This document shows, one piece after another, positions 1-64,000 of a stretch of 64,000 nt of DNA. Numbering within the stretch: the stretch's first letter is position 1; each line of letters opens with the position of its first letter. The notes below the pieces were generated by a model. It worked only from the letters and a program-made list of their open reading frames with translations, was not told the origin of the DNA and did not search any database. The translations under genes were made by a program, and so were the position numbers. This DNA is from Planctomycetota bacterium (GTDB taxonomy: Bacteria; Planctomycetota; UBA8742; UBA2392): NCBI GenBank assembly GCA_019186845.1, contig JABARW010000019.1, positions 65,790 to 129,789 of the forward strand. The letters are read 5' to 3'.

Positions 1-30
1 TGTAAGCCATTGCGACGCTTGCTTTTATGC

Positions 31-107
31 TGGTAGCTGGGGCCGGACTCGAACCGGCGACCTAGGGCTTATGAAACCCTCGCTCTAACCGACTGAGCTA
101 CCCAGCC
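31..107 (-). tRNA. tRNA-Met (CAU anticodon)
   Basis: A 77-nt cloverleaf can be folded on the minus strand: acceptor GGCTGGG pairs with CCCAGCT (the first pair is G-U), D stem GCTC/GAGC, anticodon stem AGGGT/GCCCT around loop TTCATAA (anticodon CAT), T arm GCCGG-TTCGAGT-CCGGC, and an encoded CCA end. The acceptor starts with a G-U pair and not the C1xA72 mismatch of initiators, so elongator Met is favoured. A tRNA-Ile2 whose CAU is modified to lysidine cannot be fully excluded by sequence alone. Confidence 0.93.
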
Positions 108-357
108 ACGGGTCTCGCCGCGGGCCTCTGGCGCGTCTGGGCGCTCAAGAAGACCCGGCGTGGCGCGGAAAGGTAGCGTTGGGCCGCCCTTCGCGCAAGG
201 GGGAGCCCAGTGGCCCAGTCGCATCCCATCTGCGTGCCGCGACATCGCTGGAACTGTGCGATGTCCCCATGATCCAGCAGACTGCCGACGGCAAGATGTC
301 CGCGCCACCTGAGAGTCTGAAGGCTTCCGGGCAATCCCCCTTCAACCTCGACCCGCA

Positions 358-389
358 AAACAAAACCGGGGCGGAAGTCCGCCCCGGTT
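358..389 (-). terminator. Intrinsic terminator of the secreted-protein gene
   Basis: A 12-bp GC-rich inverted repeat (364-375 with 378-389) is followed on the minus strand by TTTTGTTTTG. It sits about 20 bases past the stop codon of the gene at 409-1161. The rest of 108-357, between the tRNA and this hairpin, shows no gene or clear signal. Confidence 0.75.
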
Positions 390-408
390 AGCTTGAGATA
401 ATGCCGCG

Positions 409-1161
409 CTAGCTGATTACGAAGCGCTTGCGCAGACGGCGCAGGGTACGGGGCAGGATGGCCGCCATGGCACCTATGGCAGCGAGCCACAGGCCCGCAG
501 GACTGCCGTCGCCGTCGCTGGCCACGCAGCCGGAATCATCACCGCCGACCTTGGGCACTGTCATGGCCGCGGTCGCGGTAATCGTGCTGGCGCTGACGGT
601 GTCCTGCATCGTGATGGTCAAAATGTAGTCGCGCGGGCTGGTGTCCACTGTGGGCAGCCACTTGGTTACCAGCAGAAACAGGCTCAGTTCCGTGCCCGCC
701 GGAATCGTGACGCTGGCGGCCGTGCCGTGAATGAACTGGGCAACAAGGCCGGGGTCGGCGGTTTCCGGCTTCGTTGTCACATCTTTCTTCGGCCGGCTGG
801 TGATCGCGATAGTATTTGTCGTGACCGTGATGTCGTTGGCCGAGTCATTGCGCAGGTAGGCCAAATCATGGGTCGTGGTGCCGCCCATGGCGAAGAACTC
901 CGCCGACACGCGCGGCAGGTCATTGTGGTAGGGACGGCCATTGCCGTAGGCGTTGTTCGGCGCCACGCCCGCGGGCGGAATGGGGCCGCCGCCGGCCGGC
1001 GTCGGGGGCGGAATGTCCGCCGGAAGGGCCGCAATTACCGGCCCCACATCGGCCGCTGTGGGCTCATGGAGCACCTGGGTTACGCGGTACTGCGCGCTGG
1101 CCACTCCACAGAACAATGCCGCCAGGCACGCCACTGCAATGCACGAAAGTACGCGAGGCAT
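409..1161 (-). CDS. Secreted protein with C-terminal Cys/TM/basic anchor
   Basis: Product of 250 residues with no recognised enzymatic domain. The start is the ATG preceded by GGAGGG seven bases upstream; it begins a clear Sec signal peptide (MPRVLSCIAVACLAALF, cleavage near VASA-Q). The mature part is Thr/Ala/Pro-rich and beta-like with a proline-rich stretch near residues 45-65. The C-terminus has the layout of a bacterial sorting tag: a short Gly/Asp-rich linker with a single Cys (DDSGCVAS), one hydrophobic helix, and a strongly basic tail (RTLRRLRKR). This resembles MYXO-CTERM-type tripartite signals, though I cannot assign the family. It is probably exported and surface anchored. It is transcribed alone and followed by a good terminator. 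Confidence 0.75.
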   Translation of the reverse strand: MPRVLSCIAVACLAALFCGVASAQYRVTQVLHEPTAADVGPVIAALPADIPPPTPAGGGPIPPAGVAPNNAYGNGRPYHNDLPRVSAEFFAMGGTTTHDLAYLRNDSANDITVTTNTIAITSRPKKDVTTKPETADPGLVAQFIHGTAASVTIPAGTELSLFLLVTKWLPTVDTSPRDYILTITMQDTVSASTITATAAMTVPKVGGDDSGCVASDGDGSPAGLWLAAIGAMAAILPRTLRRLRKRFVIS

Positions 1162-1379
1162 GAACCCTCCGATGAAACCTGAGCGCAAAAGCGCAGCAAC
1201 CGGGGCGTGCGGGGGAACGGCAATGATACGCATGCCGCACCGCGCCGACAATCCCCAAAAGGCGCGGCTACCGGCACACCATTTCTACGCGTAGAAGGCA
1301 ATGTAAGGGGGTCTGGGGCGAGACGCAAGCAGGAAAGAGACGGCGTGCTCTTAGTCGCTCTGGGCACGGCACATTTCGG

Positions 1380-1406
1380 TTGACTGCCCTTAGCGCCTGC
1401 TAGAAT
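1380..1406 (+). promoter_or_regulatory. Candidate sigma-70-type promoter
   Basis: TTGACT and TAGAAT (each 5 of 6 to consensus) are separated by 15 bases, slightly short of the preferred 16-18. They lie about 80 bases before the radical SAM start, in the otherwise empty 1162-1484 intergenic region, and point towards the radical SAM-lpxB operon. This is a match by eye only. Confidence 0.4.
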
Positions 1407-1484
1407 GCCCCATCGTTAGCGTCCACTAATTAGTGAACGCCGTGAACACCGGGAGAGGTGCAGGCCGAAGTCTGGCCCGCAGAG

Positions 1485-2360
1485 ATGGGTACGCCCAGAC
1501 ACGCCATCCTTAGCGATCATGCAAGGCAGTTCGACGAACTGCGCTTTGCCTATCCCGTTGTCAGCCGTCGCTCCAAGGGCCTGTCTATCGGTGTAAACGT
1601 AAACCCGGACAAGGTCTGCAATTTCCACTGCCTGTATTGCCAGGTGGACCGCGCGGTGCCGCCGCGGGACCATGCCGTGGATTTTGATCAGATGGTCGAG
1701 GAAGTCGAATTCCTGCTGGGGCTGGCGCAGAGCGGGCGGATCTGGCAGCACTCCCGCTTCAAGGCGACGCCCCAAGAGCTGCGCCGTGTCAATGACATCG
1801 CATTCTCCGGCGATGGCGAGCCGACGACCTACGAGCGGCTGGGCGAGGCCATCGAGCAAGTGAGCCAGTTGCGGGCCGCCCGGGGCCTGGCGGATTTGAA
1901 GATCATCGTCATCACCAATGCGAGCCGGCTGGGAGAGCCCGAGGTCATCCGGGCGCTGGAGGGCCTCAAGGGCGGCGCCTACGAGATCTGGGCCAAGCTC
2001 GATGCCGGCACCCAGGGCTGGTTTGAGAAAGTGGATGGCAGCGGTCTGCCTCTGCGGCAGATCGTGCGGAACATCATCGCGGCGGGTCAGAAGCTGGACC
2101 TGACGATTCAGAGCCTGTTTCCGACTTTGGGCGGGCAGGGCCCCAGCGAAGTAGAGATTGGCGCCTATATCGGCCGCCTGAACGAGATATTGAAAGCCGG
2201 CGCGAGGCTGAAGTTCATTCAGGTGTACACGACGGCGCGCCGCCCTGCCGACGATTCGGTGGGAGTGCTGCCTGACGAGCGCCTGGATGAAATCGTGGCG
2301 CGGGTGCGGCGTGAAGTGCCGGTGGCCGTGGAAGGGTTCTACGGCCGGAACTGGGAGTAA
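1485..2360 (+). CDS. Radical SAM protein, TYW1-like COG0731 family
   Basis: Product of 291 residues. The [4Fe-4S]/SAM motif CNFHCLYC (CX3CX2C) is near residues 44-51, preceded by YPVVSRRSKGLSIGVN and followed by DIAFSGDGEPT, the SAM-contact GGE-like element. This arrangement is typical of the wyosine-synthetase-related COG0731 radical SAM proteins, whose bacterial members mostly have no assigned substrate. An upstream GTG at 1458 is in frame and adds nine residues, but its GGGAGAG sits almost against the codon; ATG 1485 fits the family N-terminus better although its ribosome-binding site is weak. The stop lies two bases before the next small gene, so the two are in one operon with lpxB. Confidence 0.85.
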   Translation: MGTPRHAILSDHARQFDELRFAYPVVSRRSKGLSIGVNVNPDKVCNFHCLYCQVDRAVPPRDHAVDFDQMVEEVEFLLGLAQSGRIWQHSRFKATPQELRRVNDIAFSGDGEPTTYERLGEAIEQVSQLRAARGLADLKIIVITNASRLGEPEVIRALEGLKGGAYEIWAKLDAGTQGWFEKVDGSGLPLRQIVRNIIAAGQKLDLTIQSLFPTLGGQGPSEVEIGAYIGRLNEILKAGARLKFIQVYTTARRPADDSVGVLPDERLDEIVARVRREVPVAVEGFYGRNWE

Positions 2361-2362
2361 CG

Positions 2363-2512
2363 GTGCTGGCAATCGAAGCGGGAGATGTCGTAGGCTTGAT
2401 TGCCAAAACCGTTTCAATCGCGGCAGGTGTCGTCCTTGCGTTGTATCTCATGCGCAGGTTTTCGAGAACGCCTCGCGAAGTCGAGCAGGGCCAGGAAGCC
2501 GAGAAGAAATGA
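2363..2512 (+). CDS. Small single-pass membrane protein (49 aa)
   Basis: A GTG start with GGGAG five bases upstream opens a 49-codon frame ending in TGA that overlaps the lpxB ATG (ATGA). The product has an acidic N-terminus, one hydrophobic helix around TVSIAAGVVLALYL (about residues 17-30), an RR dyad, and a charged tail rich in Glu, Gln and Lys. It starts two bases after the radical SAM stop, so it is translationally linked on both sides. No family recognised. The position between two cytoplasmic or peripheral enzymes suggests a membrane-tethering or regulatory microprotein, but that is inference. It could also be a fortuitous leader that couples lpxB translation. Confidence 0.6.
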   Translation: MLAIEAGDVVGLIAKTVSIAAGVVLALYLMRRFSRTPREVEQGQEAEKK

Positions 2513-3714
2513 GACCACGCGTATTCATCGTTGCCACGGAAAGCAGCGGAGACAACTACGGCTCGCTGCTTGCGCGCCAGTTCCGCGAATTGCGCCCCGA
2601 TCTTGAGATCTACGGCATCGGTGGCAACAAGATGGAGAATGCCGGCGTCCGCCTCTTCCGCAACATGCTGGAACATTCGGCCGTCGGCCTGGTCGAGGTC
2701 GTGCGCAGCCTGAGGTTCTTCCTCGATTCGATGGATGAACTCGTCCGCAAGGCCAGGGAGCTGAAGCCCGAAGTCGTCGTACTCATTGATTCGCCGGATT
2801 TCAACCTGCGCATGGCGCCCCGTTTCAAGGCCCTGGGTATTCCCGTGGTCTATTACGTCAGCCCCCAGCTCTGGGCCTGGCGCGAGGGTCGCGTCGAGCA
2901 GATTCGCAAGTACGTCGACCGCATGCTCGTCATCTTCCCCTTTGAGGTCGATTTCTACGCCAAGCATGGCATCGAGGCCCGCTTCGTCGGACACCCGCTG
3001 CTCGACCTCATCGACGCCGAGAAAATCAAGAAAGGGGCCGAGCTGCTGCGGCGCGGCTTCAAAATTCCTGACAAATGCCGTGTTGTGGGCCTCTTCCCCG
3101 GCTCACGCAAGGGCGAGGTCAACCGGCTGATGCCGCGCATGCTCGCGGCGGCGCGCGAGTTGCACAGCCGGGACAAGAACATTGTGTTCGCCGTGGGCTG
3201 CTCGCCCTGGTTCAACCCGGACCGCTACAAGCAGGCCATTCGCGGCTACGAAGACCTGCCCCTGCGCGGGGTGCATGGCCGAAGCCACGAGGTGATGCGG
3301 CTGTCTGACTTTGCCATGGTGTGCAGCGGGACAGCCACCGTGGAAACAGCCATTGTCGGCACTCCCATGCTCTGTACTTATCGAATGGCGTGGACAAGCG
3401 CGATTCTGGCGGGCCTGCTGGTGAATTACGAGTTTGCCTGCATGGTCAACATTCTTGCGGGCAAGTTGGTGGTCCCGGAGCTGTTGCAGTGGCAGGCCGA
3501 ACCTTTGACCATGGCCTTGATTGCCCGTGAAGCCATGGACACCGGCGCGCCCAAGCAGCGCGAAGAACTGCGCAAGGTTGTCGAGACGCTGGGTGGTGCG
3601 GGGGCCTCGCGGCGCGCCGCCGAGCAGGCTCTTTCCGTGGCCGGGCTTCGGCCGGTCAGTCGCCCGATTTCCGCTGAAGTTCCGGCGCTGCAGGTGGCGG
3701 CCCGCCCGGCGTGA
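2509..3714 (+). CDS. lpxB: Lipid-A-disaccharide synthase
   Basis: Product of 401 residues, normal for LpxB. It condenses UDP-2,3-diacylglucosamine with lipid X to make lipid A disaccharide at the inner membrane. N-terminal VATESSGDNYGS corresponds to the family's AGExSGD element (the GE is changed to TES here), followed by IYGIGGNKM, SPQLWAWREGR, LFPGSRKGEV (GT-B donor-site motif) and CSGTATVETA, all LpxB hallmarks. The frame is open upstream, but the ATG at the ATGA overlap with the 49-residue gene gives the family N-terminus. The last 20 or so residues are Pro/Ala-rich and not conserved. Convergent with waaA, so two lipid A/Kdo steps meet tail to tail. Confidence 0.95.
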   Translation: MRPRVFIVATESSGDNYGSLLARQFRELRPDLEIYGIGGNKMENAGVRLFRNMLEHSAVGLVEVVRSLRFFLDSMDELVRKARELKPEVVVLIDSPDFNLRMAPRFKALGIPVVYYVSPQLWAWREGRVEQIRKYVDRMLVIFPFEVDFYAKHGIEARFVGHPLLDLIDAEKIKKGAELLRRGFKIPDKCRVVGLFPGSRKGEVNRLMPRMLAAARELHSRDKNIVFAVGCSPWFNPDRYKQAIRGYEDLPLRGVHGRSHEVMRLSDFAMVCSGTATVETAIVGTPMLCTYRMAWTSAILAGLLVNYEFACMVNILAGKLVVPELLQWQAEPLTMALIAREAMDTGAPKQREELRKVVETLGGAGASRRAAEQALSVAGLRPVSRPISAEVPALQVAARPA

Positions 3715-3721
3715 TGCAGGC

Positions 3722-5254
3722 CTATGGCCCGACTTCAGCCTTCGCGGGCAGCAATCCCTCAATCAGAGCCATGTAACGCGCCAGCGCTCCACGTGAGGCC
3801 AGCAGTCGCGCCTGGCCTGCACTGCCCAGGGCTTCGCGGGCAGCGCTATCAGCGAGCAGGCGGGTGATCTCGCGCTCGAGCTCAGCGGCGTCCTGCACAC
3901 GCAGGGCGCCCCGGACATCGAGCAGCTCCCGGACCGTGGCCTTGAAATTGTCTGTGTGCGGGCCAAAGAGTGTGGCCTTGCCCAGGGCTACGGGCTCGGC
4001 CATGTTCTGGCCCCCGTGCCTGATGAGCGAGCCGCCCACGAACACGACGTCGGCCAGGGCATAGACCAGCGCCAGCTCTCCCACGGTATCGAGCAGGATC
4101 ACAGCGTCGCGCAAGGCGGGCTTTTGGGGCGAGAGTTCGCTGCGGTTGACCCAGGGCAAGCCTGCGCGCGTGAGCAGTTCACGCACGCTCGCATAGCGCT
4201 CCGGATGGCGCGGCACCAGCAGGCAGCGGACCCCCAGGCGCGGGAGCATGTCCACGATGGCTTCGTGCTCGCCGGGGTGGGTGCTGCCGCAGACCAGCAG
4301 GCGCTGTCCGGGCTGGATGGAGAACAGGGCGCGGAACTGGGCCACGCGGGCAAGGTCCACTTCGCCCTTGAGGGAGTCATACTTGAGGTTGCCCGAAATG
4401 CTGACGGGGGCCGGCGTCATCTCTACACCGTAGACGCGCGGGCGGCCCTGCACAAACTCCAGAGGGCGGTGAGGCTTGAGTTCGGATCGCCGCTCGGGAT
4501 CAAACGTGCGGGGCAGGGGCACACTGCTCTGGTTCTCGGCCGCGACAAGGTATTCATCGAGGTGCTCCTGCCAATGGCGGCGCGCCTCAAATGAAAGGTC
4601 TTGGGCGCTGATCCACCAGCGGCCGTCACCATCCTGAAGCCAGAGACGGTTGCGCCAGCGGGGCGCGTGCGAGCAGAGTTCGGCCGCTCGCGCGGCGTAT
4701 GTTTCATCCTGCATGGCCCAGTGCGAAATGGCACCAAAGGCACGGGCCAGCAGCGGCGCAAAGCGCCGATAGCTGCGAAAGCTACGGTCGCTGATGCGGC
4801 CGTTGGCGAGCAGCACGGGAACTCCGGCGCTCTCTGCGTGCATCAGCCAGTTGGGCCAGAGTTCCAGCTCCATCAGGATGATGAGCGCCGGGCGCAGCCG
4901 CTTGAAGAAGCGCGCCACCACCCAGGAAAGATCGAGGGGCGAGTAGCAGTGATAGACCCCCGGAAGCTCCCTGCGCGCGATTTCGGCGGCCGTGCGCGTG
5001 GTGTAAGTGACCACCAGCTCATATTGCGGGAAGCGCTCACGCAAAGCCTTGATCAGAGGGCGCGAGGCCAGCAGCTCGCCCACGCTGACGGCATGGAGCC
5101 ATATGCTCTGGCCCTCGCGCTCACGAAAGGGAATGTCACCCAGGCGTTGAGAGAGGCCGGCGCGGTACTTGCGCGTCGTCAGCGCCATGAAGAAATACCA
5201 GGGCGAAATCAGCGCCCCCGCCAGCAGATAGCCCAGATTGAAGAGCCACTTCAT
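3722..5254 (-). CDS. waaA: Kdo transferase with an internal insertion
   Basis: Product of 510 residues against about 425 for typical WaaA/KdtA. It transfers Kdo from CMP-Kdo to lipid A precursor at the inner membrane. The N-terminal hydrophobic helix is followed by IWLHAVSVGE (catalytic Glu region), TTRTAAEI, LMELELWPNW and LANGRISDRS; the C-terminal half has ISGNLKYDS, CGSTHPGEHE, LVPRHPER, and GGSLIRHGGQNMAEP for CMP-Kdo. Between roughly residues 193 and 280, just before GNLKYDS, lie about 85 extra residues with several Trp and Arg, at the junction of the two Rossmann domains. The start has AGAAGG just upstream. Number of Kdo units added cannot be predicted. Confidence 0.93.
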   Translation of the reverse strand: MKWLFNLGYLLAGALISPWYFFMALTTRKYRAGLSQRLGDIPFREREGQSIWLHAVSVGELLASRPLIKALRERFPQYELVVTYTTRTAAEIARRELPGVYHCYSPLDLSWVVARFFKRLRPALIILMELELWPNWLMHAESAGVPVLLANGRISDRSFRSYRRFAPLLARAFGAISHWAMQDETYAARAAELCSHAPRWRNRLWLQDGDGRWWISAQDLSFEARRHWQEHLDEYLVAAENQSSVPLPRTFDPERRSELKPHRPLEFVQGRPRVYGVEMTPAPVSISGNLKYDSLKGEVDLARVAQFRALFSIQPGQRLLVCGSTHPGEHEAIVDMLPRLGVRCLLVPRHPERYASVRELLTRAGLPWVNRSELSPQKPALRDAVILLDTVGELALVYALADVVFVGGSLIRHGGQNMAEPVALGKATLFGPHTDNFKATVRELLDVRGALRVQDAAELEREITRLLADSAAREALGSAGQARLLASRGALARYMALIEGLLPAKAEVGP

Positions 5255-5335
5255 GGCGGCCTTCTAGCAGAACGGCGCGGCTTTTTCAGGCGCTTGCTAC
5301 AATGCGCCCCCCTGAATATCCCCTCCTGTGCCGCC

Positions 5336-7042
5336 ATGCGTTCATTTCTGGCCCTGTCGCTGTTGTCGGCCCTGGTGTTGGCCGGCTGTGGCGGGGACGA
5401 CGACAAGAAGCAGAACCCCTCGCCCAAGGCCGTAACTGCGGCTGAAGTCCTGGGCCCGGCCGGCGGCTTGGCCCAGCCGGACGGCGGAGTGCCCGTCGCT
5501 CTGACCGTCTCAGGCAAGATTTCGTTTGAGCGCCTGTTGCCGACGCCGACTGGCCTTGGCGCTACGCCCGTGACGCAGAATGCGGCTCTGGTGCAGGTTG
5601 AAGTCGTGCGCCACGACGATTTCTCGGTGCTGCTGGCCCCCGCCGCCTTCGCAGATGCCAACGGCGACTACAGCATCAGCTTCTCGACGGACCGCGACTT
5701 CTTCGTGCGGGCCCGCGCGCGACTCAGCGCGGCCACGCTCGATTGCCGCGTGCTCCACAGCCAGATGGCGAGCCCGGTGGTCCATGCCGTATCCAGTGCC
5801 ATTGTCTCGCGGGCCCTGGGCAGCCAGACCGTGAACGTGACGGCGGGCCTTGCCTTGCCGCACCTGCGGGCGGGGGCTTTTGCGGCGCTGGATACGGCGC
5901 GCAAGCTGGCGCAGGCCGCGGCCTACTCCGGCAGCCCTGCTCTGGGGACGCTCGATCTTTACTGGGCGCCGGGCAACCTTGGTACGTCATTCATGCGCGA
6001 CCTTGGCGGGCAGCCCGTGCCCATCCTCGAAACGCGATTTGTAAACACCGGCCCCCTGGGCAATCCCGGCATTCTGGTGGGCGGCGGCGACTGGAACAAT
6101 GTCAGCGCCACGGATCACGACGAATTCGATGAAGCCGTCATCGCCCACGAGTTCGTCCACTTTCTCATGCGGGGCTTCTCGCGCGACAACAACTGGGGCG
6201 GGGCCCACAACGGAGAAGCCCTGACACCCAACGCAGCCTACGGAGAGGGGCTGCCCACTGGCCTGGGCTGCATCCTGCTGGGCGACAAGAACTACATTGA
6301 TACCCAGGGGCTTCCGCCCGCCAGTTCCGTACGCTTCAGCTTTGACTGCGAGAATCCCGCCTTCGTTGCGGGGGTGCCTTCGGCCGTCACCGGGGTCTCG
6401 GGATATCAGGCGGAGTTTGCGGTGGCGGCCGTGGTCTGGGACCTGCTCGACGGCGGAACCTCCAACCCGGCCTCCACGGACGGAGATCCCGTCGCTATTG
6501 CGCGCGACGGCTTTCTGCAGAGTTTCTACGCCCTGTCCGGCCGCACCGGAGCCTATGACCTGGTGTGGCTGGCGAGCCTGCTGCAGCAGTTGATCGACGA
6601 CGCCCGCCTCAACGCAGGCAATGCCCACACATTGGTCAGCCCCTACAACGCATCCTTCCCTCCGGCCGTAGCTGAACAATGGCCGCCGGCCCTGGCCCCC
6701 GCCGCCAATGAAACAGGCACGCTCAATGCCGCGTTGGGGCCCGGCGCAACGCCGGCCAACGCTGAACTGGGCCAGACGGCCAACGCTGTCTGGCGGATGG
6801 AACTGGCCGGACCCCAGAGCGTGACCCTGAATCTGACTGCTACGGCCGCAAGCTACAGCGCAACAGTCCACCAGCTTGACCTTTACGTCTACGATTTGGG
6901 CAACAACCTGGTGGCGAGCCAGCGTTCGGCGACGGCCAGCAAGACTTTGAGCATGAGCCTCGCAGCGGGTGTCTATATGGTGCGGGTGCATCATGCCGCA
7001 ACTAGCCCCGCCGCTTCAGGTTACACATTGACGCGTCCCTGA
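5336..7042 (+). CDS. Putative HExxH metallopeptidase lipoprotein
   Basis: Product of 568 residues. Lipoprotein signal peptide with lipobox LVLAGC (Cys about residue 17), then a Gly/Asp linker. A zinc-type HEFVH motif is at residues 271-275, in a context DEAVIAHEFVHFLM that fits a metallopeptidase helix; possible downstream ligands lie in NGEALTPNAAYGEGLPTG. The C-terminal 100 residues look like a pre-peptidase C-terminal beta domain (LDLYVYDLGNNLV, VYMVRVHH). Probably exported and lipid-anchored in the periplasm or outer membrane. Substrate unknown. A TACAAT element lies about 35 bases upstream but without a matching -35. Monocistronic by layout. Confidence 0.75.
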   Translation: MRSFLALSLLSALVLAGCGGDDDKKQNPSPKAVTAAEVLGPAGGLAQPDGGVPVALTVSGKISFERLLPTPTGLGATPVTQNAALVQVEVVRHDDFSVLLAPAAFADANGDYSISFSTDRDFFVRARARLSAATLDCRVLHSQMASPVVHAVSSAIVSRALGSQTVNVTAGLALPHLRAGAFAALDTARKLAQAAAYSGSPALGTLDLYWAPGNLGTSFMRDLGGQPVPILETRFVNTGPLGNPGILVGGGDWNNVSATDHDEFDEAVIAHEFVHFLMRGFSRDNNWGGAHNGEALTPNAAYGEGLPTGLGCILLGDKNYIDTQGLPPASSVRFSFDCENPAFVAGVPSAVTGVSGYQAEFAVAAVVWDLLDGGTSNPASTDGDPVAIARDGFLQSFYALSGRTGAYDLVWLASLLQQLIDDARLNAGNAHTLVSPYNASFPPAVAEQWPPALAPAANETGTLNAALGPGATPANAELGQTANAVWRMELAGPQSVTLNLTATAASYSATVHQLDLYVYDLGNNLVASQRSATASKTLSMSLAAGVYMVRVHHAATSPAASGYTLTRP

Positions 7043-7161
7043 TTCACGGGGTTCCCTCAAGGGGACAAAGGGCTGTCTTGGGGCTGGCAAGGCGCCATAC
7101 GATGGCTATCGTCCATGCTCCAAGTTTGGTTTGATGGGCATTCAGTTCAATTGACCGCACT

Positions 7162-9462
7162 ATGCCTTACCTGGACGTAAAACTGGGAACTGATTCGCTG
7201 CTGGTCCGATTTGTCGGGCGCATCGATTTCGTGGTGGGCCGCCTGCCCAAAGCGGACATCCAGCTTCGTGACATGTCCGTGTCGCGCCTGCACGTCCAGT
7301 TCTTCATCGACAGTCGCGGCCAGGCCTTCGTGCGCGATCTGGGCAGTTCAGGCGGCACGCTGGTCAACGACACGCCACTTTCCAATGCTCTGGCGCGCCT
7401 CCATGACGGCACCCGCATTCGCGTCGGACAGGGCCGCATCGTCTTCTATGATGCCCAGCCCCCCGTGAACGCCGTGGACCCGCCGGGCAAGAGCGAGCCG
7501 CGCGGCCTGATTCGGTTCAACGCCCGCAAGCGCGTGATTCTCGGCGGCGAGACGGTGCTGGCGGCTGAAAAGGTAGCCGCCCAGACCGCCGATGGCGGTC
7601 CTGCCGAGGCCCCTCCCGTCATCAACAGCGCCGAGTTCACGGAAGACGGCAAGGCCATTGAAGACGCCTCCGTGCGTGCTCCCGGTGCCAAGCCGCCCGC
7701 GTCCCCCGCGGCCAAGCCCGGCGCGCCCGCGCCCACGGCCGCCGTCAAGCCTCCGGCGCCGCCACCGCGCAAACGCGAAACCGGCATTATGACCGCGCCC
7801 TGGGAGGCCAAGCGCGACTTCAATGCTCCCCCGGCCAACAACAAGAGGCCCACGGTGCCCCTGCCGCCTACGGCGGGTGCGGCTGCGCTGCCGCCCAAAC
7901 CGGGCGCTCCGGCCAAAGCCGGGCGCACGCCGGCCCCCGCGGGCAAGTCTCTGCCTCCCGCCTTTGAAAGCACTCCGCCCGAAGAGGACTCGCGCAAGAC
8001 GGTGTACGAACCGCCTCTGCCGGCGGACCAGCGCCCCTCGGCACGACTTCAGCCAAGGCCCGGCGCCCTGGGCGGGCCTAAACCCCTGCCTGCCGCACCC
8101 GTGCCGGAACCGGCCAAGCCCCTGCCTCCCAAGGCCGACCAGACCACCAAGCGCCGCACCCTGGCCGAGGAAATGCTCGAGGAAATCGAGGCCGGCCCCG
8201 CCATGCCCACTGTCAAGCTGGGCCACGAGGCCCCGCCCGCTCGACGCGAGGAGTTCCCCAAGCCACCGCCGCTGCCGGTTCCCAAGGCTGAAGAAAAGTC
8301 CGCCGTCGAACCCGACCTTACGACGGATGAAATCGCCGAGTATTTCGGCGGCGAGCGCGCCACCGGCAACCTCAAAGAAGTCAAGTTCGCCGACACCGAT
8401 CCGGCCACCAAGCAGTCTGACACCACGCCCGAGGAGGTCAGTTTTGGCCCCGGCGCGGCGCGGCTGGCGGGCGGCGCGGACCTTGACGATGAACTGGACG
8501 CTCCGGCGGAGCCGGCGTCGGCCGAACCCACTACGAGCCTGCTGGGCGAGGGGGTCACGTCGCTCAATGAGAGCAAGGTGGGCGAGGAATCCGTCGCCCA
8601 GGAGCCGCCGGTCCAGAAGGCGCCCAGTCGCCCCGCCATCGTCACGCCCAGCTCCGAGGAGCTGGAGCAGGAACATCAGCGCAAGCTGGAGGAAGTCAAG
8701 CGCATCGCGCGCGAAGCCGCTAAGGCCAAGACCGGGCCCCTGCCCAAGGATGAACCGGAAGCTTTGGCTGCGCCCGCAAGGCCCCAGTCCAAGCCGGCCA
8801 TGAAGTCCGCAGCCTATCCTGTGGCGCTGCCCTCGCGCGACTCGGCCCGCAAGGACACCAAGAAGCTGATGAAGGCCAAGAAGGATCGCGATACCAGCGT
8901 GGTCAAGGAACAGACCATTCCCATTACCGACAACCCGACCTCGAAGATCGAGCTGGTGCCCGGCGCCAAGACGCTTTACATCCCCAAGCCCGACGTGGTT
9001 GCGCGTCAGGAAGCCAAGGCTTCGAGCAAGCCGGACCTGGCCTCCATGGCCAAGGGTCCCGGCGGGGATACGCTTGCGGTCAACTCGCGCGAGATGATGG
9101 AAGAGCTGCAGCAGGAATACGAGAAATCACAGAGCAAGGGCAGCCTGGCTTCGCTGCAACTGGCCGAGCAGATTCGCGGCCAGCCCGTGCCCGTGGACAA
9201 ACCGGCCGTCGATCCCAACAAGACACCCCCGGACATGCCCGTGCTGCCGGATCAGGAAACCGTGAAAAAGGCTCCGGAGGCCCAAGACGAAGAAGATATG
9301 GAATTCGTCGTGGACGACAATTACGCCTTCTTCACGCCCCCGCCGCCCACGCGCAAGGACCGCAAGCCCGCCCAGGATGACCTGATTGATGCCAGTGACA
9401 TGCTGCCACCCGACAAGAGGGCGCCCGAGCCGCCCGCCAAAGACAAGACCGTCAGCGAGTAA
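7162..9462 (+). CDS. FHA-domain protein with long disordered tail
   Basis: Product of 766 residues. Residues 1-100 form a forkhead-associated domain: VVGRLPKADIQLRDMSVSRLHVQF then DLGSSGGTLVND, with the conserved Gly-Arg, Ser-Arg-x-His and Gly-Thr-x-x-Asn phosphothreonine contacts. The remaining 650 residues are rich in Pro, Ala, Lys and Glu with no clear fold, and read as a disordered scaffold with short acidic and KxD blocks; a small hydrophobic patch (EFVVDDNYAFFTPPPP) is near the end. No membrane segment. It probably reads phosphorylation by a Ser/Thr kinase, such as the one at 45600-48815, but there is no direct evidence for that partner. Confidence 0.85.
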   Translation: MPYLDVKLGTDSLLVRFVGRIDFVVGRLPKADIQLRDMSVSRLHVQFFIDSRGQAFVRDLGSSGGTLVNDTPLSNALARLHDGTRIRVGQGRIVFYDAQPPVNAVDPPGKSEPRGLIRFNARKRVILGGETVLAAEKVAAQTADGGPAEAPPVINSAEFTEDGKAIEDASVRAPGAKPPASPAAKPGAPAPTAAVKPPAPPPRKRETGIMTAPWEAKRDFNAPPANNKRPTVPLPPTAGAAALPPKPGAPAKAGRTPAPAGKSLPPAFESTPPEEDSRKTVYEPPLPADQRPSARLQPRPGALGGPKPLPAAPVPEPAKPLPPKADQTTKRRTLAEEMLEEIEAGPAMPTVKLGHEAPPARREEFPKPPPLPVPKAEEKSAVEPDLTTDEIAEYFGGERATGNLKEVKFADTDPATKQSDTTPEEVSFGPGAARLAGGADLDDELDAPAEPASAEPTTSLLGEGVTSLNESKVGEESVAQEPPVQKAPSRPAIVTPSSEELEQEHQRKLEEVKRIAREAAKAKTGPLPKDEPEALAAPARPQSKPAMKSAAYPVALPSRDSARKDTKKLMKAKKDRDTSVVKEQTIPITDNPTSKIELVPGAKTLYIPKPDVVARQEAKASSKPDLASMAKGPGGDTLAVNSREMMEELQQEYEKSQSKGSLASLQLAEQIRGQPVPVDKPAVDPNKTPPDMPVLPDQETVKKAPEAQDEEDMEFVVDDNYAFFTPPPPTRKDRKPAQDDLIDASDMLPPDKRAPEPPAKDKTVSE

Positions 9463-9622
9463 TGAAAAGCGTCAGGGTCCGGCTGCCAGCGGCAGCGCTC
9501 ACCTAAAGGAGTGGGTGCCCGGCCATGCCTTGGGGCCGCCACGGATATGAAACGCATTGCCCGAGGGATCGCCCAAAGGGACCTGCCGTATCCTGACCTT
9601 GCCCGCGCCCCACACACGACGG

Positions 9623-11548
9623 ATGACTGACGACGAAAAACCGATCACTGCCCCGGACATTGAAATGACACGCACCCATCGCTGTGGCGAACTTCGCAGG
9701 GAACATGCAGGCCAGAACGTGACCGTTTGCGGCTGGGTGGACACCAAGCGCGAAATGGGCGCTCTGGTGTTCATCGACTTGCGCGACATCGCGGGCAAGG
9801 TCCAGCTCGCCTTTGACATCGAGAAGGACCCCGCCAATCACGCCGCCGCCAAGTCCATGCACGGCGAATACGTTGCCCTGGCTTCAGGCGTCGTGCGCCT
9901 GCGCGACCCAAAGAACGTGAACCCGCGCCTGGCAACGGGCGACATTGAGATTGCCGTCAGTCGCCTCGAACTGCTCAACACCGCCAAAACCCCGGCCATC
10001 GAAGTGCGCGACGACCTCAAGTGCGACCCCGAACTGCGGCTCAAGCACCGGTTCATTGACCTGCGGCGCCAGCCCATGCAGCGCATGTTGCAGGGGCGCG
10101 CGGCCATGATCCGCTCCATGCGGGCCTCCCTCGACGCTCAGGGCTTCACGGAAATCGAGACGCCTATTCTGTACAAGCGCACGCCTGAGGGCGCGCGGGA
10201 CTTCATTGTTCCCTCGCGTGCTTACCCCGGGCAATTCTACGCCCTGCCGCAGAGCCCGCAGCTTTTCAAGCAGCTCTGCATGGTGGCAGGGCTGGACCGC
10301 TACTACCAGATTGCCCGCTGCTTCCGTGATGAAGACAAGCGGGCTGACCGCCAGCCTGAGTTTTCCCAGCTTGATATCGAGATGAGTTTCGTCGAGCGCG
10401 AGGACGTGATTGCCCTGCTTGAGGGCGTGGTGCGCAATTTCATGCGCGACCTGCAACAGGACGTGCGCTTTGCCCACACCGGCTGGCCCGTGGTCAAGGC
10501 GGGTGAAATCAAGACGCCCATCGAGCGCATGACTTACGAAACGGCCATGCGCGACTATTCCATTGACCGGCCCGACCTGCGTTCGCGCGAGTTGAAGCTC
10601 ACGGAACTCACGGACTGGGCCAAGACCTGTTCCTTCAACGCTTTCAAGCAGGCGGCGGCAGGCGGCGGCATGGTCAAGGCTCTGCGCTGTCCGGGCATGG
10701 CTGAGGCGTTTTCGCGCGGCCAGATTGGCAATCTGGAGCGCGACGCCAAGGGCATGGGCGCGGGGGGCTTGGCATCCCTCAAGGTTCTCGATGGCAAGCT
10801 CGATGGCGCCATTGCGAAGTTCTTCCCCGAGGCCGAGCAGCAATCGCTCCTGGCAGCCTGCAAAGCTCAGCCGGGCGACCTTCTGCTGATCTGCGCTCAC
10901 GCCAAGGAAAAAGTCGTCCACGCCGTCATGCACCACATGCGCACGCTGGTGGCTGAAAAGCTGGGCTTGCTGGACCCGGCGAAGTTTGCCCTGGTTTGGG
11001 TCATCGACTTCCCGCTCTTTGAGTTCAAAGAAGAGGAGGAGAAACTCTACGCCAGCCACCACCCGTTCACGCTGCCGCAAGACCTGGACCTGGTGCGCAA
11101 CATGGCCCAAGCCGCGCGCCGGAGCAGCGAGGGCTCGGTGATTGCGCGGCTCAAGGCCGCCGGATACTCGCTGGAGCAGGTGCTGGGACTGCGCAACAAC
11201 CAGTACGACCTCGTGCTCAACGGCGTCGAGATTGCCGGCGGCTCCATCCGTATGCACCGCACGGACTGGCAGCAGGACGTGTTTGAGCTCGTCGGCATCA
11301 CCAAAGAAGAGGCCGAGAAGAAGTTCGGCTTTCTGATGAACGCCCTGGCGCACGGCGCGCCGCCCCACGGCGGGATTGCCATGGGCCTGGACCGCATGCT
11401 CATGCTGCTCATGGGCCTGGACACCATTCAAGACGCCATGGCCTTCCCCAAGTCCGCCACGGGCCGCGACCTCATGATTGATACTCCCAACGAGGTCGAG
11501 AAGAAGCTCCTCGACGAGCTGGGCATCCAGTTCAAACCCGCCCCCTAG
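9623..11548 (+). CDS. aspS: Aspartyl-tRNA synthetase
   Basis: Product of 641 residues from this ATG. N-terminal OB-fold (CGWVDTKREMGALVFIDLRD) binds the anticodon; class II motif 2 is RCFRDEDKRADRQPEFSQLD, motif 3 is GIAMGLDRMLML, and the bacterial GAD insertion lies around residues 310-420. The LPQSPQLFKQ segment is typical of bacterial AspRS. A second ATG at 9665 aligns with the usual family start (RTHRCGEL), and neither start has a strong ribosome-binding site, so the first 14 residues are uncertain. Whether it is discriminating or also charges tRNA-Asn cannot be read from the sequence. Confidence 0.95.
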   Translation: MTDDEKPITAPDIEMTRTHRCGELRREHAGQNVTVCGWVDTKREMGALVFIDLRDIAGKVQLAFDIEKDPANHAAAKSMHGEYVALASGVVRLRDPKNVNPRLATGDIEIAVSRLELLNTAKTPAIEVRDDLKCDPELRLKHRFIDLRRQPMQRMLQGRAAMIRSMRASLDAQGFTEIETPILYKRTPEGARDFIVPSRAYPGQFYALPQSPQLFKQLCMVAGLDRYYQIARCFRDEDKRADRQPEFSQLDIEMSFVEREDVIALLEGVVRNFMRDLQQDVRFAHTGWPVVKAGEIKTPIERMTYETAMRDYSIDRPDLRSRELKLTELTDWAKTCSFNAFKQAAAGGGMVKALRCPGMAEAFSRGQIGNLERDAKGMGAGGLASLKVLDGKLDGAIAKFFPEAEQQSLLAACKAQPGDLLLICAHAKEKVVHAVMHHMRTLVAEKLGLLDPAKFALVWVIDFPLFEFKEEEEKLYASHHPFTLPQDLDLVRNMAQAARRSSEGSVIARLKAAGYSLEQVLGLRNNQYDLVLNGVEIAGGSIRMHRTDWQQDVFELVGITKEEAEKKFGFLMNALAHGAPPHGGIAMGLDRMLMLLMGLDTIQDAMAFPKSATGRDLMIDTPNEVEKKLLDELGIQFKPAP

Positions 11549-11659
11549 CGCCCCTGGCAGGCCTCGCGACGCGGTTTTCCCCGAACTCTGGCCGGGCTTG
11601 GGGGAAGAGGCCGTGGTTCTTGGGCGTTGTGATGAGGTACAATCGCGGCGGAGCGCGGC

Positions 11660-12181
11660 ATGCACGACTTCGGCTTCTTCATTTCCATCATGCTGGCGGG
11701 CGGGCTGGCCTACTTTGTGGCGGGGCTGCTGGACGCCCGGCGCCGCCTGCTGCGCCGCGACTTCGTGGACAGCCGGCCCGTCATGAACGACGGCGAGTTT
11801 CGCCTTGGCGTCAGCGCCATCAGCCCTGTGGATGTGGCCTTCTGTCGCGCCTTCAGGCTGGCCGTGGGCCGGGCCCTGGGCGTGTCAGCTGATCGCCTGG
11901 ACCCCCGGCATCGGCTGCTGGCGGACCTGCGCGTGTTCGGCTTTGACTCCATGGAACTGGCGGCGACCCTGGAGCGGGCCTTTGACGTGCGTGTGAAGGT
12001 CATGGATGTGATGCGCTCGGGCACCCTGCGCCGGCTGGCCCTTGTCATTCACGAGCGCCTGGCCGAAGTCAGCGAGCACGAGCCTCCCCTGCATCGCGAC
12101 CCCGTGCCGAAGATGCGCGCCCCCGATGAAGCGGCGGACCTGGACGCTCCAAAAGCGGAAGGGACCTCGCCGTCAGCGTGA
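11660..12181 (+). CDS. Membrane-anchored acyl-carrier-protein-like protein
   Basis: Product of 173 residues. One N-terminal membrane helix (residues 5-25) is followed by a basic stretch (ARRRLLRRD), then an ACP-like domain about 60-135: LGVSADRLDPRHRLLADL and FGFDSMELAATLE. The D-S-M-E at residues 96-99 matches the DSL/DSM phosphopantetheine attachment site, with Ser97 the candidate, and the helix II pattern after it is intact. The C-terminal 35 residues are charged and Pro-rich. A TACAAT lies 17 bases ahead of the start and GGAG within the leader. No acyltransferase or synthase is adjacent, so its acyl cargo is unknown. It could also be a carrier-fold protein that is never modified. Confidence 0.65.
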   Translation: MHDFGFFISIMLAGGLAYFVAGLLDARRRLLRRDFVDSRPVMNDGEFRLGVSAISPVDVAFCRAFRLAVGRALGVSADRLDPRHRLLADLRVFGFDSMELAATLERAFDVRVKVMDVMRSGTLRRLALVIHERLAEVSEHEPPLHRDPVPKMRAPDEAADLDAPKAEGTSPSA

Positions 12182-12193
12182 GTGTTGCCCGGT

Positions 12194-13251
12194 CTAGCGC
12201 GGCTTGGCCGGAGATTCGACGCCGGCCTCGATGACGAAGATAATGACGCTGTCGCCGCGCACCACCTCAATCTCGATGGAATCGCGGAAGGGCTGCTTGA
12301 AGGCAGCGTCAATGTCGCCGTGGCCCAGCGTGGCCTGCTGGGAGATGCGCACAATCACGTCGCCCGAGCGCAGGCCGTAGGTCGAGAGCTTGCCGTATGA
12401 GTCAATGCGCTTGATCTGCATGCCCCAGGGCTGCATGTTCTCGGGGTCGCGGATGGTCTGCAGTACCATGGAGGTCGTGAAGAAGGCCGGCAGGCTGTCG
12501 ATGAACTTGCGGTATTCCTCGCGCGCCAGCTTGAAGTGACGTTCCTCAGGCAGGTCTTCGAGCGCGGTGCCTTCATCTTCTGTTGCTTCGTCGTTCTCGA
12601 CCGGTTCCCCGGCGTCGGGCTTCTGTTCTGCCATGGGTGCTCGGGCGCCTTGACGCGGCCTGTCTGGGGCGCGGGTGGAACGGCGCTTGAAAAATCCCTG
12701 GGGGGCATAAGCGTGGCGCCCATGGGCTGAGCCGGCTGTGCCGGCGCGGCGTCGGGCATCAGCCCCTGCACGCCGAAGGTGCGCTGCTCACCGTCGCACT
12801 TGAGCACGACGTAACCATCGCCGACTTCCTTGATGATGATGCGGCCGCGGTCAAAGCTGTCCCCGGGGCGGAAGATGTTCTGCTGCGGGGGTATGCCCGG
12901 GACTGTGATGCTGACGAGGCAGCGGCGGGAATCAGACTGGTCGTAGACCACGCGGGTGATTTCGAACAGGCGACCGCCGAACTCGACGACGTCAAGCCTG
13001 CGACCCGTGGGCGTCACGAGGGCCTCGGGCTCGAGTTGCTTGAGCAGCTCTTCGCGGGAGACGGCAGACTCGCCCGAAGAGGGCAACTTGAGATGGGGCA
13101 GGACCTGCAGGCCAATCAGCACCAGCACGGCCACAATGAGTACAAAGAGCAGCAGCTGTGTCCCGCGCCCGGACTTGGCCGGCAGGTACACAACCTGGGG
13201 AGCCGCAGGGGGGGTGGGCAAGCTGGGGGGCGTCGGATCGACCTGGCTCAC
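12194..13251 (-). CDS. GspC-like inner-membrane protein, frameshifted
   Basis: Two adjacent frames together encode one plausible type II secretion GspC-like protein. The first frame (GTG 13251, with GAGGGAG six bases upstream) gives a Pro-rich cytoplasmic start, one membrane helix (LLLFVLIVAVLVLIGLQV), and a homology-region-like beta domain ending YVVLKCDGEQRTFGVQG. The second frame, open from about 12758 to 12194, gives a helical linker and a PDZ-like domain (STYGLRSGDVIVRISQ). Past about 12634 the first frame is low-complexity shadow sequence. Joining needs a -1 shift between 12758 and 12634; a T5 run and a C6 run lie at about 12690-12710 within that interval. This may be a real mutation, a programmed shift or an assembly error. 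GspC links inner-membrane and secretin parts, in keeping with gspE at 37630. Confidence 0.65.
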
Positions 13252-13322
13252 AAAGTGCTCCCTCGGGGGTAAGCATGTAACGAACCAGAGAGGCCGCCCG
13301 CCGGTCAATTCTGACAAGCGAA

Positions 13323-13346
13323 CCGGCCCGGGATTACCCGGGCCGG
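13323..13346 (-). terminator. Terminator-like hairpin
   Basis: A perfect 10-bp GC-only stem with an ATTA loop, 26 bases past the stop of the lipoprotein at 13372-14115. The minus-strand sequence after it is only moderately T-rich (TTCGCTTGT), so it may be a weak or factor-assisted terminator. Confidence 0.5.
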
Positions 13347-13371
13347 CGCTTGGCGAATCCTTGAGTTCAGC

Positions 13372-14115
13372 TTACCACTTGAGCCAGGGCTTGCCGTCCT
13401 CTCCGAACTTGGAGAGTTCCATGTTGCTGGTGCCGGCCGCCATCTTGGACTCCATCTTGATCAGACCGTTGAACCAGCCGTTGGTGGCGGTCCAGGTCGT
13501 GCTCTCCATGGAGCCGTCCTTCATCTTCATCCAGAACTTCTTGCCGCTCCACTTGCCGCCGGCGATCTCGACGTCGGTGAAGTCCTCGGTCTTGTCTTCG
13601 TAGTTCTTCTCCGGGGCCGGGCCGGTCTCGCCGCCCGTGGGGATGTCCATGATCTTGATCTCAGCCGGAGCGTCGCCGGGCTTGCCAACCCACGCCTTCT
13701 TGACGTTGCCGGTCTTCATGGCGTCCTCAGCCGACTTGCTGGTGTCGATGAGGTAGGCGAGCACGATGCCCATGCTGCCCATGAAATTCTCAACGATCGG
13801 GCCGTCGCCGGTGACCGCCGCGACCTGCCACTTGTCGGTGTTCTCGCTCTTGTAGCCGCTGAACTCCGAGGTGGACTTCACTTCCCAGTACTGGCCGGCC
13901 TTGGCGTCCTTGTGGAGGGCGACGTAGTACATCGCCTTCGAGGTGCCGTTCTTGTACTGGTCAACCATCATCTGGGCCATCGGGTTCTCAGTGGTGCCGC
14001 CGCAGCCGCTGCCGCCGCACTTGCCGCCGTCGCCGCTACCCGCCGCACCGCCGCCGCCGCAGGCCGCAACCGCCAGAACCGACACAAAGCTGCACAGCAT
14101 CAAAAGCTTCTTCAT
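13372..14115 (-). CDS. Lipoprotein of unknown function
   Basis: Product of 247 residues with a classic lipoprotein signal (MKKLLMLCSFVSVLAVAAC, lipid Cys at 19), then a Gly/Ser/Cys linker (GKCGGSGCGG). The body is a soluble, mixed alpha/beta domain with many Lys, Trp and Met (YYVALHKDAKAGQYWEVKS, MKMKDGSMESTTWTATNGWFNGLIKME). AGGAG precedes the ATG. No family recognised. Anchored to the inner or outer membrane facing the periplasm. It stands alone between two hairpins. Codon use and GC are like those of its neighbours. Confidence 0.8.
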   Translation of the reverse strand: MKKLLMLCSFVSVLAVAACGGGGAAGSGDGGKCGGSGCGGTTENPMAQMMVDQYKNGTSKAMYYVALHKDAKAGQYWEVKSTSEFSGYKSENTDKWQVAAVTGDGPIVENFMGSMGIVLAYLIDTSKSAEDAMKTGNVKKAWVGKPGDAPAEIKIMDIPTGGETGPAPEKNYEDKTEDFTDVEIAGGKWSGKKFWMKMKDGSMESTTWTATNGWFNGLIKMESKMAAGTSNMELSKFGEDGKPWLKW

Positions 14116-14308
14116 ATTATGGCTCTCCTAAAACAGTTAAGTGGTTTCTTCAACTCAGGTTGAATCTCACCCCATCGTGAAGGGGGGACTCTACGCACGA
14201 TTGGTCAGCAAAGCAACAGTTCAACCACGGAATTTGCACCGCCGCTCCATTGTGGTCTTGGCCGATCCGCTTTTATCCCTGCCGCTTTGTCACGATCGCG
14301 GGTGTAAC

Positions 14309-14326
14309 AGGGGGCCAGGGCCCCCT
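14309..14326 (-). terminator. Possible terminator hairpin after nucleoside transporter
   Basis: An AGGGGGCC/GGCCCCCT inverted repeat lies 20 bases beyond the transporter stop on the minus strand. No T-tract follows, so this is suggested only by position and stem strength. Confidence 0.35.
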
Positions 14327-14346
14327 ATTCCGGGTTTTCTCTCGCT

Positions 14347-15564
14347 TCAATCGCTGATCAGCACCCCCGCGATGCAGGCCGTGGTGAAGGCTGCCAGGGT
14401 TCCTCCGATCATGCTCTTGATGCCCAGCCGGGCGATGTCGCGCCGGCGCTCGGGTACCAGGTTGCCCACGCCGCCAATCTGAACGGCGATGGAACCGAAG
14501 TTGGCAAAGCCGCACAGGGCGTAGGTGGCAATCGTGAAGCTGCGGGGGCTGATCTGGTCCTTCATGGCGCCCAGCTCAATGTAGGCGATGAATTCGTTGA
14601 GCACGGTCTTGGTGCCCAGCAGGCCACCGATCTTCTCGCAGTCTTCCCAGGGGCAGCCCATCAGCCAGGCCACGGGGGCCAGGGCCCAGCCCAGGATGCG
14701 CTGGAACGTCAGCGGCTGGTCGTTGAAGTTCGGCAGCAGGTCCAGTGCCGCGTTGCACATGTAGATCAGGGCCACGAACGCAATCAGCATGGCGCCCACG
14801 TTCAGCGCCAGCTTCAGGCCGTCGCCGGCCCCGCGGCAGGCGGCGTCCAGGATGTTGCTGTCTTCCTTGGGAATGTCGATCTTGACCGTGCCCTTGGTGA
14901 CGGACTCGCCGGTTTCGGGAATCATGATTTTGGAAATCACGAGTGCCGCGGGCGCGCTCATCACGCTGGCCGTGAGCAGGTGGCCGCCGTCGGCGCCAAA
15001 GCCCACATAGGCCGCCATGACGCCGCCCGCCACCGTGGCCATGCCCGCGGTCATCATGGCCAGAAGCTCGCTTTCTGTCATCGTCAGCAGGTAGGGGCGA
15101 ATGACCAGGGGGGCTTCCGTGTGCCCCATGAACACGTTGGCCGCGGCGGCCAGGGACTCGCTGCCCGAGGTGTCCATGACCCAGACCATGACCTTGGCCA
15201 TGCCCTTGACCACCAGCTGCATGATGCCGAGGTAAAAGAGGCAGGACATCACCGCCGACACGAAGATGATGGTGGGCAACACGAAGAAGGCCAGTCCCCA
15301 TTGGCCCTTCTCGTTCACCAGCTTGCTGCCGAAAACGAAACTCGCGCCGGCGTTGGAGAACTCCAGGAACTTGTTGATGGCGTCGCCCATGCCCTGGAAC
15401 AGCCAGCGGCCGGGCTCTGTCTGCAGGATGACCAGCCCGATCAGGAACTGAAGCACGATGCCCGTGACAATCAGGCGCCAGGGCATGCGCCTCCTGTTGT
15501 TCGACAGCGCAAAGGCCGCCGCAAGCATCACAAACAGGCCCAGCAGGCTGACCAGCCGTTCCAT
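14347..15564 (-). CDS. Concentrative nucleoside transporter (CNT/NupC family)
   Basis: Product of 405 residues, the usual CNT length. Ion-coupled uptake of nucleosides across the inner membrane. Many hydrophobic segments; family motifs include NVFMGHTEAPLVIRPYL (the GxTEAP region), the LLGTKTVLNEFIAY nucleoside and cation site, and ALCGFANFGSIAVQIGG. The ATG with GGAG five bases upstream gives a normal start; in-frame codons further up add a non-conserved leader. It diverges from cytidine deaminase 119 bases away, a natural pairing for pyrimidine nucleoside salvage. Substrate preference (pyrimidine or purine) is not certain. Confidence 0.93.
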   Translation of the reverse strand: MERLVSLLGLFVMLAAAFALSNNRRRMPWRLIVTGIVLQFLIGLVILQTEPGRWLFQGMGDAINKFLEFSNAGASFVFGSKLVNEKGQWGLAFFVLPTIIFVSAVMSCLFYLGIMQLVVKGMAKVMVWVMDTSGSESLAAAANVFMGHTEAPLVIRPYLLTMTESELLAMMTAGMATVAGGVMAAYVGFGADGGHLLTASVMSAPAALVISKIMIPETGESVTKGTVKIDIPKEDSNILDAACRGAGDGLKLALNVGAMLIAFVALIYMCNAALDLLPNFNDQPLTFQRILGWALAPVAWLMGCPWEDCEKIGGLLGTKTVLNEFIAYIELGAMKDQISPRSFTIATYALCGFANFGSIAVQIGGVGNLVPERRRDIARLGIKSMIGGTLAAFTTACIAGVLISD

Positions 15565-15683
15565 GGCCGCTCCATGAACGTGAGAGGGCGCAAAGTGTGG
15601 CTGGGCCAGGCCCCAGGGTAAAGTCGAAAAGCGACTCCCCAAATTGCGCGGTGGGAGGTGCAACTTGCTGCTAACCTGTTCGG

Positions 15684-16115
15684 ATGTCCTTGCCCCTGGC
15701 CCAGATGCTGGAACTGGCCGCGCAGGCCCGCAGCCGCGCCTATGCGCCCTATTCGAAATTTCTCGTGGGAGCCTGCGTGAGGTCGGGTTCAGGGGCCTTC
15801 TTTACGGGCTGCAACTGCGAAAACGCCAGCTACCCCCTGGGCATCTGCGCCGAGACGGCGGCTTTGGCCGCCATGGTGCAGGCCGGAGAGCGCGAGGTGC
15901 AGGACATTCTGGTGCTGGGAAGCGGCCAAGGGGCTGCCTCTGCGCTGGTTACGCCCTGCGGCGGTTGCCGCCAGCGGATTCTGGAATTCGGCCACGAAGG
16001 CACGCGTATTCACGCGGCCGCTTTTGACGAAGCCGGCCGCCTGACGGTGCAGCGCAGCTTCACGCTGGGGGAACTGCTGCCCTTTGCCTTTGGCCTCGAA
16101 GAGCCGCGGGCCTGA
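15684..16115 (+). CDS. cdd: Cytidine deaminase
   Basis: Product of 143 residues, the length of the small tetrameric cytidine deaminases. It converts cytidine and deoxycytidine to uridine and deoxyuridine in the cytoplasm. Zinc ligands are visible: Cys55 with the catalytic Glu57 (ICAETAA) and PCGGCRQ with Cys92 and Cys95; the substrate-binding NCENASY is at 44-50. It is divergent from the nucleoside transporter and likely works on what that imports. The C-terminus is slightly extended and acidic. No strong ribosome-binding site is seen before the ATG. Confidence 0.95.
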   Translation: MSLPLAQMLELAAQARSRAYAPYSKFLVGACVRSGSGAFFTGCNCENASYPLGICAETAALAAMVQAGEREVQDILVLGSGQGAASALVTPCGGCRQRILEFGHEGTRIHAAAFDEAGRLTVQRSFTLGELLPFAFGLEEPRA

Positions 16116-16127
16116 TAACCTGCCGCA

Positions 16128-16161
16128 AAAAGCACTTGGGGGCCGCGCTACGGCGGCCCCC
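16128..16161 (-). terminator. Intrinsic terminator of FlgM-like gene
   Basis: A 9-bp GGGGGCCGC/GCGGCCCCC stem is followed on the minus strand by CTTTTTGC. It lies 25 bases past the FlgM-like stop and may also block read-through from cdd in the other direction. Confidence 0.65.
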
Positions 16162-16186
16162 GGGGTGTGCAGCGGTTCCTGATCGC

Positions 16187-16471
16187 TCAGGCACCGAAGT
16201 CTTCAAGAAGCTTTTGCATCGCGTTCCTGAAGTTTGAATCAACGTCGTAGTTGACGTCGTTGATTTTTGCCTTCACGGCCGCCACGCGCTCTTCCCGAAC
16301 GGCCGGCATTCCCTTGAGAGTCCCGAGCGCCCGCGCCTCCTGCGACAACTCAACACGGTCGGACTCGCGCGGCAGACTCTGGGTCTGGGCGCGCTGGACT
16401 CTCTTGCTGCCACGGACGCGCTCGATGCGCTGGGCACGATCCGCGTTGCCGGCGGAATAGATTTCACTCAT
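16187..16471 (-). CDS. FlgM-like anti-sigma-28 factor homologue
   Basis: Product of 94 residues, FlgM length. The N-terminal half is basic and likely disordered. The C-terminal half carries the FlgM pattern: SDRVELSQEARAL, then VREERVAAVKAKI, NDVNYDVDS and a terminal helix (MQKLLEDFGA). FlgM proteins hold FliA until the flagellar hook is complete. The start has GGAGG five bases upstream. No flagellar gene is in the window, so it could regulate another sigma factor or belong to a distant flagellar regulon. Low sequence complexity leaves some doubt. Confidence 0.65.
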   Translation of the reverse strand: MSEIYSAGNADRAQRIERVRGSKRVQRAQTQSLPRESDRVELSQEARALGTLKGMPAVREERVAAVKAKINDVNYDVDSNFRNAMQKLLEDFGA

Positions 16472-16665
16472 GACATCCTCCTTCCCGTCCCGGCCCACCC
16501 ATTCTACAGGCTGGTGGGCCAAACACTTCCCCTTATCCGGTTTATCGGCAGAAATCCGGCTCTCCTTCAGGGCAATGTGCTGAAAAAGCGCAGAAAGCCG
16601 CCATGGCGCGGCAATCTGTCGTGTAAGTACTTTATGTAACGATGTTTACGTATACGGGCGACGTG

Positions 16666-16848
16666 CTAACCGATGGGAATGAATTTGCTCACGCGGACGC
16701 TGGAGCGGCGGGCGACAAAGGAGCGCAACTCTTCGTAACACTCTTTGCATAAATATCTTGTGCGTTCTTCAAACTTCACATACTGGAAAGTGGGGATGTA
16801 CTCCTGCTTTCCGCAGCGGTCGCACTTGCACTCAGAAGAGCTGGACAT
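16666..16848 (-). CDS. Small zinc-ribbon protein
   Basis: Product of 60 residues with two CxxC-type knuckles, CKCDRC and CKEC, about 24 residues apart, a typical single zinc ribbon. The middle is aromatic-rich (YIPTFQYVKFEERTRYL) and the C-terminus basic (RRSSVRVSKF). GGAGG precedes the ATG. Such proteins may bind nucleic acid or a partner; no specific family is recognised. Upstream, 16849-17060 holds no gene on either strand; TTGCGA and TAAATT spaced by 17 could be a weak promoter for this gene. Confidence 0.75.
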   Translation of the reverse strand: MSSSSECKCDRCGKQEYIPTFQYVKFEERTRYLCKECYEELRSFVARRSSVRVSKFIPIG

Positions 16849-17060
16849 GGCGCGCCTCCAGAGAGGAATACGTGCTTTATAATTTACACCTTACGGCAAC
16901 CACTCGCAAAGTACTTGTGATTTTTCCTTCTTCTCGGCTCCGCTTCGCGCGGACCTCCGCCTTTCCCTATCGTCAATTCTTCGCCCAGCCCTGAAGCTTC
17001 CATGCAGAAAAACGCAGCCACAGCAACGTTCCCTCCGCAAAAGAACTGGCAGGTAACGAA

Positions 17061-17085
17061 ACCGGGGCGGCCAGGCCGCCCCGGT
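17061..17085 (-). terminator. Terminator hairpin after the FG-GAP selenoprotein gene
   Basis: A perfect 11-bp stem with a three-base loop starts 16 bases past the stop codon at 17102. The minus strand continues GGTTTCGTT, a weak T-tract. Confidence 0.55.
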
Positions 17086-17101
17086 GGAGAAACCCGCGCG
17101 C

Positions 17102-18199
17102 TTACTTGGCCGCGTCGGTCTTGGGCTTCTGGTGATAAACCCAGACGTGGGGCTTGCGTGCCACCGTGGCGCGGCCCTTGGGGCTGCCCTCGCTGGTCCA
17201 CATGGAGTAGCCGCCGACGATCAGGTCCAGAAGACCATCGCCGTTGAGGTCCGCGAGGTCGAAGTAGAGCCCCCCGTCGGGCCTGGTGGCCTCCTTGGAC
17301 GATTTGTCGGAAGCGTCGACGAGGGTCTGGGCCGGGGCAAAGACCGGAGCGCCCTTCTTGCCCGTGTTGCGGTACCACTTGATGCTTCCGCTTTTTCCGT
17401 CGCCGTATGAGTCGCCGAAGGTCCCCAGCACGAGGTCGCTCAGGCCGTCTCCGTCAAAGTCCACCAGGCGCGGCGAGGTGATCTTGTCACCGGCATCCAG
17501 GGCCTTGTCGCCACAGAGAATGCGCTGGCTGGTGCCGCTGAATTTGGGCTCCTTGGCGCTGCCTTCATTGAGCTGGAGCCAGAGGTAGCCGTCGCGCCCG
17601 CCCAGCACAAGGTCGAGGTCGCCGTCGGCATCCCAGTCAAAGGCATAGGCGGAGATGCAGTGGGCATTGGGGTCCACGCCGCCTGTATGGTCTTTGTGGG
17701 TCCATTTCTTGGATTCGTAGTCCCAGTACTGGCTGAGCCTGACGCGCTCACCGTTCTTGTCCCTGATGTGCTGGGGCTGCTGGAAGCCTTCCTTGCCGCC
17801 CAGCGCTACCCAGGGAGAGCCGTCAAAGGTGGCTGTGAAGATGTCGGTGTGGCCGTCGGCGTTGAAGTCCACGAACTGTGGAGCCATGCCGATGCATCAC
17901 CAGTTGTTGAACTTGAGGGGCTTGCCGTCGGCCGCCGTGAGGAGGGTTTCCGCGCCAAAGCCCTCTTTGCCGCCCTTGCTGACGGTGAGGTTGCCGAAGA
18001 GATCGCCGATCACTAGGTCTTTGAAGCCGTCGCCGTCGAGGTCGTAGAGGGCGGGCGAAGGAAAGAGACGTTCTCTCTTGTTGAGCAGGTGGCCCAGGGG
18101 CTCCTCGCCGGCCTTGAGCATCTTGGGCGCTTCGAAGGCCTGGGCCGGCAGCGTCAGCGCGCCCAGGGCACAGGCCAAGAACAGTAAAACAGGCAGCAT
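17102..18199 (-). CDS. Putative selenoprotein: secreted FG-GAP/VCBS repeat protein
   Basis: Read through an in-frame TGA (17897-17899), this is a 365-residue protein with selenocysteine at 101. The start is the ATG with GGAG five bases upstream and begins a Sec signal peptide (MLPVLLFLACALGALTLPAQA). Five calcium-type FG-GAP/VCBS motifs follow on both sides of the TGA: YDLDGDGFKDL, VDFNADGHTDI, FDWDADGDLDL, VDFDGDGLSDL and ADLNGDGLLDL, so repeat spacing is kept across the codon. The local reading is NNW-U-CIGMAPQ. Frame and repeat register match on both sides, and a SECIS-like stem-loop begins seven bases after the TGA. The protein is probably a periplasmic or surface beta-propeller; a redox or metal role of the U-C pair is inference. 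If the organism lacks Sec decoding, this is a pseudogene. Confidence 0.75.
17856..17899 (-). promoter_or_regulatory. UGA codon plus bacterial SECIS-like stem-loop
   Basis: Counting the U of UGA as 1: lower stem 8-12 (UCGGC) with 40-44 (GCCGA); G15 and G16 facing U34 and C33; bulged base C17; stem U18-C22 with G28-A32; apical loop AGUUC (23-27) carrying the G-U pair. E. coli fdhF has the same register: G15, G16, bulged U17, U18 and an apical loop with G23-U24, the SelB contact. The bulge is C in place of U. Confidence 0.65.
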
Positions 18200-18278
18200 G
18201 GTCACTCCTCGAGGGGACACGAAGGGGTGACTATTGTAGGACTGGGCGCGACCACCGGGGAACAAAAGCCCCTGGGCG

Positions 18279-19376
18279 CTACACGTTGAAGTGGAACAGG
18301 ATCACATCGCCGTCTTCAACGACGTAACTCTTGCCCTCGGTGCGCATGCGCCCCGCGGCCTTGGCCGCCTGCTCCCCGCCGTACTGGTCGTAATCCTTGA
18401 AGCTGATGCAGTCCGCGGCGATGAAACCGCGCTGGAAGTCGCTGTGAATCTTGCCGGCAGCGACGGGTGCGGTGTCCCCGGCGTGGATAGTCCAGGCGCG
18501 CACCTCCTTGGGGCCTGCCGTGAAATAGGTTCTCAGGCCCAGCAGGCGATAGCCGGCGTTGATCAGGTTGTCCAGGCCGCTGTGACTCAGGCCCAGCCCC
18601 TCGAGGAAGCTGGCGCGTTCCTCGCGCGGCAGGAGCGCAATCTCGCTCTCGATCTTGCCCGAAATCAGCACGCAGCCCGCACCGTGGTCGGCGGCCCACT
18701 TCTTGACGGCGTCGCTGAAGCGGTTGCCGGCGGGCAGGTCCTTCTCGTGGACGTTGGCCACGAAGAGCACGGGCTTGTCCGTAAGCAGGCGCATTTCGTC
18801 GATGATGGGGCGGTCGTTGTCGTCGAGTTTGATCTGCCGGGCCTGGCCGCCGCCGTCGAGGTGGTCTCGGACCTTCTTGAGCACGTTGAACTGGCGCTGG
18901 GCCTCCTTGTCGCCGCTGCGCGAGAGCTTTTCGACGCGCTCAATGCGGGCATCCAGCGTTTCCATGTCCTTGATGGCGAGTTCAGCCTCAATCACCTCGA
19001 TATCGCGCAGGGGATCGACGGAATCCATCACGTGGATGATGTCCGTGTCCTCAAAGCAGCGCACGATGTGAGCAATGGCGTCCACGTCGCGGATGTGGCT
19101 GAGGAATTTGTTTCCAAGCCCGGCATTGTCCGAGGCGCCCTTGACCAGGCCGGCGATATCCACGAACTGCATCATCGCGGGCTGGACCTTGGCAGGCTTG
19201 ACGATCTGGACCAGGCGGTCGATGCGCGGGTCCGGCACCGGCACCATGCCCGTGTTGGGCTCGATGGTGCAGAAGGGGTAATTCGCCGCCGCGGCCTGCT
19301 CGGAGGCTGTAATGGCGTTGAAGATGGTCGATTTGCCCACGTTGGGCAGGCCAACGATGCCGCACTTGAAACCCAT
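18279..19376 (-). CDS. ychF: Redox-regulated ATPase YchF (Obg/Ola1 family)
   Basis: Product of 365 residues, the normal length. The P-loop is GLPNVGKS (residues 8-15), switch II region [11 protein letters not shown], and the G4 position reads NVHE in place of NKxD, which explains the ATP preference of this family. A coiled-coil middle ([18 protein letters not shown]) and a C-terminal TGS domain ([13 protein letters not shown], ending [10 protein letters not shown]) complete it. ATG with GGAG five bases upstream was chosen; longer in-frame codons give a non-conserved leader. YchF binds ribosomes and affects stress tolerance. Confidence 0.97.
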
Positions 19377-19556
19377 GCTTGCTCCAAACGACTCGACGCG
19401 AAGGCGCGAAGTTCGCGAAGAAAGACACATGCGCAGAAACGAACAGAGTGAGCAGGATTGCCCAGGCTGCTTCAGTCCAGAATCCTGAACACCCGGCAAA
19501 TCCCCGCGCCATTGCTTTTGCAGCGCTTCGCGTCCTTCGGGCTCTCGCGTTGGAAG

Positions 19557-21428
19557 TTACTTCTTCTCTTCGTCCTTGGGCGGGTCGACCTTCTTCTTCT
19601 TCTCGTAGGCGCCCTTGTCCTTATACTTGACCTCGGGCAGGTACTCGCCCGTGCGCTTGCGGATGACCTTCACGCTCACGATCTTGTCGTTGGCCTTCAC
19701 GTCCTCCAGCAGGTTGAGACCCTCCAGAACGCGGCCAAACACGCAGTAAGGCGAGGACTTCTTGTCCCACTGCGGGAAATCCTTGAGGTTTACGAAGAAC
19801 TCCGTCGAGGCACTGTGCAGGTCGTTGGTGCGGGCCATGGCAATGGTGCCGCGCCGGTTGCGGAAGCGGGCCTCATCGTACCGGGAATTGTCCACAGCCT
19901 CGTTCTTGATCGTGTAATCGTGCTGGTAGTTGGAGGCCCGGCCGCCCTGCACGATGCGCGCGCCGGCCCCTGCGCGCTCTATGGCCACGACACCCTGTCC
20001 CGTGCCTTCGACGCGGTAGAACGAGCAGTCCTTGTTGAAGAACTTCTCCTCGATCAGGCTGATGAAGTTCTTCACGGTGTTCGGGGTCACGTCTTCGGCC
20101 AGTTCGATAAGCACGTCGCCGCTCTCCAGCTCGATGACGACCAGGGGGTTTTCCTTGTCGTTCATCTCCAGCGGCAACTCGCCAAAGCGTAGGGGCTTGG
20201 GCGGCTCATCGCGCTTGACAGTGGGTACCGGCCAGCCGTCGTAGTAGACCCTGGGGCGATAGTCGCTGCCCTCGCGCTTCTGCTCGACATAGGCGTAGTA
20301 GATGGTGGCCTGGTCCAGGCGTTTTACGATCTCGAGCTGGGCGGCAAGTTCGTCGCCCGTCGCTGCCAGCTTGCCCAGGGGCGCAAAGCGCGTACGCAGG
20401 GCGGGCGAAGGCTCGACCACGACAAAGAACTCCGCGCGGGCGCGGCTGGTTTCGTCGGGGTCGCGGCTAAACGCGATGGTGCCGGCCTGGAACTCCCTTG
20501 AATTGTCACCCTCGTAGTCGATGGTGTATGAGTTCTTCTTGGGCACGACGTCTGCCTTTTCGTCCTTCTCTTTGCCCGTGGGCTTTTCGAGCTTTACGCC
20601 CTTGGGGCGGCCCTCGGTGCCGGCCTTGATGACAGTGGCGTAGCGGAAATCGGGCGAAGGGTTGAACTTGTTGGCGAACTCCAGGGCGTCGAAGTCGGTG
20701 CGGTCGAAGTAGCCTTCCTCAACAAGGCTGACCATGTTCTTGACCGCGTTGGCCGCGCCGTCTTCGAACAGCTCAAAGCGCAGGTTGCCCTTGGAAGTGA
20801 CAAATACGACGATGGGGTTGGCGGGCGCCGCGGCGCTCTTGACGGCGGGTTTGTCAGCTTTGGTGTCCTTGGTGAAGGGTAGCTTGGCGGCGTTGTCCTT
20901 CATGAACTTGAGGTCATCGGCAAGCTGGCCGTGAATGGCCTTGACCTTGGCGGCCTGGCCCTCAAGGCCCTTTGTCTCGCCGAACTTTTCGAGGTAGGCC
21001 GCGAGCAACGCCGTGGTCTTCTCGAGCTGGTCAAGCTGGTAGGGCCGCGTGGTCAGTTCGGCGGCGCGGATGCACCAGCGGAAGTGGGCGTAGGCCAGAA
21101 GGTCGTCGTCGCCGTCCTTCTCGACGTCAGCGAGCACGGTCTCGAACTTGTCCTTGAGGGCGTCAGGCTTGTCCGCGTGGGCGGCCTCGTCAATCTGCAT
21201 GCGCAGCTTCTTGTTGCTTTCGCCGCTGATGTTCGAGACGAAGTAATAAGTGAACACGGCCACGATCAGCAGCAGGATCACCGGCACCAGAATCTTGCCG
21301 TAGGTGCCGAGGAACTTGCCCGCGGACTCCACGAAGATGGCGCCGGAGCCAAGGCCCGTGCGCGGAACGAGATCACGGTGCTTGTCGGCGGAGGCGGAGA
21401 TGGGCTGCTTATACTTGGATTGCGACAT
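19557..21428 (-). CDS. Membrane-anchored tandem cyclophilin-like PPIase
   Basis: Product of 623 residues. One membrane helix (about residues 46-66) anchors it; a helical, TPR-like part follows to about residue 180. Two cyclophilin-type domains come next: the first from VVFVTSKGNLRFELFEDGA, the second from VVIELESGDVLIELAEDVTP with the better-kept core QHDYTIKNEA, RRGTIAMART and TEFFVNLKDFPQWD. The first is divergent and lacks the usual Arg/Phe catalytic set, so it may only bind. Likely a periplasmic foldase facing outward. The very C-terminus is a Lys-rich tail. It starts two bases after the lipoprotein at 21431-21871, so they are co-expressed. Confidence 0.85.
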   Translation of the reverse strand: MSQSKYKQPISASADKHRDLVPRTGLGSGAIFVESAGKFLGTYGKILVPVILLLIVAVFTYYFVSNISGESNKKLRMQIDEAAHADKPDALKDKFETVLADVEKDGDDDLLAYAHFRWCIRAAELTTRPYQLDQLEKTTALLAAYLEKFGETKGLEGQAAKVKAIHGQLADDLKFMKDNAAKLPFTKDTKADKPAVKSAAAPANPIVVFVTSKGNLRFELFEDGAANAVKNMVSLVEEGYFDRTDFDALEFANKFNPSPDFRYATVIKAGTEGRPKGVKLEKPTGKEKDEKADVVPKKNSYTIDYEGDNSREFQAGTIAFSRDPDETSRARAEFFVVVEPSPALRTRFAPLGKLAATGDELAAQLEIVKRLDQATIYYAYVEQKREGSDYRPRVYYDGWPVPTVKRDEPPKPLRFGELPLEMNDKENPLVVIELESGDVLIELAEDVTPNTVKNFISLIEEKFFNKDCSFYRVEGTGQGVVAIERAGAGARIVQGGRASNYQHDYTIKNEAVDNSRYDEARFRNRRGTIAMARTNDLHSASTEFFVNLKDFPQWDKKSSPYCVFGRVLEGLNLLEDVKANDKIVSVKVIRKRTGEYLPEVKYKDKGAYEKKKKVDPPKDEEKK

Positions 21429-21430
21429 GG

Positions 21431-21871
21431 TTAGTTGCCGTAGGGATCGTTCATCTTGACCGTAAGGACGCTGAAAGCGGGAGACTTCCTGAGTTCGACC
21501 CAGAGTACGAGGTCGAGCTTGTCTTCACCCTTGGTGAAGCGCGCCTTCCAGGCGCTCTTCTCCTCATCCAGGGTTTCGTTCACAAAGGTCCAGCCCTCTT
21601 TGGCCAGCTCTGTCCGGTAGAACTCGGCCAGGGGCTTGGGCTTGACCACGCCCTCGGCCCGGTAGGAGTAAGTACCTACGAGGCGCTTGCCAGAACTCGA
21701 ATCCTCGCGCGAGAACGGAGGGGTGTCGTGGCGCGAGAATCCCCCGGGCTGGGGCACATCGCTGTAGGCTTCGCCCCAGCGCACTTCAGGCACGGCGCCC
21801 GATTCCGTCAGGGTGCAGCCGGCCAGCAGCATCAGCACCAGTACAGGCGCCATCCGCAGCACGATAGCCAT
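21431..21871 (-). CDS. Lipoprotein co-transcribed with PPIase
   Basis: Product of 146 residues. Lipobox VLMLLAGC places the lipid Cys near residue 19. The soluble part carries a YRAEGVVKPKPLAEFYRTEL segment resembling small single-domain periplasmic proteins in which a position-dependent helix follows a two-strand motif; no function known. GGGGAG precedes the ATG by six bases, which rules out an upstream in-frame start. Stop and the next ATG are two bases apart, so it probably works with, or is folded beside, the anchored PPIase. Confidence 0.8.
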   Translation of the reverse strand: MAIVLRMAPVLVLMLLAGCTLTESGAVPEVRWGEAYSDVPQPGGFSRHDTPPFSREDSSSGKRLVGTYSYRAEGVVKPKPLAEFYRTELAKEGWTFVNETLDEEKSAWKARFTKGEDKLDLVLWVELRKSPAFSVLTVKMNDPYGN

Positions 21872-21937
21872 GACAGACTCCCCGACCACTCGGTCGAATT
21901 CAAGGGGCGAGGACTATATCACGGACCCATGGCCTGT

Positions 21938-22765
21938 TCAGGGGGAAATCGCCCCCAGGCGCGCCCGAGCCTCGGCACGTCTGGCCCGCCTCTTGGCCGC
22001 TTGGTCGGACGGGTGCTGCGGGGCAAGCCTCGCCTCGATCAAACCGATCTTGCGCCGGGCAAACCCCGCCTGCCGCTTCTCGATGGGGCCGTTGATGATG
22101 TCGCGGATGCGCTGCTCCAACACCTCAAGGTACTGCTTCTCGTGCATCTCCGGCGGCTTGTCCGCCATGTACTGTTCGAAGGTCAGCGGCGGGTGAATCA
22201 CCACTTCCTGCCGCCGAAAGAAGCGCGGCAAGAGCGCGTGGCGCGGCCAGAACTCACCCGTGGTCACCATAGTGATGGGCAAGATGGTGGCCTGCGTGGC
22301 GCAAGCGGCGCGCAAGGCGCCCGGCTTCCACTCGCCCATGAGGCGGCCAGAGGAGCGGCTGCCCTCGGGGAAGATGCCGGCGGCCCCCCCCTGCTGCAGG
22401 ATGTGCAGCAGTGTCTGGTAGGGCCCGCGGCCGGGGTTCTTGCGGTCGACCGGGAAGGCCTTGTAGGCCTTGACCCAGAAGCGCACGACAGGGAACTCGA
22501 AGAGCTTGTCCCAGGCCATGATCGAGAGGTCGCGCCCTGCGAAGTAGACCATGATGCCGACAAGCGTGGGCGGGTCGAGGTAGCTGGGGTGGTTCGAGAT
22601 GACGATCAGGGGGCCGCGTCGCGGGATGTGCCGGGTGCCCCGCACGCGCCAGCGGAACAGCAGCCGCCAGATGGCGGCGGCGGCGCGCACCGCAAACTCG
22701 TAAAGGAAGCGGCGCCATCCGGTCAGGGGCGTGAGGTCTACCAGCATGTGCGACGAAGCCGCCAT
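21938..22765 (-). CDS. plsC: 1-acyl-glycerol-3-phosphate acyltransferase family protein
   Basis: Product of 275 residues. It carries the PlsC blocks: NHPSYLD (His59 and Asp64 catalytic pair), the FPVDRKN block, FPEGSRS (phosphate binding), and a Pro-containing ILPITMVTTG. It transfers an acyl chain to a lysophospholipid or related polyol at the inner membrane; the exact acceptor is not certain. The ATG overlaps the upstream stop as TGATG, so it is translationally coupled to the fused flavoprotein. The C-terminal 60 residues are a basic, Ala/Arg-rich helix unusual for PlsC. Confidence 0.85.
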   Translation of the reverse strand: MAASSHMLVDLTPLTGWRRFLYEFAVRAAAAIWRLLFRWRVRGTRHIPRRGPLIVISNHPSYLDPPTLVGIMVYFAGRDLSIMAWDKLFEFPVVRFWVKAYKAFPVDRKNPGRGPYQTLLHILQQGGAAGIFPEGSRSSGRLMGEWKPGALRAACATQATILPITMVTTGEFWPRHALLPRFFRRQEVVIHPPLTFEQYMADKPPEMHEKQYLEVLEQRIRDIINGPIEKRQAGFARRKIGLIEARLAPQHPSDQAAKRRARRAEARARLGAISP

Positions 22766-25134
22766 CAGCCCTTGCGCCTCCGAGGCTTGGCCGCGAGGTA
22801 CTGGTTGGGCCAGTGCACATCCACGCCGTAGGCCTCGGCGGCATGGAGGCCGAAATAGGCGTCGGCCAGGTGAGCGCGCGCCATCATGCACAGGTCGGCG
22901 CGGCCCGCGGCCAAAATGGTGTTGCACTGGTCGGCGCTGACGATGTTGCCCACGGCCATGGTGGGCACCCTGGCCTCATGACGGATCTGGTCGGAAAAAG
23001 GCACCTGGAACATGCGACCGTAGACGGGCTTCTGGTGGGGCACCACGCCGCCCGCCGAACAGTCAATGATATCAGCGCCGTGTTCCACCAGGCCCCGCGC
23101 GATGAAGACGCGGTCGCTGTCGCTCAGGCCGCCCTCGGCCCACTCCGTCGTCGAAATGCGCACGGACAGGGGCTTGTCCGTCCATACCTGCCGCACCTCG
23201 CGCAGGATCTCCAGCGGCAGGCGCAGGCGGTTCTCCAGAGAGCCGCCATAGGCGTCCGTCCTGCGGTTGGTCAGGGCGCTGATGAAGGAATTGAGCAGAT
23301 AGCCGTGGGCGCAGTGCAGTTCGAGCCAGTCAAACCCCGCGGCCAAGGCGCGGCGCGCGGCCGCCACGAAGTCCGCCTTGAGTCGGTCGATGTCGGCCGG
23401 GGTCATTTCGCGCGGAGGCGGGTAGCCCGTGTCATAGGCCAGGGCCGAAGGGGCCAGCGTCTGCCAGGCGCCCTGGGTCAGGGGCTTGCCCCCTTCCCAG
23501 GGGCGCTGGCAGGACGCCTTGCGGCCGGCGTGGGCGATCTGCAGGCCAATCTTCGCCGCACTGTGGGCGTGGGCGAAATCGACCACGCGCTTCCAGGCCG
23601 GTACATGTTCGTCGCGCCAGATTCCCGCGCAGCCGGGCGTGATTCGGCCTTCCGGGCAGACGGCCGTAGCTTCGGCGATGACCAGGCCCGCGCCACCGAT
23701 GGCCCGGGAGCCGAGGTGCACCAGGGTCCAGTCATTAGGCATGCCGTCGGTGCAGGAATACATGCACATGGGCGAAACAACGATGCGGTTCTGCAGCGTG
23801 CAGCCGCGCAGGGTGAAGGGCGTGAACAGGGGCGGGGGAATCTCGGCGGCCTCTTTATCTTTGACGCGCTTGAGGCGGTCAGAGACGGGCTTTACGTCCG
23901 GCGGAGCATCGGACACGGGTGGCGCAGGCATCTTGCCTGCCGGCGCCTTGGCATCCTGCCCGAATGAACCGCCCCCCGCGTCTCCCGGGCGCAAGCCTGA
24001 GTTTCGGGTCCATTCTTCCGTCACGCGGCGCACGAGTTCAGGATCGCGCAGTTTCAGGTTGTCGTAGGTAATGCTCTTGCTGCGCGTCATGAGCGAGAAC
24101 GTCAATTGCAGCGGGGTCATGGACATGTAGCGCTGCGTGTTCTCAAACCATTCCAGGCTGGTCTGCGCCGTCTTCTGCAGGCGCTCGACTTCCGGTCGGC
24201 GGCGCTTTTCGTACTCCGCCAGTATCTCCGGAACCGGTTGGCCCTGCCGCTCTTCCAGGCGGCGTGCCAGCTCAATGGCATCCTCCATGGCCAGCTTTGT
24301 CCCGCTGCCGATGCTGAAGTGCGCTGTGTGCACGGCGTCGCCGGCGAGCACGATGTTCTCGTGGTGCCAGCGCTCGTTGCGGATCGTCGGAAAGGTCCGC
24401 CAGAGGGAGCGGTTGCTCAACAGTTTCGCGCCGCCCAGAAACTCGGCAAACAGCCTCTCCATGTAGGCCACGGTCGCCGCTTCGTCGGCCTTGTCCAGGC
24501 CCGCCTTCTTCCAGACTTCTTCGCGGCACTCCACGATGAACGTGCTGGTCCCGTCGTCGAAGGGGTAGGCATGAACCTGGAACAGGCCGTGCTCGTTCTC
24601 CTTGAAGATGAACGTGAAGGCCGGAAGCTTCATCGCCGCTCCAAGCCAGGTGAACTTGCACTTGCGCCAGTCCAGGGAGGGCTTGAACACCGGGGCGTAG
24701 AGCTCGCGCACGCGGCTGTTGACGCCGTCGCAGGCCAGAATCAGGTCCGCGCCGCGGTAGGGCGCGAGGTCGCTGACCTCGACCTGGTGGTGCACGCGAA
24801 CGCCCAGGGCCAGGGCCCTTGCCTCCAGAATCTGCAAGAGCTTGACGCGGGCCATGCCGCAAAAACCGTGGCCCGTGCTGCGGATGCGCTCGCCCCTGAA
24901 AAAGACGTCGATGTCGCTCCAGTAAGCGAAGTGGCGGCGGATTTCGGCCAGGCTCTCGGCGTCGGCCTGCTCGAAGATGCCCAGGGTCTCGTCGGAAAAC
25001 ACCACACCCCAGCCGAACGTGTCGTTGATGCGGTTGCGCTCGTAAACGTCGATCTCGTGGCGCGGGTCCCGCTTCTTCATCAGGATGCTGAAGTAGAGGC
25101 CGGCAGGCCCGCCGCCGATGCAGGCGATTTTCAT
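22765..25134 (-). CDS. Fused FAD monooxygenase / OYE-like reductase (aryl-CoA type)
   Basis: Product of 789 residues. Residues 1-370 form a p-hydroxybenzoate-hydroxylase-type flavoprotein: GGGPAGLYFSILMKKR (FAD), and GDAVHTAHFSIGSGTKLAMEDA (second FAD contact). After a Pro/Ala linker (about 375-440), the C-terminal part is an FMN Old-Yellow-Enzyme domain: FTLRGCTLQNRIVVSPMC, ELHCAHGYLLNSFIS, LTNRRTDAYGGSLENR, and MAVGNIVS. This fusion is known from 2-aminobenzoyl-CoA monooxygenase/reductase and salicylyl-CoA 5-hydroxylase, which dearomatise aryl-CoA substrates. No CoA ligase lies nearby, so the substrate is inferred only from domain order. A palindromic repeat lies in the linker. Confidence 0.85.
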   Translation of the reverse strand: MKIACIGGGPAGLYFSILMKKRDPRHEIDVYERNRINDTFGWGVVFSDETLGIFEQADAESLAEIRRHFAYWSDIDVFFRGERIRSTGHGFCGMARVKLLQILEARALALGVRVHHQVEVSDLAPYRGADLILACDGVNSRVRELYAPVFKPSLDWRKCKFTWLGAAMKLPAFTFIFKENEHGLFQVHAYPFDDGTSTFIVECREEVWKKAGLDKADEAATVAYMERLFAEFLGGAKLLSNRSLWRTFPTIRNERWHHENIVLAGDAVHTAHFSIGSGTKLAMEDAIELARRLEERQGQPVPEILAEYEKRRRPEVERLQKTAQTSLEWFENTQRYMSMTPLQLTFSLMTRSKSITYDNLKLRDPELVRRVTEEWTRNSGLRPGDAGGGSFGQDAKAPAGKMPAPPVSDAPPDVKPVSDRLKRVKDKEAAEIPPPLFTPFTLRGCTLQNRIVVSPMCMYSCTDGMPNDWTLVHLGSRAIGGAGLVIAEATAVCPEGRITPGCAGIWRDEHVPAWKRVVDFAHAHSAAKIGLQIAHAGRKASCQRPWEGGKPLTQGAWQTLAPSALAYDTGYPPPREMTPADIDRLKADFVAAARRALAAGFDWLELHCAHGYLLNSFISALTNRRTDAYGGSLENRLRLPLEILREVRQVWTDKPLSVRISTTEWAEGGLSDSDRVFIARGLVEHGADIIDCSAGGVVPHQKPVYGRMFQVPFSDQIRHEARVPTMAVGNIVSADQCNTILAAGRADLCMMARAHLADAYFGLHAAEAYGVDVHWPNQYLAAKPRRRKG
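23920..23940 (-). repeat. REP-like palindrome within the flavoprotein linker
   Basis: GCAGGC-ATCTT-GCCTGC, preceded by TGGC, lies in frame in the coding sequence and gives Pro-Ala-Gly-Lys-Met-Pro-Ala-Pro-Pro of the interdomain linker. The same motif, in the forms GGCGCAGGC-N5-GCCTGC, occurs at 61989-62012 and 62071-62092. Confidence 0.55.
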
Positions 25135-25230
25135 GGCGGCACGTTAGCGCCCCATGGGGCCTGCTTCCAGCCCGCAGCGCCTTGACCCGGGCAGGCCCCC
25201 TTGGCGAAGTCAGGGCCGCCCTGACACTCC

Positions 25231-26466
25231 ATGAACCCCCGCATCCTCATCTACGCCACCGCCTTTGCACGCTCCCTGGCCACCAGCATGAGCGCCATCG
25301 TGCTCGGAGGTCAACTGGCGCGCCTGGGCTTTGAGCCCGGCGAAGTCGTGCTCACCGTGGCGGCAGGCCTGGCGGGGGCAACCGTCGCGGCCATCGTCGC
25401 CACATTCTGGGGCGACCGCCTCGGGCGCAAGGCACTGCTCATTGAGCTGGCCCTGCTCATGGCCGCGGGCGGGGCCGTCGTCGCGGTGGCCTCCACGCCG
25501 TTGCTGGTGGGCGCCGCCGCCTTTCTGGGCATGGTCAACGGCATGGGGCGCGACCGCGGCGCCTCGCTGATTCTGGAGCAGGCCATCCTGCCCTCCCTGG
25601 CCTCGCCCGAGCAGCGCACCAGGTCTTTCGCCTGGTACAACGTCATGCAGGATTCAGGCGGCGCCCTGGGCTCTCTGGCGGCGGGCCTGCCCGCGCTATT
25701 GGCTACGCCCCTTGGCCTGAGTGAGCTGGCCGCCCTGCGCGGCAGCTTTGGCGCCTATGCCGCCCTGATGCTCGTCTGCGCTGCGGCCTACCTGCTGCTG
25801 CCGAAATCGGTCGAGAATCAGGCCGCTGGAAGCGTCCCCGTGAGCCCGGCCACGCGCGGCGTCGTGTTCCGGATTTCAGCCCTGTTCAGCATCGACGCCC
25901 TGGGGGGCGGCTTCATCACGCGCACCATGATGGCAACATTCTTCATGACGCGCTTTGCCTCCGACGGCATCGATGAAAGCGCCGTAGGACTGCTCTACTC
26001 CCTGGCCCTTGGGGCCAACATCCTCTCGCATTTTGGCGCCGCATGGCTGGGCCGGCGCATCGGCCTGGTCAACACCATGGTGTTCACCCATATCCCCTCC
26101 AGCCTGCTGCTTGTCACCGTGGCCATGGCGCCCAACTTCTGGGTGGCGGCCGCCCTGCTGCTACTGCGCGAGAGCCTGGTAGAGATGGACGTGCCCACGC
26201 GGCAGAGTTACGTGATGGCCGTGGTCAAGCCCGAGGAGCGAACCTTTGCCTCAGGCGTGACGGGCATCGTGCGCATGGCAGGGTGGGCCGCGGCGGCCGG
26301 GTTTTCCGGATTTCTGCTGCTGCACTTCGAACTATGGACTCTGCTGGTGGCAGGCGCGGCCATGAAGATCTTCTACGACCTCGCCCTCTGGTACAACTTT
26401 CGCCACCTCAAACCGCCGGAGGAAGGAGGCCAAGCGCTGGCCGCCCCCGGCTCCCAGCCGCGCTGA
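25231..26466 (+). CDS. Major facilitator superfamily transporter
   Basis: Product of 411 residues with about 12 hydrophobic segments. The loop 2-3 motif is GDRLGRKALLI and the equivalent after helix 8 is LGRRIGLVNTM. It moves a small molecule by ion coupling or uniport across the inner membrane; the substrate cannot be predicted. It diverges from the fused flavoprotein with about 96 bases between starts, so uptake or export of an aromatic compound is possible but only inferred. The final 20 residues are charged. It ends 20 bases before the convergent DUF899-like gene. Confidence 0.85.
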   Translation: MNPRILIYATAFARSLATSMSAIVLGGQLARLGFEPGEVVLTVAAGLAGATVAAIVATFWGDRLGRKALLIELALLMAAGGAVVAVASTPLLVGAAAFLGMVNGMGRDRGASLILEQAILPSLASPEQRTRSFAWYNVMQDSGGALGSLAAGLPALLATPLGLSELAALRGSFGAYAALMLVCAAAYLLLPKSVENQAAGSVPVSPATRGVVFRISALFSIDALGGGFITRTMMATFFMTRFASDGIDESAVGLLYSLALGANILSHFGAAWLGRRIGLVNTMVFTHIPSSLLLVTVAMAPNFWVAAALLLLRESLVEMDVPTRQSYVMAVVKPEERTFASGVTGIVRMAGWAAAAGFSGFLLLHFELWTLLVAGAAMKIFYDLALWYNFRHLKPPEEGGQALAAPGSQPR

Positions 26467-26485
26467 GCGTCGGCAGTGTTGAGAT

Positions 26486-27043
26486 TCAGGTCTTGTCCGC
26501 CGGGAGCAAATCAAAGAAGTGAAAGGCCGGGCAATAGGGGTCCCCGGGGCCAAAGAAGTCCCTGGAGATCCGCTCGATCTTGCGGCCCCTCCTGGCCAGT
26601 ACGCTCACGCCCGGCAGGGGACCGTCCCAGGAGTCGCCGGGCGCGCTCCAGAAGCCCATGCGCCTGGCGAACTCGCCACCTTCGTCGCTCACCAGCTTGA
26701 ACTTCCAGCCTCGCTTCTTTGCGGCCTGGGCCAGCACTTTGGCCGGCTTGGGCGCGGCTACCACAAACGCGGCCTTTTTTTCGATGAAGTAGGTCTGGCC
26801 CGAGTATCCGTCGGCCCAGAGGGAGCAATAGGGACACTGCGGGCCCATGTGGTGCACGAGGATGAGGTGGTCGTGCTTGCCGAAAAGCTGGGAGAGCTTC
26901 ACTTTGCGCCCCGAGGTAGCGACGAACGCGAGGTCCTCGACTGGCTCGGCAGGAAGCTGGCGTCGCCAGGCGGCCATCTTCTCACGCAGCTTGAAGTACT
27001 GCTTCTCGGCGGCTTGCAGCTTCTTTTCGATGTTGGCGGCCAT
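26486..27043 (-). CDS. DUF899-like thioredoxin-fold protein
   Basis: Product of 185 residues. After an N-terminal amphipathic helix comes the DUF899-type pattern: ILVHHMGPQCPYCSLWADGY, with CPYC as the putative redox pair, then a conserved RGWKFKLVSDEGGEF and the ending PAFHFFDLLP. Such proteins have a thioredoxin fold and unknown roles, possibly in peroxide handling. It lacks a signal peptide and is probably cytoplasmic. GGAAG precedes the ATG. No redox partner gene is adjacent except the ferredoxin 100 bases away on the same strand. Confidence 0.75.
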   Translation of the reverse strand: MAANIEKKLQAAEKQYFKLREKMAAWRRQLPAEPVEDLAFVATSGRKVKLSQLFGKHDHLILVHHMGPQCPYCSLWADGYSGQTYFIEKKAAFVVAAPKPAKVLAQAAKKRGWKFKLVSDEGGEFARRMGFWSAPGDSWDGPLPGVSVLARRGRKIERISRDFFGPGDPYCPAFHFFDLLPADKT

Positions 27044-27146
27044 GGCCCTTCCGTGAGAGTGTTTCTCTCTCAACGTTCAGGACCTCAACAGCAGGACGAC
27101 AATTCCGCCAGGGGAGCCTGCCACAGACACGAAGGAAACAAGCAAA

Positions 27147-27641
27147 TCAGGCGCTGGTGACGTTTTCGATGGTCTGCGTCACGGGGAAGAAGGTCGGCGC
27201 TTCGTGGCCGCTGGGCCAGCTCACCACGATGGCGCTCTTGATGCAGACTTCTTCGCACAGGCGGCAGCCGACGCAGTCTTTCTCCTTCTCTTCCGTCATG
27301 CGGGCGACGGGATAGAAGGCGCCGTCCTTGGCGTGATGCTCCCAGTCCATGTCCAGGCAGTCGAAGGGGCAGGCCGCCACGCAGAACTCGCAACCCGTGC
27401 AGAGCTCTTCAATCACGCGGGCGATGGGCCGCTTCTTCTGCTGGTTCACCTTGGGTACAATCTGCCCGAGGTCGTTGGAGATGGCCTCCACCGGGCAATA
27501 GCTCTCGCACACGCCGCAATCAATGCAGATCTCGGGGTCGATCACATGCAGCGCCTTGTTTTCACCCGCAATGCAATCCACGGGGCACTTCTTGGCGCAG
27601 ATAGTGCATCCGATGCAGCGATCAGTGATGAAGTGCGGCAT
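27147..27641 (-). CDS. Ferredoxin with four [4Fe-4S] motifs
   Basis: Product of 164 residues with four CxxCxxCxxxC motifs: CIGCTICAKKC (from residue 9), CIDCGVCESYC, CTGCEFCVAAC and CVGCRLCEEVC. Each is followed by Pro or Ile, as expected for dicluster ferredoxins, so the protein is like two dicluster domains in tandem. The C-terminus ends VTQTIENVTSA. It is cytoplasmic and a soluble electron carrier. The ATG gives the family-like start MPHFITDRC; longer in-frame readings add a non-conserved leader. No strong ribosome-binding site is visible. Electron donors or acceptors in the window are unknown. Confidence 0.9.
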   Translation of the reverse strand: MPHFITDRCIGCTICAKKCPVDCIAGENKALHVIDPEICIDCGVCESYCPVEAISNDLGQIVPKVNQQKKRPIARVIEELCTGCEFCVAACPFDCLDMDWEHHAKDGAFYPVARMTEEKEKDCVGCRLCEEVCIKSAIVVSWPSGHEAPTFFPVTQTIENVTSA

Positions 27642-27841
27642 GGGGCCGAAGGATATGGAGGGCCGGAGGGTTGCGCAAGAGGTGGACTGGGCCGGTCCGA
27701 GATTCACGTCCCGCGTGCCGTTGAATGCCTCGCGGCGCTGGAGAGACAAGCCAGACCGTCGTTTCAGCGCGCTCGCGCACGAAGCCTTGAGAGTCACCCG
27801 CGAAGCCTGCTTGCTCGGGCGCTGCGGCTGCTCGGCCTTCC

Positions 27842-28267
27842 ATGTACGTCGCCGAGAATCCAGAATCCGGATTGGACATGGGTGACCCGCACGCACTTGA
27901 AGGCCACAGCAACGAGCAACTCTGGCAGGAGTCGCTCGAAAGCTTCAACACGGGCGACTACTTCATGACCCACGAATACCTCGAGGAACTCTGGCGTCGC
28001 CACGACGGCGAACTGAGCAAGTTTTACCAGGGACTCCTCCAGGCCGCCGTCAGCCTCTACCACTACGGCAACGGCAACTTCCACGGCGCCAAGTTGCTGG
28101 CGCGGCAGAGCACGGCCATGCTGGCCAAACTGCCGGCCGGCTTTCACGGCATCAACCTGGACCGCTTCCGTGAAGAGTATTCCCGGCTCATGGCGCCTGT
28201 GCTGGAACCCGCGCCCAACCTGAAGCCCCTGGCCCCAGAGGAGGCCCCAAGGCTTCACCTCATCTGA
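27842..28267 (+). CDS. DUF309 family protein
   Basis: Product of 141 residues. It carries the DUF309 motif: FNTGDYFMTHEYLEELWRR, then FYQGLLQAAVSLYHYGNGNFHGA, with the conserved His-Glu, Gln and His positions. Members are small all-helical proteins of unknown function. ATG 27842 has no clear ribosome-binding site; ATG 27878 is also in frame and could be the true start. Divergent from the ferredoxin and convergent with the TolC-like gene, whose stop is only three bases away. Confidence 0.8.
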   Translation: MYVAENPESGLDMGDPHALEGHSNEQLWQESLESFNTGDYFMTHEYLEELWRRHDGELSKFYQGLLQAAVSLYHYGNGNFHGAKLLARQSTAMLAKLPAGFHGINLDRFREEYSRLMAPVLEPAPNLKPLAPEEAPRLHLI

Positions 28268-28270
28268 GGC

Positions 28271-29863
28271 CTACTGTCCCAGTTCGCCCGTGGCCTTGAG
28301 CAGGCCCAGCCGCGCCTTTTCAAGTTCGACGCGGGCCTTGATCAGGTCGCGCTCCGCCGCCGTCAGGTCGTTGAGGGACTGCTTGACCTCAAAGGCCGTG
28401 GCGAGGCCCGCCTTCTGGCGTTCCTGCTCAGCCTGGTAGGTCTCATCCGCCAGTTTGCGCGCCTGTTCCGCAGCCACCACGCCGCGCTTGGCGCTTTTGA
28501 TCGTGCGCACGGCCAAAGCCACTTCCGTGATCACGTTGGTTTCGGCTTCGCGGGCATCCAGAATGGCCTGGCGCTTTTCAATCACGGAGGCGTCCAGCGC
28601 CGCCCGTGCCGCGCGATTCTGAATCGGGACACCAAAGGTCAGCGTCACGCCGTAGCGCAGGTTGTCGAAGTCCGTGTAGTTGTCCAGCGAGTCGTCAAAC
28701 TGCTGGCCAAAGCCGTTAACCGTAAGTTCGCCGCTGACGTCCAGCGTCGGCAGCAGGCCGTATTCGTCACGGCGGATGGCCAGGCCCGCGTTCTCGATGC
28801 GCTTGCGCGCCACTTCAATCTCCGCGCGTTTGCGCAAGGCGCCCTTCAGCTCATTCATCAACGAGGGCTCAAAACTCTCCAGACGGGCCGCGTCGGCCTG
28901 GGTCGAGGGCTGGATCACGATGCGGTAGTTCTCAAACAGCGAATAGCCCGTCAGCAGGTCGGGGTGCATGGCGCGCAGCAGCTCGTCGCTGCGGGTTTCC
29001 TCCAGCGCCTCAGCCTGAATGATGCCGCGCTGCTGGGCCGCGACGTTGCTTTCCTGGGCCAGTTCGTCCAGGCGCGTGCCCAGGCCGGCTTCACGGCGGT
29101 TCTTGGCCAGCTCGAGGGCGTCGCGGGCCAGCTCTTCCTGGCGGCGCAGAACCTTGAGGTCTTCCTGAGCTTCCACCAGGTTCCAGTAGGCTACAGCCAC
29201 GTTGTAGGCTTGCAGGTTGCGGGCCGAGCGCATGTTCAGCTCGGCGATGCGTTCGTTGCCCTCGGCAATCCAGGTGTTGGAAAGGTTGGGCACAAAGCCC
29301 ACGCCGTTGAGCAGGTTCTGCGTCACCTTGAGTGTCGAGGACGGAAAGAACTCGAACGTTGAGAAGGGGCTGTTGCTGTCTACGCGCTGAAAGCCCCCTC
29401 TGAGGTCCAGCGTCGTGCCCGTGGCAAACGGCAAAGTCGCGCTCAGGCCAAAGCCCGTCGTGCCCGTGATTTCCTTGTCGCGGCTGTCACCGGGGAAGCG
29501 GCGCGTGACCGGCCCTTCGTCGCGCATGTAGCTGAAGTTGGCCCCCGCCGTGAAGTCCAGCCGGCTCTTTGAGGCCATCGTGTTCGTTCGCGCCAGCTCA
29601 ATTGAAAGCTGCTCAAACAGCAGGGCGCGGTTGCGCGTCGCTGCCAGCTCCAGGGCATCCGTCAGGCTCAGCTTGAGGACGATGGGCTCGCGTCGGCGCT
29701 CCAGGTCCGAGGGCTTGACCTTGTTGGCGTTGGGCTGCCGCTGCATCACCTCATCCAGCGCCTTGCGGAAACTCTCCGAAGGCTCGACCTCACTCACCCG
29801 GGTGCGGCAGGCCGCCGGCAGCAGGCAGGCACTGACCAGCAGGCACGAAAGAATCCGTTTCAC
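28271..29863 (-). CDS. TolC-family outer-membrane efflux lipoprotein
   Basis: Product of 530 residues with a lipoprotein signal (CLLPAAC, lipid Cys at 19). The body shows the internally duplicated TolC pattern: LTDALELAATRNRALLFEQLSIELARTN and later heptad helices with NRAARAALD, VALAVRTIKSAKR and FEVKQSLNDLTAAERDL, the long coiled coils of the periplasmic tunnel. Predicted to form a trimeric outer-membrane channel working with an inner-membrane pump. No pump or membrane fusion gene is next to it, so it serves a partner encoded elsewhere. It runs towards DUF309. Confidence 0.88.
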   Translation of the reverse strand: MKRILSCLLVSACLLPAACRTRVSEVEPSESFRKALDEVMQRQPNANKVKPSDLERRREPIVLKLSLTDALELAATRNRALLFEQLSIELARTNTMASKSRLDFTAGANFSYMRDEGPVTRRFPGDSRDKEITGTTGFGLSATLPFATGTTLDLRGGFQRVDSNSPFSTFEFFPSSTLKVTQNLLNGVGFVPNLSNTWIAEGNERIAELNMRSARNLQAYNVAVAYWNLVEAQEDLKVLRRQEELARDALELAKNRREAGLGTRLDELAQESNVAAQQRGIIQAEALEETRSDELLRAMHPDLLTGYSLFENYRIVIQPSTQADAARLESFEPSLMNELKGALRKRAEIEVARKRIENAGLAIRRDEYGLLPTLDVSGELTVNGFGQQFDDSLDNYTDFDNLRYGVTLTFGVPIQNRAARAALDASVIEKRQAILDAREAETNVITEVALAVRTIKSAKRGVVAAEQARKLADETYQAEQERQKAGLATAFEVKQSLNDLTAAERDLIKARVELEKARLGLLKATGELGQ

Positions 29864-30135
29864 TCTAGGCTCCAGTCAAAAACCCCCTGCGTCCTTCCCA
29901 TTCAGCACTGGCCGCTTCCACCCCCCGGTGGCCCCAGGCCGCGAGTATGCCCGCTTGACTTCGCGATGCAAGCGCGCCCTGCCCACCGCCGCGCCTGCCG
30001 GATATCTGGCAGAGCGGGATTTCTGCCCGGGCTTCGAGCGTTCCATCACATGACGACCGGGCCGGACCCGACGTGACAGGCCAAAAGCTGGCGCGCACGC
30101 CAAGCCCTGGCCTATACTGGCCGACGGAGATCGAC

Positions 30136-31371
30136 ATGACCAACGCACTGGCAGAAAACGACCTGATTTACGACTGGAACAGGCAGGGCAGCGATGCGCT
30201 GCTCAAGCGCAGCAAGCCCATCCAGTTTGACGACGAAACCCTGCGCGACGGCCTGCAGAGTCCCAGCGCCATCAACCCCAGCATCGCGCAGAAGATTGAA
30301 CTGCTGCGCTACATGGAAAAGCTCGGCATCGACCGCGTGGATTTAGGCCTGCCCGGCGCGGGGCCGCAGCACCGTGAGCACATCGAAGCGCTTTTGAAAG
30401 TCATCGTCTCCGAGAAGATGAAAATCAAGCCGGGCTGCGCGGTGCGCACGGTGGTAAGCGACATCGAGCCCATCGACGCGCTGCAGCAGAAATATGGCAT
30501 CAAGATCCAGGCCAGCGCGTTTTTGGGCACGTCGCCCATTCGCCAATACGCCGAAGGCTGGACGCTGCAAAAGCTCATGGAAACCATGGAAGTCGCCGTG
30601 AAATGGGCGATTGACCACAAGATTCCGGTCATGTTCGTCACGGAAGACACCACGCGCAGCAAGCCCGAAGACGTCAAGGCGCTGTACCAGCGCTCCATTG
30701 AACTGGGCGCCGGCAACATCTGCGTGTGCGACACCTGCGGCCACGTCACGCCCCACGGCGTAAAGCAGCTTTTGCGCTTCGTGATCGAAGACGTAGTGAA
30801 ACCCACGGGCAAGCAGGTGCTCGTGAACTGGCACGGCCACAGCGATCGCGGGTTAGCGGTCGCCAATTCGCTCGCGGCCATCGAAGCCGGCGCCGACGTC
30901 GTGCACGGCACGGCCCTTGGCCTGGGCGAGCGAGTAGGGAATTGCCAGATCGACCAGTTGCTCGTGAATTTGAAGTTGATGGGGCTAATCAAGAACGACC
31001 TGAGCACACTCGCCGAGTACGTAAAGAAAGCCCACGAATACACCGGCGTGCCCCTGCCCCAGAACTACCCCGTCTTCGGCGAAGACGCCTTCGAAACCGG
31101 AACCGGAGTCCACGCCGCCGCCGTAATCAAAGCCAAGAAAAAAGGCGACAACTGGCTCGCCGACCGCGTGTATTCAGGAGTTCCCGCCGGCGATTTCGGC
31201 CTGAAGCAAATCATCCGCATCGGCCACATGAGCGGCAAGAGCAACGTGGTTTTCTGGTGCGAACAGCACGGCTACGAACCCACGGACGCAAGAGTCGAAA
31301 AAATCCTCAACGCCGCCAAAGCCGCCTCGCGGCTTCTGACGGATGAGGAATTGAGGAAGCTGGCGAAATAG
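30136..31371 (+). CDS. LeuA-like 2-isopropylmalate synthase family enzyme
   Basis: Product of 411 residues. A DRE-TIM metallolyase domain: DDETLRDGLQSPS (metal Asp), then a metal HxH site in NWHGHSDRGLAVAN, and ALGLGERVGN. It lacks the C-terminal allosteric LeuA domain (about 120 residues), as in the short leucine-insensitive or homocitrate-type members. It condenses acetyl-CoA with a 2-oxoacid; the acceptor is not determined by sequence. GGAGA precedes the ATG, and TATACT lies 18 bases upstream as a possible -10. Its last 96 bases are imitated by a damaged copy at 32148-32242. Confidence 0.85.
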   Translation: MTNALAENDLIYDWNRQGSDALLKRSKPIQFDDETLRDGLQSPSAINPSIAQKIELLRYMEKLGIDRVDLGLPGAGPQHREHIEALLKVIVSEKMKIKPGCAVRTVVSDIEPIDALQQKYGIKIQASAFLGTSPIRQYAEGWTLQKLMETMEVAVKWAIDHKIPVMFVTEDTTRSKPEDVKALYQRSIELGAGNICVCDTCGHVTPHGVKQLLRFVIEDVVKPTGKQVLVNWHGHSDRGLAVANSLAAIEAGADVVHGTALGLGERVGNCQIDQLLVNLKLMGLIKNDLSTLAEYVKKAHEYTGVPLPQNYPVFGEDAFETGTGVHAAAVIKAKKKGDNWLADRVYSGVPAGDFGLKQIIRIGHMSGKSNVVFWCEQHGYEPTDARVEKILNAAKAASRLLTDEELRKLAK

Positions 31372-31384
31372 CGAGAGGCGACTC

Positions 31385-32128
31385 GTGGGCAGCAAGTCCT
31401 TCAGGTGGGTTAAGTCGGATAACAAGCTCTACTTTTCTGGGCCATGCAAAGGTTGCGCGGGAAAAGAGAGCACCTTTGTGCCACTTTATTGGGATCCTGA
31501 CGAAGGCCCTCCGGGAAACTCCGCGTATGAAATTGATGAAGACGATGAGGGCAATGAGCATATGTTGTTTGAGTGGGATCAGTGCGTAATCAAGTGTATA
31601 AAATGCAAGATGTTGGCTATTGCTTTCTGGGTGGTTGACCCAAGCCGCGAAACCGACGAAAAGGGCAAACCTCAGCCTTTTCTTAGGTACGCTGAACTAA
31701 GTCACAAAGAACCAAACGCACCCGCGCGTGCAGCGCTTCCCTCAAGCACTCCTTACGAGATAACAACGCTTGTGCGGGAAGCCGAAACTTGTGTCGGGGC
31801 CCACGCATTTCGGTCCGCTGCGGCAATGTTTCGCGCCGCAATGGAAGAAACGCTCAAATTCAATGGATACGACCAGTCAGGTAACCTCGAGCAGCGAATA
31901 AAGCTCGCCGCAAGCGAACGCATGTTGACCATTCAACTAGAAACCAGAGCACATAAGTGTCGCTCTCTCGGCAACGAGTCGCTGCACGAGGGAAAGGCTC
32001 CCTCTAAAGAAGACGTAGAAGACATCTACGGGCTGGTCCTGCTATTGATTGAAAGTTTTTACCGAACCAGAAAAGAAGTAGTTGCCGAATTGCGAAAGCT
32101 GAAGCGCCGCGTCCGGCGCGCAAAGTGA
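31385..32128 (+). CDS. DUF4145-like protein with zinc-finger-like N-terminus
   Basis: Product of 247 residues. GTG start with GAGAGG six bases upstream. N-terminal Cys pairs (GPCKGC and CVIKCIKC) may bind zinc. Residues 115-230 show the DUF4145 all-helical pattern (FRSAAAMFRAAMEETL, HKCRSLGNESLHEGK), a relative of HEPN domains; the R-x-x-x-N-E-x-x-H layout is HEPN-like. DUF4145 proteins are often found with phage-defence or restriction genes. Its GC is visibly lower than that of leuA, a sign of transfer. It sits 13 bases after leuA and directly before a leuA end remnant. Confidence 0.75.
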   Translation: MGSKSFRWVKSDNKLYFSGPCKGCAGKESTFVPLYWDPDEGPPGNSAYEIDEDDEGNEHMLFEWDQCVIKCIKCKMLAIAFWVVDPSRETDEKGKPQPFLRYAELSHKEPNAPARAALPSSTPYEITTLVREAETCVGAHAFRSAAAMFRAAMEETLKFNGYDQSGNLEQRIKLAASERMLTIQLETRAHKCRSLGNESLHEGKAPSKEDVEDIYGLVLLLIESFYRTRKEVVAELRKLKRRVRRAK

Positions 32129-32147
32129 GCGCCAAAGCCAGAGCATC

Positions 32148-32242
32148 GAAGCCACCCACGCCCGCGTCGAAAAAATGCTCAACTCGGCCAAACCGCGTCG
32201 CGGATGTTGACGGATGAAGAGTTGCGGAAGCTGGCGGGATAG
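32148..32242 (+). pseudogene. Damaged partial copy of the leuA-like 3' end
   Basis: 95 bases align with the last 96 bases of the gene at 30136-31371 at roughly 80 percent identity by hand alignment, including the TCGAAAAAAT block, the TGACGGATGA block and the final TAG. One missing base shifts the frame. It lies just behind the DUF4145 gene, so that gene is bracketed by the leuA end and its degenerate copy. Confidence 0.7.
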
Positions 32243-32276
32243 AGATGGGTGGCGATTGGAAAAAACACTGCCTGCA

Positions 32277-33455
32277 ATGAGCAAACCAAACCGTCCTGTT
32301 GCCGTGCCTCATAAGGGAGCCGAAAATCGGAAGTTTTCGGGCAGTTGGATAATTTTTCAGCTCAAGGGGCTATGCATCGAAGATGAAAACGTGTTGCTGC
32401 GTCCCGCACCTTGGGGTGACGCCACCGTTGCATCTCCCCAACACATGAAGTTGTTGGTTTCGAGCTTAGAACTGAACAAGCGCATGGCTCCCGGGCACGA
32501 CCACGAGCGCTCGGTTTTGTTTATGATGGGTGCGCGCCCACAGATCGAATCAATCAATGGGAAAAGGATACGGGTCGTCGACGAAGAGGAAACACCTGAT
32601 GCCTATCTATTTGTTCGAAGAAAGATTGAGCGGATCGCCGTGAAGACAAAGGGCGGCGAGCGAGAGACACAGCAAAGTCCGGATGGGGCAATTGAAAGAG
32701 CAGCATGCATAGAGGCAGCGTTAGTTATTGGGTTGCTAAATCAGACTCGCTGGGGCGGACTATCGACGTGCAACCTCTTGCATAGACGGGGCAAGCGCCC
32801 GCTCGCTCCCCTGACTGCTCTCGATTTTGACAACTCTGGTTTTGTTCTTACGACCAGCGCGGACCGACTCCCTCTTGTGACCTTGCCGAGCCCAACGAGA
32901 ACCTACACTTATTCCTCGCTGCTTGATGAGTTGAAAAGGTCCCGATGGAACTTACTCGCCGGCATGTTGGCTAGACAGTCAACTTCGGGTGAGGCCATCA
33001 TTTTGTCGGATCTTAGACGTGCCTCTTGTCGGGTAGTTACGTCCATTTTCTCTACGTCTGCGGGCGAGCAGATAGCGGGCTTAATGACTTCATTAGAAAT
33101 GCTGCTTTCCCCTGATGGGAATTGGGGAACGCTGAAACGCCGCGCGGGATCATTGATTGGAGATCTCTCTGGAGCGGAAACGTTGATCGAAGACATGTTC
33201 AAAGCAAGGCATGAGTTCGTGCATCAGGGAAAGGAACCGAATCGGTCGATACCTCACCGTGGACTTGAATTGGTGTTGGTGGCTCTAGACAGGGTTGTTC
33301 GCTGTACGGACGTCGTTACAAGCGTGAATCAGATGTGTCTCTATTTGGATGCCAGAATTGCGGAGGACGCGCTCGCCAAAGGAAATTCAGCGGCCTTTCA
33401 AAGTCTCCGGTCGCAAACGACACTTTGGGCGCGATCCATTGGAAGCGAGCAGTAG
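32277..33455 (+). CDS. HEPN-like protein of unknown function
   Basis: Product of 392 residues, mostly beta-like in the first 130 and helical after about residue 205. The C-terminal half has the motif FKARHEFVHQGKEPN, an R311-x4-H316 arrangement found in HEPN nuclease-like domains of the ApeA group, preceded by a segment that fits the first HEPN helices. GC is clearly lower and codon use less biased than neighbours. The likely start is the ATG at 32277; the ribosome-binding site is weak. A defence or toxin role is suggested only by the fold and the island context. The frame is open a little further upstream, running through the leuA remnant, which is not a credible start. Confidence 0.7.
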   Translation: MSKPNRPVAVPHKGAENRKFSGSWIIFQLKGLCIEDENVLLRPAPWGDATVASPQHMKLLVSSLELNKRMAPGHDHERSVLFMMGARPQIESINGKRIRVVDEEETPDAYLFVRRKIERIAVKTKGGERETQQSPDGAIERAACIEAALVIGLLNQTRWGGLSTCNLLHRRGKRPLAPLTALDFDNSGFVLTTSADRLPLVTLPSPTRTYTYSSLLDELKRSRWNLLAGMLARQSTSGEAIILSDLRRASCRVVTSIFSTSAGEQIAGLMTSLEMLLSPDGNWGTLKRRAGSLIGDLSGAETLIEDMFKARHEFVHQGKEPNRSIPHRGLELVLVALDRVVRCTDVVTSVNQMCLYLDARIAEDALAKGNSAAFQSLRSQTTLWARSIGSEQ

Positions 33456-33514
33456 TCGATTCGATTCTCTTTAGTTTTGGACCAAACCCATCCCTCGATA
33501 GCAGATCACAACCA

Positions 33515-33733
33515 ATGGGAGGGCATATCGCTGAACCCATCTCCTTCCGCCCCTTGCGGCACTCCGATCTGCCGATGCCGCAACGCTGGCTGTCGCGGCC
33601 GCATGTGGATGCGTGGTGGCACACGCCTTTGGACGCTGCTGGTGTGCGCGCGAAATATGGGCTGCGCTTGAGCCCGCGCGCCTTCGTGCTTGAATGCGGC
33701 CATGCTCCACGCCGACGCACACGGGGCTTATGA
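33515..33733 (+). pseudogene. Truncated GNAT acetyltransferase copy (5' part)
   Basis: The first 50 residues match those of the intact GNAT at 34283 closely (SFRPLRHSDLPMPQRWLSRP, then DAWWHTPLD); then about ten bases are missing relative to the intact gene and the frame is lost, ending at 33733. DNA similarity to the intact gene fades out inside the start of the next gene. It is the first of three copies of this 5' end in 2.6 kb. Confidence 0.75.
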
Positions 33734-34286
33734 ACGAGGCGCAGCCTGGCGCAGGCAGCCGTGCGAACATTGTGGCGGTGAGTACTTCTACTTCAACGAA
33801 CAGCTGGGCTACGGTGAAGCCGCGTCGATCATGTTCATCGGCTCGGTGGAAGCCAAGCACGCCGCCGCTCGCGAGGCTTCGGGTGATCTTCTTTTCCGCT
33901 TGAAACACTTCGGCCAACTCGTCCGTTGTCCAGATTGCGGCAAATTCCAGGCCGCGATGATCGCGCAAGCGCGGCAAGAACTCGCCAGCCGCGCGCTCCG
34001 GCGCGGCATTGCTTGGACTTTGCTACCCGTTTTCGGGTTTGCGATTTCAGCCATGTTCATCAAGGCAGTTGAATGGCCGATGTTAGGCATGTTCGTCTCG
34101 GGATTGCTGGGGGGCGTCGCAACGCTGTCCATTTGGTATCTCGCGCGCTCTTTTGACCCAAATCAAGACCGTTACTTGATATGGCGTCCGGACAAAGAAA
34201 CGGAGCAAAAGGCATTGACCCGCAAGGCCTTTGAATTCCTGGTGGCCGAAGGCGCAATTCAAGATGACGGTCCAACGGCATTATGA
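33702..34286 (+). CDS. Zinc-ribbon protein with two membrane segments
   Basis: Product of 194 residues. Cytoplasmic zinc ribbon: CEHC (Cys21/24) and CPDC about 60 residues on, followed by a short helical region, then two hydrophobic segments (WTLLPVFGFAISAMF and MLGMFVSGLLGGVATL) and a charged C-terminal tail. No family name recognised. The start is uncertain because the frame overlaps the truncated GNAT copy; a TTG 12 bases upstream is possible. Its TGA overlaps the GNAT start as ATGA, so the two are translationally coupled. Confidence 0.65.
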   Translation: MLHADAHGAYERGAAWRRQPCEHCGGEYFYFNEQLGYGEAASIMFIGSVEAKHAAAREASGDLLFRLKHFGQLVRCPDCGKFQAAMIAQARQELASRALRRGIAWTLLPVFGFAISAMFIKAVEWPMLGMFVSGLLGGVATLSIWYLARSFDPNQDRYLIWRPDKETEQKALTRKAFEFLVAEGAIQDDGPTAL

Positions 34287-34825
34287 TGCTCTCCTTCCGC
34301 CCCATGAGGCACTCCGATCTGCCGCTGCTGCAACGCTGGCTGTCGTTGCCGCATGTGAAAGCGTGGTGGCATACGCCGCTGGACCTTGCGGGCGTTGTTG
34401 CCAAATACGGGCCGCGCATTGATGGCGTTGAGCCCACCCACATGTTCGTGATCGAGCATGAGGGCCGTGCGATTGGCTGGATTCAGTGGTACCGCTGGCG
34501 CGACTACGCCGCCCATGCCGCGCAGCTTGGCGCAGAGCCTTCCGCCGCCGGCGTCGATCTGGCGCTTGGCGAAGCTGATCTGCTCGGGCGCGGCTTGGGC
34601 TCAAAGGCGCTTCGCTTGTTTATTGAACGCGTGGTTTTTGCCCACGATGTCAGCGCCGTGGTGTGCGACCCCGAGGAACGCAACACGCGTTCGCTGCGCG
34701 CGTTCGAAAAGGCGGGATTCAAGATCGAGCGCACGATTCGACTTCAAGGCGAGCCCTTCGACCGCCGCGTTATCCGGCTGGATCGCGCTCATCACATTGT
34801 CGACCCCGACCATCAAGGCAAGTAA
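34283..34825 (+). CDS. GNAT acetyltransferase, aminoglycoside AAC(6')-like
   Basis: Product of 180 residues, an intact GNAT fold. N-terminal SFRPMRHSDLPLLQRWLSLP and AWWHTPLD are typical of the aminoglycoside 6'-N-acetyltransferase-like group; the acetyl-CoA loop is near DLLGRGLGSKALRL, followed by VCDPEERNTRSLRAFEKAGF. It uses acetyl-CoA to acetylate an amine; the substrate (antibiotic, metabolite or protein) is not defined. Two ATGs three bases apart exist at the overlap with the upstream gene. Two broken copies of its first 120 bases lie at 33515 and 36018. Confidence 0.85.
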   Translation: MMLSFRPMRHSDLPLLQRWLSLPHVKAWWHTPLDLAGVVAKYGPRIDGVEPTHMFVIEHEGRAIGWIQWYRWRDYAAHAAQLGAEPSAAGVDLALGEADLLGRGLGSKALRLFIERVVFAHDVSAVVCDPEERNTRSLRAFEKAGFKIERTIRLQGEPFDRRVIRLDRAHHIVDPDHQGK

Positions 34826-34873
34826 GCGCGACATTCGCGAGGCCCTTACACGTTCGGCTTCGCGCCTTTGCGC

Positions 34874-35713
34874 TCATTCCTCCAGCGCTTGCAGACTGGC
34901 GGGAATTTCTTCTGAGCCGGGTTTCATCAGGCCCAGCTTGTTGGCGATGTACCCGCCTATCCCCACCAGAATCATGCCCGGCGCGAAGAGCAACAGGTTG
35001 AGCACGATGATGCCCCGTTCGGCGTTGTGCCTCTCCTTGAACTGTTCGGCCGTTTCGCCTTGCGGCGTCTCGGCCGCCGCGGCAAGGTCGCCGATCAGGT
35101 GGCTACGCTTCACCGCGTAAGTTCCGGCCATGAGGTCGTGCCAGCCGCGCTTGTGTTTGTGGCCGAGTACCCAAAGAAGGCCCAGCCCAAGGGGCATTAT
35201 GCTCAACACTGTGGCCCAATATCGCCCGCGCGCCATGCCTTTTGTTGGCTTGCCGAGGTCACGGCGCACAATGGAGTAGCGCGCCAGCATCACGCCCCAG
35301 GTGCGACCCCACACGTGCAACATGCCCACGAAGTAAAAGTCGTAGAGCAGGAACTGCGCGATCTTGCTGGCGAGTTTCGTGTAGCGCGGGTCGAGGCCGA
35401 AGATGCCTGTTTCCTGCCCCGGCAACGCGCCGAGCATCCAGGCGATGATCAGCATCGTCGGCATCACGGCCACGCAGTCAATCATGAACGCCAGAAGCCT
35501 CCGCCCAGGGCCGGCAAAAGCCTCCCTCGGGTAGTTTTCGAGGTCGGTCAGGCGCGGGTTAGCCTCGCCATAAGCGCGGCCTCGCGCTACCAGGGCTTCG
35601 TGCTGGCGTTCGCGTTCAAGTTCTTCTGCGCTGGGCTCTTTCGCCGGCTCGGGCGCGGCTTGCTTTGGCGGAGTTTTCTTTGGCCCGTAGGCAGGCTTGC
35701 GGTCATAGGACAT
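34874..35713 (-). CDS. RDD family membrane protein
   Basis: Product of 279 residues. A charged, Pro-rich cytoplasmic N-terminus of about 70 residues precedes an RDD domain: PGRRLLAFMIDCVAVMP (Arg and Asp in the first helix), two more hydrophobic segments, GRTWGVMLARYSIVRR, and the ending HKRGWHDLMAGTYAVKR. A final single helix with LLLFAPGMILVGIGGYIA follows. RDD proteins are inner membrane; some act as ion antiporters, others are unknown. ATG 35713 is preferred to the TTG two codons upstream. Convergent with the GNAT gene. Confidence 0.85.
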   Translation of the reverse strand: MSYDRKPAYGPKKTPPKQAAPEPAKEPSAEELERERQHEALVARGRAYGEANPRLTDLENYPREAFAGPGRRLLAFMIDCVAVMPTMLIIAWMLGALPGQETGIFGLDPRYTKLASKIAQFLLYDFYFVGMLHVWGRTWGVMLARYSIVRRDLGKPTKGMARGRYWATVLSIMPLGLGLLWVLGHKHKRGWHDLMAGTYAVKRSHLIGDLAAAAETPQGETAEQFKERHNAERGIIVLNLLLFAPGMILVGIGGYIANKLGLMKPGSEEIPASLQALEE

Positions 35714-35805
35714 GCTCAAAGTCTAGCTCGACGATCGTCAAGCCGCATGTTCTTGCGACTACTTGGACCCTTGTGCGCACAATCTTCTGGATTTAGGTTT
35801 CCCCC

Positions 35806-36018
35806 GTGCTCTTTGACCGCACGTTCTGGTGGTGGTGGGACTTGCCGATCTGGCTGCGCTGGCTGTTTGGTTTCATTCCCCTTGGCGTGGCCATAATCTA
35901 TCTGCTCAACAACAAATGGGCGCCGGTGTGGTGGGCCATTGGCGGCCTGATGACCATTGTGAACATCGGCGCATTCATCTGGGAAATCACCGCCCCGAAG
36001 GACCACGATGACCGTTGA
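35806..36018 (+). CDS. Small two-helix membrane protein
   Basis: Product of 70 residues from a GTG start. Trp-rich N-terminus (RTFWWWWDLPIWLRW) and two hydrophobic segments (LFGFIPLGVAIIYLL and WWAIGGLMTIVNIGAFIW) end in a charged DHDDR. No known family. Its TGA overlaps the ATG of the third, truncated GNAT copy as TGATG, the same junction as at 34283. This repeats the order small gene followed by GNAT 5' end. Confidence 0.6.
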   Translation: MLFDRTFWWWWDLPIWLRWLFGFIPLGVAIIYLLNNKWAPVWWAIGGLMTIVNIGAFIWEITAPKDHDDR

Positions 36019-36143
36019 TGCCTGCTACTGACCCACTCTCCTTCCGCCCCATGGGGCACTCCGATCTGCTGCTGCAGCGTTGGCTGCAACGGCCGAACAA
36101 TGACGCCTGGTGGCACGAGCCCCTTGATCTTTCGGGTGGGTGA
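36018..36143 (+). pseudogene. Third truncated GNAT 5' copy
   Basis: 41 codons from an ATG that overlaps the previous stop encode LSFRPMGHSDLLLQRWLQRP, NNDAWWHEPLDLSGG then stop. It matches the intact GNAT for about 110 bases and then stops abruptly where a minus-strand gene ends. It may still be translated as a stub, but lacks the acetyl-CoA fold. Confidence 0.7.
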
Positions 36144-36347
36144 TCAGTCGCGGGGCGGGTTTTGGCGTGGGGCCATCAGCCAGGGGCGCAACAGGGCAAT
36201 CCAGAGGACGGCGGCGGCGCAGACGATGACGATCCACCAGGTGGGCTGCCGGCCGTTGACCCAGGGCGCGGCGACTTCGAGCCCGCCGATCACGAGGAAA
36301 GCGGGAAGGGCCAGCCAGGAGATGAGGGAGCTTCTGCGCGGTGCCAT
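36144..36347 (-). CDS. Small two-helix membrane protein
   Basis: Product of 67 residues. After a basic start (MAPRRSSL) it has two hydrophobic helices, LISWLALPAFLVIGGLEVA and TWWIVIVCAAAVLWIALL, separated by a short polar loop, and ends in a polar tail. No family recognised. A longer start at 36413 would add 22 residues without conservation; neither has a strong ribosome-binding site, so coding status is moderate. It abuts the GNAT remnant end to end. Confidence 0.45.
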   Translation of the reverse strand: MAPRRSSLISWLALPAFLVIGGLEVAAPWVNGRQPTWWIVIVCAAAVLWIALLRPWLMAPRQNPPRD

Positions 36348-36430
36348 GGGCCCATCTTGCCCCCGTAGCCGCGCGGCGCAACCGCATCCCTGTTTGATAA
36401 CAGGCATATTCAAACTAGACTCGCGCCGCG

Positions 36431-37552
36431 ATGCGCGTTCATCACCACGACATGCGGGACATGGGCCTGGCGTTCAGCCTGGGTTTTGATTTGCGGCGGG
36501 TCATGATCATGGCCGTCGCGGCCAGTTGGAGCGTGGCCGTGGTTGGCCTGTATTTCGCGCTGATTTCGTGGCGTGTGGGCGGGCATTCGCTTGAGGGTGC
36601 GCTGGAGCCCGAGCGCATCGTCAGGGCCTGGGCCGTGTTGACGGACTCGAGGCCCACGCCCGACCGCGTGGCGCTGTGGCTTTCCATGATGGCGCTGTGG
36701 TGGATCGGTTTTGGCAAGCTGGTCACGCCGGTGCAGCGCAGCATCGCTCTGGAAGTTGCTCGCGACGAGAGGCTGGATTCACGGCAGATGACCGCCGCCA
36801 GCGGGCGCCTGGCGGGCCTCGTGGTGGGCTCTCCTGTGGCCGGCTATGCCGTCGCGGCCATCCTGTTTGCGGTGGTGCTGGGCTGGGCGCTGCTGGCCAA
36901 GATTCCGGGGCTGACGGGCGCCATCGTCTCGGCCGTCCTTTTGCCGATTGCCTTCATCGCGGCGCTGGTGGCGGGCCTCGTACTGATCGTCGTGACGCTG
37001 GGGCTGCCCCTGATGCCGCCGGCCGCGGTGATGGAATGCCGCGATTTCATGGATGTTGTCTCGCGCGCGACCGCCTATGTGTTGCAGCGCCCCCTGCGCT
37101 ATCTGCTGGGACTTTTCCTCAAGCTGCTGGTGGTCATCGGCGCGGCGCTGGTGGCTGCGGCCACGCTGGCCGCGGCCTGGGCCCTGATTCTAGGCGCCCT
37201 GTGGCTGGTGGGCGAGGGCGAGCTGGCGCATAGCACCTGGAGCCTGGTGGCCCGCAGCGGAGACCCTCTGGGTCCGTTCACGCCGGCGGCGTCGCTCTTT
37301 GCCGCCGTGTTCTATGCCAGCGCCCTTGTGGCCCTGGGCTGGCTCATGACTGTGAGCGCGGCGACGGACACACTGCTGTACTGCATCATGCGCTATGAAG
37401 TCGATGGCATCACTTTTGACGAGATCATGATCCCGCAGGAGTTCGCCCAGCGTCACCTTACGGCCGCCGATACCCACGAACAGGCCAAGGCGGTGGAGGC
37501 GGCTGCGCTCGAGCAGGGGGCCAAACCGGACAAGACGGCGGCCTCGCCCTGA
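36431..37552 (+). CDS. Polytopic membrane protein of unknown function
   Basis: Product of 373 residues with about six to seven hydrophobic segments (for example VMIMAVAASWSVAVVGLYFAL, IAALVAGLVLIVVTLGLP, VIGAALVAAATLAAAWALIL). It ends in a soluble Ala/Glu-rich tail (EQAKAVEAAALEQGAKPD). The ALILGALWLVGEGE and PRTFT-free pattern does not match a transporter family I know; similar proteins of the DUF or YihY-like kind occur widely. It stands 77 bases before gspE and may share its transcript. Start choice is uncertain among three nearby ATGs. Confidence 0.7.
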   Translation: MRVHHHDMRDMGLAFSLGFDLRRVMIMAVAASWSVAVVGLYFALISWRVGGHSLEGALEPERIVRAWAVLTDSRPTPDRVALWLSMMALWWIGFGKLVTPVQRSIALEVARDERLDSRQMTAASGRLAGLVVGSPVAGYAVAAILFAVVLGWALLAKIPGLTGAIVSAVLLPIAFIAALVAGLVLIVVTLGLPLMPPAAVMECRDFMDVVSRATAYVLQRPLRYLLGLFLKLLVVIGAALVAAATLAAAWALILGALWLVGEGELAHSTWSLVARSGDPLGPFTPAASLFAAVFYASALVALGWLMTVSAATDTLLYCIMRYEVDGITFDEIMIPQEFAQRHLTAADTHEQAKAVEAAALEQGAKPDKTAASP

Positions 37553-37629
37553 GGCCTTGCTGGATTGAGGCAACTTCTGACGGCTCCGGTCGTTACATGT
37601 TTCGTGGCATTGCACCCTGGAGAACGGCC

Positions 37630-39333
37630 ATGGCCGACTTGCTGACGCTGCAACTCGTCAAAGCCAAGAACCTGCGTGAAGACAAAGTCACGACCGTGAT
37701 GGAGAAGGCCCGTGAGTCGGGCATGACCGTGGACCACGCGCTGGTGGAGGCCGGGCTGCTGGGCGAAGCGGACATGCTCAAGTTCTTCGCCCAGGAACTG
37801 ACGCTGCCCTACGAAGAATCCCTGGAGAAGTACAAGTCGCCGGCGCGCTTTGTGGAGAAGGTCAGCGTCAACTTCGCGCGCAATTACAATCTGATCGGCC
37901 TTGAAGAAGTCGGCGGGCAGATGCGGGTGGCTACCTGCCGCCCCCTCGACCTTTACCCCATGGACGAACTGGCGGCGATGCTGCGCCAGCCCGTGGAGCC
38001 TGTGCTGGTTCCGCGTGTCGAGATTTCGGCCCTGATCAACAAGGCCTACGCGCAGAAGAGCGACCTCAACGAGGAGGTCGAGAAGGAACTCGAAGAAGAG
38101 GGCATGCTCGAGGACGACGTCGAGTTTGACGAGTCCACGAACATTCTCGATGTGGCGAGCGCGGCACCGATCATCAAGCTGGTCAACACGATTCTGGCGC
38201 AGGCCCTGCGCATGAGGGCGTCGGACATTCACATCCAGCCCTTCGAGCACAAGCTGCAGGTGCGTTTTCGGGTGGACGGCGTGCTGTACGACATCATGAC
38301 GCCCAACAAGAAGCTGCAGGACGCTATCACCGCGCGCATCAAGGTCATGTCCAAGATGGACATCGCCGAACGCCGCCTGCCCCAGGACGGCCGTGCCACC
38401 ATCAAGATGGGCGACAACGAGGTGGATCTGCGCGTCTCGAGCGTGCCGACGAACTTCGGCGAGCGTGTGGTGATCCGCCTGCTCGACAAGTCGGGCAAAA
38501 CCTACAACCTCGAGGACATCGGCTTCCTGCCGGAGAATCTCCAGGTCTTCAAACAGTACCTGACCTATTCCAACGGCATTCTGCTGCTGACGGGCCCCAC
38601 GGGCTCGGGCAAAACCACCACGCTGTATGCCGGCGTCACGGCCATCAACAAGTCCGACCTCAACATAATGACCATCGAGGACCCCATCGAGTATCACATG
38701 GCGGGCGCCTCGCAGATCGAAGTCAACGAGAAGAAGGGTCTGACCTTTGCGCGCGGCCTGCGCAGCTTGGTGCGCCAGGACCCCGACGTCATCATGGTGG
38801 GCGAAATCCGCGACCTTGAGACGGCGCAGATCGCCATTCAGTCCGCGCTGACGGGCCACCTGGTGTTCAGCACCCTGCATACCAACGATGCGCCCAGCAC
38901 CGTGACGCGCCTGGTGGACCTGGGCGTGGAGCCCTTTCTGGTTTCTTCGTCGGTGCTGTGCGTGGTGGCGCAGCGCCTTGTGCGCCGCATCTGCCCCGAG
39001 TGCAAGCACGCCTACGCGCCGGACCTGGCGGAGTTGCACGGCTTTGACCTCACGCCCGCCGACTTGCAGCAGGGCCACCTGTGGAAGGGCAAGGGCTGTC
39101 CTGCCTGCTTCAACACGGGCTACACGGGCCGCACAGGCATTCACGAAGTGCTGCCGATTACGGAAACCATCAAGCAGCAGATCGTGGACAAGGTTCCTTC
39201 AGGCGAAATCAAGCGCGTAGCGGTGAAGGAAGGCGGCCTGCGGACGTTGCGCATGGACGGCGTGCAGAAGGCCATCATGGGCCAGACCACGCTCGAAGAG
39301 GTGGCTACCATCACCCAGCGCGACACCTTCTAG
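37630..39333 (+). CDS. gspE: Type II secretion / type IV pilus assembly ATPase
   Basis: Product of 567 residues. N-terminal MshEN-like domain (about 1-150), then the ASDIHIQPFE region, Walker A GPTGSGKTTT (Lys328), Asp box IEDPIEY, Walker B-like GEIRDLET, His box STLHTND, and a zinc tetra-Cys element CPEC and CPAC as in GspE/PilB. It powers pseudopilus or pilus assembly from the cytoplasm. ATG at 37630 is chosen because of GGAGA six bases upstream; an earlier ATG at 37597 adds 11 residues. GspE and PilB cannot be told apart here. Its stop overlaps that of the convergent PBP gene on CTAG. Confidence 0.9.
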   Translation: MADLLTLQLVKAKNLREDKVTTVMEKARESGMTVDHALVEAGLLGEADMLKFFAQELTLPYEESLEKYKSPARFVEKVSVNFARNYNLIGLEEVGGQMRVATCRPLDLYPMDELAAMLRQPVEPVLVPRVEISALINKAYAQKSDLNEEVEKELEEEGMLEDDVEFDESTNILDVASAAPIIKLVNTILAQALRMRASDIHIQPFEHKLQVRFRVDGVLYDIMTPNKKLQDAITARIKVMSKMDIAERRLPQDGRATIKMGDNEVDLRVSSVPTNFGERVVIRLLDKSGKTYNLEDIGFLPENLQVFKQYLTYSNGILLLTGPTGSGKTTTLYAGVTAINKSDLNIMTIEDPIEYHMAGASQIEVNEKKGLTFARGLRSLVRQDPDVIMVGEIRDLETAQIAIQSALTGHLVFSTLHTNDAPSTVTRLVDLGVEPFLVSSSVLCVVAQRLVRRICPECKHAYAPDLAELHGFDLTPADLQQGHLWKGKGCPACFNTGYTGRTGIHEVLPITETIKQQIVDKVPSGEIKRVAVKEGGLRTLRMDGVQKAIMGQTTLEEVATITQRDTF

Positions 39334-42026
39334 CGACGCTGCACCACGGGCGAGGGCAGCACGCCCTGCCGCACCAGATAGCGCTGGATGCACTCGCCAA
39401 TTACCGGGGCGACGTCGGCGCCGTAAAGGTCGCTGTATTCCGCCAGCATCACAAAGGCCACCTGCGGATCCTCATAGGGGGCAAAGCCCGCAAACCAGGC
39501 GTGGTCGGGAACGCCTTTGCCGTTCTCCGCCGTGCCGGTTTTGCCCGCGCAGCGAATATCCACCAGCACCCGGCTGCGGTCGATCTTCTCCGGTCTTGCC
39601 GTGCCGTGGGCGCCCATCACTACCCGCTTGAGGCCTTCGTGGATGGTATCCCAGGTGCCCGGCCGCACTTCCAGATCCTGGGCCAGGGCCATGGCCTCAT
39701 CGCTTAGATGAGGCTGCGACAGCCGGCCCCGCGCCGCCACGCAGGCATAGAATCGCGCCATTTCCAGGGGGGTGACCAGCAGCTTGCCCTGCCCGATGCT
39801 CATGGTGGACACCTCTGCCTGCCCGACACGGCCAATATCGGCCAGGTTCGCGCGGCGCGTGCCCGGGAGCTCGAAACCGGACTCCGTGCCAAAGCCGAAT
39901 TTTTCGGCCCACAGGCGCATGGTCTCCCAGTCTGAGGTGCCGCCGCCTTCTGCCAGGCGCTGCGAAAAGTAGTAGTAGAAGCCATTGGAGCTGCGCTCCA
40001 GCGCATCGAGGATGCCCAGGTTGGGGCCCGCGGGGTGGCCGGTCTTGAGTTTGACCCCCGCGATCTCGATGGTGTTGCTGACCTCATCAAAGCGGTCGGT
40101 CAGGCTCAGGCCCCCTTCCTCCATCAGCGCGATGCTCGTGAGCACCTTCCACGTTGAACCCGGGTGGTAGGTGGCTCCGCTGGCGCGGTTGACCTGCCGC
40201 GTCTTGCGCGCCCAGTAGGGCATCTTGCCCTCGACTTCGGCCTCGGTCTTGAGTTGCAGCCGGTAGACGCGGTCGGCGTCGGACGCGCCCGACATGCGCT
40301 CGGGGTCATAGGTGGGAAAGCTCACCAGGGCCAGCACGGCGCCGGTCTTGACGTCCAGCACCACGGCCGCGCCCCGGAAGGACCACTTGTAGCGCTGCCA
40401 GCGGTCCAGGGGGATCTGGCCTTTGCGCAGCATCTCCGAGGTTTTGTTCGCGGCCTTGGCCGCCAGCCTGGGCTCCCAGCGGGCGACGGATTCGAGGATG
40501 TCCCGCGTCAGGTCAAGGTCGATGGTCAGGTGCAGGGGCTCGGCGTTAACCGGGGCCTTTTCGAACTCGATGGAGCGGATGCGGCCCCTGGCGTCATGCA
40601 CCGAAACCCGCGCGCCGTAGCTTCCCGACAGCCGCGCGTCATAGGCGCGCTCAACGCCAAAGCTGCCCGCCGGCTGCTGGGCCACGACCCCGTCGGCGAA
40701 GCGCACGAAAGCCTCGCGGTCGCCGTCAAACCAGGTTTCGATGAACTCATCGAGACCCTCGCTGTAGGCGCCGCGCTCGAGCAGGTCATCGAGCCGGTCG
40801 GCGTCGGGCAGCATGACGGCCCCCAGCACCGGAGCCAGCAGCGAGGCGTGGGCGTAGGCGCGGCTGGCGCGCAGCCGGCAGGAAACGCCGGGCAGCAGGT
40901 CCGCATTGACCTTGAGCAGTTCGACGACGTCGCGGGGCGCGTCACGCAGCAGCAGCAGGGGATTTTCCTCAAACGTGTAGTGGCGCCAGCGCCGCTCGTA
41001 GTCGCCCTGGAAGCGCTCCACGGTGTCGCGGCGCAGGCTCAAGGCGCGGTCTTCCAGCGCGGCGATGCGGCCCGCTGGCCCCTGCAGCGCGTCAAGCGCC
41101 TCGCGCAGGGCCACGGCGCCGCGGTGCACGCCCTCGCTGCAGGTGCTGAAAAGGCGCCTGAATGCCGCGCGTTCTTCGCGCGCCGCGGGTTCAAGGCTGC
41201 GGGCGGACTCGTCGTCTGGCGCCAGGGCCAAGGCCCGGGCTTCGCAGTTCCGGGCGGCCTGGCCGCAGAGGTCGCGGGCCTGGCGGTCATCGCCCGCGCG
41301 CTGCAGCATGGCCTGGAGATACTCGGCCTCATGGCGCGACCACTTCAGGCGGGCCTCGAGCGCGGGCAGGAAGGCCGTGCTGCGCGGGTAGCGCTTGACG
41401 CGGTTCCAGTATTCGCTGTCTGAAAGGGCGGGCTTGGCGCGCAGCCAAGCCACGTTCACATCGTTGGCCCTGGCTGTCGTGACATCCCCCAGCTCGGCCA
41501 GAAGGCCGTCGACCTCGGCCTGGACCAGGGCGAGCTTTTCCTCGATGCGCTCCTGGGGCACGCGCGTGACCATGCTCAGGCGGGCCAGCGATTGCCGCAG
41601 GTCGTGGCGGGCGGCTTCCTGGTCGCGCAGCCGCCAAGTCAGGAAGAAGCGTCGCCTGGCGGCCGGGGCCGCCAGGGATGCGGTCTCAACCTCGCGCGCC
41701 GGACCCTCAAGGAAGGCCTGCACCGCGCCCGGGTCGTAGTCGCCGGGGGCCACCAGAGCCCTCAGGCGCATGGAGCGCGGCTGAGAGAACTCATTCCAGT
41801 CGATATAGACGTCCCAGACGGTTTCGCTGCGCGCCACCAGGGTGCCGCCGGCTGCGTAGATGGCGGCGCGGGACGGGGGCAGCAGCTCCTTGCGCAGGCG
41901 CACGTCTTCGGCGGCTGCGGTGTAGGCTTCGTGGTTGACCACCTGCATGAAGAAGAAGCGGCCCAACAGCAGAAGAAAGGCCAGGGCAAAGCCGCAGGTC
42001 AGGTAGTTGAGCTTGGAGTTGAACAA
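39330..42026 (-). CDS. Class B penicillin-binding protein (PBP2-like), enlarged
   Basis: Product of 898 residues against about 630 for PBP2. The transpeptidase domain has all three motifs: STWK (Ser624, Lys627), SSN (679-681) and KTG (829-831). It cross-links peptidoglycan at the periplasmic face. An N-terminal membrane helix (CGFALAFLLLLGRFFFMQV) and the start of the dimerisation domain are normal. Between them and the transpeptidase lie about 230 extra residues rich in Arg, Ala and Glu with cysteines. TTG start with GGGAG nine bases upstream; no better start exists. Followed in the same direction after the B12 radical SAM gene, so these two are likely co-transcribed. Confidence 0.85.
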   Translation of the reverse strand: MFNSKLNYLTCGFALAFLLLLGRFFFMQVVNHEAYTAAAEDVRLRKELLPPSRAAIYAAGGTLVARSETVWDVYIDWNEFSQPRSMRLRALVAPGDYDPGAVQAFLEGPAREVETASLAAPAARRRFFLTWRLRDQEAARHDLRQSLARLSMVTRVPQERIEEKLALVQAEVDGLLAELGDVTTARANDVNVAWLRAKPALSDSEYWNRVKRYPRSTAFLPALEARLKWSRHEAEYLQAMLQRAGDDRQARDLCGQAARNCEARALALAPDDESARSLEPAAREERAAFRRLFSTCSEGVHRGAVALREALDALQGPAGRIAALEDRALSLRRDTVERFQGDYERRWRHYTFEENPLLLLRDAPRDVVELLKVNADLLPGVSCRLRASRAYAHASLLAPVLGAVMLPDADRLDDLLERGAYSEGLDEFIETWFDGDREAFVRFADGVVAQQPAGSFGVERAYDARLSGSYGARVSVHDARGRIRSIEFEKAPVNAEPLHLTIDLDLTRDILESVARWEPRLAAKAANKTSEMLRKGQIPLDRWQRYKWSFRGAAVVLDVKTGAVLALVSFPTYDPERMSGASDADRVYRLQLKTEAEVEGKMPYWARKTRQVNRASGATYHPGSTWKVLTSIALMEEGGLSLTDRFDEVSNTIEIAGVKLKTGHPAGPNLGILDALERSSNGFYYYFSQRLAEGGGTSDWETMRLWAEKFGFGTESGFELPGTRRANLADIGRVGQAEVSTMSIGQGKLLVTPLEMARFYACVAARGRLSQPHLSDEAMALAQDLEVRPGTWDTIHEGLKRVVMGAHGTARPEKIDRSRVLVDIRCAGKTGTAENGKGVPDHAWFAGFAPYEDPQVAFVMLAEYSDLYGADVAPVIGECIQRYLVRQGVLPSPVVQRR

Positions 42027-42086
42027 GGCGGCAATCTCCCGCCTCGTTCATCGGCAAAGAAGCGCGCCTGGCTTGCGCAAATGGCG

Positions 42087-43658
42087 CTACTTGCCGGACT
42101 TCTGCAGCACGGCTTCGAGCTTCTCGTCGGGCACCTGGGTGAGGTCGGCGGCGGCGGTCTTCATGTCTCCGTGTTCCACGGCGCGAGTCAGGATTTCAGC
42201 GCGCGTCGCCCCCTTCTTTTTGCCGCGGAAAGGCTTGCTCAGCAGCGTGAAGATGTCGCGCAGGGGCATGTAGCGCATGAAGCGCCGCAGCAAGCGCAGC
42301 GTCTGCCAGGGGTGCAGGAACAGCTTGCGCAGCATCAGGCGGCGCAAGCCCTGGGCGCGCAGCTCATTGATTCGCTCGCCCTTGAGGCAGGTGGGGTCGA
42401 TCTCGCTGCACTTGAAGTATTTGTACCAGTCTTCCTGGTCGTTGACCAAGCCGCGCTGCATGTATTCGTGCCACAGCGGAGTGCCGCGATATACGCAGAG
42501 GCGGTTGAAACCAAAGGTATCCAGCGGCAGGCGGGCGGCGAAATCGAAGGTTGCCTTCATGTCTTCTTCGGTTTCGTCGGGATTGCCGACGACGAAGAAG
42601 CCGTGCACGATTTCAATGCCGGCCTTCTTGGCAGCCTTGACGGCCGCCTCCACTTGTTCGAGTGTGTCGCCCTTCTTCAGGCGGTCGAGGATCTTCTGGC
42701 TGCCGCTTTCGATGCCGAACATGATGGTGCGGCAACCCGCCTTGGCCATGAGCGGAAACAGCTTCTGGCACACGGAATCAACGCGGCCTTCGACGCCCCA
42801 CTTGATCTTGATGCCCTCTTTGATGATGCCGTTGCAGATGGCCTCGATGCGCGGGGGCTGAAGCAGAAAGTGGTCGTCCACGAATGCCACGGCGCCGTAG
42901 CCCTGCTCCTGCAGGTGCTTCAGTTCGGCCACGACGTGCTCGGCGCTGCGGTAGCGCCACTTGCCCTCGTTGAAGATGGGGATGTCGCAGAAAATGCACG
43001 GCCAAGGGCAGCCGCGCGAAGTCTGCATGGTAGTGAACTTGGCGCGGGAGAGCACAACGGGGACGTCCAGGGGCATGCTCTCGATGTAATCGACGGGCAC
43101 CCCGGCGCGATCCGGAAAGGGCCACTGGTCAAGCGCGCGTTCGAGCTTGCGGTCGGGGTTATGGACGATCTTGCCGTCCTGGGCCCAAGTCAACCCCTGG
43201 ACCCCGCTGGGATTGTCGAGGTTGTTGAGCAGGTCGAGGATCAGCGCTTCGCCGTCGCCGCGGCAGATGAAGTCAACGTAGGGGCATTGCTCCTTGACCT
43301 GCAGGGCGTTGAGTGTGGCAAACACGCCGCCGAAGGCGATTTTCGCCTGGGGCACTTCGCTGCGAATGGCCCGCGCCAGAATCTTAGCGTAGGGGTAGCT
43401 GGTGGTGCTCAGGAAGGAAAGCCCGATGAGGTCGGGCTTCTTCTCCTTGATCTCGGCAAGGATTTTCTCGTTGGGTGTGTCCGGGTTGGCCTGGTCGAAC
43501 ATGAAGCACTCGTGCCCGGCCTGCTTGAGCACAGCGGAAAGACACATAATGCCGATGGGCGGAAACCCCATGACCTCGGGGTTGCCGGTCTTGCCGCGCC
43601 GGCCCTTCTGGATGGCGTAGAACTGCGGATCACGGACGTGAACCAGAATCACGCGCAT
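42087..43658 (-). CDS. B12-binding-domain radical SAM protein
   Basis: Product of 523 residues. Residues 1-160 are a cobalamin-binding-like domain (GHECFMFDQ, KPDLIGLSFLSTTSYPYA, FICRGDGE), and the radical SAM cluster motif is CPWPCIFC near residue 217, followed by GIESGSQKILDRLKKG. Members catalyse methylation or ring changes in lipids, antibiotics or bacteriochlorophyll; hopanoid and BchE-like relatives fit the layout. A C-terminal 100 residues include a basic amphipathic helix (LRKLFLHPWQTLRLLRRF), perhaps membrane binding. Substrate unknown. 60 bases upstream of the PBP gene. Confidence 0.85.
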   Translation of the reverse strand: MRVILVHVRDPQFYAIQKGRRGKTGNPEVMGFPPIGIMCLSAVLKQAGHECFMFDQANPDTPNEKILAEIKEKKPDLIGLSFLSTTSYPYAKILARAIRSEVPQAKIAFGGVFATLNALQVKEQCPYVDFICRGDGEALILDLLNNLDNPSGVQGLTWAQDGKIVHNPDRKLERALDQWPFPDRAGVPVDYIESMPLDVPVVLSRAKFTTMQTSRGCPWPCIFCDIPIFNEGKWRYRSAEHVVAELKHLQEQGYGAVAFVDDHFLLQPPRIEAICNGIIKEGIKIKWGVEGRVDSVCQKLFPLMAKAGCRTIMFGIESGSQKILDRLKKGDTLEQVEAAVKAAKKAGIEIVHGFFVVGNPDETEEDMKATFDFAARLPLDTFGFNRLCVYRGTPLWHEYMQRGLVNDQEDWYKYFKCSEIDPTCLKGERINELRAQGLRRLMLRKLFLHPWQTLRLLRRFMRYMPLRDIFTLLSKPFRGKKKGATRAEILTRAVEHGDMKTAAADLTQVPDEKLEAVLQKSGK

Positions 43659-43859
43659 AGCTGCTCCAGAGATCAGGCGGGGGCCGGAATTGTTGCGAAT
43701 TGCACAGCGATTTTGCCAGAGGAGAGCGAGATTGGCGATTCTTTTTTTGGACTTACTTTGTCCGCTTTACAGTTTGCATGGCTGGGAAGATCGGCCGCTG
43801 CGGGAAACTGGACTCACGACGTCTGGGATGCTTAGGTGGCTGACGAGAGAGAGGACGCG

Positions 43860-44924
43860 ATGGCATTTTCAAAGCAAGAGATTCTGGCGGCACTGAAGGG
43901 CGTGCAGGACCCGGACCTGCACAAAGACCTGGTGGACCTCGGGATGATCAAGGACGTCAAGTCCGAGGGAATCGGCATTGAATTGACGGTCGAGTTGACC
44001 ACTCCCGCCTGCCCCCTCAAGGATCAGATTGGCGCGGACATCAAGCAGACCCTGACCCGCCGCCTTGGGGCGGGGGAGGTCAAGCTGAACTGGAGTTCCA
44101 ACACCGCAGCCACGAACCTGACAGCCCAGGACCTGATCCCCGGCATCAAGAACGTCATTATGGTGGCGGCGGGCAAGGGCGGCGTGGGCAAGAGCACGGT
44201 GGCCGCCAACCTGGCCAACGCCCTGGCCCAGCACGGCGCGGAGGTGGGACTGCTGGACGCCGACATCTATGGACCCAGCGTGCCCACGATGTTCGGCATC
44301 CACGAGCAGCCCGTGGCCACGGAAGACCAGCGCATCATTCCCCACGTGAAGTTCGGCCTGAAGCTCATGAGCATGGGCTTTCTGCTGGCGGAGGGGCAGG
44401 CCGTGGTCTGGCGCGGTCCCATGCTCGACAGTGCCATTCGCCAGTTTCTGGGGCAGGTGGACTGGGGGAACCTGGATTACCTGATTGTGGACATGCCCCC
44501 CGGCACGGGCGACGTGCAGCTCTCTCTCACGCGCATGGTGCCCACGGCCCAGGCCGTAATCGTGACGACGCCGCAGGATGTCGCCCTGGCCGATGTCAAA
44601 CGGGCCATCGGCATGTTCAACACGGTGAAGGTCAATGTGCTGGGTGTGGTCGAGAACATGTCGGGCTTCATCTGCTCGCACTGCGGGCAGCGCACGGACA
44701 TCTTCGGCAAGGGCGCGGGCCGGCGCTGTGCCGAGAAGTACGGCATTGCCTATTTTGGCGAGATCCCCCTGACGGAGGCCGTGGTCGCCTCGGGAGATAG
44801 CGGCAAACCCATTCTCGTCAGTCACCCGACGGACCCCGCAAGCATCGCGCTCAAGGAGTTCGCTATGCGCGTGGCCCAGCAGGTTGCCATTCACGCCAAC
44901 AGGAACCAGCCCGTCACGGCCTGA
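43860..44924 (+). CDS. mrp: Iron-sulfur cluster carrier protein Mrp/ApbC
   Basis: Product of 354 residues. N-terminal DUF59/MIP18 domain (VQDPDLHKDLVDLGMIKDV), then the deviant Walker A AAGKGGVGKSTVAANLA, LLDADIYGPSVPTMFG, DMPPGTGDVQL, and the C-terminal cluster-binding CSHC. Holds and transfers [4Fe-4S] clusters with ATP. The ATG has GAGG five bases upstream; a GTG 24 bases earlier is less likely. A strong terminator follows. Upstream 43659-43859 may hold a promoter but I see no good pair. Confidence 0.95.
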   Translation: MAFSKQEILAALKGVQDPDLHKDLVDLGMIKDVKSEGIGIELTVELTTPACPLKDQIGADIKQTLTRRLGAGEVKLNWSSNTAATNLTAQDLIPGIKNVIMVAAGKGGVGKSTVAANLANALAQHGAEVGLLDADIYGPSVPTMFGIHEQPVATEDQRIIPHVKFGLKLMSMGFLLAEGQAVVWRGPMLDSAIRQFLGQVDWGNLDYLIVDMPPGTGDVQLSLTRMVPTAQAVIVTTPQDVALADVKRAIGMFNTVKVNVLGVVENMSGFICSHCGQRTDIFGKGAGRRCAEKYGIAYFGEIPLTEAVVASGDSGKPILVSHPTDPASIALKEFAMRVAQQVAIHANRNQPVTA

Positions 44925-44935
44925 GCGCAACGAAA

Positions 44936-44970
44936 GCGGGGAGCAGCCTCGCTGCTCCCCGCGGTGTTTT
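44936..44970 (+). terminator. Intrinsic terminator of mrp
   Basis: A perfect 12-bp GC-rich stem (44936-44947 with 44951-44962, loop CTC) is followed by GGTGTTTT on the plus strand, 11 bases past the mrp stop. It also sits at the end of the convergent lipoprotein gene. Confidence 0.85.
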
Positions 44971-44987
44971 CGGCCCTCCCTGGCGGG

Positions 44988-45527
44988 TTAGTTCGCGGGC
45001 AGCACCTGTTCAATTTCGCCCGTGGCCAGATTCTGCGCGTAGACTACGTCAATGGCGTAGTTGTTGCCGCCCGTGCGCGAAATGGCGGCGAGGAACACCA
45101 GGTCGGCTTCAGCCATCGAGGAAGAAAGCTTCCACTCGCGGGTGATGGCCGCCGAGACGTTCTGGTTCAGGGGGTCGGGCCCGCTCTTGAGCTCAAACTT
45201 CAAAAACACGCGACGCGTCTCGCTGCCTTCGGCATCCTTGAGCGAAATGCTGCCGCGCGCTCCGGCGTTGCTTTTGGCAAAGGCCTTCTCGGCCACAGTC
45301 TCTTCCTTGACGGGAACGCCGTCGCGGTTGCGCCACTGCTGCACGACAAAGAGTGTGACGTTCTCTTTGTCCCAGTCTGAGCCGTAATTGGAAGCGACCA
45401 GCGCAACGCGGGCGTTGACCGTGCCCGGCTTGGCCTTCTGCGCCGTGATGTTGGGCTTGGGCATGCCGCCGCAGCCGGCGAGACTCAGGGCCAGCGCAAG
45501 AAAGGCAAGGATGGAAGCGGATTTCAT
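44988..45527 (-). CDS. Lipoprotein of unknown function
   Basis: Product of 179 residues with a lipoprotein signal (LALALSLAGC, lipid Cys at 19). The mature part is a soluble beta-rich domain (NARVALVASNYGSDWDKEN, VFLKFELKSG, AITREWKLSSS, LVFLAAISRTGG). GGGAG precedes the ATG by six bases. No family recognised. It lies downstream of the kinase-FGE gene, with 72 bases between, so it may be the kinase operon's last gene or a separate unit. Confidence 0.75.
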   Translation of the reverse strand: MKSASILAFLALALSLAGCGGMPKPNITAQKAKPGTVNARVALVASNYGSDWDKENVTLFVVQQWRNRDGVPVKEETVAEKAFAKSNAGARGSISLKDAEGSETRRVFLKFELKSGPDPLNQNVSAAITREWKLSSSMAEADLVFLAAISRTGGNNYAIDVVYAQNLATGEIEQVLPAN

Positions 45528-45599
45528 GAATGTCTCCCGGGAATCAATGGGGCTGAAGTTTGCACAATTCAGCTTGGGATTTCCAACCTTCACTGACGA

Positions 45600-48500
45600 T
45601 TATTGGGCGCTGCGCGCGGCACAGCGGAACCCGCGGAACTCCGAAACGCTGGCTGGTGCGCGCCGGCCGCGGAAAAAGGTGCGCAGGTCGCTGGGCGCGT
45701 CGGAGTCGCTGGGCTTGATGTCCGTGGCAGCATCCGTTTCAAAGCTGCCGCCGCGCACGACGCGCCGGTCAGACGTTGATGGCTTGTCCTTGACCAGGGG
45801 GTCTTTGCCGCCGCGGGTGTAGGCCGTGTCGTCGTACCAGTCAAAGCACCATTCTTCGACGTTGCCCGCCATGTCCAGCGCACCGCAGGGCGAAGCGCCC
45901 TTGGCTGCGCGTCCCACGTTCTGAATGCCCGCATAACCGCTGCGCTTGAATACGCTGCGTTCGCCGTTGGGGCGGTCGGCGCCCCAGGGATAGACCCGGG
46001 CGTCGGCGCCGCGCGCGGCATGTTCCCACTGTGCTTCGGAGGGCAGGGAGCCGCCGCCGTCATCGGCCCAGCGGCAGTAGGCGTCGGCGCCCTTCCAGGG
46101 CACGTTGACGACGGGGAAATTGCCAAAGCCCTCTTCGGCCATCCACGATTTGCCGTCGTGAGCGAGGTGAAGGAAGCCCTCGCCGCTGCGCGCGATCAGG
46201 CCCTGCTGCACGGCGTCGGCGGGGCTGATGGCCCGCGCGTTGAGAAAGCGCGCGAATTGGTCGTTGGTGACCTCGAACTTGCCGATGAGATAGCTGGAAA
46301 GCTCGACCTCTCGCCGGGGCGCGTCAGGCAGGCCCTCGGCCACGCCCTGGGTGAACTTTGAGGCGGGCACCTCGATCATGATCATGCCGTCGCTGACCCG
46401 CTCGTACTCCATAAAGCCCTGGGCGTTCTTGCCCAGCGCTTTGTAACGGCGCAGCTTGACGCTGAAGGCGTGGCTTATGCGGGTCTCGCGGTCATTGAGG
46501 TCCCGCGCAACGAATTCAAGCTTCACGTCGCCCGCCTCGCTGACGGGCAGCGTTTTCTCGAATCTGCCGCCCTCGAGCTTGAGCGTGTCCTGGCCCAGTT
46601 TCAGGCGGGCTTCGGCGTCGTCCAGCCGCCCCGAGACTTTCACTTCGTACGGAAAGACATCGGCCAGCAGCGCGGCCCCGGCGGCGGGCTCAAACTCGAG
46701 GAACTTCGGCGCCTCGAGGTCCACCACGACTGTCAGTTCGGACTTGAGGCTTCCTTTGAGCCAGTCGGAGGCCTCGACGGTGACCGTGTGGCGTCCGGCG
46801 GGCAGGGTCTTTTCCAGCGTGAAGCTGCCGTCGGCGGCCAGCGGCACAGGCTTGCCCTCATGAGCGAGAGTGCAGCCGCGCTGTTTGTTGAGCTTGCCCT
46901 TGAGGCTGACGGCCTCCCTGGGGCTCCAGACGGTGCGCTCGCCCTTGAGGTCGAACCAGTTCAGTGCGAGTTCGAGGCGGTCGGGCACGATCTCGATGCG
47001 CTTGGCTTCAGACTTGTTGCCGACGCGGTCTCTCGCGCTGAGTTCAACGAATACGGGTTCGTCGCCTACCTGCACGGGAATGCTGAAGGACCCGCCCTTC
47101 TCGACGGTCAGGGGCGGACGCACGACATTGCCGATGGTGCAGAGGATTTCCGTCTGGGGGTCATCATCGGCGGCCATACCAGCGATGCTCATGCTGCGGT
47201 CGGCCGTGGGCAGCACGCCCGACTTGGCGGCGTCGAATTCGCGCCAAACCAGCCTGGGGGCCTCCTGGTCGAGAAACACGTGCAGTTCGCGCAGCGCGCT
47301 GTCTTCGCCTAGCCTGGCCGAAACTCTGAGAACGTTGAGTTTGGGCTTGAGCGTGACAGCGTCACCCAGCTTGTAGGGGTTGCCGTTGAGCGTCACGGGC
47401 ACGTTGCTTTTGCCCTCAATGACGAAGCTGGCTGAAGAGGTGAACAGGGGCGCGTCCGCCGTGGCCTCTGTGGAGGGCAGAGCCAGGTTGAATTCGGGCG
47501 CGGGGTCCGGGGGCTTGCCCGTGTCACCCTTGGATACCGGCTCGTTGCCTCCGTTCTTGCCCGTGGAGAAGGCCGCATAGGCGCCTACGGCCAGCGCGGC
47601 TATGGCAATCAGGGCAATCAGCACCAGAAGTCCAGTCTTGGAGCTTTCCTGAACGATGGTGACAGGCCCCTGGGTGAAGGTAGGGGTGCCCGAGGCGCTC
47701 ACTGGCGCAGAGGTGGCCTGCGACACAGCCGGGGCCGAAGTCAGGTTTGCCCGAGTCGCGCTGGCCGGAGCCGCGGAGGTCGCGGGCGGCGTGACGGCCA
47801 CAAGCGTAATACCCGGCTGCACGACCGATTCGCGCGAGGATCCCGAGGCTGCTGCCGCGCTGCTTTGCGGCCCGGTGCGCAATTGGGTGGGGCTGACGAG
47901 GCGAGTGCCGCCGCCTTCACCTGCAGCCAGGGCAAGTTGCGCGGACTCGGCTTCCGTGGGCGGGTGGGCGGTCCACCATTGGTCGATAGCCTGGGCGTAT
48001 TCGAGCGCGCTTTGATAACGCTGGGCCGGATCGACATGCATGGCCTTGGCGATCAGCGCGCAGAGGTCGTCGTCGCAGGCGGGCGCGAACTTCTTCAGAG
48101 GCTCGGGCCGACCCTGCATGAGCAGGCCAAGAATCTGGGGCGGAGTGCGCCCGGGGTAAGGGTAGCTGCGGGTGATGAGGTGGTAGTGCGTGACCCCCAG
48201 TGCGTAGATGTCGCTGCGGTGGTCCACGCCTTCGCCGTGCCATTGCTCGGGTGGCATGAAATGGGGCGTGCCGATGATCAAACCTGTCTGCGTCAGGTTG
48301 TTCTGGCCCGTGTCGTCGGCGGTCATGTCACGAACGAGGCCGAAGTCGGTGATCTTGCAGCTGTCGTCTTCGTCGATGAGAATGTTGCCGGGCTTGATGT
48401 CGCGGTGAATGATCTGCTTCTTGTGGGCGTAAGCCAGGCCCAAAGCCGACATATGGATGTAGCGCGTGGCGCGGTGAGGCGAGAGCCGGCCTTTGGCCAC

Positions 48501-48815
48501 CGCGTCTGCCAGGGACTGCCCCGGCACGAACTGCATGGCCAGATAATACAGGCCGTCGGCCACATCGGCGGCCAGCACCTGCACGATGTTGGGATGAATC
48601 AGCCTGGCCGCGTGGCGAGCCTCGCGCAGGAAGCGCTCGACGAGTTGGGGGTCGGCCGCCATGCGGGGCCGGATGATCTTGATGGCGTGCTCGACGTGCA
48701 GCACGTTGTGCCGGCCCAGGTAAACGCCTCCCATGCCGCCTTCGCCCAGTTTCTTGATCAGGGTGTAGGGGCCCAGCGTCTTGTGTTCGGCGAGGATGGG
48801 ATCAGCTTCAGGCAT
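45600..48815 (-). CDS. Ser/Thr protein kinase with FGE-sulfatase-like C-terminal domain
   Basis: Product of 1071 residues. Hanks kinase, about residues 16-275: GEGGMGGVY, AIK (Lys46), HRDIKPGN (Asp139), DFG (157-159), and MPPEQ as the APE-like element. A Pro/Ala/Ser-rich linker and one membrane helix (about residues 398-420, LIALIAIAALAVGAYA) separate it from a periplasmic part with beta-sandwich-like modules, and a formylglycine-generating-enzyme (SUMF1)-like domain at about 815-1071: GKFEVTNDQFARFLN, PVVNVPWKGADAYCRW, LPSEAQWEHAARG, DMAGNVEEWCFDWY and RRVVRGGSF. It probably senses an external or periplasmic cue and phosphorylates cytoplasmic targets. The FGE part may be a ligand-binding lectin-like fold and not an active enzyme. 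Partners in the window could be the FHA protein. Confidence 0.92.
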   Translation of the reverse strand: MPEADPILAEHKTLGPYTLIKKLGEGGMGGVYLGRHNVLHVEHAIKIIRPRMAADPQLVERFLREARHAARLIHPNIVQVLAADVADGLYYLAMQFVPGQSLADAVAKGRLSPHRATRYIHMSALGLAYAHKKQIIHRDIKPGNILIDEDDSCKITDFGLVRDMTADDTGQNNLTQTGLIIGTPHFMPPEQWHGEGVDHRSDIYALGVTHYHLITRSYPYPGRTPPQILGLLMQGRPEPLKKFAPACDDDLCALIAKAMHVDPAQRYQSALEYAQAIDQWWTAHPPTEAESAQLALAAGEGGGTRLVSPTQLRTGPQSSAAAASGSSRESVVQPGITLVAVTPPATSAAPASATRANLTSAPAVSQATSAPVSASGTPTFTQGPVTIVQESSKTGLLVLIALIAIAALAVGAYAAFSTGKNGGNEPVSKGDTGKPPDPAPEFNLALPSTEATADAPLFTSSASFVIEGKSNVPVTLNGNPYKLGDAVTLKPKLNVLRVSARLGEDSALRELHVFLDQEAPRLVWREFDAAKSGVLPTADRSMSIAGMAADDDPQTEILCTIGNVVRPPLTVEKGGSFSIPVQVGDEPVFVELSARDRVGNKSEAKRIEIVPDRLELALNWFDLKGERTVWSPREAVSLKGKLNKQRGCTLAHEGKPVPLAADGSFTLEKTLPAGRHTVTVEASDWLKGSLKSELTVVVDLEAPKFLEFEPAAGAALLADVFPYEVKVSGRLDDAEARLKLGQDTLKLEGGRFEKTLPVSEAGDVKLEFVARDLNDRETRISHAFSVKLRRYKALGKNAQGFMEYERVSDGMIMIEVPASKFTQGVAEGLPDAPRREVELSSYLIGKFEVTNDQFARFLNARAISPADAVQQGLIARSGEGFLHLAHDGKSWMAEEGFGNFPVVNVPWKGADAYCRWADDGGGSLPSEAQWEHAARGADARVYPWGADRPNGERSVFKRSGYAGIQNVGRAAKGASPCGALDMAGNVEEWCFDWYDDTAYTRGGKDPLVKDKPSTSDRRVVRGGSFETDAATDIKPSDSDAPSDLRTFFRGRRAPASVSEFRGFRCAARSAQ

Positions 48816-48886
48816 GTCTCAGTGGCCGGTCATCGGTTATCGGTTTGGCCGGGGCGACATCCCGCCCCGACGTCCGACGGCGACCG

Positions 48887-49624
48887 CTACTTTCCAGGAT
48901 TCTTGTCCTTGAACTCGCAGGCATCGCGCAGGTAGTTGTTGAGCTTACGGGCGTAGTCGTCCATGTAGTAGCCGTAAGTGACAATCTTGCCGCTTTCATC
49001 GAGCAGGATGACGGCCGGAATGAAGTCGCTGCCGATGCCGTCCTTCACCTGGGCGTCCTGGTCAAACACGCAAGTCCACGGAATCCTGTTGCTCTGGATG
49101 AAGGTTTTCTGGGCCGCAGGAGTGTCGTCCAGGAAGTTCACGCCCACGCCAATGACATCCAGGCGGGTCTTTCCGTCCTTGTTCAATTCCTCGAAGATGG
49201 GTTTGGCCGACTTCTCCTGCGCGGTGCGGCAGTAGGGACACCAGGAGGCCCACATCAAGATCATCTGATAGTGGCCCTTTCCGTGCTCACTGCGTTTGAC
49301 TTCCTTGCCGCTGACGACGTCCTTGAGGACGAAATCAGGAAACACGTCGCCAACCTTGTACTTCTGTAGCACGTCTTTTTCGGCCGTGGGCGGGAGGGGG
49401 CAAACCTCGCCGCCGCCGGACTTGGGTGTCTCGGACTCCTCGCTGGAGGCGCGGCGCGGATGGTACTTGGAAACGTTGTGGCCTTTGTAGGTTTCGTTGC
49501 CCGAGGCGTCTGTGCCGTAGCCTGACTCGGGATTCTCGGAAGCGAGCGTGCAGCCGGCAACGGCCAGCGAGCCCAAGGCCAGAGCTAGAACGAGGGTGAG
49601 GCTGTGTGTGCCCATCTTGGACAT
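48887..49624 (-). CDS. TlpA-like thioredoxin-fold lipoprotein
   Basis: Product of 245 residues. Lipoprotein signal (LGSLAVAGC), then a Ser/Gly/Glu-rich linker of about 60 residues and a thioredoxin-like domain: ILMWASWCPYC with CPYC as the redox pair, followed by the cis-Pro region (IPAVILLDESGKI). Membrane-anchored, acting in the periplasm as reductant or oxidant, like TlpA/ResA. AGGAG precedes the ATG. The kinase gene starts 71 bases after it in the same direction. It is the first of three thioredoxin-fold genes in a row. Confidence 0.88.
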   Translation of the reverse strand: MSKMGTHSLTLVLALALGSLAVAGCTLASENPESGYGTDASGNETYKGHNVSKYHPRRASSEESETPKSGGGEVCPLPPTAEKDVLQKYKVGDVFPDFVLKDVVSGKEVKRSEHGKGHYQMILMWASWCPYCRTAQEKSAKPIFEELNKDGKTRLDVIGVGVNFLDDTPAAQKTFIQSNRIPWTCVFDQDAQVKDGIGSDFIPAVILLDESGKIVTYGYYMDDYARKLNNYLRDACEFKDKNPGK

Positions 49625-49736
49625 GGTTTCTCCTGGAGAAACATCGCTAGAAGCTTCAACGCTTCAAGGTCTTACGAACAGGCTACGATAGCCAGTTATT
49701 CGACTTTTTGCAAAATGGCACAGACGGGGAAAGCAA

Positions 49737-49760
49737 GGCGCCCCGCGATTCCGGGGCGCC
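49737..49760 (-). terminator. Terminator hairpin after Cys thioredoxin-like gene
   Basis: A 9-bp GC-rich stem (49737-49745 with 49752-49760), loop six bases, lies 24 bases past the stop at 49785. The minus strand continues TTGCTTTCCCC, so the tract is short. Confidence 0.6.
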
Positions 49761-49784
49761 CAGGTTCAATGGTTGCGACAGGCA

Positions 49785-50786
49785 CTACTCGGCGGACTCG
49801 ATCTCATCTGCTTTGGCTGAAGCATCCTGTGCCGCGCGGGTACCGTCGTTCTTCTTGGCAAAGTCGCGCAGGGTCTTCACTTTGTCCGCCTTGGTTTTCA
49901 CCGTTTTGAGGCCGTCGATGACCTTGGCCAGGTTATTGGCCGCATCGACCTCACGCTTCACTTCTTTGTCTTTCTTGAGTTCCTTGATCTCGGCCGCTGC
50001 CGTATCTCCCAGCTCCGTGCCCTTGAAGCCGTTGGCCAAGGTTTCCAAGGCTGTGAAAGCGTCCAGGTAGCGCTTTTCGGCCTTGGCGGCGTCAGCGGCC
50101 TGGCGCAGCTTTTGACCCATGGCGTTGCAACGGTCGATGACGAACTTTGCGTCGGTCACTGCAGCTTCGCTCGAGTTTTTCTCGATGACCTTGTTCGCCT
50201 CTTCGATGGCCTTGGCGTACTGCTTGTCCACAAAGGCCTGTGCGGCCTTTTCAACGCCCTTGGCTACATCAGGTTTGCCCAGGCCCATGTACTTGATCTT
50301 CTTGACTTCTTCGTCAATCACGCTCACGTAGCCGGAGTGTCCTTCGTAGATGACTGTGCCGTCAACACCGATGACATAGGCGTAAGGTATGGAGCCTGCG
50401 CCGGGATAGGGGAAGTTCCCTTCCTTGACTTGCGGCATCTTGTAGCCCGGGGCATAGATCTGCCGGATCTTGTCGTCGGTACCGCTCTGGCGCTCCAGCA
50501 TGAATACATGCAAGCCCTTGCCTCCGTATTTGCCCCAAAGCGCGTTGACTTCGGGCATGCTGCGGATGCAGGGTCCACAGTTGACGCCCCAGAGCTTGAT
50601 CAGGATCACGTCCCCCTTGCAGTCATCGAGTGTATGGCAATTGTCGGCCGGAGCATTGAGCACGTAGCTCGTGGCGCTGAAGGCCGGGGCCTCCTTGCCC
50701 TGCAAACCTGAAGTCTTCTGAGCGGATGCCGCAGTACCGCACACCGCAACCAGAGCCAATACGGCCACAGAAAGAAACTTTTTCAT
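49785..50786 (-). CDS. Periplasmic thioredoxin-like protein, CGPC form
   Basis: Product of 333 residues. Sec signal peptide (VAVLALVAVCGTAASAQ), then a redoxin/TlpA-like domain to about residue 175: LIKLWGVNCGPCIRSMPEVN with Cys70 and Cys73, and later SIPYAYVIGVDGTVIYEG with the cis-Pro. The last 150 residues are Lys/Ala/Glu-rich helices (for example AAAEIKELKKDKEVKREVDA), likely a coiled coil or repeat domain. AGGAG precedes the ATG. The upstream paralogue (50877-51860) is closely similar through its whole length but has TGA in place of the codon for the first active-site Cys. Probable thiol-disulfide exchange or peroxide role in the periplasm. Confidence 0.9.
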   Translation of the reverse strand: MKKFLSVAVLALVAVCGTAASAQKTSGLQGKEAPAFSATSYVLNAPADNCHTLDDCKGDVILIKLWGVNCGPCIRSMPEVNALWGKYGGKGLHVFMLERQSGTDDKIRQIYAPGYKMPQVKEGNFPYPGAGSIPYAYVIGVDGTVIYEGHSGYVSVIDEEVKKIKYMGLGKPDVAKGVEKAAQAFVDKQYAKAIEEANKVIEKNSSEAAVTDAKFVIDRCNAMGQKLRQAADAAKAEKRYLDAFTALETLANGFKGTELGDTAAAEIKELKKDKEVKREVDAANNLAKVIDGLKTVKTKADKVKTLRDFAKKNDGTRAAQDASAKADEIESAE

Positions 50787-50821
50787 CACAACTCTCCTTT
50801 GATGGACTGTGCCCAGCCCTG

Positions 50822-50852
50822 AAAATGAAAGCGCCCGGCGTGAACCGGGCGC
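50822..50852 (-). terminator. Terminator between the two thioredoxin-like paralogues
   Basis: The stem GCGCCCGG/CCGGGCGC (loop six bases) is followed on the minus strand by TTTCATTTTC, 25 bases past the stop of the upstream paralogue. It separates the two genes unless read through. Confidence 0.7.
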
Positions 50853-50876
50853 TCGTTTCGCTCGTTCACCTGCCGC

Positions 50877-51860
50877 TTAGCTTCCCGACTCAACTTGATC
50901 GGCCAGCGTCTTGGCGTCTTCAGCAGCGCGGGTGCCGTCGTTCTTCTTGGCAAAGTCGCGCAGCTGTTTGGCCCGGTCCGTCTTGCTCTTGACCGTCTTC
51001 TGGCTCTCAATCAATTTCTGCAAGGCGGTAGCGGCATCCACCTCGCGCTTGACTTCCTTGTCTTTCTTCAGCTCCTTGAGTTCGGCCGCGGCCGTATCTC
51101 CCAACTCCATGCCCTTGAAGCCGCTGGCCAGTGTTTCAAGGCCGGCAAAGGCCTCGAGGTAGCGCTTCTCTTCCTTGGCCTTGTCGACGCTGGCGCGAAT
51201 CTTTGAGCCCTCCGCGTTGCAGCGCTCAATGATGAACTTCGCGTCCTCGACCGCCGCCTCCTCCTTGCCCTTCTCGATGACCTTGTTGCAGTCCTCGATG
51301 GCCTTGGCGTACTGCTTCTCAACAAAGCTCATCGCGGCCTTCTCAAGGCCCTTGGCTACTTCCAGCTTGCCCAAGCCGGGGTACTTGATCTTCGCCATCT
51401 CGGTCTTGATCACCGAGTGGTAGTCCCCGCGCCCCTCGAATACCACCGTGCCATCCACGCCAATGACGTAGCTGAAAGGCAGGCCCCGGTCTCCGGGATA
51501 TCCACTCATTCCCCCCATATAGACCGGCGCTGTGATGCCGCGGTCCGAGAGGAACTTCTTCAGGGCGCCTTCTTCGGTACCCTGGGACTCAAGCAGATAC
51601 ATGTTGAGCCCCTTACCTCCGTATTCGTTCCAGAGACCCTGGAGTGAAGGCAACGCCTTCACACAGGGTCCTCACTTGACGCCCCAGAGTTTGATCAGAA
51701 CGACCTCCGCCTTGCAGTCAGCCAAGGTGCGGTGGTCTTGTTTGGCTGTAACGCTTTCACCCGCCGAGAAATCCGGCGCAGGCTTACCTTTGAGTTGCGC
51801 ACTCAAAGGCGCGGCCAGACTCAGCGCAGCCAGGAGGAATGCCCATGCCAGCGTCTTCAT
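50877..51860 (-). CDS. Putative selenoprotein: periplasmic thioredoxin-like, UGPC form
   Basis: Read through an in-frame TGA (51672-51674), this gives 327 residues with selenocysteine at 63 and Cys66 (WGVK-U-GPCVK). The paralogue 90 bases downstream has WGVN-C-GPC at the same place. A Sec signal peptide (MKTLAWAFLLAALSLAAPLSA) and the same Lys/Ala/Glu-rich C-terminal helices (AAAELKELKKDKEVKREVDA) are present, and the frame is intact for 260 codons after the TGA. Ribosome-binding site GGAGA lies eight bases before the ATG; an ATG 24 bases upstream is less likely. A 7-bp plus 8-bp SECIS-like stem-loop follows the TGA. A UxxC active site would give a low-pKa, fast redox centre. TGA used as an ordinary stop would leave a 62-residue stub and an orphan C-terminal part. 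Confidence 0.85.
51635..51674 (-). promoter_or_regulatory. UGA codon plus bacterial SECIS-like stem-loop
   Basis: With the U of UGA as 1: GACCCUG (5-11) pairs with CAGGGUC (34-40); U12 is bulged, UC (32-33) opposite; GUGAAGGC (13-20) pairs perfectly with GCCUUCAC (24-31); the apical loop is G21-U22-U23, holding the G-U that SelB recognises. All 15 pairs are Watson-Crick. The whole hairpin is within the coding frame, as required for bacterial SECIS elements. Confidence 0.75.
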
Positions 51861-52043
51861 AGAAATCGTCTCCAATGACTTCATGCCACCCGGAGGGGCG
51901 GACCTCAGTTAGTGAGTGAAAAGCCCCATTGCTTACGGCCATTGTGGTCGTTGGCGGCACAAATTATCGACAACGCAAAGCGTGTATTTACAAGCATTTG
52001 CGACTGCACGCAGTGGATTCAGGATGTGCAGGCGCGAGTCAGG

Positions 52044-52346
52044 CTAGACCTTGATGCGGGCTGCCGTGTGAATCTCAATGTCACCGTTGACCTGGGTTTC
52101 GCCGGCCAGGCGGAAGTTTTCGTCAAGGCGAGGGCCCAGGATGCTCTTTTCCTTCTCTGTCGGCTCCGAGAGATTGCGGCGCCCCTCGATGACCAGAACG
52201 TCGTCGGCGCCTTTGAACAAGAAGGGCGCGAACTTGCTCATCAGGCCATATGGCGAGCAGCCGTTCTTCTTGAGCGCCTCAAGCAGATTGGCATTGGCCT
52301 CAACCTCAAACTGCAGGGCTTCATTTTGCACGGTCACAACAGGCAT
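52044..52346 (-). CDS. Ferredoxin-fold protein that has lost its [2Fe-2S] cysteines
   Basis: Product of 100 residues. The ferredoxin-like scaffold is kept: VTVQNEALQFEVEANANLLEALKKNG at the start and RRNLSEPTEKE then NFRLAGETQVNGDIEIHT at the end, the latter matching the usual RLACQxxVxGD. In the cluster loop the four expected Cys are absent (APFLFKGADD where CxxxxCxxC would stand), and RLAC has become RLAG; only Cys30 remains. It cannot bind a normal plant-type cluster. It may be a structural or regulatory relative. A single-gene unit downstream of the regulator on the same strand. Confidence 0.7.
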   Translation of the reverse strand: MPVVTVQNEALQFEVEANANLLEALKKNGCSPYGLMSKFAPFLFKGADDVLVIEGRRNLSEPTEKEKSILGPRLDENFRLAGETQVNGDIEIHTAARIKV

Positions 52347-52509
52347 ATCTCACTCCGAAATTCAGAGGCGCAATGCTAGCAAGGAGTTTCCCGCAGGCCA
52401 GTGGCTCCCAGTGTCACATGTGCAAATACCGCAATTTCGCACTTCAAACATCAAATCTCGAGTTTCTCGCCTCCGCAGGAAACGCTGCAAACTCCTTGCA
52501 GAGCTTGGG

Positions 52510-54732
52510 TTAGTTCAAGCCGGCCCGGGCGTACATGCGATACAGCGTGGCGCGGCTCACGCCTAAATGGGCCGCCATGTCTTCTTTGGTGAAGCCCTGG
52601 TCTTCAAGGTACAGCAGCAGGTCCTTGTTGAAGAGCGTTTCGATGGCCTTGTGCAAGCCGCGCTTGGCTGGCTGACCAGTGGCTCGCCTCATGTACTCAT
52701 CGACGACGTTCTTGCGCGAGGGCGTGCCGGTATCCATGAGCGGTGTGGTATCGCGGTCGCCAAGCAGGAAGCGCACGATGCTTTCGTCGGTGACGTCCGA
52801 AGGAGCGTCGGCCGAGAGATGCACGAGATCATCTCCGCCGTGTCGGAGCAGAACCACGGCGCGCACGCCGCTGCCGCCGGCATCTTTGGAGACGCGTTTG
52901 ACCTGGCCTTCAACTTCCTCATACACAGCCGTGCTTTCGGCCACGGGCGGGTTGGCTGTGCCGTACGCGTCCACCTTGTCCGCGCGGCGGCGGGCCCAGC
53001 GCAGCACACCAAAGCGGCGCTGGAGAATGTCAAACATCTGCTCCGGCGGTGCCACCACGCGCGTCGGTACATCCACCTGGGCCAGGCGTGGCTTGACCTT
53101 GTCACGGCGGCGGGGCCTGCCTTCGGCCTGCGCCTGCTGGCCGGCCGTGCGCAGCACGGCCGCGGCCTCACGAACAAGGCTGAGCGTGGCGCTGCGCAAT
53201 CCGTATTGAATGGATCCCGCGGCAAAGCGCGTGGCGCCCTCGGTATCCGAGAAGTGCATGCGGCAGCGTGCCATGAGCAGCAGGGCCGAGGCCAACTGCT
53301 GGTCGGAACCCGCGAGCGAAATCATGCGGCGCAGGCGCTTGTAGGCACGTTTGTACATGCCGTCCTGGATCAGTTGGCGCCCGGTTTCAAGCAGGTAGAG
53401 GGCCTGTGTGGCGGCGCTGACCTTGCTCAGGGTTTCCTGGTTGACGTGGGTCAGCAGCCAGTCCGCGCGCTCATCAAGGCCAAAGGCCCCCGAGCGCAGC
53501 AGCGAAACGCGCAGCACGGTCAGCCGCACCTTGCTGTCAAGGTCGCCGCGGTTGAGGCGGATGGCGCGGCGCAGCAGGCTGTCGGCCATACGCGGTTCGA
53601 AATTGTCCTTCATGGCCAGGGTGCGCATGGCCAGGGCGAGGGACTCGACGAACTCGGAGTTGCGATAGAGGTTGCGGCGCCGGATCAGGGGCTTGACGAT
53701 TTCGCGCGCGGCCACGAAATCGCCGATTTCGGCCATGAAGCCCGCGGTGCGAGCCTCGTCGATTTCCGGCGTGGCGCTGTCAATGGCAAAGCCCAGCTCG
53801 CGGCCCAGGCGCAGCACGCGCAGAGCCTCGGAAAAGCGGCCTGCCATTTCGTGGTCATTGACGCGGCGTTTGGCCAGGCGTGCCGCCTGCTTCTGGTCGC
53901 CGGCGCGGGCATGCAGTTCGATGGCCGCGTCGGGCAGCGCTTCGAGACGACCTCGGCAGACATCGAGCAGCAGCCTGGCGCCGCGCGTAAGGGCCTCTGG
54001 CGCGAGGTTGGCACGCAGGCGCTCGCGCACCTCGGTGGAAGTCGGCACGAGATATCCAGTCACCTCGGCGTAAAGCGGCGAATTGAAGAGGGCGTCAAAC
54101 TCCGCCTGGGAGGCCGAGGCCTCCTCCATCAACTCATGGTACTCCTCACGTGTCAGGGGCAGTGGAGCCAGGCTGACCGCTGCCTGGAACACGTGGTTGC
54201 GCAGGGACATGGCGCGCAGCATGCCGTCAATCTCGATGGCTGAAAGATCGGCCTCGCGGCCCGCCAGCTTGGCGTCTTCGCTGCCCAGGGCAATCAACTG
54301 ATTAGTGAAGTCGTGTACGGCGTCCGCGCCGCTGGTACGCACGGGCAACAACACCACCAGGCGCGGCAGCGGCGGAGCCGCCGTTACGCCCTTGACCTCT
54401 TCGGCGCAGGCCAGCATGTCGGAGAGCCAGCGCAGGCTTTCGCGGTCGGCCACGCCGGGGTCGGCGATCACTACGCAGTCAGCCGCGCCGGACAGCAGGG
54501 TGGGGGCATCCACGGACGAAGAGGCACCCAGGAGCTCGTTGGCCTGTTCGATGATCCAGCTTCTGAGGCTGAGGGAACGGCCCAAGGCGTGGCAGGGCGC
54601 CCAGATGACTCGACGGCCCTGCGCGACCTCGCCAGCGGCGAACTCTTGCCCGTACTGAACGAGCCTCGCCAGACTGCGGTGCGTGGCGATGATGTGACGG
54701 GTGCCGGAGAGAACCGCAACGTTAGTGGACAC
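52510..54732 (-). CDS. Large regulator with C-terminal Fis-type HTH
   Basis: Product of 740 residues. The last 40 residues form a helix-turn-helix of Fis/AraC-like kind (LLLYLEDQGFTKEDMAAHLGVSRATLYRMY), similar to the DNA-binding end of NtrC proteins. The N-terminal 180 residues have an alpha/beta arrangement (VVIADPGVADRESLRWLSDML and LVVLLPVRT) resembling an AAA or STAND-like module, but no Walker A is visible. The middle is all helical with TPR-like pairs, as in MalT-like regulators. GTG start with GGGGAAGG five bases upstream. A transcription factor role is likely; target and signal unknown. Confidence 0.75.
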   Translation of the reverse strand: MSTNVAVLSGTRHIIATHRSLARLVQYGQEFAAGEVAQGRRVIWAPCHALGRSLSLRSWIIEQANELLGASSSVDAPTLLSGAADCVVIADPGVADRESLRWLSDMLACAEEVKGVTAAPPLPRLVVLLPVRTSGADAVHDFTNQLIALGSEDAKLAGREADLSAIEIDGMLRAMSLRNHVFQAAVSLAPLPLTREEYHELMEEASASQAEFDALFNSPLYAEVTGYLVPTSTEVRERLRANLAPEALTRGARLLLDVCRGRLEALPDAAIELHARAGDQKQAARLAKRRVNDHEMAGRFSEALRVLRLGRELGFAIDSATPEIDEARTAGFMAEIGDFVAAREIVKPLIRRRNLYRNSEFVESLALAMRTLAMKDNFEPRMADSLLRRAIRLNRGDLDSKVRLTVLRVSLLRSGAFGLDERADWLLTHVNQETLSKVSAATQALYLLETGRQLIQDGMYKRAYKRLRRMISLAGSDQQLASALLLMARCRMHFSDTEGATRFAAGSIQYGLRSATLSLVREAAAVLRTAGQQAQAEGRPRRRDKVKPRLAQVDVPTRVVAPPEQMFDILQRRFGVLRWARRRADKVDAYGTANPPVAESTAVYEEVEGQVKRVSKDAGGSGVRAVVLLRHGGDDLVHLSADAPSDVTDESIVRFLLGDRDTTPLMDTGTPSRKNVVDEYMRRATGQPAKRGLHKAIETLFNKDLLLYLEDQGFTKEDMAAHLGVSRATLYRMYARAGLN

Positions 54733-55106
54733 TGGCCTTCCCCTTTGGGTTAATCATGCTTCAGTGCTTGGCAGCAACAAGGCTTGACTTCGGGCGCGAG
54801 TAGGAAGTCTCACGTACGACAACGCCAAACTATTCAAGGATAAACTGTTTTCCTCGTTTTGTGCAGTATGTGCATTGGAGGTGTTTCAGTGCAAGAGAAG
54901 TTCTCAATTCTCTCCAAAAATCAAACATAAACAAGATATATATCACGCCGCCACAGCATCCCTAGCCGCACTGAGCTGCCAGGGATGCTGTGGCGCAGCG
55001 CTGAATACTAAGCACTCTTAGGTGGCCCCCTTTTGAAGAAGTCTGCCGCCGGAGGTTCGGGCAGAATCTCTATCGGGCAGGTGCCCGCGGCCGCCGGTCC
55101 GAGCCC
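54733..55106. other. Intergenic region
   Basis: 374 bases, A+T-richer than its surroundings, hold no gene. The left part (54740-54940) probably contains the promoter of the regulator, including AT-rich blocks, but no clear -10/-35 pair. A large inverted repeat is in the right half. Confidence 0.5.
54949..54995. repeat. Perfect 15-bp inverted repeat
   Basis: CGCCACAGCATCCCT (54949-54963) and its exact complement (54981-54995) flank a 17-base loop. Neither side has a T-tract, so it is not a simple intrinsic terminator. It could be a regulatory hairpin, an operator-like palindrome or the foot of a small RNA. Confidence 0.7.
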
Positions 55107-55817
55107 TCAGCCAGACTTGCGGCCCGTTTCGAGTTTACGCTTCACTTCCCGCACCACGCGGCGCGCAAGCCTGTTTCGGTGCCGCACAAGAAACGCTTCG
55201 ACGCCTTTACGATCCCAGCGAATCAGCTCGCGCAATGCCCAGCTCAGGGCCTTGGCCACCATGTCATCATGATCGTCAGCCAGCCTCTCGCACTGCTCCA
55301 GCGTGCGGGCCTTGTCGCCCTTGCCGCCGCGGCTTTTGGCGTTCAGCGGCACCGTGGCCACGAGCGACGCGCGGCGCCACCAGCGGTCCTTGCTGCGCGC
55401 CCAGCGCGCCAACTCGCCGTCGCTCAGCACGCCCTCGCGCCAGGCCCGGCCGGCGATCGAGCAGCAAAAGCCATCCACGCTGGCCCAGTTATCGATGCCC
55501 TGTCCCAGTCGCAGCACATCCCGGGATTTGAGCGAGGCCAAGGCGGCCCGGTGTCCCGCCAACAGCTCATAGGCGGCCTGGCGGCCTTCGAGGGTATTCA
55601 TCTTGATGATCGCGTACGCCAGGGCAAGGACCTGGGCGGGGCTTTCATCCTTGAGGCGCGCCTTGTACTCGCGCACCACCGCCCGCATGTCAGGCGTCGA
55701 AACGCCGAGGTTCTCCTGCTTAGAAGGATAATAGTTCAGCGTCGCAGCCTGGCGCGCCGGGTTGGTGAGGCGCCGCAGGCGCTGAATGAACTCCCGTGCC
55801 GTGGCCTGGGGGTTCAT
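55107..55817 (-). CDS. DNA alkylation repair protein, AlkD family
   Basis: Product of 236 residues, the AlkD length. All-helical HEAT-like repeats; family segments are YYPSKQENLGVSTPDMR, the NWASVDGFCCSIAGRAW core corresponding to the WDxxD substrate face, DRWWRRASLVATVPL and ALSWALREL. Such enzymes remove N3- and N7-alkylated purines without base flipping. The ATG overlaps the previous stop as ATGA, so it is translationally coupled to the globin-like gene. It is the last of a four-gene run. Confidence 0.9.
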   Translation of the reverse strand: MNPQATAREFIQRLRRLTNPARQAATLNYYPSKQENLGVSTPDMRAVVREYKARLKDESPAQVLALAYAIIKMNTLEGRQAAYELLAGHRAALASLKSRDVLRLGQGIDNWASVDGFCCSIAGRAWREGVLSDGELARWARSKDRWWRRASLVATVPLNAKSRGGKGDKARTLEQCERLADDHDDMVAKALSWALRELIRWDRKGVEAFLVRHRNRLARRVVREVKRKLETGRKSG

Positions 55818-56266
55818 GGGCGCGTGAGTTCCTTCAGGGCGGCCAGCAGTCGATTCCAGGCCGTGAGCATGGAACTGAGTCGGGCGCTGTCCTTCTCGAC
55901 AGCAGGCAGCGCGCTGCACACGAAGTCCTGCGCGAGGGAAAGTCCCAGCGCGAAGAACCCGGGCGGAACCTGCCCGCCCCCCGAAACTTCGACGGCGTAG
56001 TCGCAGTAGGCTTCGTCGAAGTTGCAGTTCACCGTGCGCAGGATGAAGCTCGCCATAAGGCTCTGGAGCTGGTCGCGCCGCTCGCCCTCGAGACCTGCAA
56101 ACAGCCGGGCTCCGGCCGGGCACTTCAGCGCTGCGTCAAAGCTTCCCACCAGTTCGCCCAGGCGCGGCAGCAGCAGGTTCAGGCTTTCGCGGATACTGGC
56201 GGTCTGGGCGGCGCCAAAATTGAGCGCCGAGGCAAGGTCGTCAAATCGCTGTTTGGCTGAGCCCAT
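55814..56266 (-). CDS. Protoglobin-like helical protein without the usual His
   Basis: Product of 150 residues, all helical. Order and length resemble sensor globins: a long N-terminal helix with LLLPRLGELVGSFDAAL, a middle LQSLMASFILRTVNCNF, and a helix from GGQVPPGFFALGLSLAQDF. Where protoglobins have the heme-binding His before the V-P-P-x-(Y/F)-(Y/F) segment, this protein has Gly. The assignment is tentative. If right, it is a heme-less sensor fold; otherwise it is an unknown helical protein. It ends in an ATGA overlap with alkD. Confidence 0.45.
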   Translation of the reverse strand: MGSAKQRFDDLASALNFGAAQTASIRESLNLLLPRLGELVGSFDAALKCPAGARLFAGLEGERRDQLQSLMASFILRTVNCNFDEAYCDYAVEVSGGGQVPPGFFALGLSLAQDFVCSALPAVEKDSARLSSMLTAWNRLLAALKELTRP

Positions 56267-56323
56267 GGGGCCCTTATCTCTCTCGTTTGAGAACCTGCAA
56301 GTGGGCAGTTCTGGCCCGGCGCT

Positions 56324-56875
56324 TCAGCGTCCGGCTAGAATGCCCACGGCCTCTTGCGCCAAGGCTTCGATGTAGGCCTTGAGCCGCGCTTCGATGAAAC
56401 GGGCCTCGCCCAGAGCGCCGCCCTCGTTGGGCGCGCGGGCCATGAGCTGGAATTCGCGTTCGACCGCCGCCTGCCCGATCTCCACGCCCGCGGCACTGAT
56501 TACCATGACCACCATGCCCAGCGTGATGCGCCCCGTATCCTTCAAGGCATCAAGGTCAAAGCGTGTGATGGCACCGTGCAGCGTGGTCCGACCCTTGGGC
56601 TCCTCAGCCAGTTCGACGGCATAGCCGCGCTCGCGCAATTGGGCCAGCAGGGCGGCACGCCCCAGTTGCAGAAGGTCCAGCTTCTCAATTTCCAGCGCTT
56701 CGCCGGTGCCCAGGGCGTCGCCGAAGTAAATGGCGGGCACTTTCAGGGGCACGCCCGCGAGGTTCTTCAGGGGCGTTAGGCCCAGTAGCTCTTTGGGTGC
56801 AGCGGCCAGTGGTGGCGGTGCCGAAGCGCAGGCCGCCATACCAAACACTAAAAGAAGTGAGAGCCAGCGAGTCAT
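56324..56875 (-). CDS. Lipoprotein of unknown function
   Basis: Product of 183 residues with a lipoprotein signal (LLVFGMAAC, lipid Cys at 16), followed by a soluble alpha/beta domain (KVPAIYFGDALGTGEALEI, ERGYAVELAEEP, ITRFDLDALKDTGRITLGMVV). The overall shape recalls the outer-membrane assembly lipoproteins of the DUF799/LptE group, which I cannot confirm. Only one base separates the phosphodiesterase-like gene's stop from its ATG, so both are co-expressed. Confidence 0.75.
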   Translation of the reverse strand: MTRWLSLLLVFGMAACASAPPPLAAAPKELLGLTPLKNLAGVPLKVPAIYFGDALGTGEALEIEKLDLLQLGRAALLAQLRERGYAVELAEEPKGRTTLHGAITRFDLDALKDTGRITLGMVVMVISAAGVEIGQAAVEREFQLMARAPNEGGALGEARFIEARLKAYIEALAQEAVGILAGR

Positions 56876-56876
56876 G

Positions 56877-57929
56877 TCAGACCTTGTCGTGGACAGCTAC
56901 GCCCGTGAGCACGCGGTCGAGGATGCCGGCAACCTCACAGGCGCCAATCAGGGCCTTGGGCTGCGCAAACCCCACGCCGATCATCACGGGTCGATCCAGG
57001 GGGTCTTCTGCCATGTGGCCGTGGCTGCAAGCGGGTGGCCGCATGGGCGGCTTGAAGCGATCCAGACTTTCGCCGGGCCAGAAGCCGATGTCGCGCCGCG
57101 CCAGCGCCACGATGTTGCCCGCGGTAGGGTGATTCAATGCGAATTCTGCCAGATCGTCGCCCTCCAGTACGCGCTCGAGGCAATCCAGGGCGCGCAGGCG
57201 CGACAGCAGGTCTGGCACCAGCGAGGGCGGGGCGTAGATGTGCTGGATTTGCGAGTAGGAGCGGGCAAAGAGCACGTTGCCAGGCGCCTCGCGCCCGAAG
57301 ATTTCGCGGCACAGGTCAAGGCAGCGGCTCACAGGCGTCAGGGCGCTTGCCCCGATGACGCAAAACGCCCGGCCCGCGGCTTTGCAGGCCTGTGCGAGGC
57401 GGAAGCAGTCGGCGTCGAAACTTTCCATGGTCGGCGCCATGGCGCGACTGAACATGTTGCCATCCACCAGGGGCACGCCCACGACGCTTTCCTGGTAGGC
57501 GAGAAGCAAGGACTCCCGGGCCTGGCGCACCCGCAGCATGACCGCGCCCTGTTCGCGCACTCCGGTGGGCAGCTCGCCCAGGGAGGCCACGGTGAGGTCG
57601 GGCCGGCGCTTGCGCGCGCGGTGCCAGAGGGTGAGTCTGGCTTCGATCCAGCCCTTGGCGGGGTCAGCCACCTGGCGGTTTTCGCGCGCGCCGTGGGCGA
57701 CGAGGTCCACCTGTGCGTCGCTCGAGATGCCGTGCATCGACGGCAGCATGCCCGTGAGGTAGGTGGCTTCGAGCGTGGGGTAGATGGCGGGAAAGATGGG
57801 AACGACAGGCGTCATGAAGCCTTCGCGGCCGAGCATGGACAGATAGCTGGTCTGGCGGCGATAATTTTGCAGCAGGCGCAACGAAAGGCCGGGCACGATG
57901 AGCAACAGCAGGTTCTGGGCTGATTCCAT
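56877..57929 (-). CDS. Type I phosphodiesterase/nucleotide pyrophosphatase-fold protein
   Basis: Product of 350 residues. The family's alkaline phosphatase-like fold shows in LLLIVPGLSLRLLQNY and FPAIYPTLEATYLTGMLPSMHGI. The first metal Asp, normally in (V/I)DG(L/M), is Pro (IVPGLS), and the catalytic Thr position before the YPTLEA block is not clearly kept. SHGHMAEDPLD near the end may hold one remaining metal-site His. It is probably catalytically impaired or uses other residues. ATG 57929 is favoured over GTG 57977, although no strong ribosome-binding site exists. First gene of a minus-strand run ending with alkD. Confidence 0.75.
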   Translation of the reverse strand: MESAQNLLLLIVPGLSLRLLQNYRRQTSYLSMLGREGFMTPVVPIFPAIYPTLEATYLTGMLPSMHGISSDAQVDLVAHGARENRQVADPAKGWIEARLTLWHRARKRRPDLTVASLGELPTGVREQGAVMLRVRQARESLLLAYQESVVGVPLVDGNMFSRAMAPTMESFDADCFRLAQACKAAGRAFCVIGASALTPVSRCLDLCREIFGREAPGNVLFARSYSQIQHIYAPPSLVPDLLSRLRALDCLERVLEGDDLAEFALNHPTAGNIVALARRDIGFWPGESLDRFKPPMRPPACSHGHMAEDPLDRPVMIGVGFAQPKALIGACEVAGILDRVLTGVAVHDKV

Positions 57930-58019
57930 GGCAAGAGGCAAGGAAGCCGCGGCTCTCGCGTAAAGCGAAAACTGCACCTTGCTTTACGCGGGGCCTGCCC
58001 GCGATTAGTCTCGCGGCCC

Positions 58020-58496
58020 TTGAGCGATGCCTTCCAGATCCGGCTCTATGAGCACTCCCGTGACGAAAGGGCCTTCGTCGCGCTCAACTACCGCACGTTC
58101 CGGGAGTCCATTCCGCCGAGCGAGACCATTGACGAAGAGTTCTTCAGGCGCCATCACCGCTGGCTGCTGGAGCGCTATGCTCCCCACGACGGCGCGCGCA
58201 ACACGGTGCTGGTAGCTGAGGTCAACGGCCGTTACGCCGGCCACTGCTGGATCGGCATGCAGATTGATTTCTTCACACGCGCTGAAGAGCCCTGGATCTT
58301 CGACATTTCCGTGATGCCCGAGTTCCGCCGCCGCGGCCTCGCCCGGGCCATGCTGGCCGCGGCGCAGGACTTCCTGCGTTCGAGGGGATTCAAGTTCCTG
58401 GGCCTTCAGGTCATGGCCCACAATGCCGCGGCGCGCAAGCTTTACGAAAAACTCGGTTACACCACCCACTCCGTCACACTGCGCAAGGGGCTTTGA
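58020..58496 (+). CDS. GNAT family N-acetyltransferase
   Basis: Product of 158 residues. GNAT core: WIFDISVMPEFRRRGLARAML (Q/RxxGxA acetyl-CoA loop) and VMAHNAAARKLYEKLGYTTHS near the end. Transfers acetyl from acetyl-CoA to an unknown acceptor in the cytoplasm. The frame's first start is TTG without a strong ribosome-binding site; no ATG suits better. It faces away from the phosphodiesterase-like gene with 90 bases between, and lies 61 bases before the aminotransferase, on the same strand. Confidence 0.85.
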   Translation: MSDAFQIRLYEHSRDERAFVALNYRTFRESIPPSETIDEEFFRRHHRWLLERYAPHDGARNTVLVAEVNGRYAGHCWIGMQIDFFTRAEEPWIFDISVMPEFRRRGLARAMLAAAQDFLRSRGFKFLGLQVMAHNAAARKLYEKLGYTTHSVTLRKGL

Positions 58497-58557
58497 CCCG
58501 CGCGGCTTGACCCGGGGGCCCTTATTGCGATAGTGCCGCTTTCCAGCGAGCCAGGCC

Positions 58558-59676
58558 ATGCCCGTTCCCGTGATGAACCTCAAGGCGCAGTACGCCGCCC
58601 TCAAGCCAGAAATCGACGCCGCAGTTGCGGAGGTGTTCTCCAACCAGAGCTTCATCCTTGGACCCATCGTCGAACACTTCGAGAAGGAAGCCGCGGCCTA
58701 CCTCGGCGTAAAGCACGCTATTGGGGTGAACTCAGGCTCAGACGCCCTGCTGCTCTGCCTCTGGGCGGCGGGCATCAAGCCCGGCGACGAAGTCATCGTG
58801 CCCGCCTTCACCTATTTCGCGACGGCCGGCGCCGTGGCACGCCTGGGGGCCAGGCCCGTGTTCTGCGATGTCGAGCCTGACAGCTTCAACATCGATCTCA
58901 AGGACGCCCAGCGCCGCATCACAGACAAGACCCGCGCCATCATGCCCGTCGACCTTTACGGCCAGTGCGCCGATCTCGAGGGCGTCAAGGAACTGGCCGA
59001 CAAGCGCAAGCTCGTGGTCATCGAAGACGCGGCACAGGCCTTTGGCGCTACGCGCCACGGCAAGCAGGCCGGGCAGGTCAGCCAGATGACGATTTACAGC
59101 TTCTATCCGACCAAGAACCTCGGCGGCGCCGGTGACGGCGGCATGGTGGCCACCAACGACGACGCCCTGGCCGACATGATCAAGCTCCTGCACACTCACG
59201 GCGAGCGCCCGCGCTACTACAACAAGGTCGTCGGGATGTGCGGACGGCTCGATGCCCTGCAGGCTGCCGTGCTGCGCGTCAAGCTCAGGCACCTGGATGT
59301 CTGGAATGCCCGCCGCGCTGAAATCGCGCGCATTTATGACTCCAAGCTGGGGGGCCACGCCCGGCTCAAGACGCCGGTGACGGCCAAGGGCAACAAGCAC
59401 ATTTACCACCAATACACGCTGCAGGTGGGCGACGGAGCCAGTGCCAAGGCTCGCGACGAGCTGATGGGCCGGCTCAATGAAAAGGGCATTGGCAACATGA
59501 TCTATTATCCCGTGCCCCTGCACCGGCAGGAGTGCTTTGCCCACCTGGGCCAGGGCGAGGGCAGCCTGAAAGTGGCCGAGCGCCTGGCGCGCTGCGTTAT
59601 CAGCCTGCCTATGTACCCGGAAATGACCGACGCCCAGGCCCAGGAAGTGGCGGCGGCCGTGCTGGCCTCTGTCTGA
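58558..59676 (+). CDS. DegT/DnrJ/EryC1/StrS aminotransferase
   Basis: Product of 372 residues. PLP enzyme of the sugar nucleotide aminotransferase family: NSGSDALLLCLWAAGI, PAFTYFATAGAV, VIEDAAQAFGA and the Lys loop FYPTKNLGGAGDGGM (Lys186 binds PLP). The C-terminus with HIYHQYTLQV and PVPLHRQECF is typical. It makes an amino sugar for surface polysaccharide or a related compound; the nearby GNAT could acetylate such an amine, which is an inference from order only. The ATG is the first of two close ones; CAGG lies nearby. Confidence 0.92.
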   Translation: MPVPVMNLKAQYAALKPEIDAAVAEVFSNQSFILGPIVEHFEKEAAAYLGVKHAIGVNSGSDALLLCLWAAGIKPGDEVIVPAFTYFATAGAVARLGARPVFCDVEPDSFNIDLKDAQRRITDKTRAIMPVDLYGQCADLEGVKELADKRKLVVIEDAAQAFGATRHGKQAGQVSQMTIYSFYPTKNLGGAGDGGMVATNDDALADMIKLLHTHGERPRYYNKVVGMCGRLDALQAAVLRVKLRHLDVWNARRAEIARIYDSKLGGHARLKTPVTAKGNKHIYHQYTLQVGDGASAKARDELMGRLNEKGIGNMIYYPVPLHRQECFAHLGQGEGSLKVAERLARCVISLPMYPEMTDAQAQEVAAAVLASV

Positions 59677-59693
59677 CAAGAAAGGCAATGACC

Positions 59694-59816
59694 ATGGCAA
59701 ACGTCGGACGCAAGGACTTCAAGCTCAAGAAGTCCCGCACCATCCGTGACGCCAAGACCGCAAAGAAGCGGGTCACGCGTTCCAAGGCCTCCACACGCAA
59801 GCCCAAGGGCCGTTAG
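59694..59816 (+). CDS. Very small basic protein (40 aa)
   Basis: Product of 40 residues, strongly basic: MANVGRKDFKLKKSRTIRDA, then 20 residues rich in Lys, Arg, Thr and Ser, ending KPKGR. An ATG at 59688 is also in frame. AAAGG lies 6-12 bases upstream, and the stop of the aminotransferase is 17 bases earlier. No membrane or zinc motif. Composition suggests nucleic acid or ribosome binding. A clean start signal, stop and bias make it likely real. Confidence 0.6.
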   Translation: MANVGRKDFKLKKSRTIRDAKTAKKRVTRSKASTRKPKGR

Positions 59817-59843
59817 GAGGTGTGAGCGGGCCCAGGCATGGAA

Positions 59844-59867
59844 CGGGGGCGGTCAAGACCGCCCCCG
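59844..59867 (-). terminator. Terminator-like hairpin at the end of thrS
   Basis: The stem CGGGGGCGGT/ACCGCCCCCG (loop CAAG) lies 25 bases past the thrS stop. The T-tract is short in both directions, so it may end both converging units weakly. Confidence 0.5.
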
Positions 59868-59891
59868 AAAGCCATGGCCGATGCCCCCTGG

Positions 59892-61859
59892 TCACTTCTG
59901 CCAGCATTCAAGCTGGCTGAAATACTTGTCGAGGGTCATCTCGCCGAGTTCGCCCTTGTCGCGCGAGCGAACATTGATGGAACCTGCGGCCTGCTCTTTG
60001 TCGCCGAGTACGATCACGTATGGAATCTTCTGGAGGCTGGCCTCGCGGATCTTGTAGCCGAGGCGGTCGTCCTTCAGGTTGCATTCCGCGCGCAGGCCGA
60101 AGTCCAGCAGCTTGCCGTGGACCTCTCGCGCGTAGTCGGCGAACTTCTCACTCACCGGAATCACCCACACCTGCACGGGCGCCAGCCAGAGCGGAAAGGC
60201 GCCCGCGTAGTGTTCGATGATCATGCCCATGAAGCGCTCCAGAGAGCCCAGGCCCGCGCGGTGAATCATCACGGGCGTGTGCCGCTGGCCGTCCGCGCCG
60301 ACATACTCGAGTTCAAAGCGCGCGGGCATGGAGAAGTCGAGCTGGATCGTGCCGCACTGCCAGGTGCGCTTGAGCGTGTCCTTGATGTGGAAGTCGATCT
60401 TGGGCCCGTAGAAGGCGCCATCGCCGGGGTTGAGCTTGTAGTTGTAGCCGCCGGACTCCAGCGCCTGCTTGAGCGCGCTTTCGGCGCGGTCCCACATTTC
60501 TTCGCTGCCCACGCGCTTGGCAGGCCGGGTACTCAGCTCCATGTGGTACTCGGTAATGTTGAAGTCAGCGTAGACCTCCTTGAAGTAGTCGATGAGCATG
60601 TTGACTTCGCCCACGATCTGGTCCGGCGTGACAAAGTGGTGGGCGTCGTCCTGGGTAAAGGCCTGCACACGGAAAAGACCGTGGCGCACGCCTGATAGCT
60701 CGCGGCGGTGCACCAGCCCCAGTTCACTGTAGCGCAGCGGCATTTCATTGTGCGAGCGCAGCTTGTGCTTGAAAATCATGCAGTGGCCCGGGCAGTTCAT
60801 GGGTTTGATGGCCATGGGCCGCTCTTCCTCGACATCCACGACCGCGTCGGGCTTCTTCTCGTCGAACATCTTCATCTTGGTGAAGAACATGTTCTCAAGG
60901 TAGTTCGCGTAGTGTCCGCTCTTGTGCCAGAGGCTTTCCGCCAGCACGATGGGGCCCTTTACTTCCTGATAGGCGCGCTTCTTGAGCTTGTTGCGCGCGT
61001 AGTTGGCGAGGTTGTTCCACAAAGCCGTGCCCTTGGGCAGATAGAACGGAAAGCCCGGCGCTTCTTCATTGAACATGAACAGTTCGAGTTGCTCGCCCAG
61101 CACGCGGTGGTCGCGCTTCCTTGCCTCTTCCAGTACGCGGAAGTACTCGTCGAGTTCTTCCTTTGAGAAGAACGCCGTGCCGTAGACGCGCACAAGCTGC
61201 TCGCGGTTTGCGTCGGCCCGCCAGTAACTGCCGCTGACCTTGGTCAGCTTCACATTCTTCAGCCACGCGGTGGACGGCACATGGGGGCCGCGGCACAGGT
61301 CGATGAAGTCGCCGTGCTTGTAGAAGGTCAGTTCCTCGCCGCGCCGGGCGATTCCATCGACCAGTTCCTGTTTGAATTTGTTGTGTCCGCCGTCGATGGC
61401 CTTGTAGCGAGCGTAGAATTCGTTGGCTTCGTCGTAGCGGGCCACGCAGCGCTGGAAGACAAACCCCTCCCTGGCGATCTTGGCCATTTCGCCTTCGATC
61501 TTCGGGAAGTCCTCGACGGTGATCTTGCCCTCAGGCAGGAAGATGTCGTAGTAGAAGCCGTCTTCCACCACAGGGCCAATGGTGAGCTGGGCCTTGGGGA
61601 AGATGCGCAAGATGGCGTCGGCCATCATGTGCGCCGCGCTGTGGCGCAGCACCTCCAGGGCTTCTTTGTCCTTCTTGGTCAGAATCTGGACGGTGGCGCC
61701 GTGGGGCAGGGGCAAGGCGAGGTCCACGACCTTGCCGTCGACCTTGGCGGCGACGGCGTCCTTGGCCAGCCGCGAGCCAATGGCTGCCGCCAGGTCGGCG
61801 GCGGAGGCGCCGTCCTTGAGTTCGCGGGGAGAGCCGTCAGGAAGTTTCACGGAAATCAT
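59892..61859 (-). CDS. thrS: Threonyl-tRNA synthetase
   Basis: Product of 655 residues, typical length. TGS domain (1-60), editing domain with HSAAHMMADAI (HxxxH) and CRGPHVPST, then the class II core: motif 2 with HRRELSGVRHGLFRVQAFTQ, the zinc-binding CPGH and later His, and motif 3 HRAGLGSLERFMG; anticodon domain follows (WLAPVQVWVIPVSE). ATG 61859 with AAAGG five to eight bases upstream gives the family start MISVKLPDG; longer in-frame readings run into palindromic sequence. Upstream leader is 450 bases and holds repeats, so regulation may be present. Confidence 0.97.
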   Translation of the reverse strand: MISVKLPDGSPRELKDGASAADLAAAIGSRLAKDAVAAKVDGKVVDLALPLPHGATVQILTKKDKEALEVLRHSAAHMMADAILRIFPKAQLTIGPVVEDGFYYDIFLPEGKITVEDFPKIEGEMAKIAREGFVFQRCVARYDEANEFYARYKAIDGGHNKFKQELVDGIARRGEELTFYKHGDFIDLCRGPHVPSTAWLKNVKLTKVSGSYWRADANREQLVRVYGTAFFSKEELDEYFRVLEEARKRDHRVLGEQLELFMFNEEAPGFPFYLPKGTALWNNLANYARNKLKKRAYQEVKGPIVLAESLWHKSGHYANYLENMFFTKMKMFDEKKPDAVVDVEEERPMAIKPMNCPGHCMIFKHKLRSHNEMPLRYSELGLVHRRELSGVRHGLFRVQAFTQDDAHHFVTPDQIVGEVNMLIDYFKEVYADFNITEYHMELSTRPAKRVGSEEMWDRAESALKQALESGGYNYKLNPGDGAFYGPKIDFHIKDTLKRTWQCGTIQLDFSMPARFELEYVGADGQRHTPVMIHRAGLGSLERFMGMIIEHYAGAFPLWLAPVQVWVIPVSEKFADYAREVHGKLLDFGLRAECNLKDDRLGYKIREASLQKIPYVIVLGDKEQAAGSINVRSRDKGELGEMTLDKYFSQLECWQK

Positions 61860-61988
61860 GGGAATCCTTTCGAGGCGCCTGACCTTGTGGCGCAAGCTTT
61901 CGGGCGTCACGCCCGAATGAACCCGGTATGTGCGGCTGCGCAAACCGGCTCGCACGGGCTTCAACGGCGGGGGCAAGAAGCCCATCCT

Positions 61989-62012
61989 GCGCAGGCAAGA
62001 GGCCTGCGCCAT
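61989..62012. repeat. REP-like palindrome (copy 2)
   Basis: GCGCAGGC, five bases, GCCTGCGC; followed by CAT. In reverse it reads TGGCGCAGGC-CTCTT-GCCTGC, close to the copy inside the flavoprotein linker at 23920. Confidence 0.6.
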
Positions 62013-62070
62013 CCAAGTGTGCAGAGTTGTCCGGGTTACCGCTACGCTTTGGGCAGGATGCCCAAAACAC

Positions 62071-62092
62071 CGCAGGCAGGCTGCCTGCGCCA
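62071..62092. repeat. REP-like palindrome (copy 3)
   Basis: CGCAGGCAG/CTGCCTGCG type palindrome followed by CCAC. In reverse it has the TGGCGCAGGCA start shared with copies 1 and 2. Confidence 0.6.
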
Positions 62093-62312
62093 CTTCAGGG
62101 GCCTCAGTTGGTTCGCGCGGTGGCAACGCCCACCGTCGCATCATGCCCCGGCGGCCACACCCGTCGAGGCGGGGATAAGATTAACCGAGGGCCAGGGGCC
62201 GTCAATGGGGCGGCGCGGCCGGTGCATGCACGGGCAGAACCGGTGACGAAGCCGGCCCGTGCAGACGCGCGGGCCGGGGAAGGCTGCCGAAAATGTCCGT
62301 TCCACCAGTCTG

Positions 62313-63611
62313 CTAGCCCAGCACCTTGTCAATAGGTTTGCCGGCCGTCTTGTCCGTCAGCCAGACCGGGCGGTTGCCCGCCTCGAACTCCTTGGCCGTG
62401 TCCCAGCCCATGAGCGAGGCGAAGGTCCAGAACAGGTCCTGCACGCCCACGGGGTCCTTGGTGATGGTCATGCCGCGTTCGTCGGTTTCGCCGATCACCT
62501 GGTTGCCCTTGACGCCCCCGCCGGCCAGCACGGCGCAGAAGTTGTTGGGCCAGTGGTCGCGGCCTTCGGTGGCGCTGATACGCGGAGTGCGGCCGAACTC
62601 GCCCATCCAGACCACGAGGGTGGTTTCCAGCAGGCCGCGCTTCTTGAGGTCGGCCAGCAGGGCGGCCATGGGCTGGTCAAATTCCCCGCACAGGCGCTTG
62701 GTGCGCACGAAGTTGTCATCGTGAGTGTCCCATCCGCCCAGCACGACTTCGACGCAGGCCACGCCGGCCTCGATGAGGCGGCGGGCGATGATGCAGCTTT
62801 CGGCAAACTTGCCAGAACCGTAGGCCTTCTTGACCTCGTCGGGCTCGTCGGCGATGTAGAACTTGCTCTTGAGCGGGCTGTCCATGAGGCGCCGAGCCTT
62901 TTCGTACATGGCCTTGTGGGCCTCGACGGCCTCAGCCCCGCGCTGACGTGCGAAATCCTTCTCCATCTCATCCACCAGCTTCATGCGCTTGTCCATGCGC
63001 GCCTTGTCCACGCCGCCGGCGTAGTCCAGGTTCTCGATGCGCGCGCCGGGATTGCTGATGACGAAGGGGTTGTTCTCCACACCCAGGTAGCCCGCGCCAA
63101 AGGGTCCGCCGCGCAGCTTGACGAAATTCGGCAGGTCAAAGTCCTTCTTACCGAGTTGGTGGCTGACGATGCTGCCCAGGCTCGGGTGCTTGAGCGTGGG
63201 GTTTGGAATGTAGCCGGTATGCAGCAGGTAGCTGCCGCGGCTGTGGTTGCCCTCTTTGCTGTTCAGGCTTCTGATGACGCAGATGTCCTTGGCCATCTTC
63301 GCCATGTTCGGCAGGTTCTCGACAGGCGTGAAGCCGGGCGTATCCGTATCGAGTGCTTTCCAGGGCGAACCGGTATCCTTGCTGTTGGGCTTGGGGTCAA
63401 ACGTGTCCAGCTGCGAGGGAGCACCCTCCATCCACAGCAGGATGACCTGCTTGCACTTCCCGCCGCGCTTGGCCGTGGTCTTCTTGTCGTCGCTGCCCTG
63501 AGCCAGGAGGTCGGGTCCCCACCAGAAGTGGGAAGTGGCCAGGATGCCGCCGGCGGCGGCGGTGGCGCGGAGGAAGTCGCGGCGCTTGATGGAGACGAGC
63601 GGGTTAGCCAT
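62313..63611 (-). CDS. DUF1501 family protein with Tat signal
   Basis: Product of 432 residues. N-terminal twin-arginine signal IKRRDFLRATAAAGG. The DUF1501 body follows: LLWMEGAPSQLDTFDPKP, GNHSRGSYLLHTGY, HPSLGSIVSHQLG, EVVLGGWDTHDDNF, VVWMGEFGRTPRIS and GRDHWPNNF, a sulfatase-like fold found mostly in planctomycetes. Exported folded across the inner membrane. Function unknown, often paired with a DUF1549/DUF1553 cytochrome-like protein as here. GAGG lies upstream of the ATG; the GTG 12 bases further is less likely. Confidence 0.93.
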   Translation of the reverse strand: MANPLVSIKRRDFLRATAAAGGILATSHFWWGPDLLAQGSDDKKTTAKRGGKCKQVILLWMEGAPSQLDTFDPKPNSKDTGSPWKALDTDTPGFTPVENLPNMAKMAKDICVIRSLNSKEGNHSRGSYLLHTGYIPNPTLKHPSLGSIVSHQLGKKDFDLPNFVKLRGGPFGAGYLGVENNPFVISNPGARIENLDYAGGVDKARMDKRMKLVDEMEKDFARQRGAEAVEAHKAMYEKARRLMDSPLKSKFYIADEPDEVKKAYGSGKFAESCIIARRLIEAGVACVEVVLGGWDTHDDNFVRTKRLCGEFDQPMAALLADLKKRGLLETTLVVWMGEFGRTPRISATEGRDHWPNNFCAVLAGGGVKGNQVIGETDERGMTITKDPVGVQDLFWTFASLMGWDTAKEFEAGNRPVWLTDKTAGKPIDKVLG

Positions 63612-63697
63612 GTTCAGCCTCACTGGGTAGCTATGTTTGCCGTATCGACCGTTACGATTTCAAGGAACCCCGCGTCCGGCGCCGGGTTTCGGAAAAA

Positions 63698-64000
63698 TCA
63701 GTGGTTGGTAGCGAACTCCGTGGTGTTGAGCAGGGCCCAGAAGATGTCTTCAAAGGCCTTGTGGCGGTCGCTTTCACCCTCCACGTGCTTCTTCATGCGC
63801 GACGCCTCCCACTTCTCGGGCGGGCGGCCAAGGGTGGCGAGGAAAATCTCCTCGATGATGTAGTTCACCGCGTCCAGACCGCCGCGCAGCTTGTCGTTGC
63901 CGCTCTCCGTGATGATGCGCTTGAGCGTGTTGTCCTGGCCGAGGTCCGTTCCGTCATTGAGCAGCCGTCCATTGAGCATCATCAGGGCTTGGGGAATGGA
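63698..64000 (-). CDS. DUF1549/DUF1553-type protein, C-terminal part (runs off the window)
   Basis: Only the last 100 residues are inside the window; the start lies beyond 64000. The end matches the C-terminal DUF1553 pattern: SIPQALMMLNGRLLND, IFLATLGRPPEKWEASRM, and FWALLNTTEFATNH. In planctomycetes this protein is regularly found just before a DUF1501 gene, as here with 86 bases between. The full protein normally has a cytochrome c-like N-terminal part and is exported. Confidence 0.85.
   Translation of the reverse strand, partial: SIPQALMMLNGRLLNDGTDLGQDNTLKRIITESGNDKLRGGLDAVNYIIEEIFLATLGRPPEKWEASRMKKHVEGESDRHKAFEDIFWALLNTTEFATNH

Follow-up and report, generated by a model that had tools for sequence, protein, structure and literature searches.

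Does the stop codon that stands inside an open, conserved thioredoxin-like reading frame of an uncultured planctomycete end the protein, or is it read as selenocysteine (Sec), and what kind of protein would then result? The frame lies in a stretch of 64,000 nucleotides (the window) from a Planctomycetota MAG of 3.74 Mb (89 contigs, 87.65% complete). A preliminary description of the same DNA had proposed a Sec protein with a Cys-containing paralogue nearby. Judged from the sequence data presented below, the gene very probably encodes an exported ResA/TlpA-type selenoprotein whose residue 63 is read as Sec via SelB and a SECIS element, and which belongs to a multi-copy family found across the phylum.

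An in-frame UGA in the active-site column

The features of the gene and of its UGA codon are as follows.

50877..51860, minus strand: predicted Sec-containing, exported thioredoxin-like gene; 327 codons plus a TAA stop, Sec as residue 63
51672..51674, minus strand: UGA codon predicted to be read as Sec, WGVK-U-GPC; an in-frame TGA, the sole one in the frame
51634..51671, minus strand: predicted SECIS stem-loop directly 3′ of the UGA; conserved upper stem plus GUU loop at 51662-51644, loop at 51654-51652
51798..51860, minus strand: predicted N-terminal signal peptide (MKTLAWAFLLAALSLAAPLSA), read by eye from the sequence; helix 3-14 in the model, with low pLDDT
51369..51797, minus strand: ResA/TlpA-like thioredoxin-fold domain; Pfam PF00578, with ResA matches by sequence profile and fold
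50880..51368, minus strand: C-terminal all-helical domain of eight helices, common to NCBIfam VPGUxxT type 1 at a score below the cut-off

The TGA lies in the sequence KLWGVK-U-GPC, where a ResA/TlpA-like thioredoxin domain would have the first Cys of its active site. In the frame, the position of the TGA (51674-51672), the numbering (U63 of 327), the CGPC paralogue 90 bases off, the open 3′ frame and the presence of a hairpin, the preliminary description was accurate. Homologues occur in 20/20 genomes of the class examined, and about 110 of them were read at the codon aligned with residue 63, the column in which the preliminary description had expected Cys or Sec. TGA was found there in 74 homologues from 17 class genomes, each with exactly one TGA and always in that column; the remaining class homologues carried TGC/TGT or GAT/GAC, apart from a single AGC and a single AAC. 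Outside the class, 51 genes were read, 45 of which (44 genomes) had one TGA in the same column and 6 of which had Cys. Taken together, the sole TGA fell in the active-site column in 119/119 TGA-bearing genes, which confirms a placement far better than chance. As in bacterial selenoproteins, the in-frame UGA thus occupies a redox-active position that is Cys in homologues. Matches to the family were present in 109/392 sampled Planctomycetota genomes, the class itself included.

A conserved hairpin 3′ of the UGA

The criteria for a SECIS element were taken from a published bacterial model (PMC13188914). The hairpin after the UGA (folding energy of −26.6 kcal/mol, z = −4.8) agrees with this model: it has a GUU loop with the G in first place, 17 nt from the UGA, and an upper stem of 8 bp. 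The hairpin had been drawn before as a two-part structure with a GUU loop; the upper stem and the loop have stood and are conserved, whereas the lower CCCTG/CAGGG stem is confined to the closest relative and was rejected as a part of the conserved hairpin. Among the class homologues, a model-fitting hairpin was found in 65/74 Sec genes, compared to 3/18 Cys genes, 1/17 other homologues and 53/222 shuffled sequences, and the Cys paralogue at 49785..50786 is without a SECIS. The scan gave no model-fitting hairpin in 9/74 Sec genes of the class and 19/45 elsewhere in the phylum, many of them of the WATWUGPC type, and in part of the WATWUGPC group hairpins were weaker or not found.

Conservation is visible at the nucleotide level. 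All 19 orthologues of the gene share the sequence GTGAAGGC-GTT-GCCTTC, and codons +4 to +8 after Sec (V, K, A, L, P) are frozen as GTG AAG GCG TTG CCT; every synonymous site of the stem, the loop and these five codons is identical in the 19 orthologues, while flanking codons vary. The frozen five include rare codons (in these genes, TTG makes up 11% of the Leu and CCT 8% of the Pro codons). In the WGxxUGPCxRQL-type paralogues (n = 29), the stem sequence varies by compensatory substitutions, with 96.7% of cells pairing; the covariation score of these stems is 0.394, compared to a shuffled mean of 0.108 (0/500), and sliding the partner abolishes it. Between them, the frozen and the covarying hairpins describe the SECIS of this uncultured lineage in enough detail to search for further selenoproteins.

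Sec machinery

The genome encodes selB, selA (543 bits), selD and a tRNA-Sec with the anticodon UCA that adjoins selA. The preliminary description had made its claim depend on these genes, and all four are present, as expected for the host of a bacterial selenoprotein. SelD of this genome is a predicted selenoprotein itself, with an in-frame TGA in a canonical UGCK motif (SHGAG-U-GCK; L017, G000 C2:96966-97889). Outside the class, selA was found in 48/54 TGA-bearing genomes and in 144/282 genomes without the family (odds ratio of 7.7; Fisher p = 7e-8, a value that ignores kinship between genomes). A selA match was missing in the other six TGA-bearing genomes outside the class; incomplete assemblies are perhaps the cause, but at least two of the six are >90% complete.

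Readthrough, reassignment or a broken gene?

A stop codon inside an open, conserved frame might also be passed by ordinary readthrough or belong to a reassigned UGA that inserts another residue, e.g., Trp. However, TGA is the terminator of 20/74 Sec genes of the class, and therefore UGA is not reassigned; reassignment was rejected on this ground, in line with the earlier remark that TGA serves as an ordinary stop here. Furthermore, in-frame TGA is restricted to the Cys position, the genome has SelA, SelB, SelD and tRNA-Sec, and the SECIS is conserved, so that the chance of either process accounting for the codon is negligible. In the list of open reading frames the gene appears as two pieces of 70 and 261 residues, as would be expected of a pseudogene, a sequencing error or a pair of separate short genes, but these readings have to face the same TGA in independent MAGs at 93, 76, 66 and 47% identity, which excludes an error in base calling. 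Compared to the ortholog in the sister genome G018 (93% identical), dN/dS of the gene is ~0.05 before the TGA and ~0.12 after it, and the latter value points to purifying selection on the 3′ part and indicates that it is translated. The hairpin is invariant, and AlphaFold gives a single continuous thioredoxin domain across the site. We consider a broken or miscalled gene exceedingly improbable. A Sec protein, as proposed in the preliminary description, is supported by the machinery, by the TGA in the same column of independent MAGs and by the conservation of the SECIS at the nucleotide level, and on sequence grounds the apparent stop codon of the gene at 50877..51860 is very probably a Sec codon.

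Two domains on one chain with predicted export

The AlphaFold2 model (pLDDT of 94) contains one continuous thioredoxin domain spanning U63. The best fold matches of the N-terminal half are structures of ResA, TlpA and CcmG (4nmu, 3kcm, 1st9), and the sequence profile agrees. With its thioredoxin fold, its CxxC-type site (UGPC) and its predicted export, for which the signal peptide was judged by eye, the protein has the characters of a ResA/TlpA-like oxidoreductase. A fold search of the PDB with the C-terminal domain gave no match at an E value below 0.7.

Sec, Cys and Asp paralogues

The Sec gene is followed on the same strand by the features below.

50829..50854, minus strand: intrinsic-terminator-like hairpin between the Sec and the Cys genes (z = −3.9)
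49785..50786, minus strand: Cys paralogue, KLWGVN-C-GPC, 58% identical to the Sec gene along its length
48887..49624, minus strand: further TlpA-like protein, WASWCPYC, which in G018, a genome without this Cys gene, lies beside the Sec gene

The Cys paralogue starts at 50786, 90 bases past the stop of the Sec gene. That the Sec gene has a close paralogue beside it had been seen correctly before, but the scale was underestimated: among the members fetched, the genome has eight Sec paralogues, this gene included, along with two Cys members and one Asp member. Several genera have a tandem of three in the order Sec gene, Cys gene and Asp gene, the last without the motif, and this order is widespread. 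In the third gene of the tandem (L087, L105, L129 and other trio loci), Asp takes the place of Sec or Cys and the CxxC is missing. On the tree, these Asp genes group in a single well-supported, conserved clade, which is apparently redox-dead. Well-supported branches of the tree force at least four changes of the Cys label. For the eight tandem Cys copies, the data are compatible with a single origin (AU p = 0.37), although the best tree splits them.

The tandem Sec-Cys arrangement is present in eight f1 genomes, only about half of the family-f1 genomes. In G018, a sister genome, the terminator-like hairpin of the Sec gene and the TlpA-like gene have no Cys gene between them; the absence is clean, with intact flanking genes, and the TlpA-like gene is 96% identical to that of the window. 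Several other f1 genomes are also without a Cys copy. The absence in G018 and the limited spread of the tandem pair leave a fixed division of labor between the Sec and Cys proteins, a redox variant of which had been suggested in the preliminary description, possible but unproven. The Sec/Cys pairs, the recurrent switches between Sec and Cys in the tree and the absence of the Cys gene in G018 are natural comparisons that bear on an open question, namely, what an exported thioredoxin gains from Sec over Cys.

An ABC-F ATPase, an isoaspartate methyltransferase and a small thioredoxin-like protein recur as neighbors in relatives and indicate no clear pathway. In this genome (G000) and in G018, the thioredoxin-like cluster adjoins a gene for a Ser/Thr protein kinase (window positions 45600-48815, minus strand), whose fused C-terminal part resembles by eye a formylglycine-generating-enzyme/sulfatase-modifying domain.

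Further selenoprotein candidates

The window holds a second candidate selenoprotein gene at 17105-18199 (minus strand; TGA at 17899-17897), which would encode an exported FG-GAP (PF13517) repeat protein with a vicinal Sec-Cys pair (NNW-U-C-IGMAPQFVD, a WUC motif). Its UGA is followed by a CCAC-AGTTC-GTGG hairpin with a loop motif similar to that of the thioredoxin-like gene. This family is matched in 48/392 Planctomycetota genomes, nearly all with one TGA in frame, and in the homologues read (those of the class and of 14 other Planctomycetota genomes) the TGA was in the same column in all TGA-bearing ones. Six genomes of one genus have Cys-Cys in the FG-GAP protein and no matching hairpin sequence; their best selA match is weak (E about 1e-10 to 1e-13), and they have no true selA. 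A literature search found no paper or catalogue entry for the FG-GAP selenoprotein.

Frames of ~420 to 450 codons with two in-frame TGAs and a weak match to the thioredoxin-like part of NCBIfam NF041382 were also seen, and from their sequence they are possibly double-Sec proteins. They are represented by the following loci.

G017 C200:811-993
G013 C21:50019-50231
G011 C50:8079-8234
G019 C77:39259-39384
G012 C1:1783649-1783801

A model of Sec63 function

In our model, SelB and Sec-tRNA-Sec (UCA) would decode UGA63, guided by the hairpin 3′ of the UGA. In the UxxC site of the product, the selenol of Sec63 would attack and Cys66 would resolve. Outside the cytoplasm, the protein is most likely a thiol-disulfide reductase, with the direction of electron flow read from family resemblance only, and it would probably be recharged by the DsbD-type transmembrane reductase of the genome, a DsbD-type protein being encoded on contig 8. 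The role of the C-terminal helical domain would be to bind a partner or substrate, and the paralogues probably serve different clients. By analogy with ResA and TlpA, a role in cytochrome-c maturation or in copper handling may be guessed; cytochrome-c maturation genes were not recognized beside the Sec gene in the loci examined.

One way to account for the tandem would be a gate dependent on selenium, in which the Sec gene is made only with selenium and the Cys gene covers otherwise, similar to the Sec/Cys isoenzyme pairs in some methanogens. Such a gate would fit the tandem in eight f1 genomes and the terminator-like hairpin, which would permit separate expression of the two genes, and selenium-driven differential expression of Sec and Cys FmdB is cited in PMC4807772. 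However, the same locus in G018 has intact flanks but no Cys gene, several further f1 genomes are also without a Cys copy, the analysis found no regulatory element and the Sec and Cys proteins are just 58% identical; we therefore regard the gate as doubtful. To go beyond the exported ResA/TlpA-type selenoprotein, it is imaginable that the trio of Sec, Cys and Asp genes, together with as many as eight Sec paralogues, makes up an extracytoplasmic redox network on one scaffold, with a redox-dead Asp copy, tuned by selenium supply and by loss of single copies, in which the helical domain is a docking module common to the VPGUxxT selenoproteins; this picture is speculative, and we think it unlikely to hold as a whole.

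Comparison with known systems

In sum, the gene belongs to a large, phylum-wide family of predicted exported Sec thioredoxin-like proteins, with up to eight per genome, that is apparently undescribed, and standard gene calling splits this large gene family at the UGA throughout a whole phylum. For Planctomycetota, a literature search, with subscription papers and supplementary tables outside its reach, turned up neither this architecture nor the paralogue number nor the trio, all three of which appear undescribed. Within the phylum, Sec use has been published for the algal-associated Planctomycetes P1 and P2, which likewise have the Sec machinery; the main text of PMC4807772 treats formate dehydrogenase and FmdB, and an overlap of candidates is possible.

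Among the closest known systems is NCBIfam NF041382 (VPGUxxT family thioredoxin-like [seleno]protein, type 1), with which the helical domain (84/96 members match) and the use of Sec are common. However, the match is limited to the C-terminal half (residues 167 to 321), its 79.9 bits lie below the curated cut-off of 350, and the active site is WGxxUGPC (here WGVKUGPC) and not VPGUxxT, which places the Sec protein outside NF041382. True VPGUxxT selenoproteins with a TGA are found in relatives (G009 C83:35248-36294, L167; G007 C21:66080-67114, L168), and they carry the same kind of C-terminal helical domain as the present family.

The N-terminal domain resembles the extracytoplasmic oxidoreductases ResA, TlpA and CcmG (DsbE) in fold and sequence profile, but the present protein has Sec for Cys and a C-terminal domain that is missing there. 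UxxC selenoproteins of the Prx-like/TlpA-like kind are known (PF00578, PF08534 and cd02966 entries, PMC13188914), as are the Prx-like 1 and Trx-like 1 selenoproteins of PMC2398784. The Prx-like/TlpA-like proteins share with the present family the thioredoxin fold, Sec for the first Cys of CxxC and a SECIS directly after the UGA; to these, the planctomycetal family adds a C-terminal domain of eight helices, as many as eight Sec paralogues in one genome and the tandem Sec-Cys-Asp trio.
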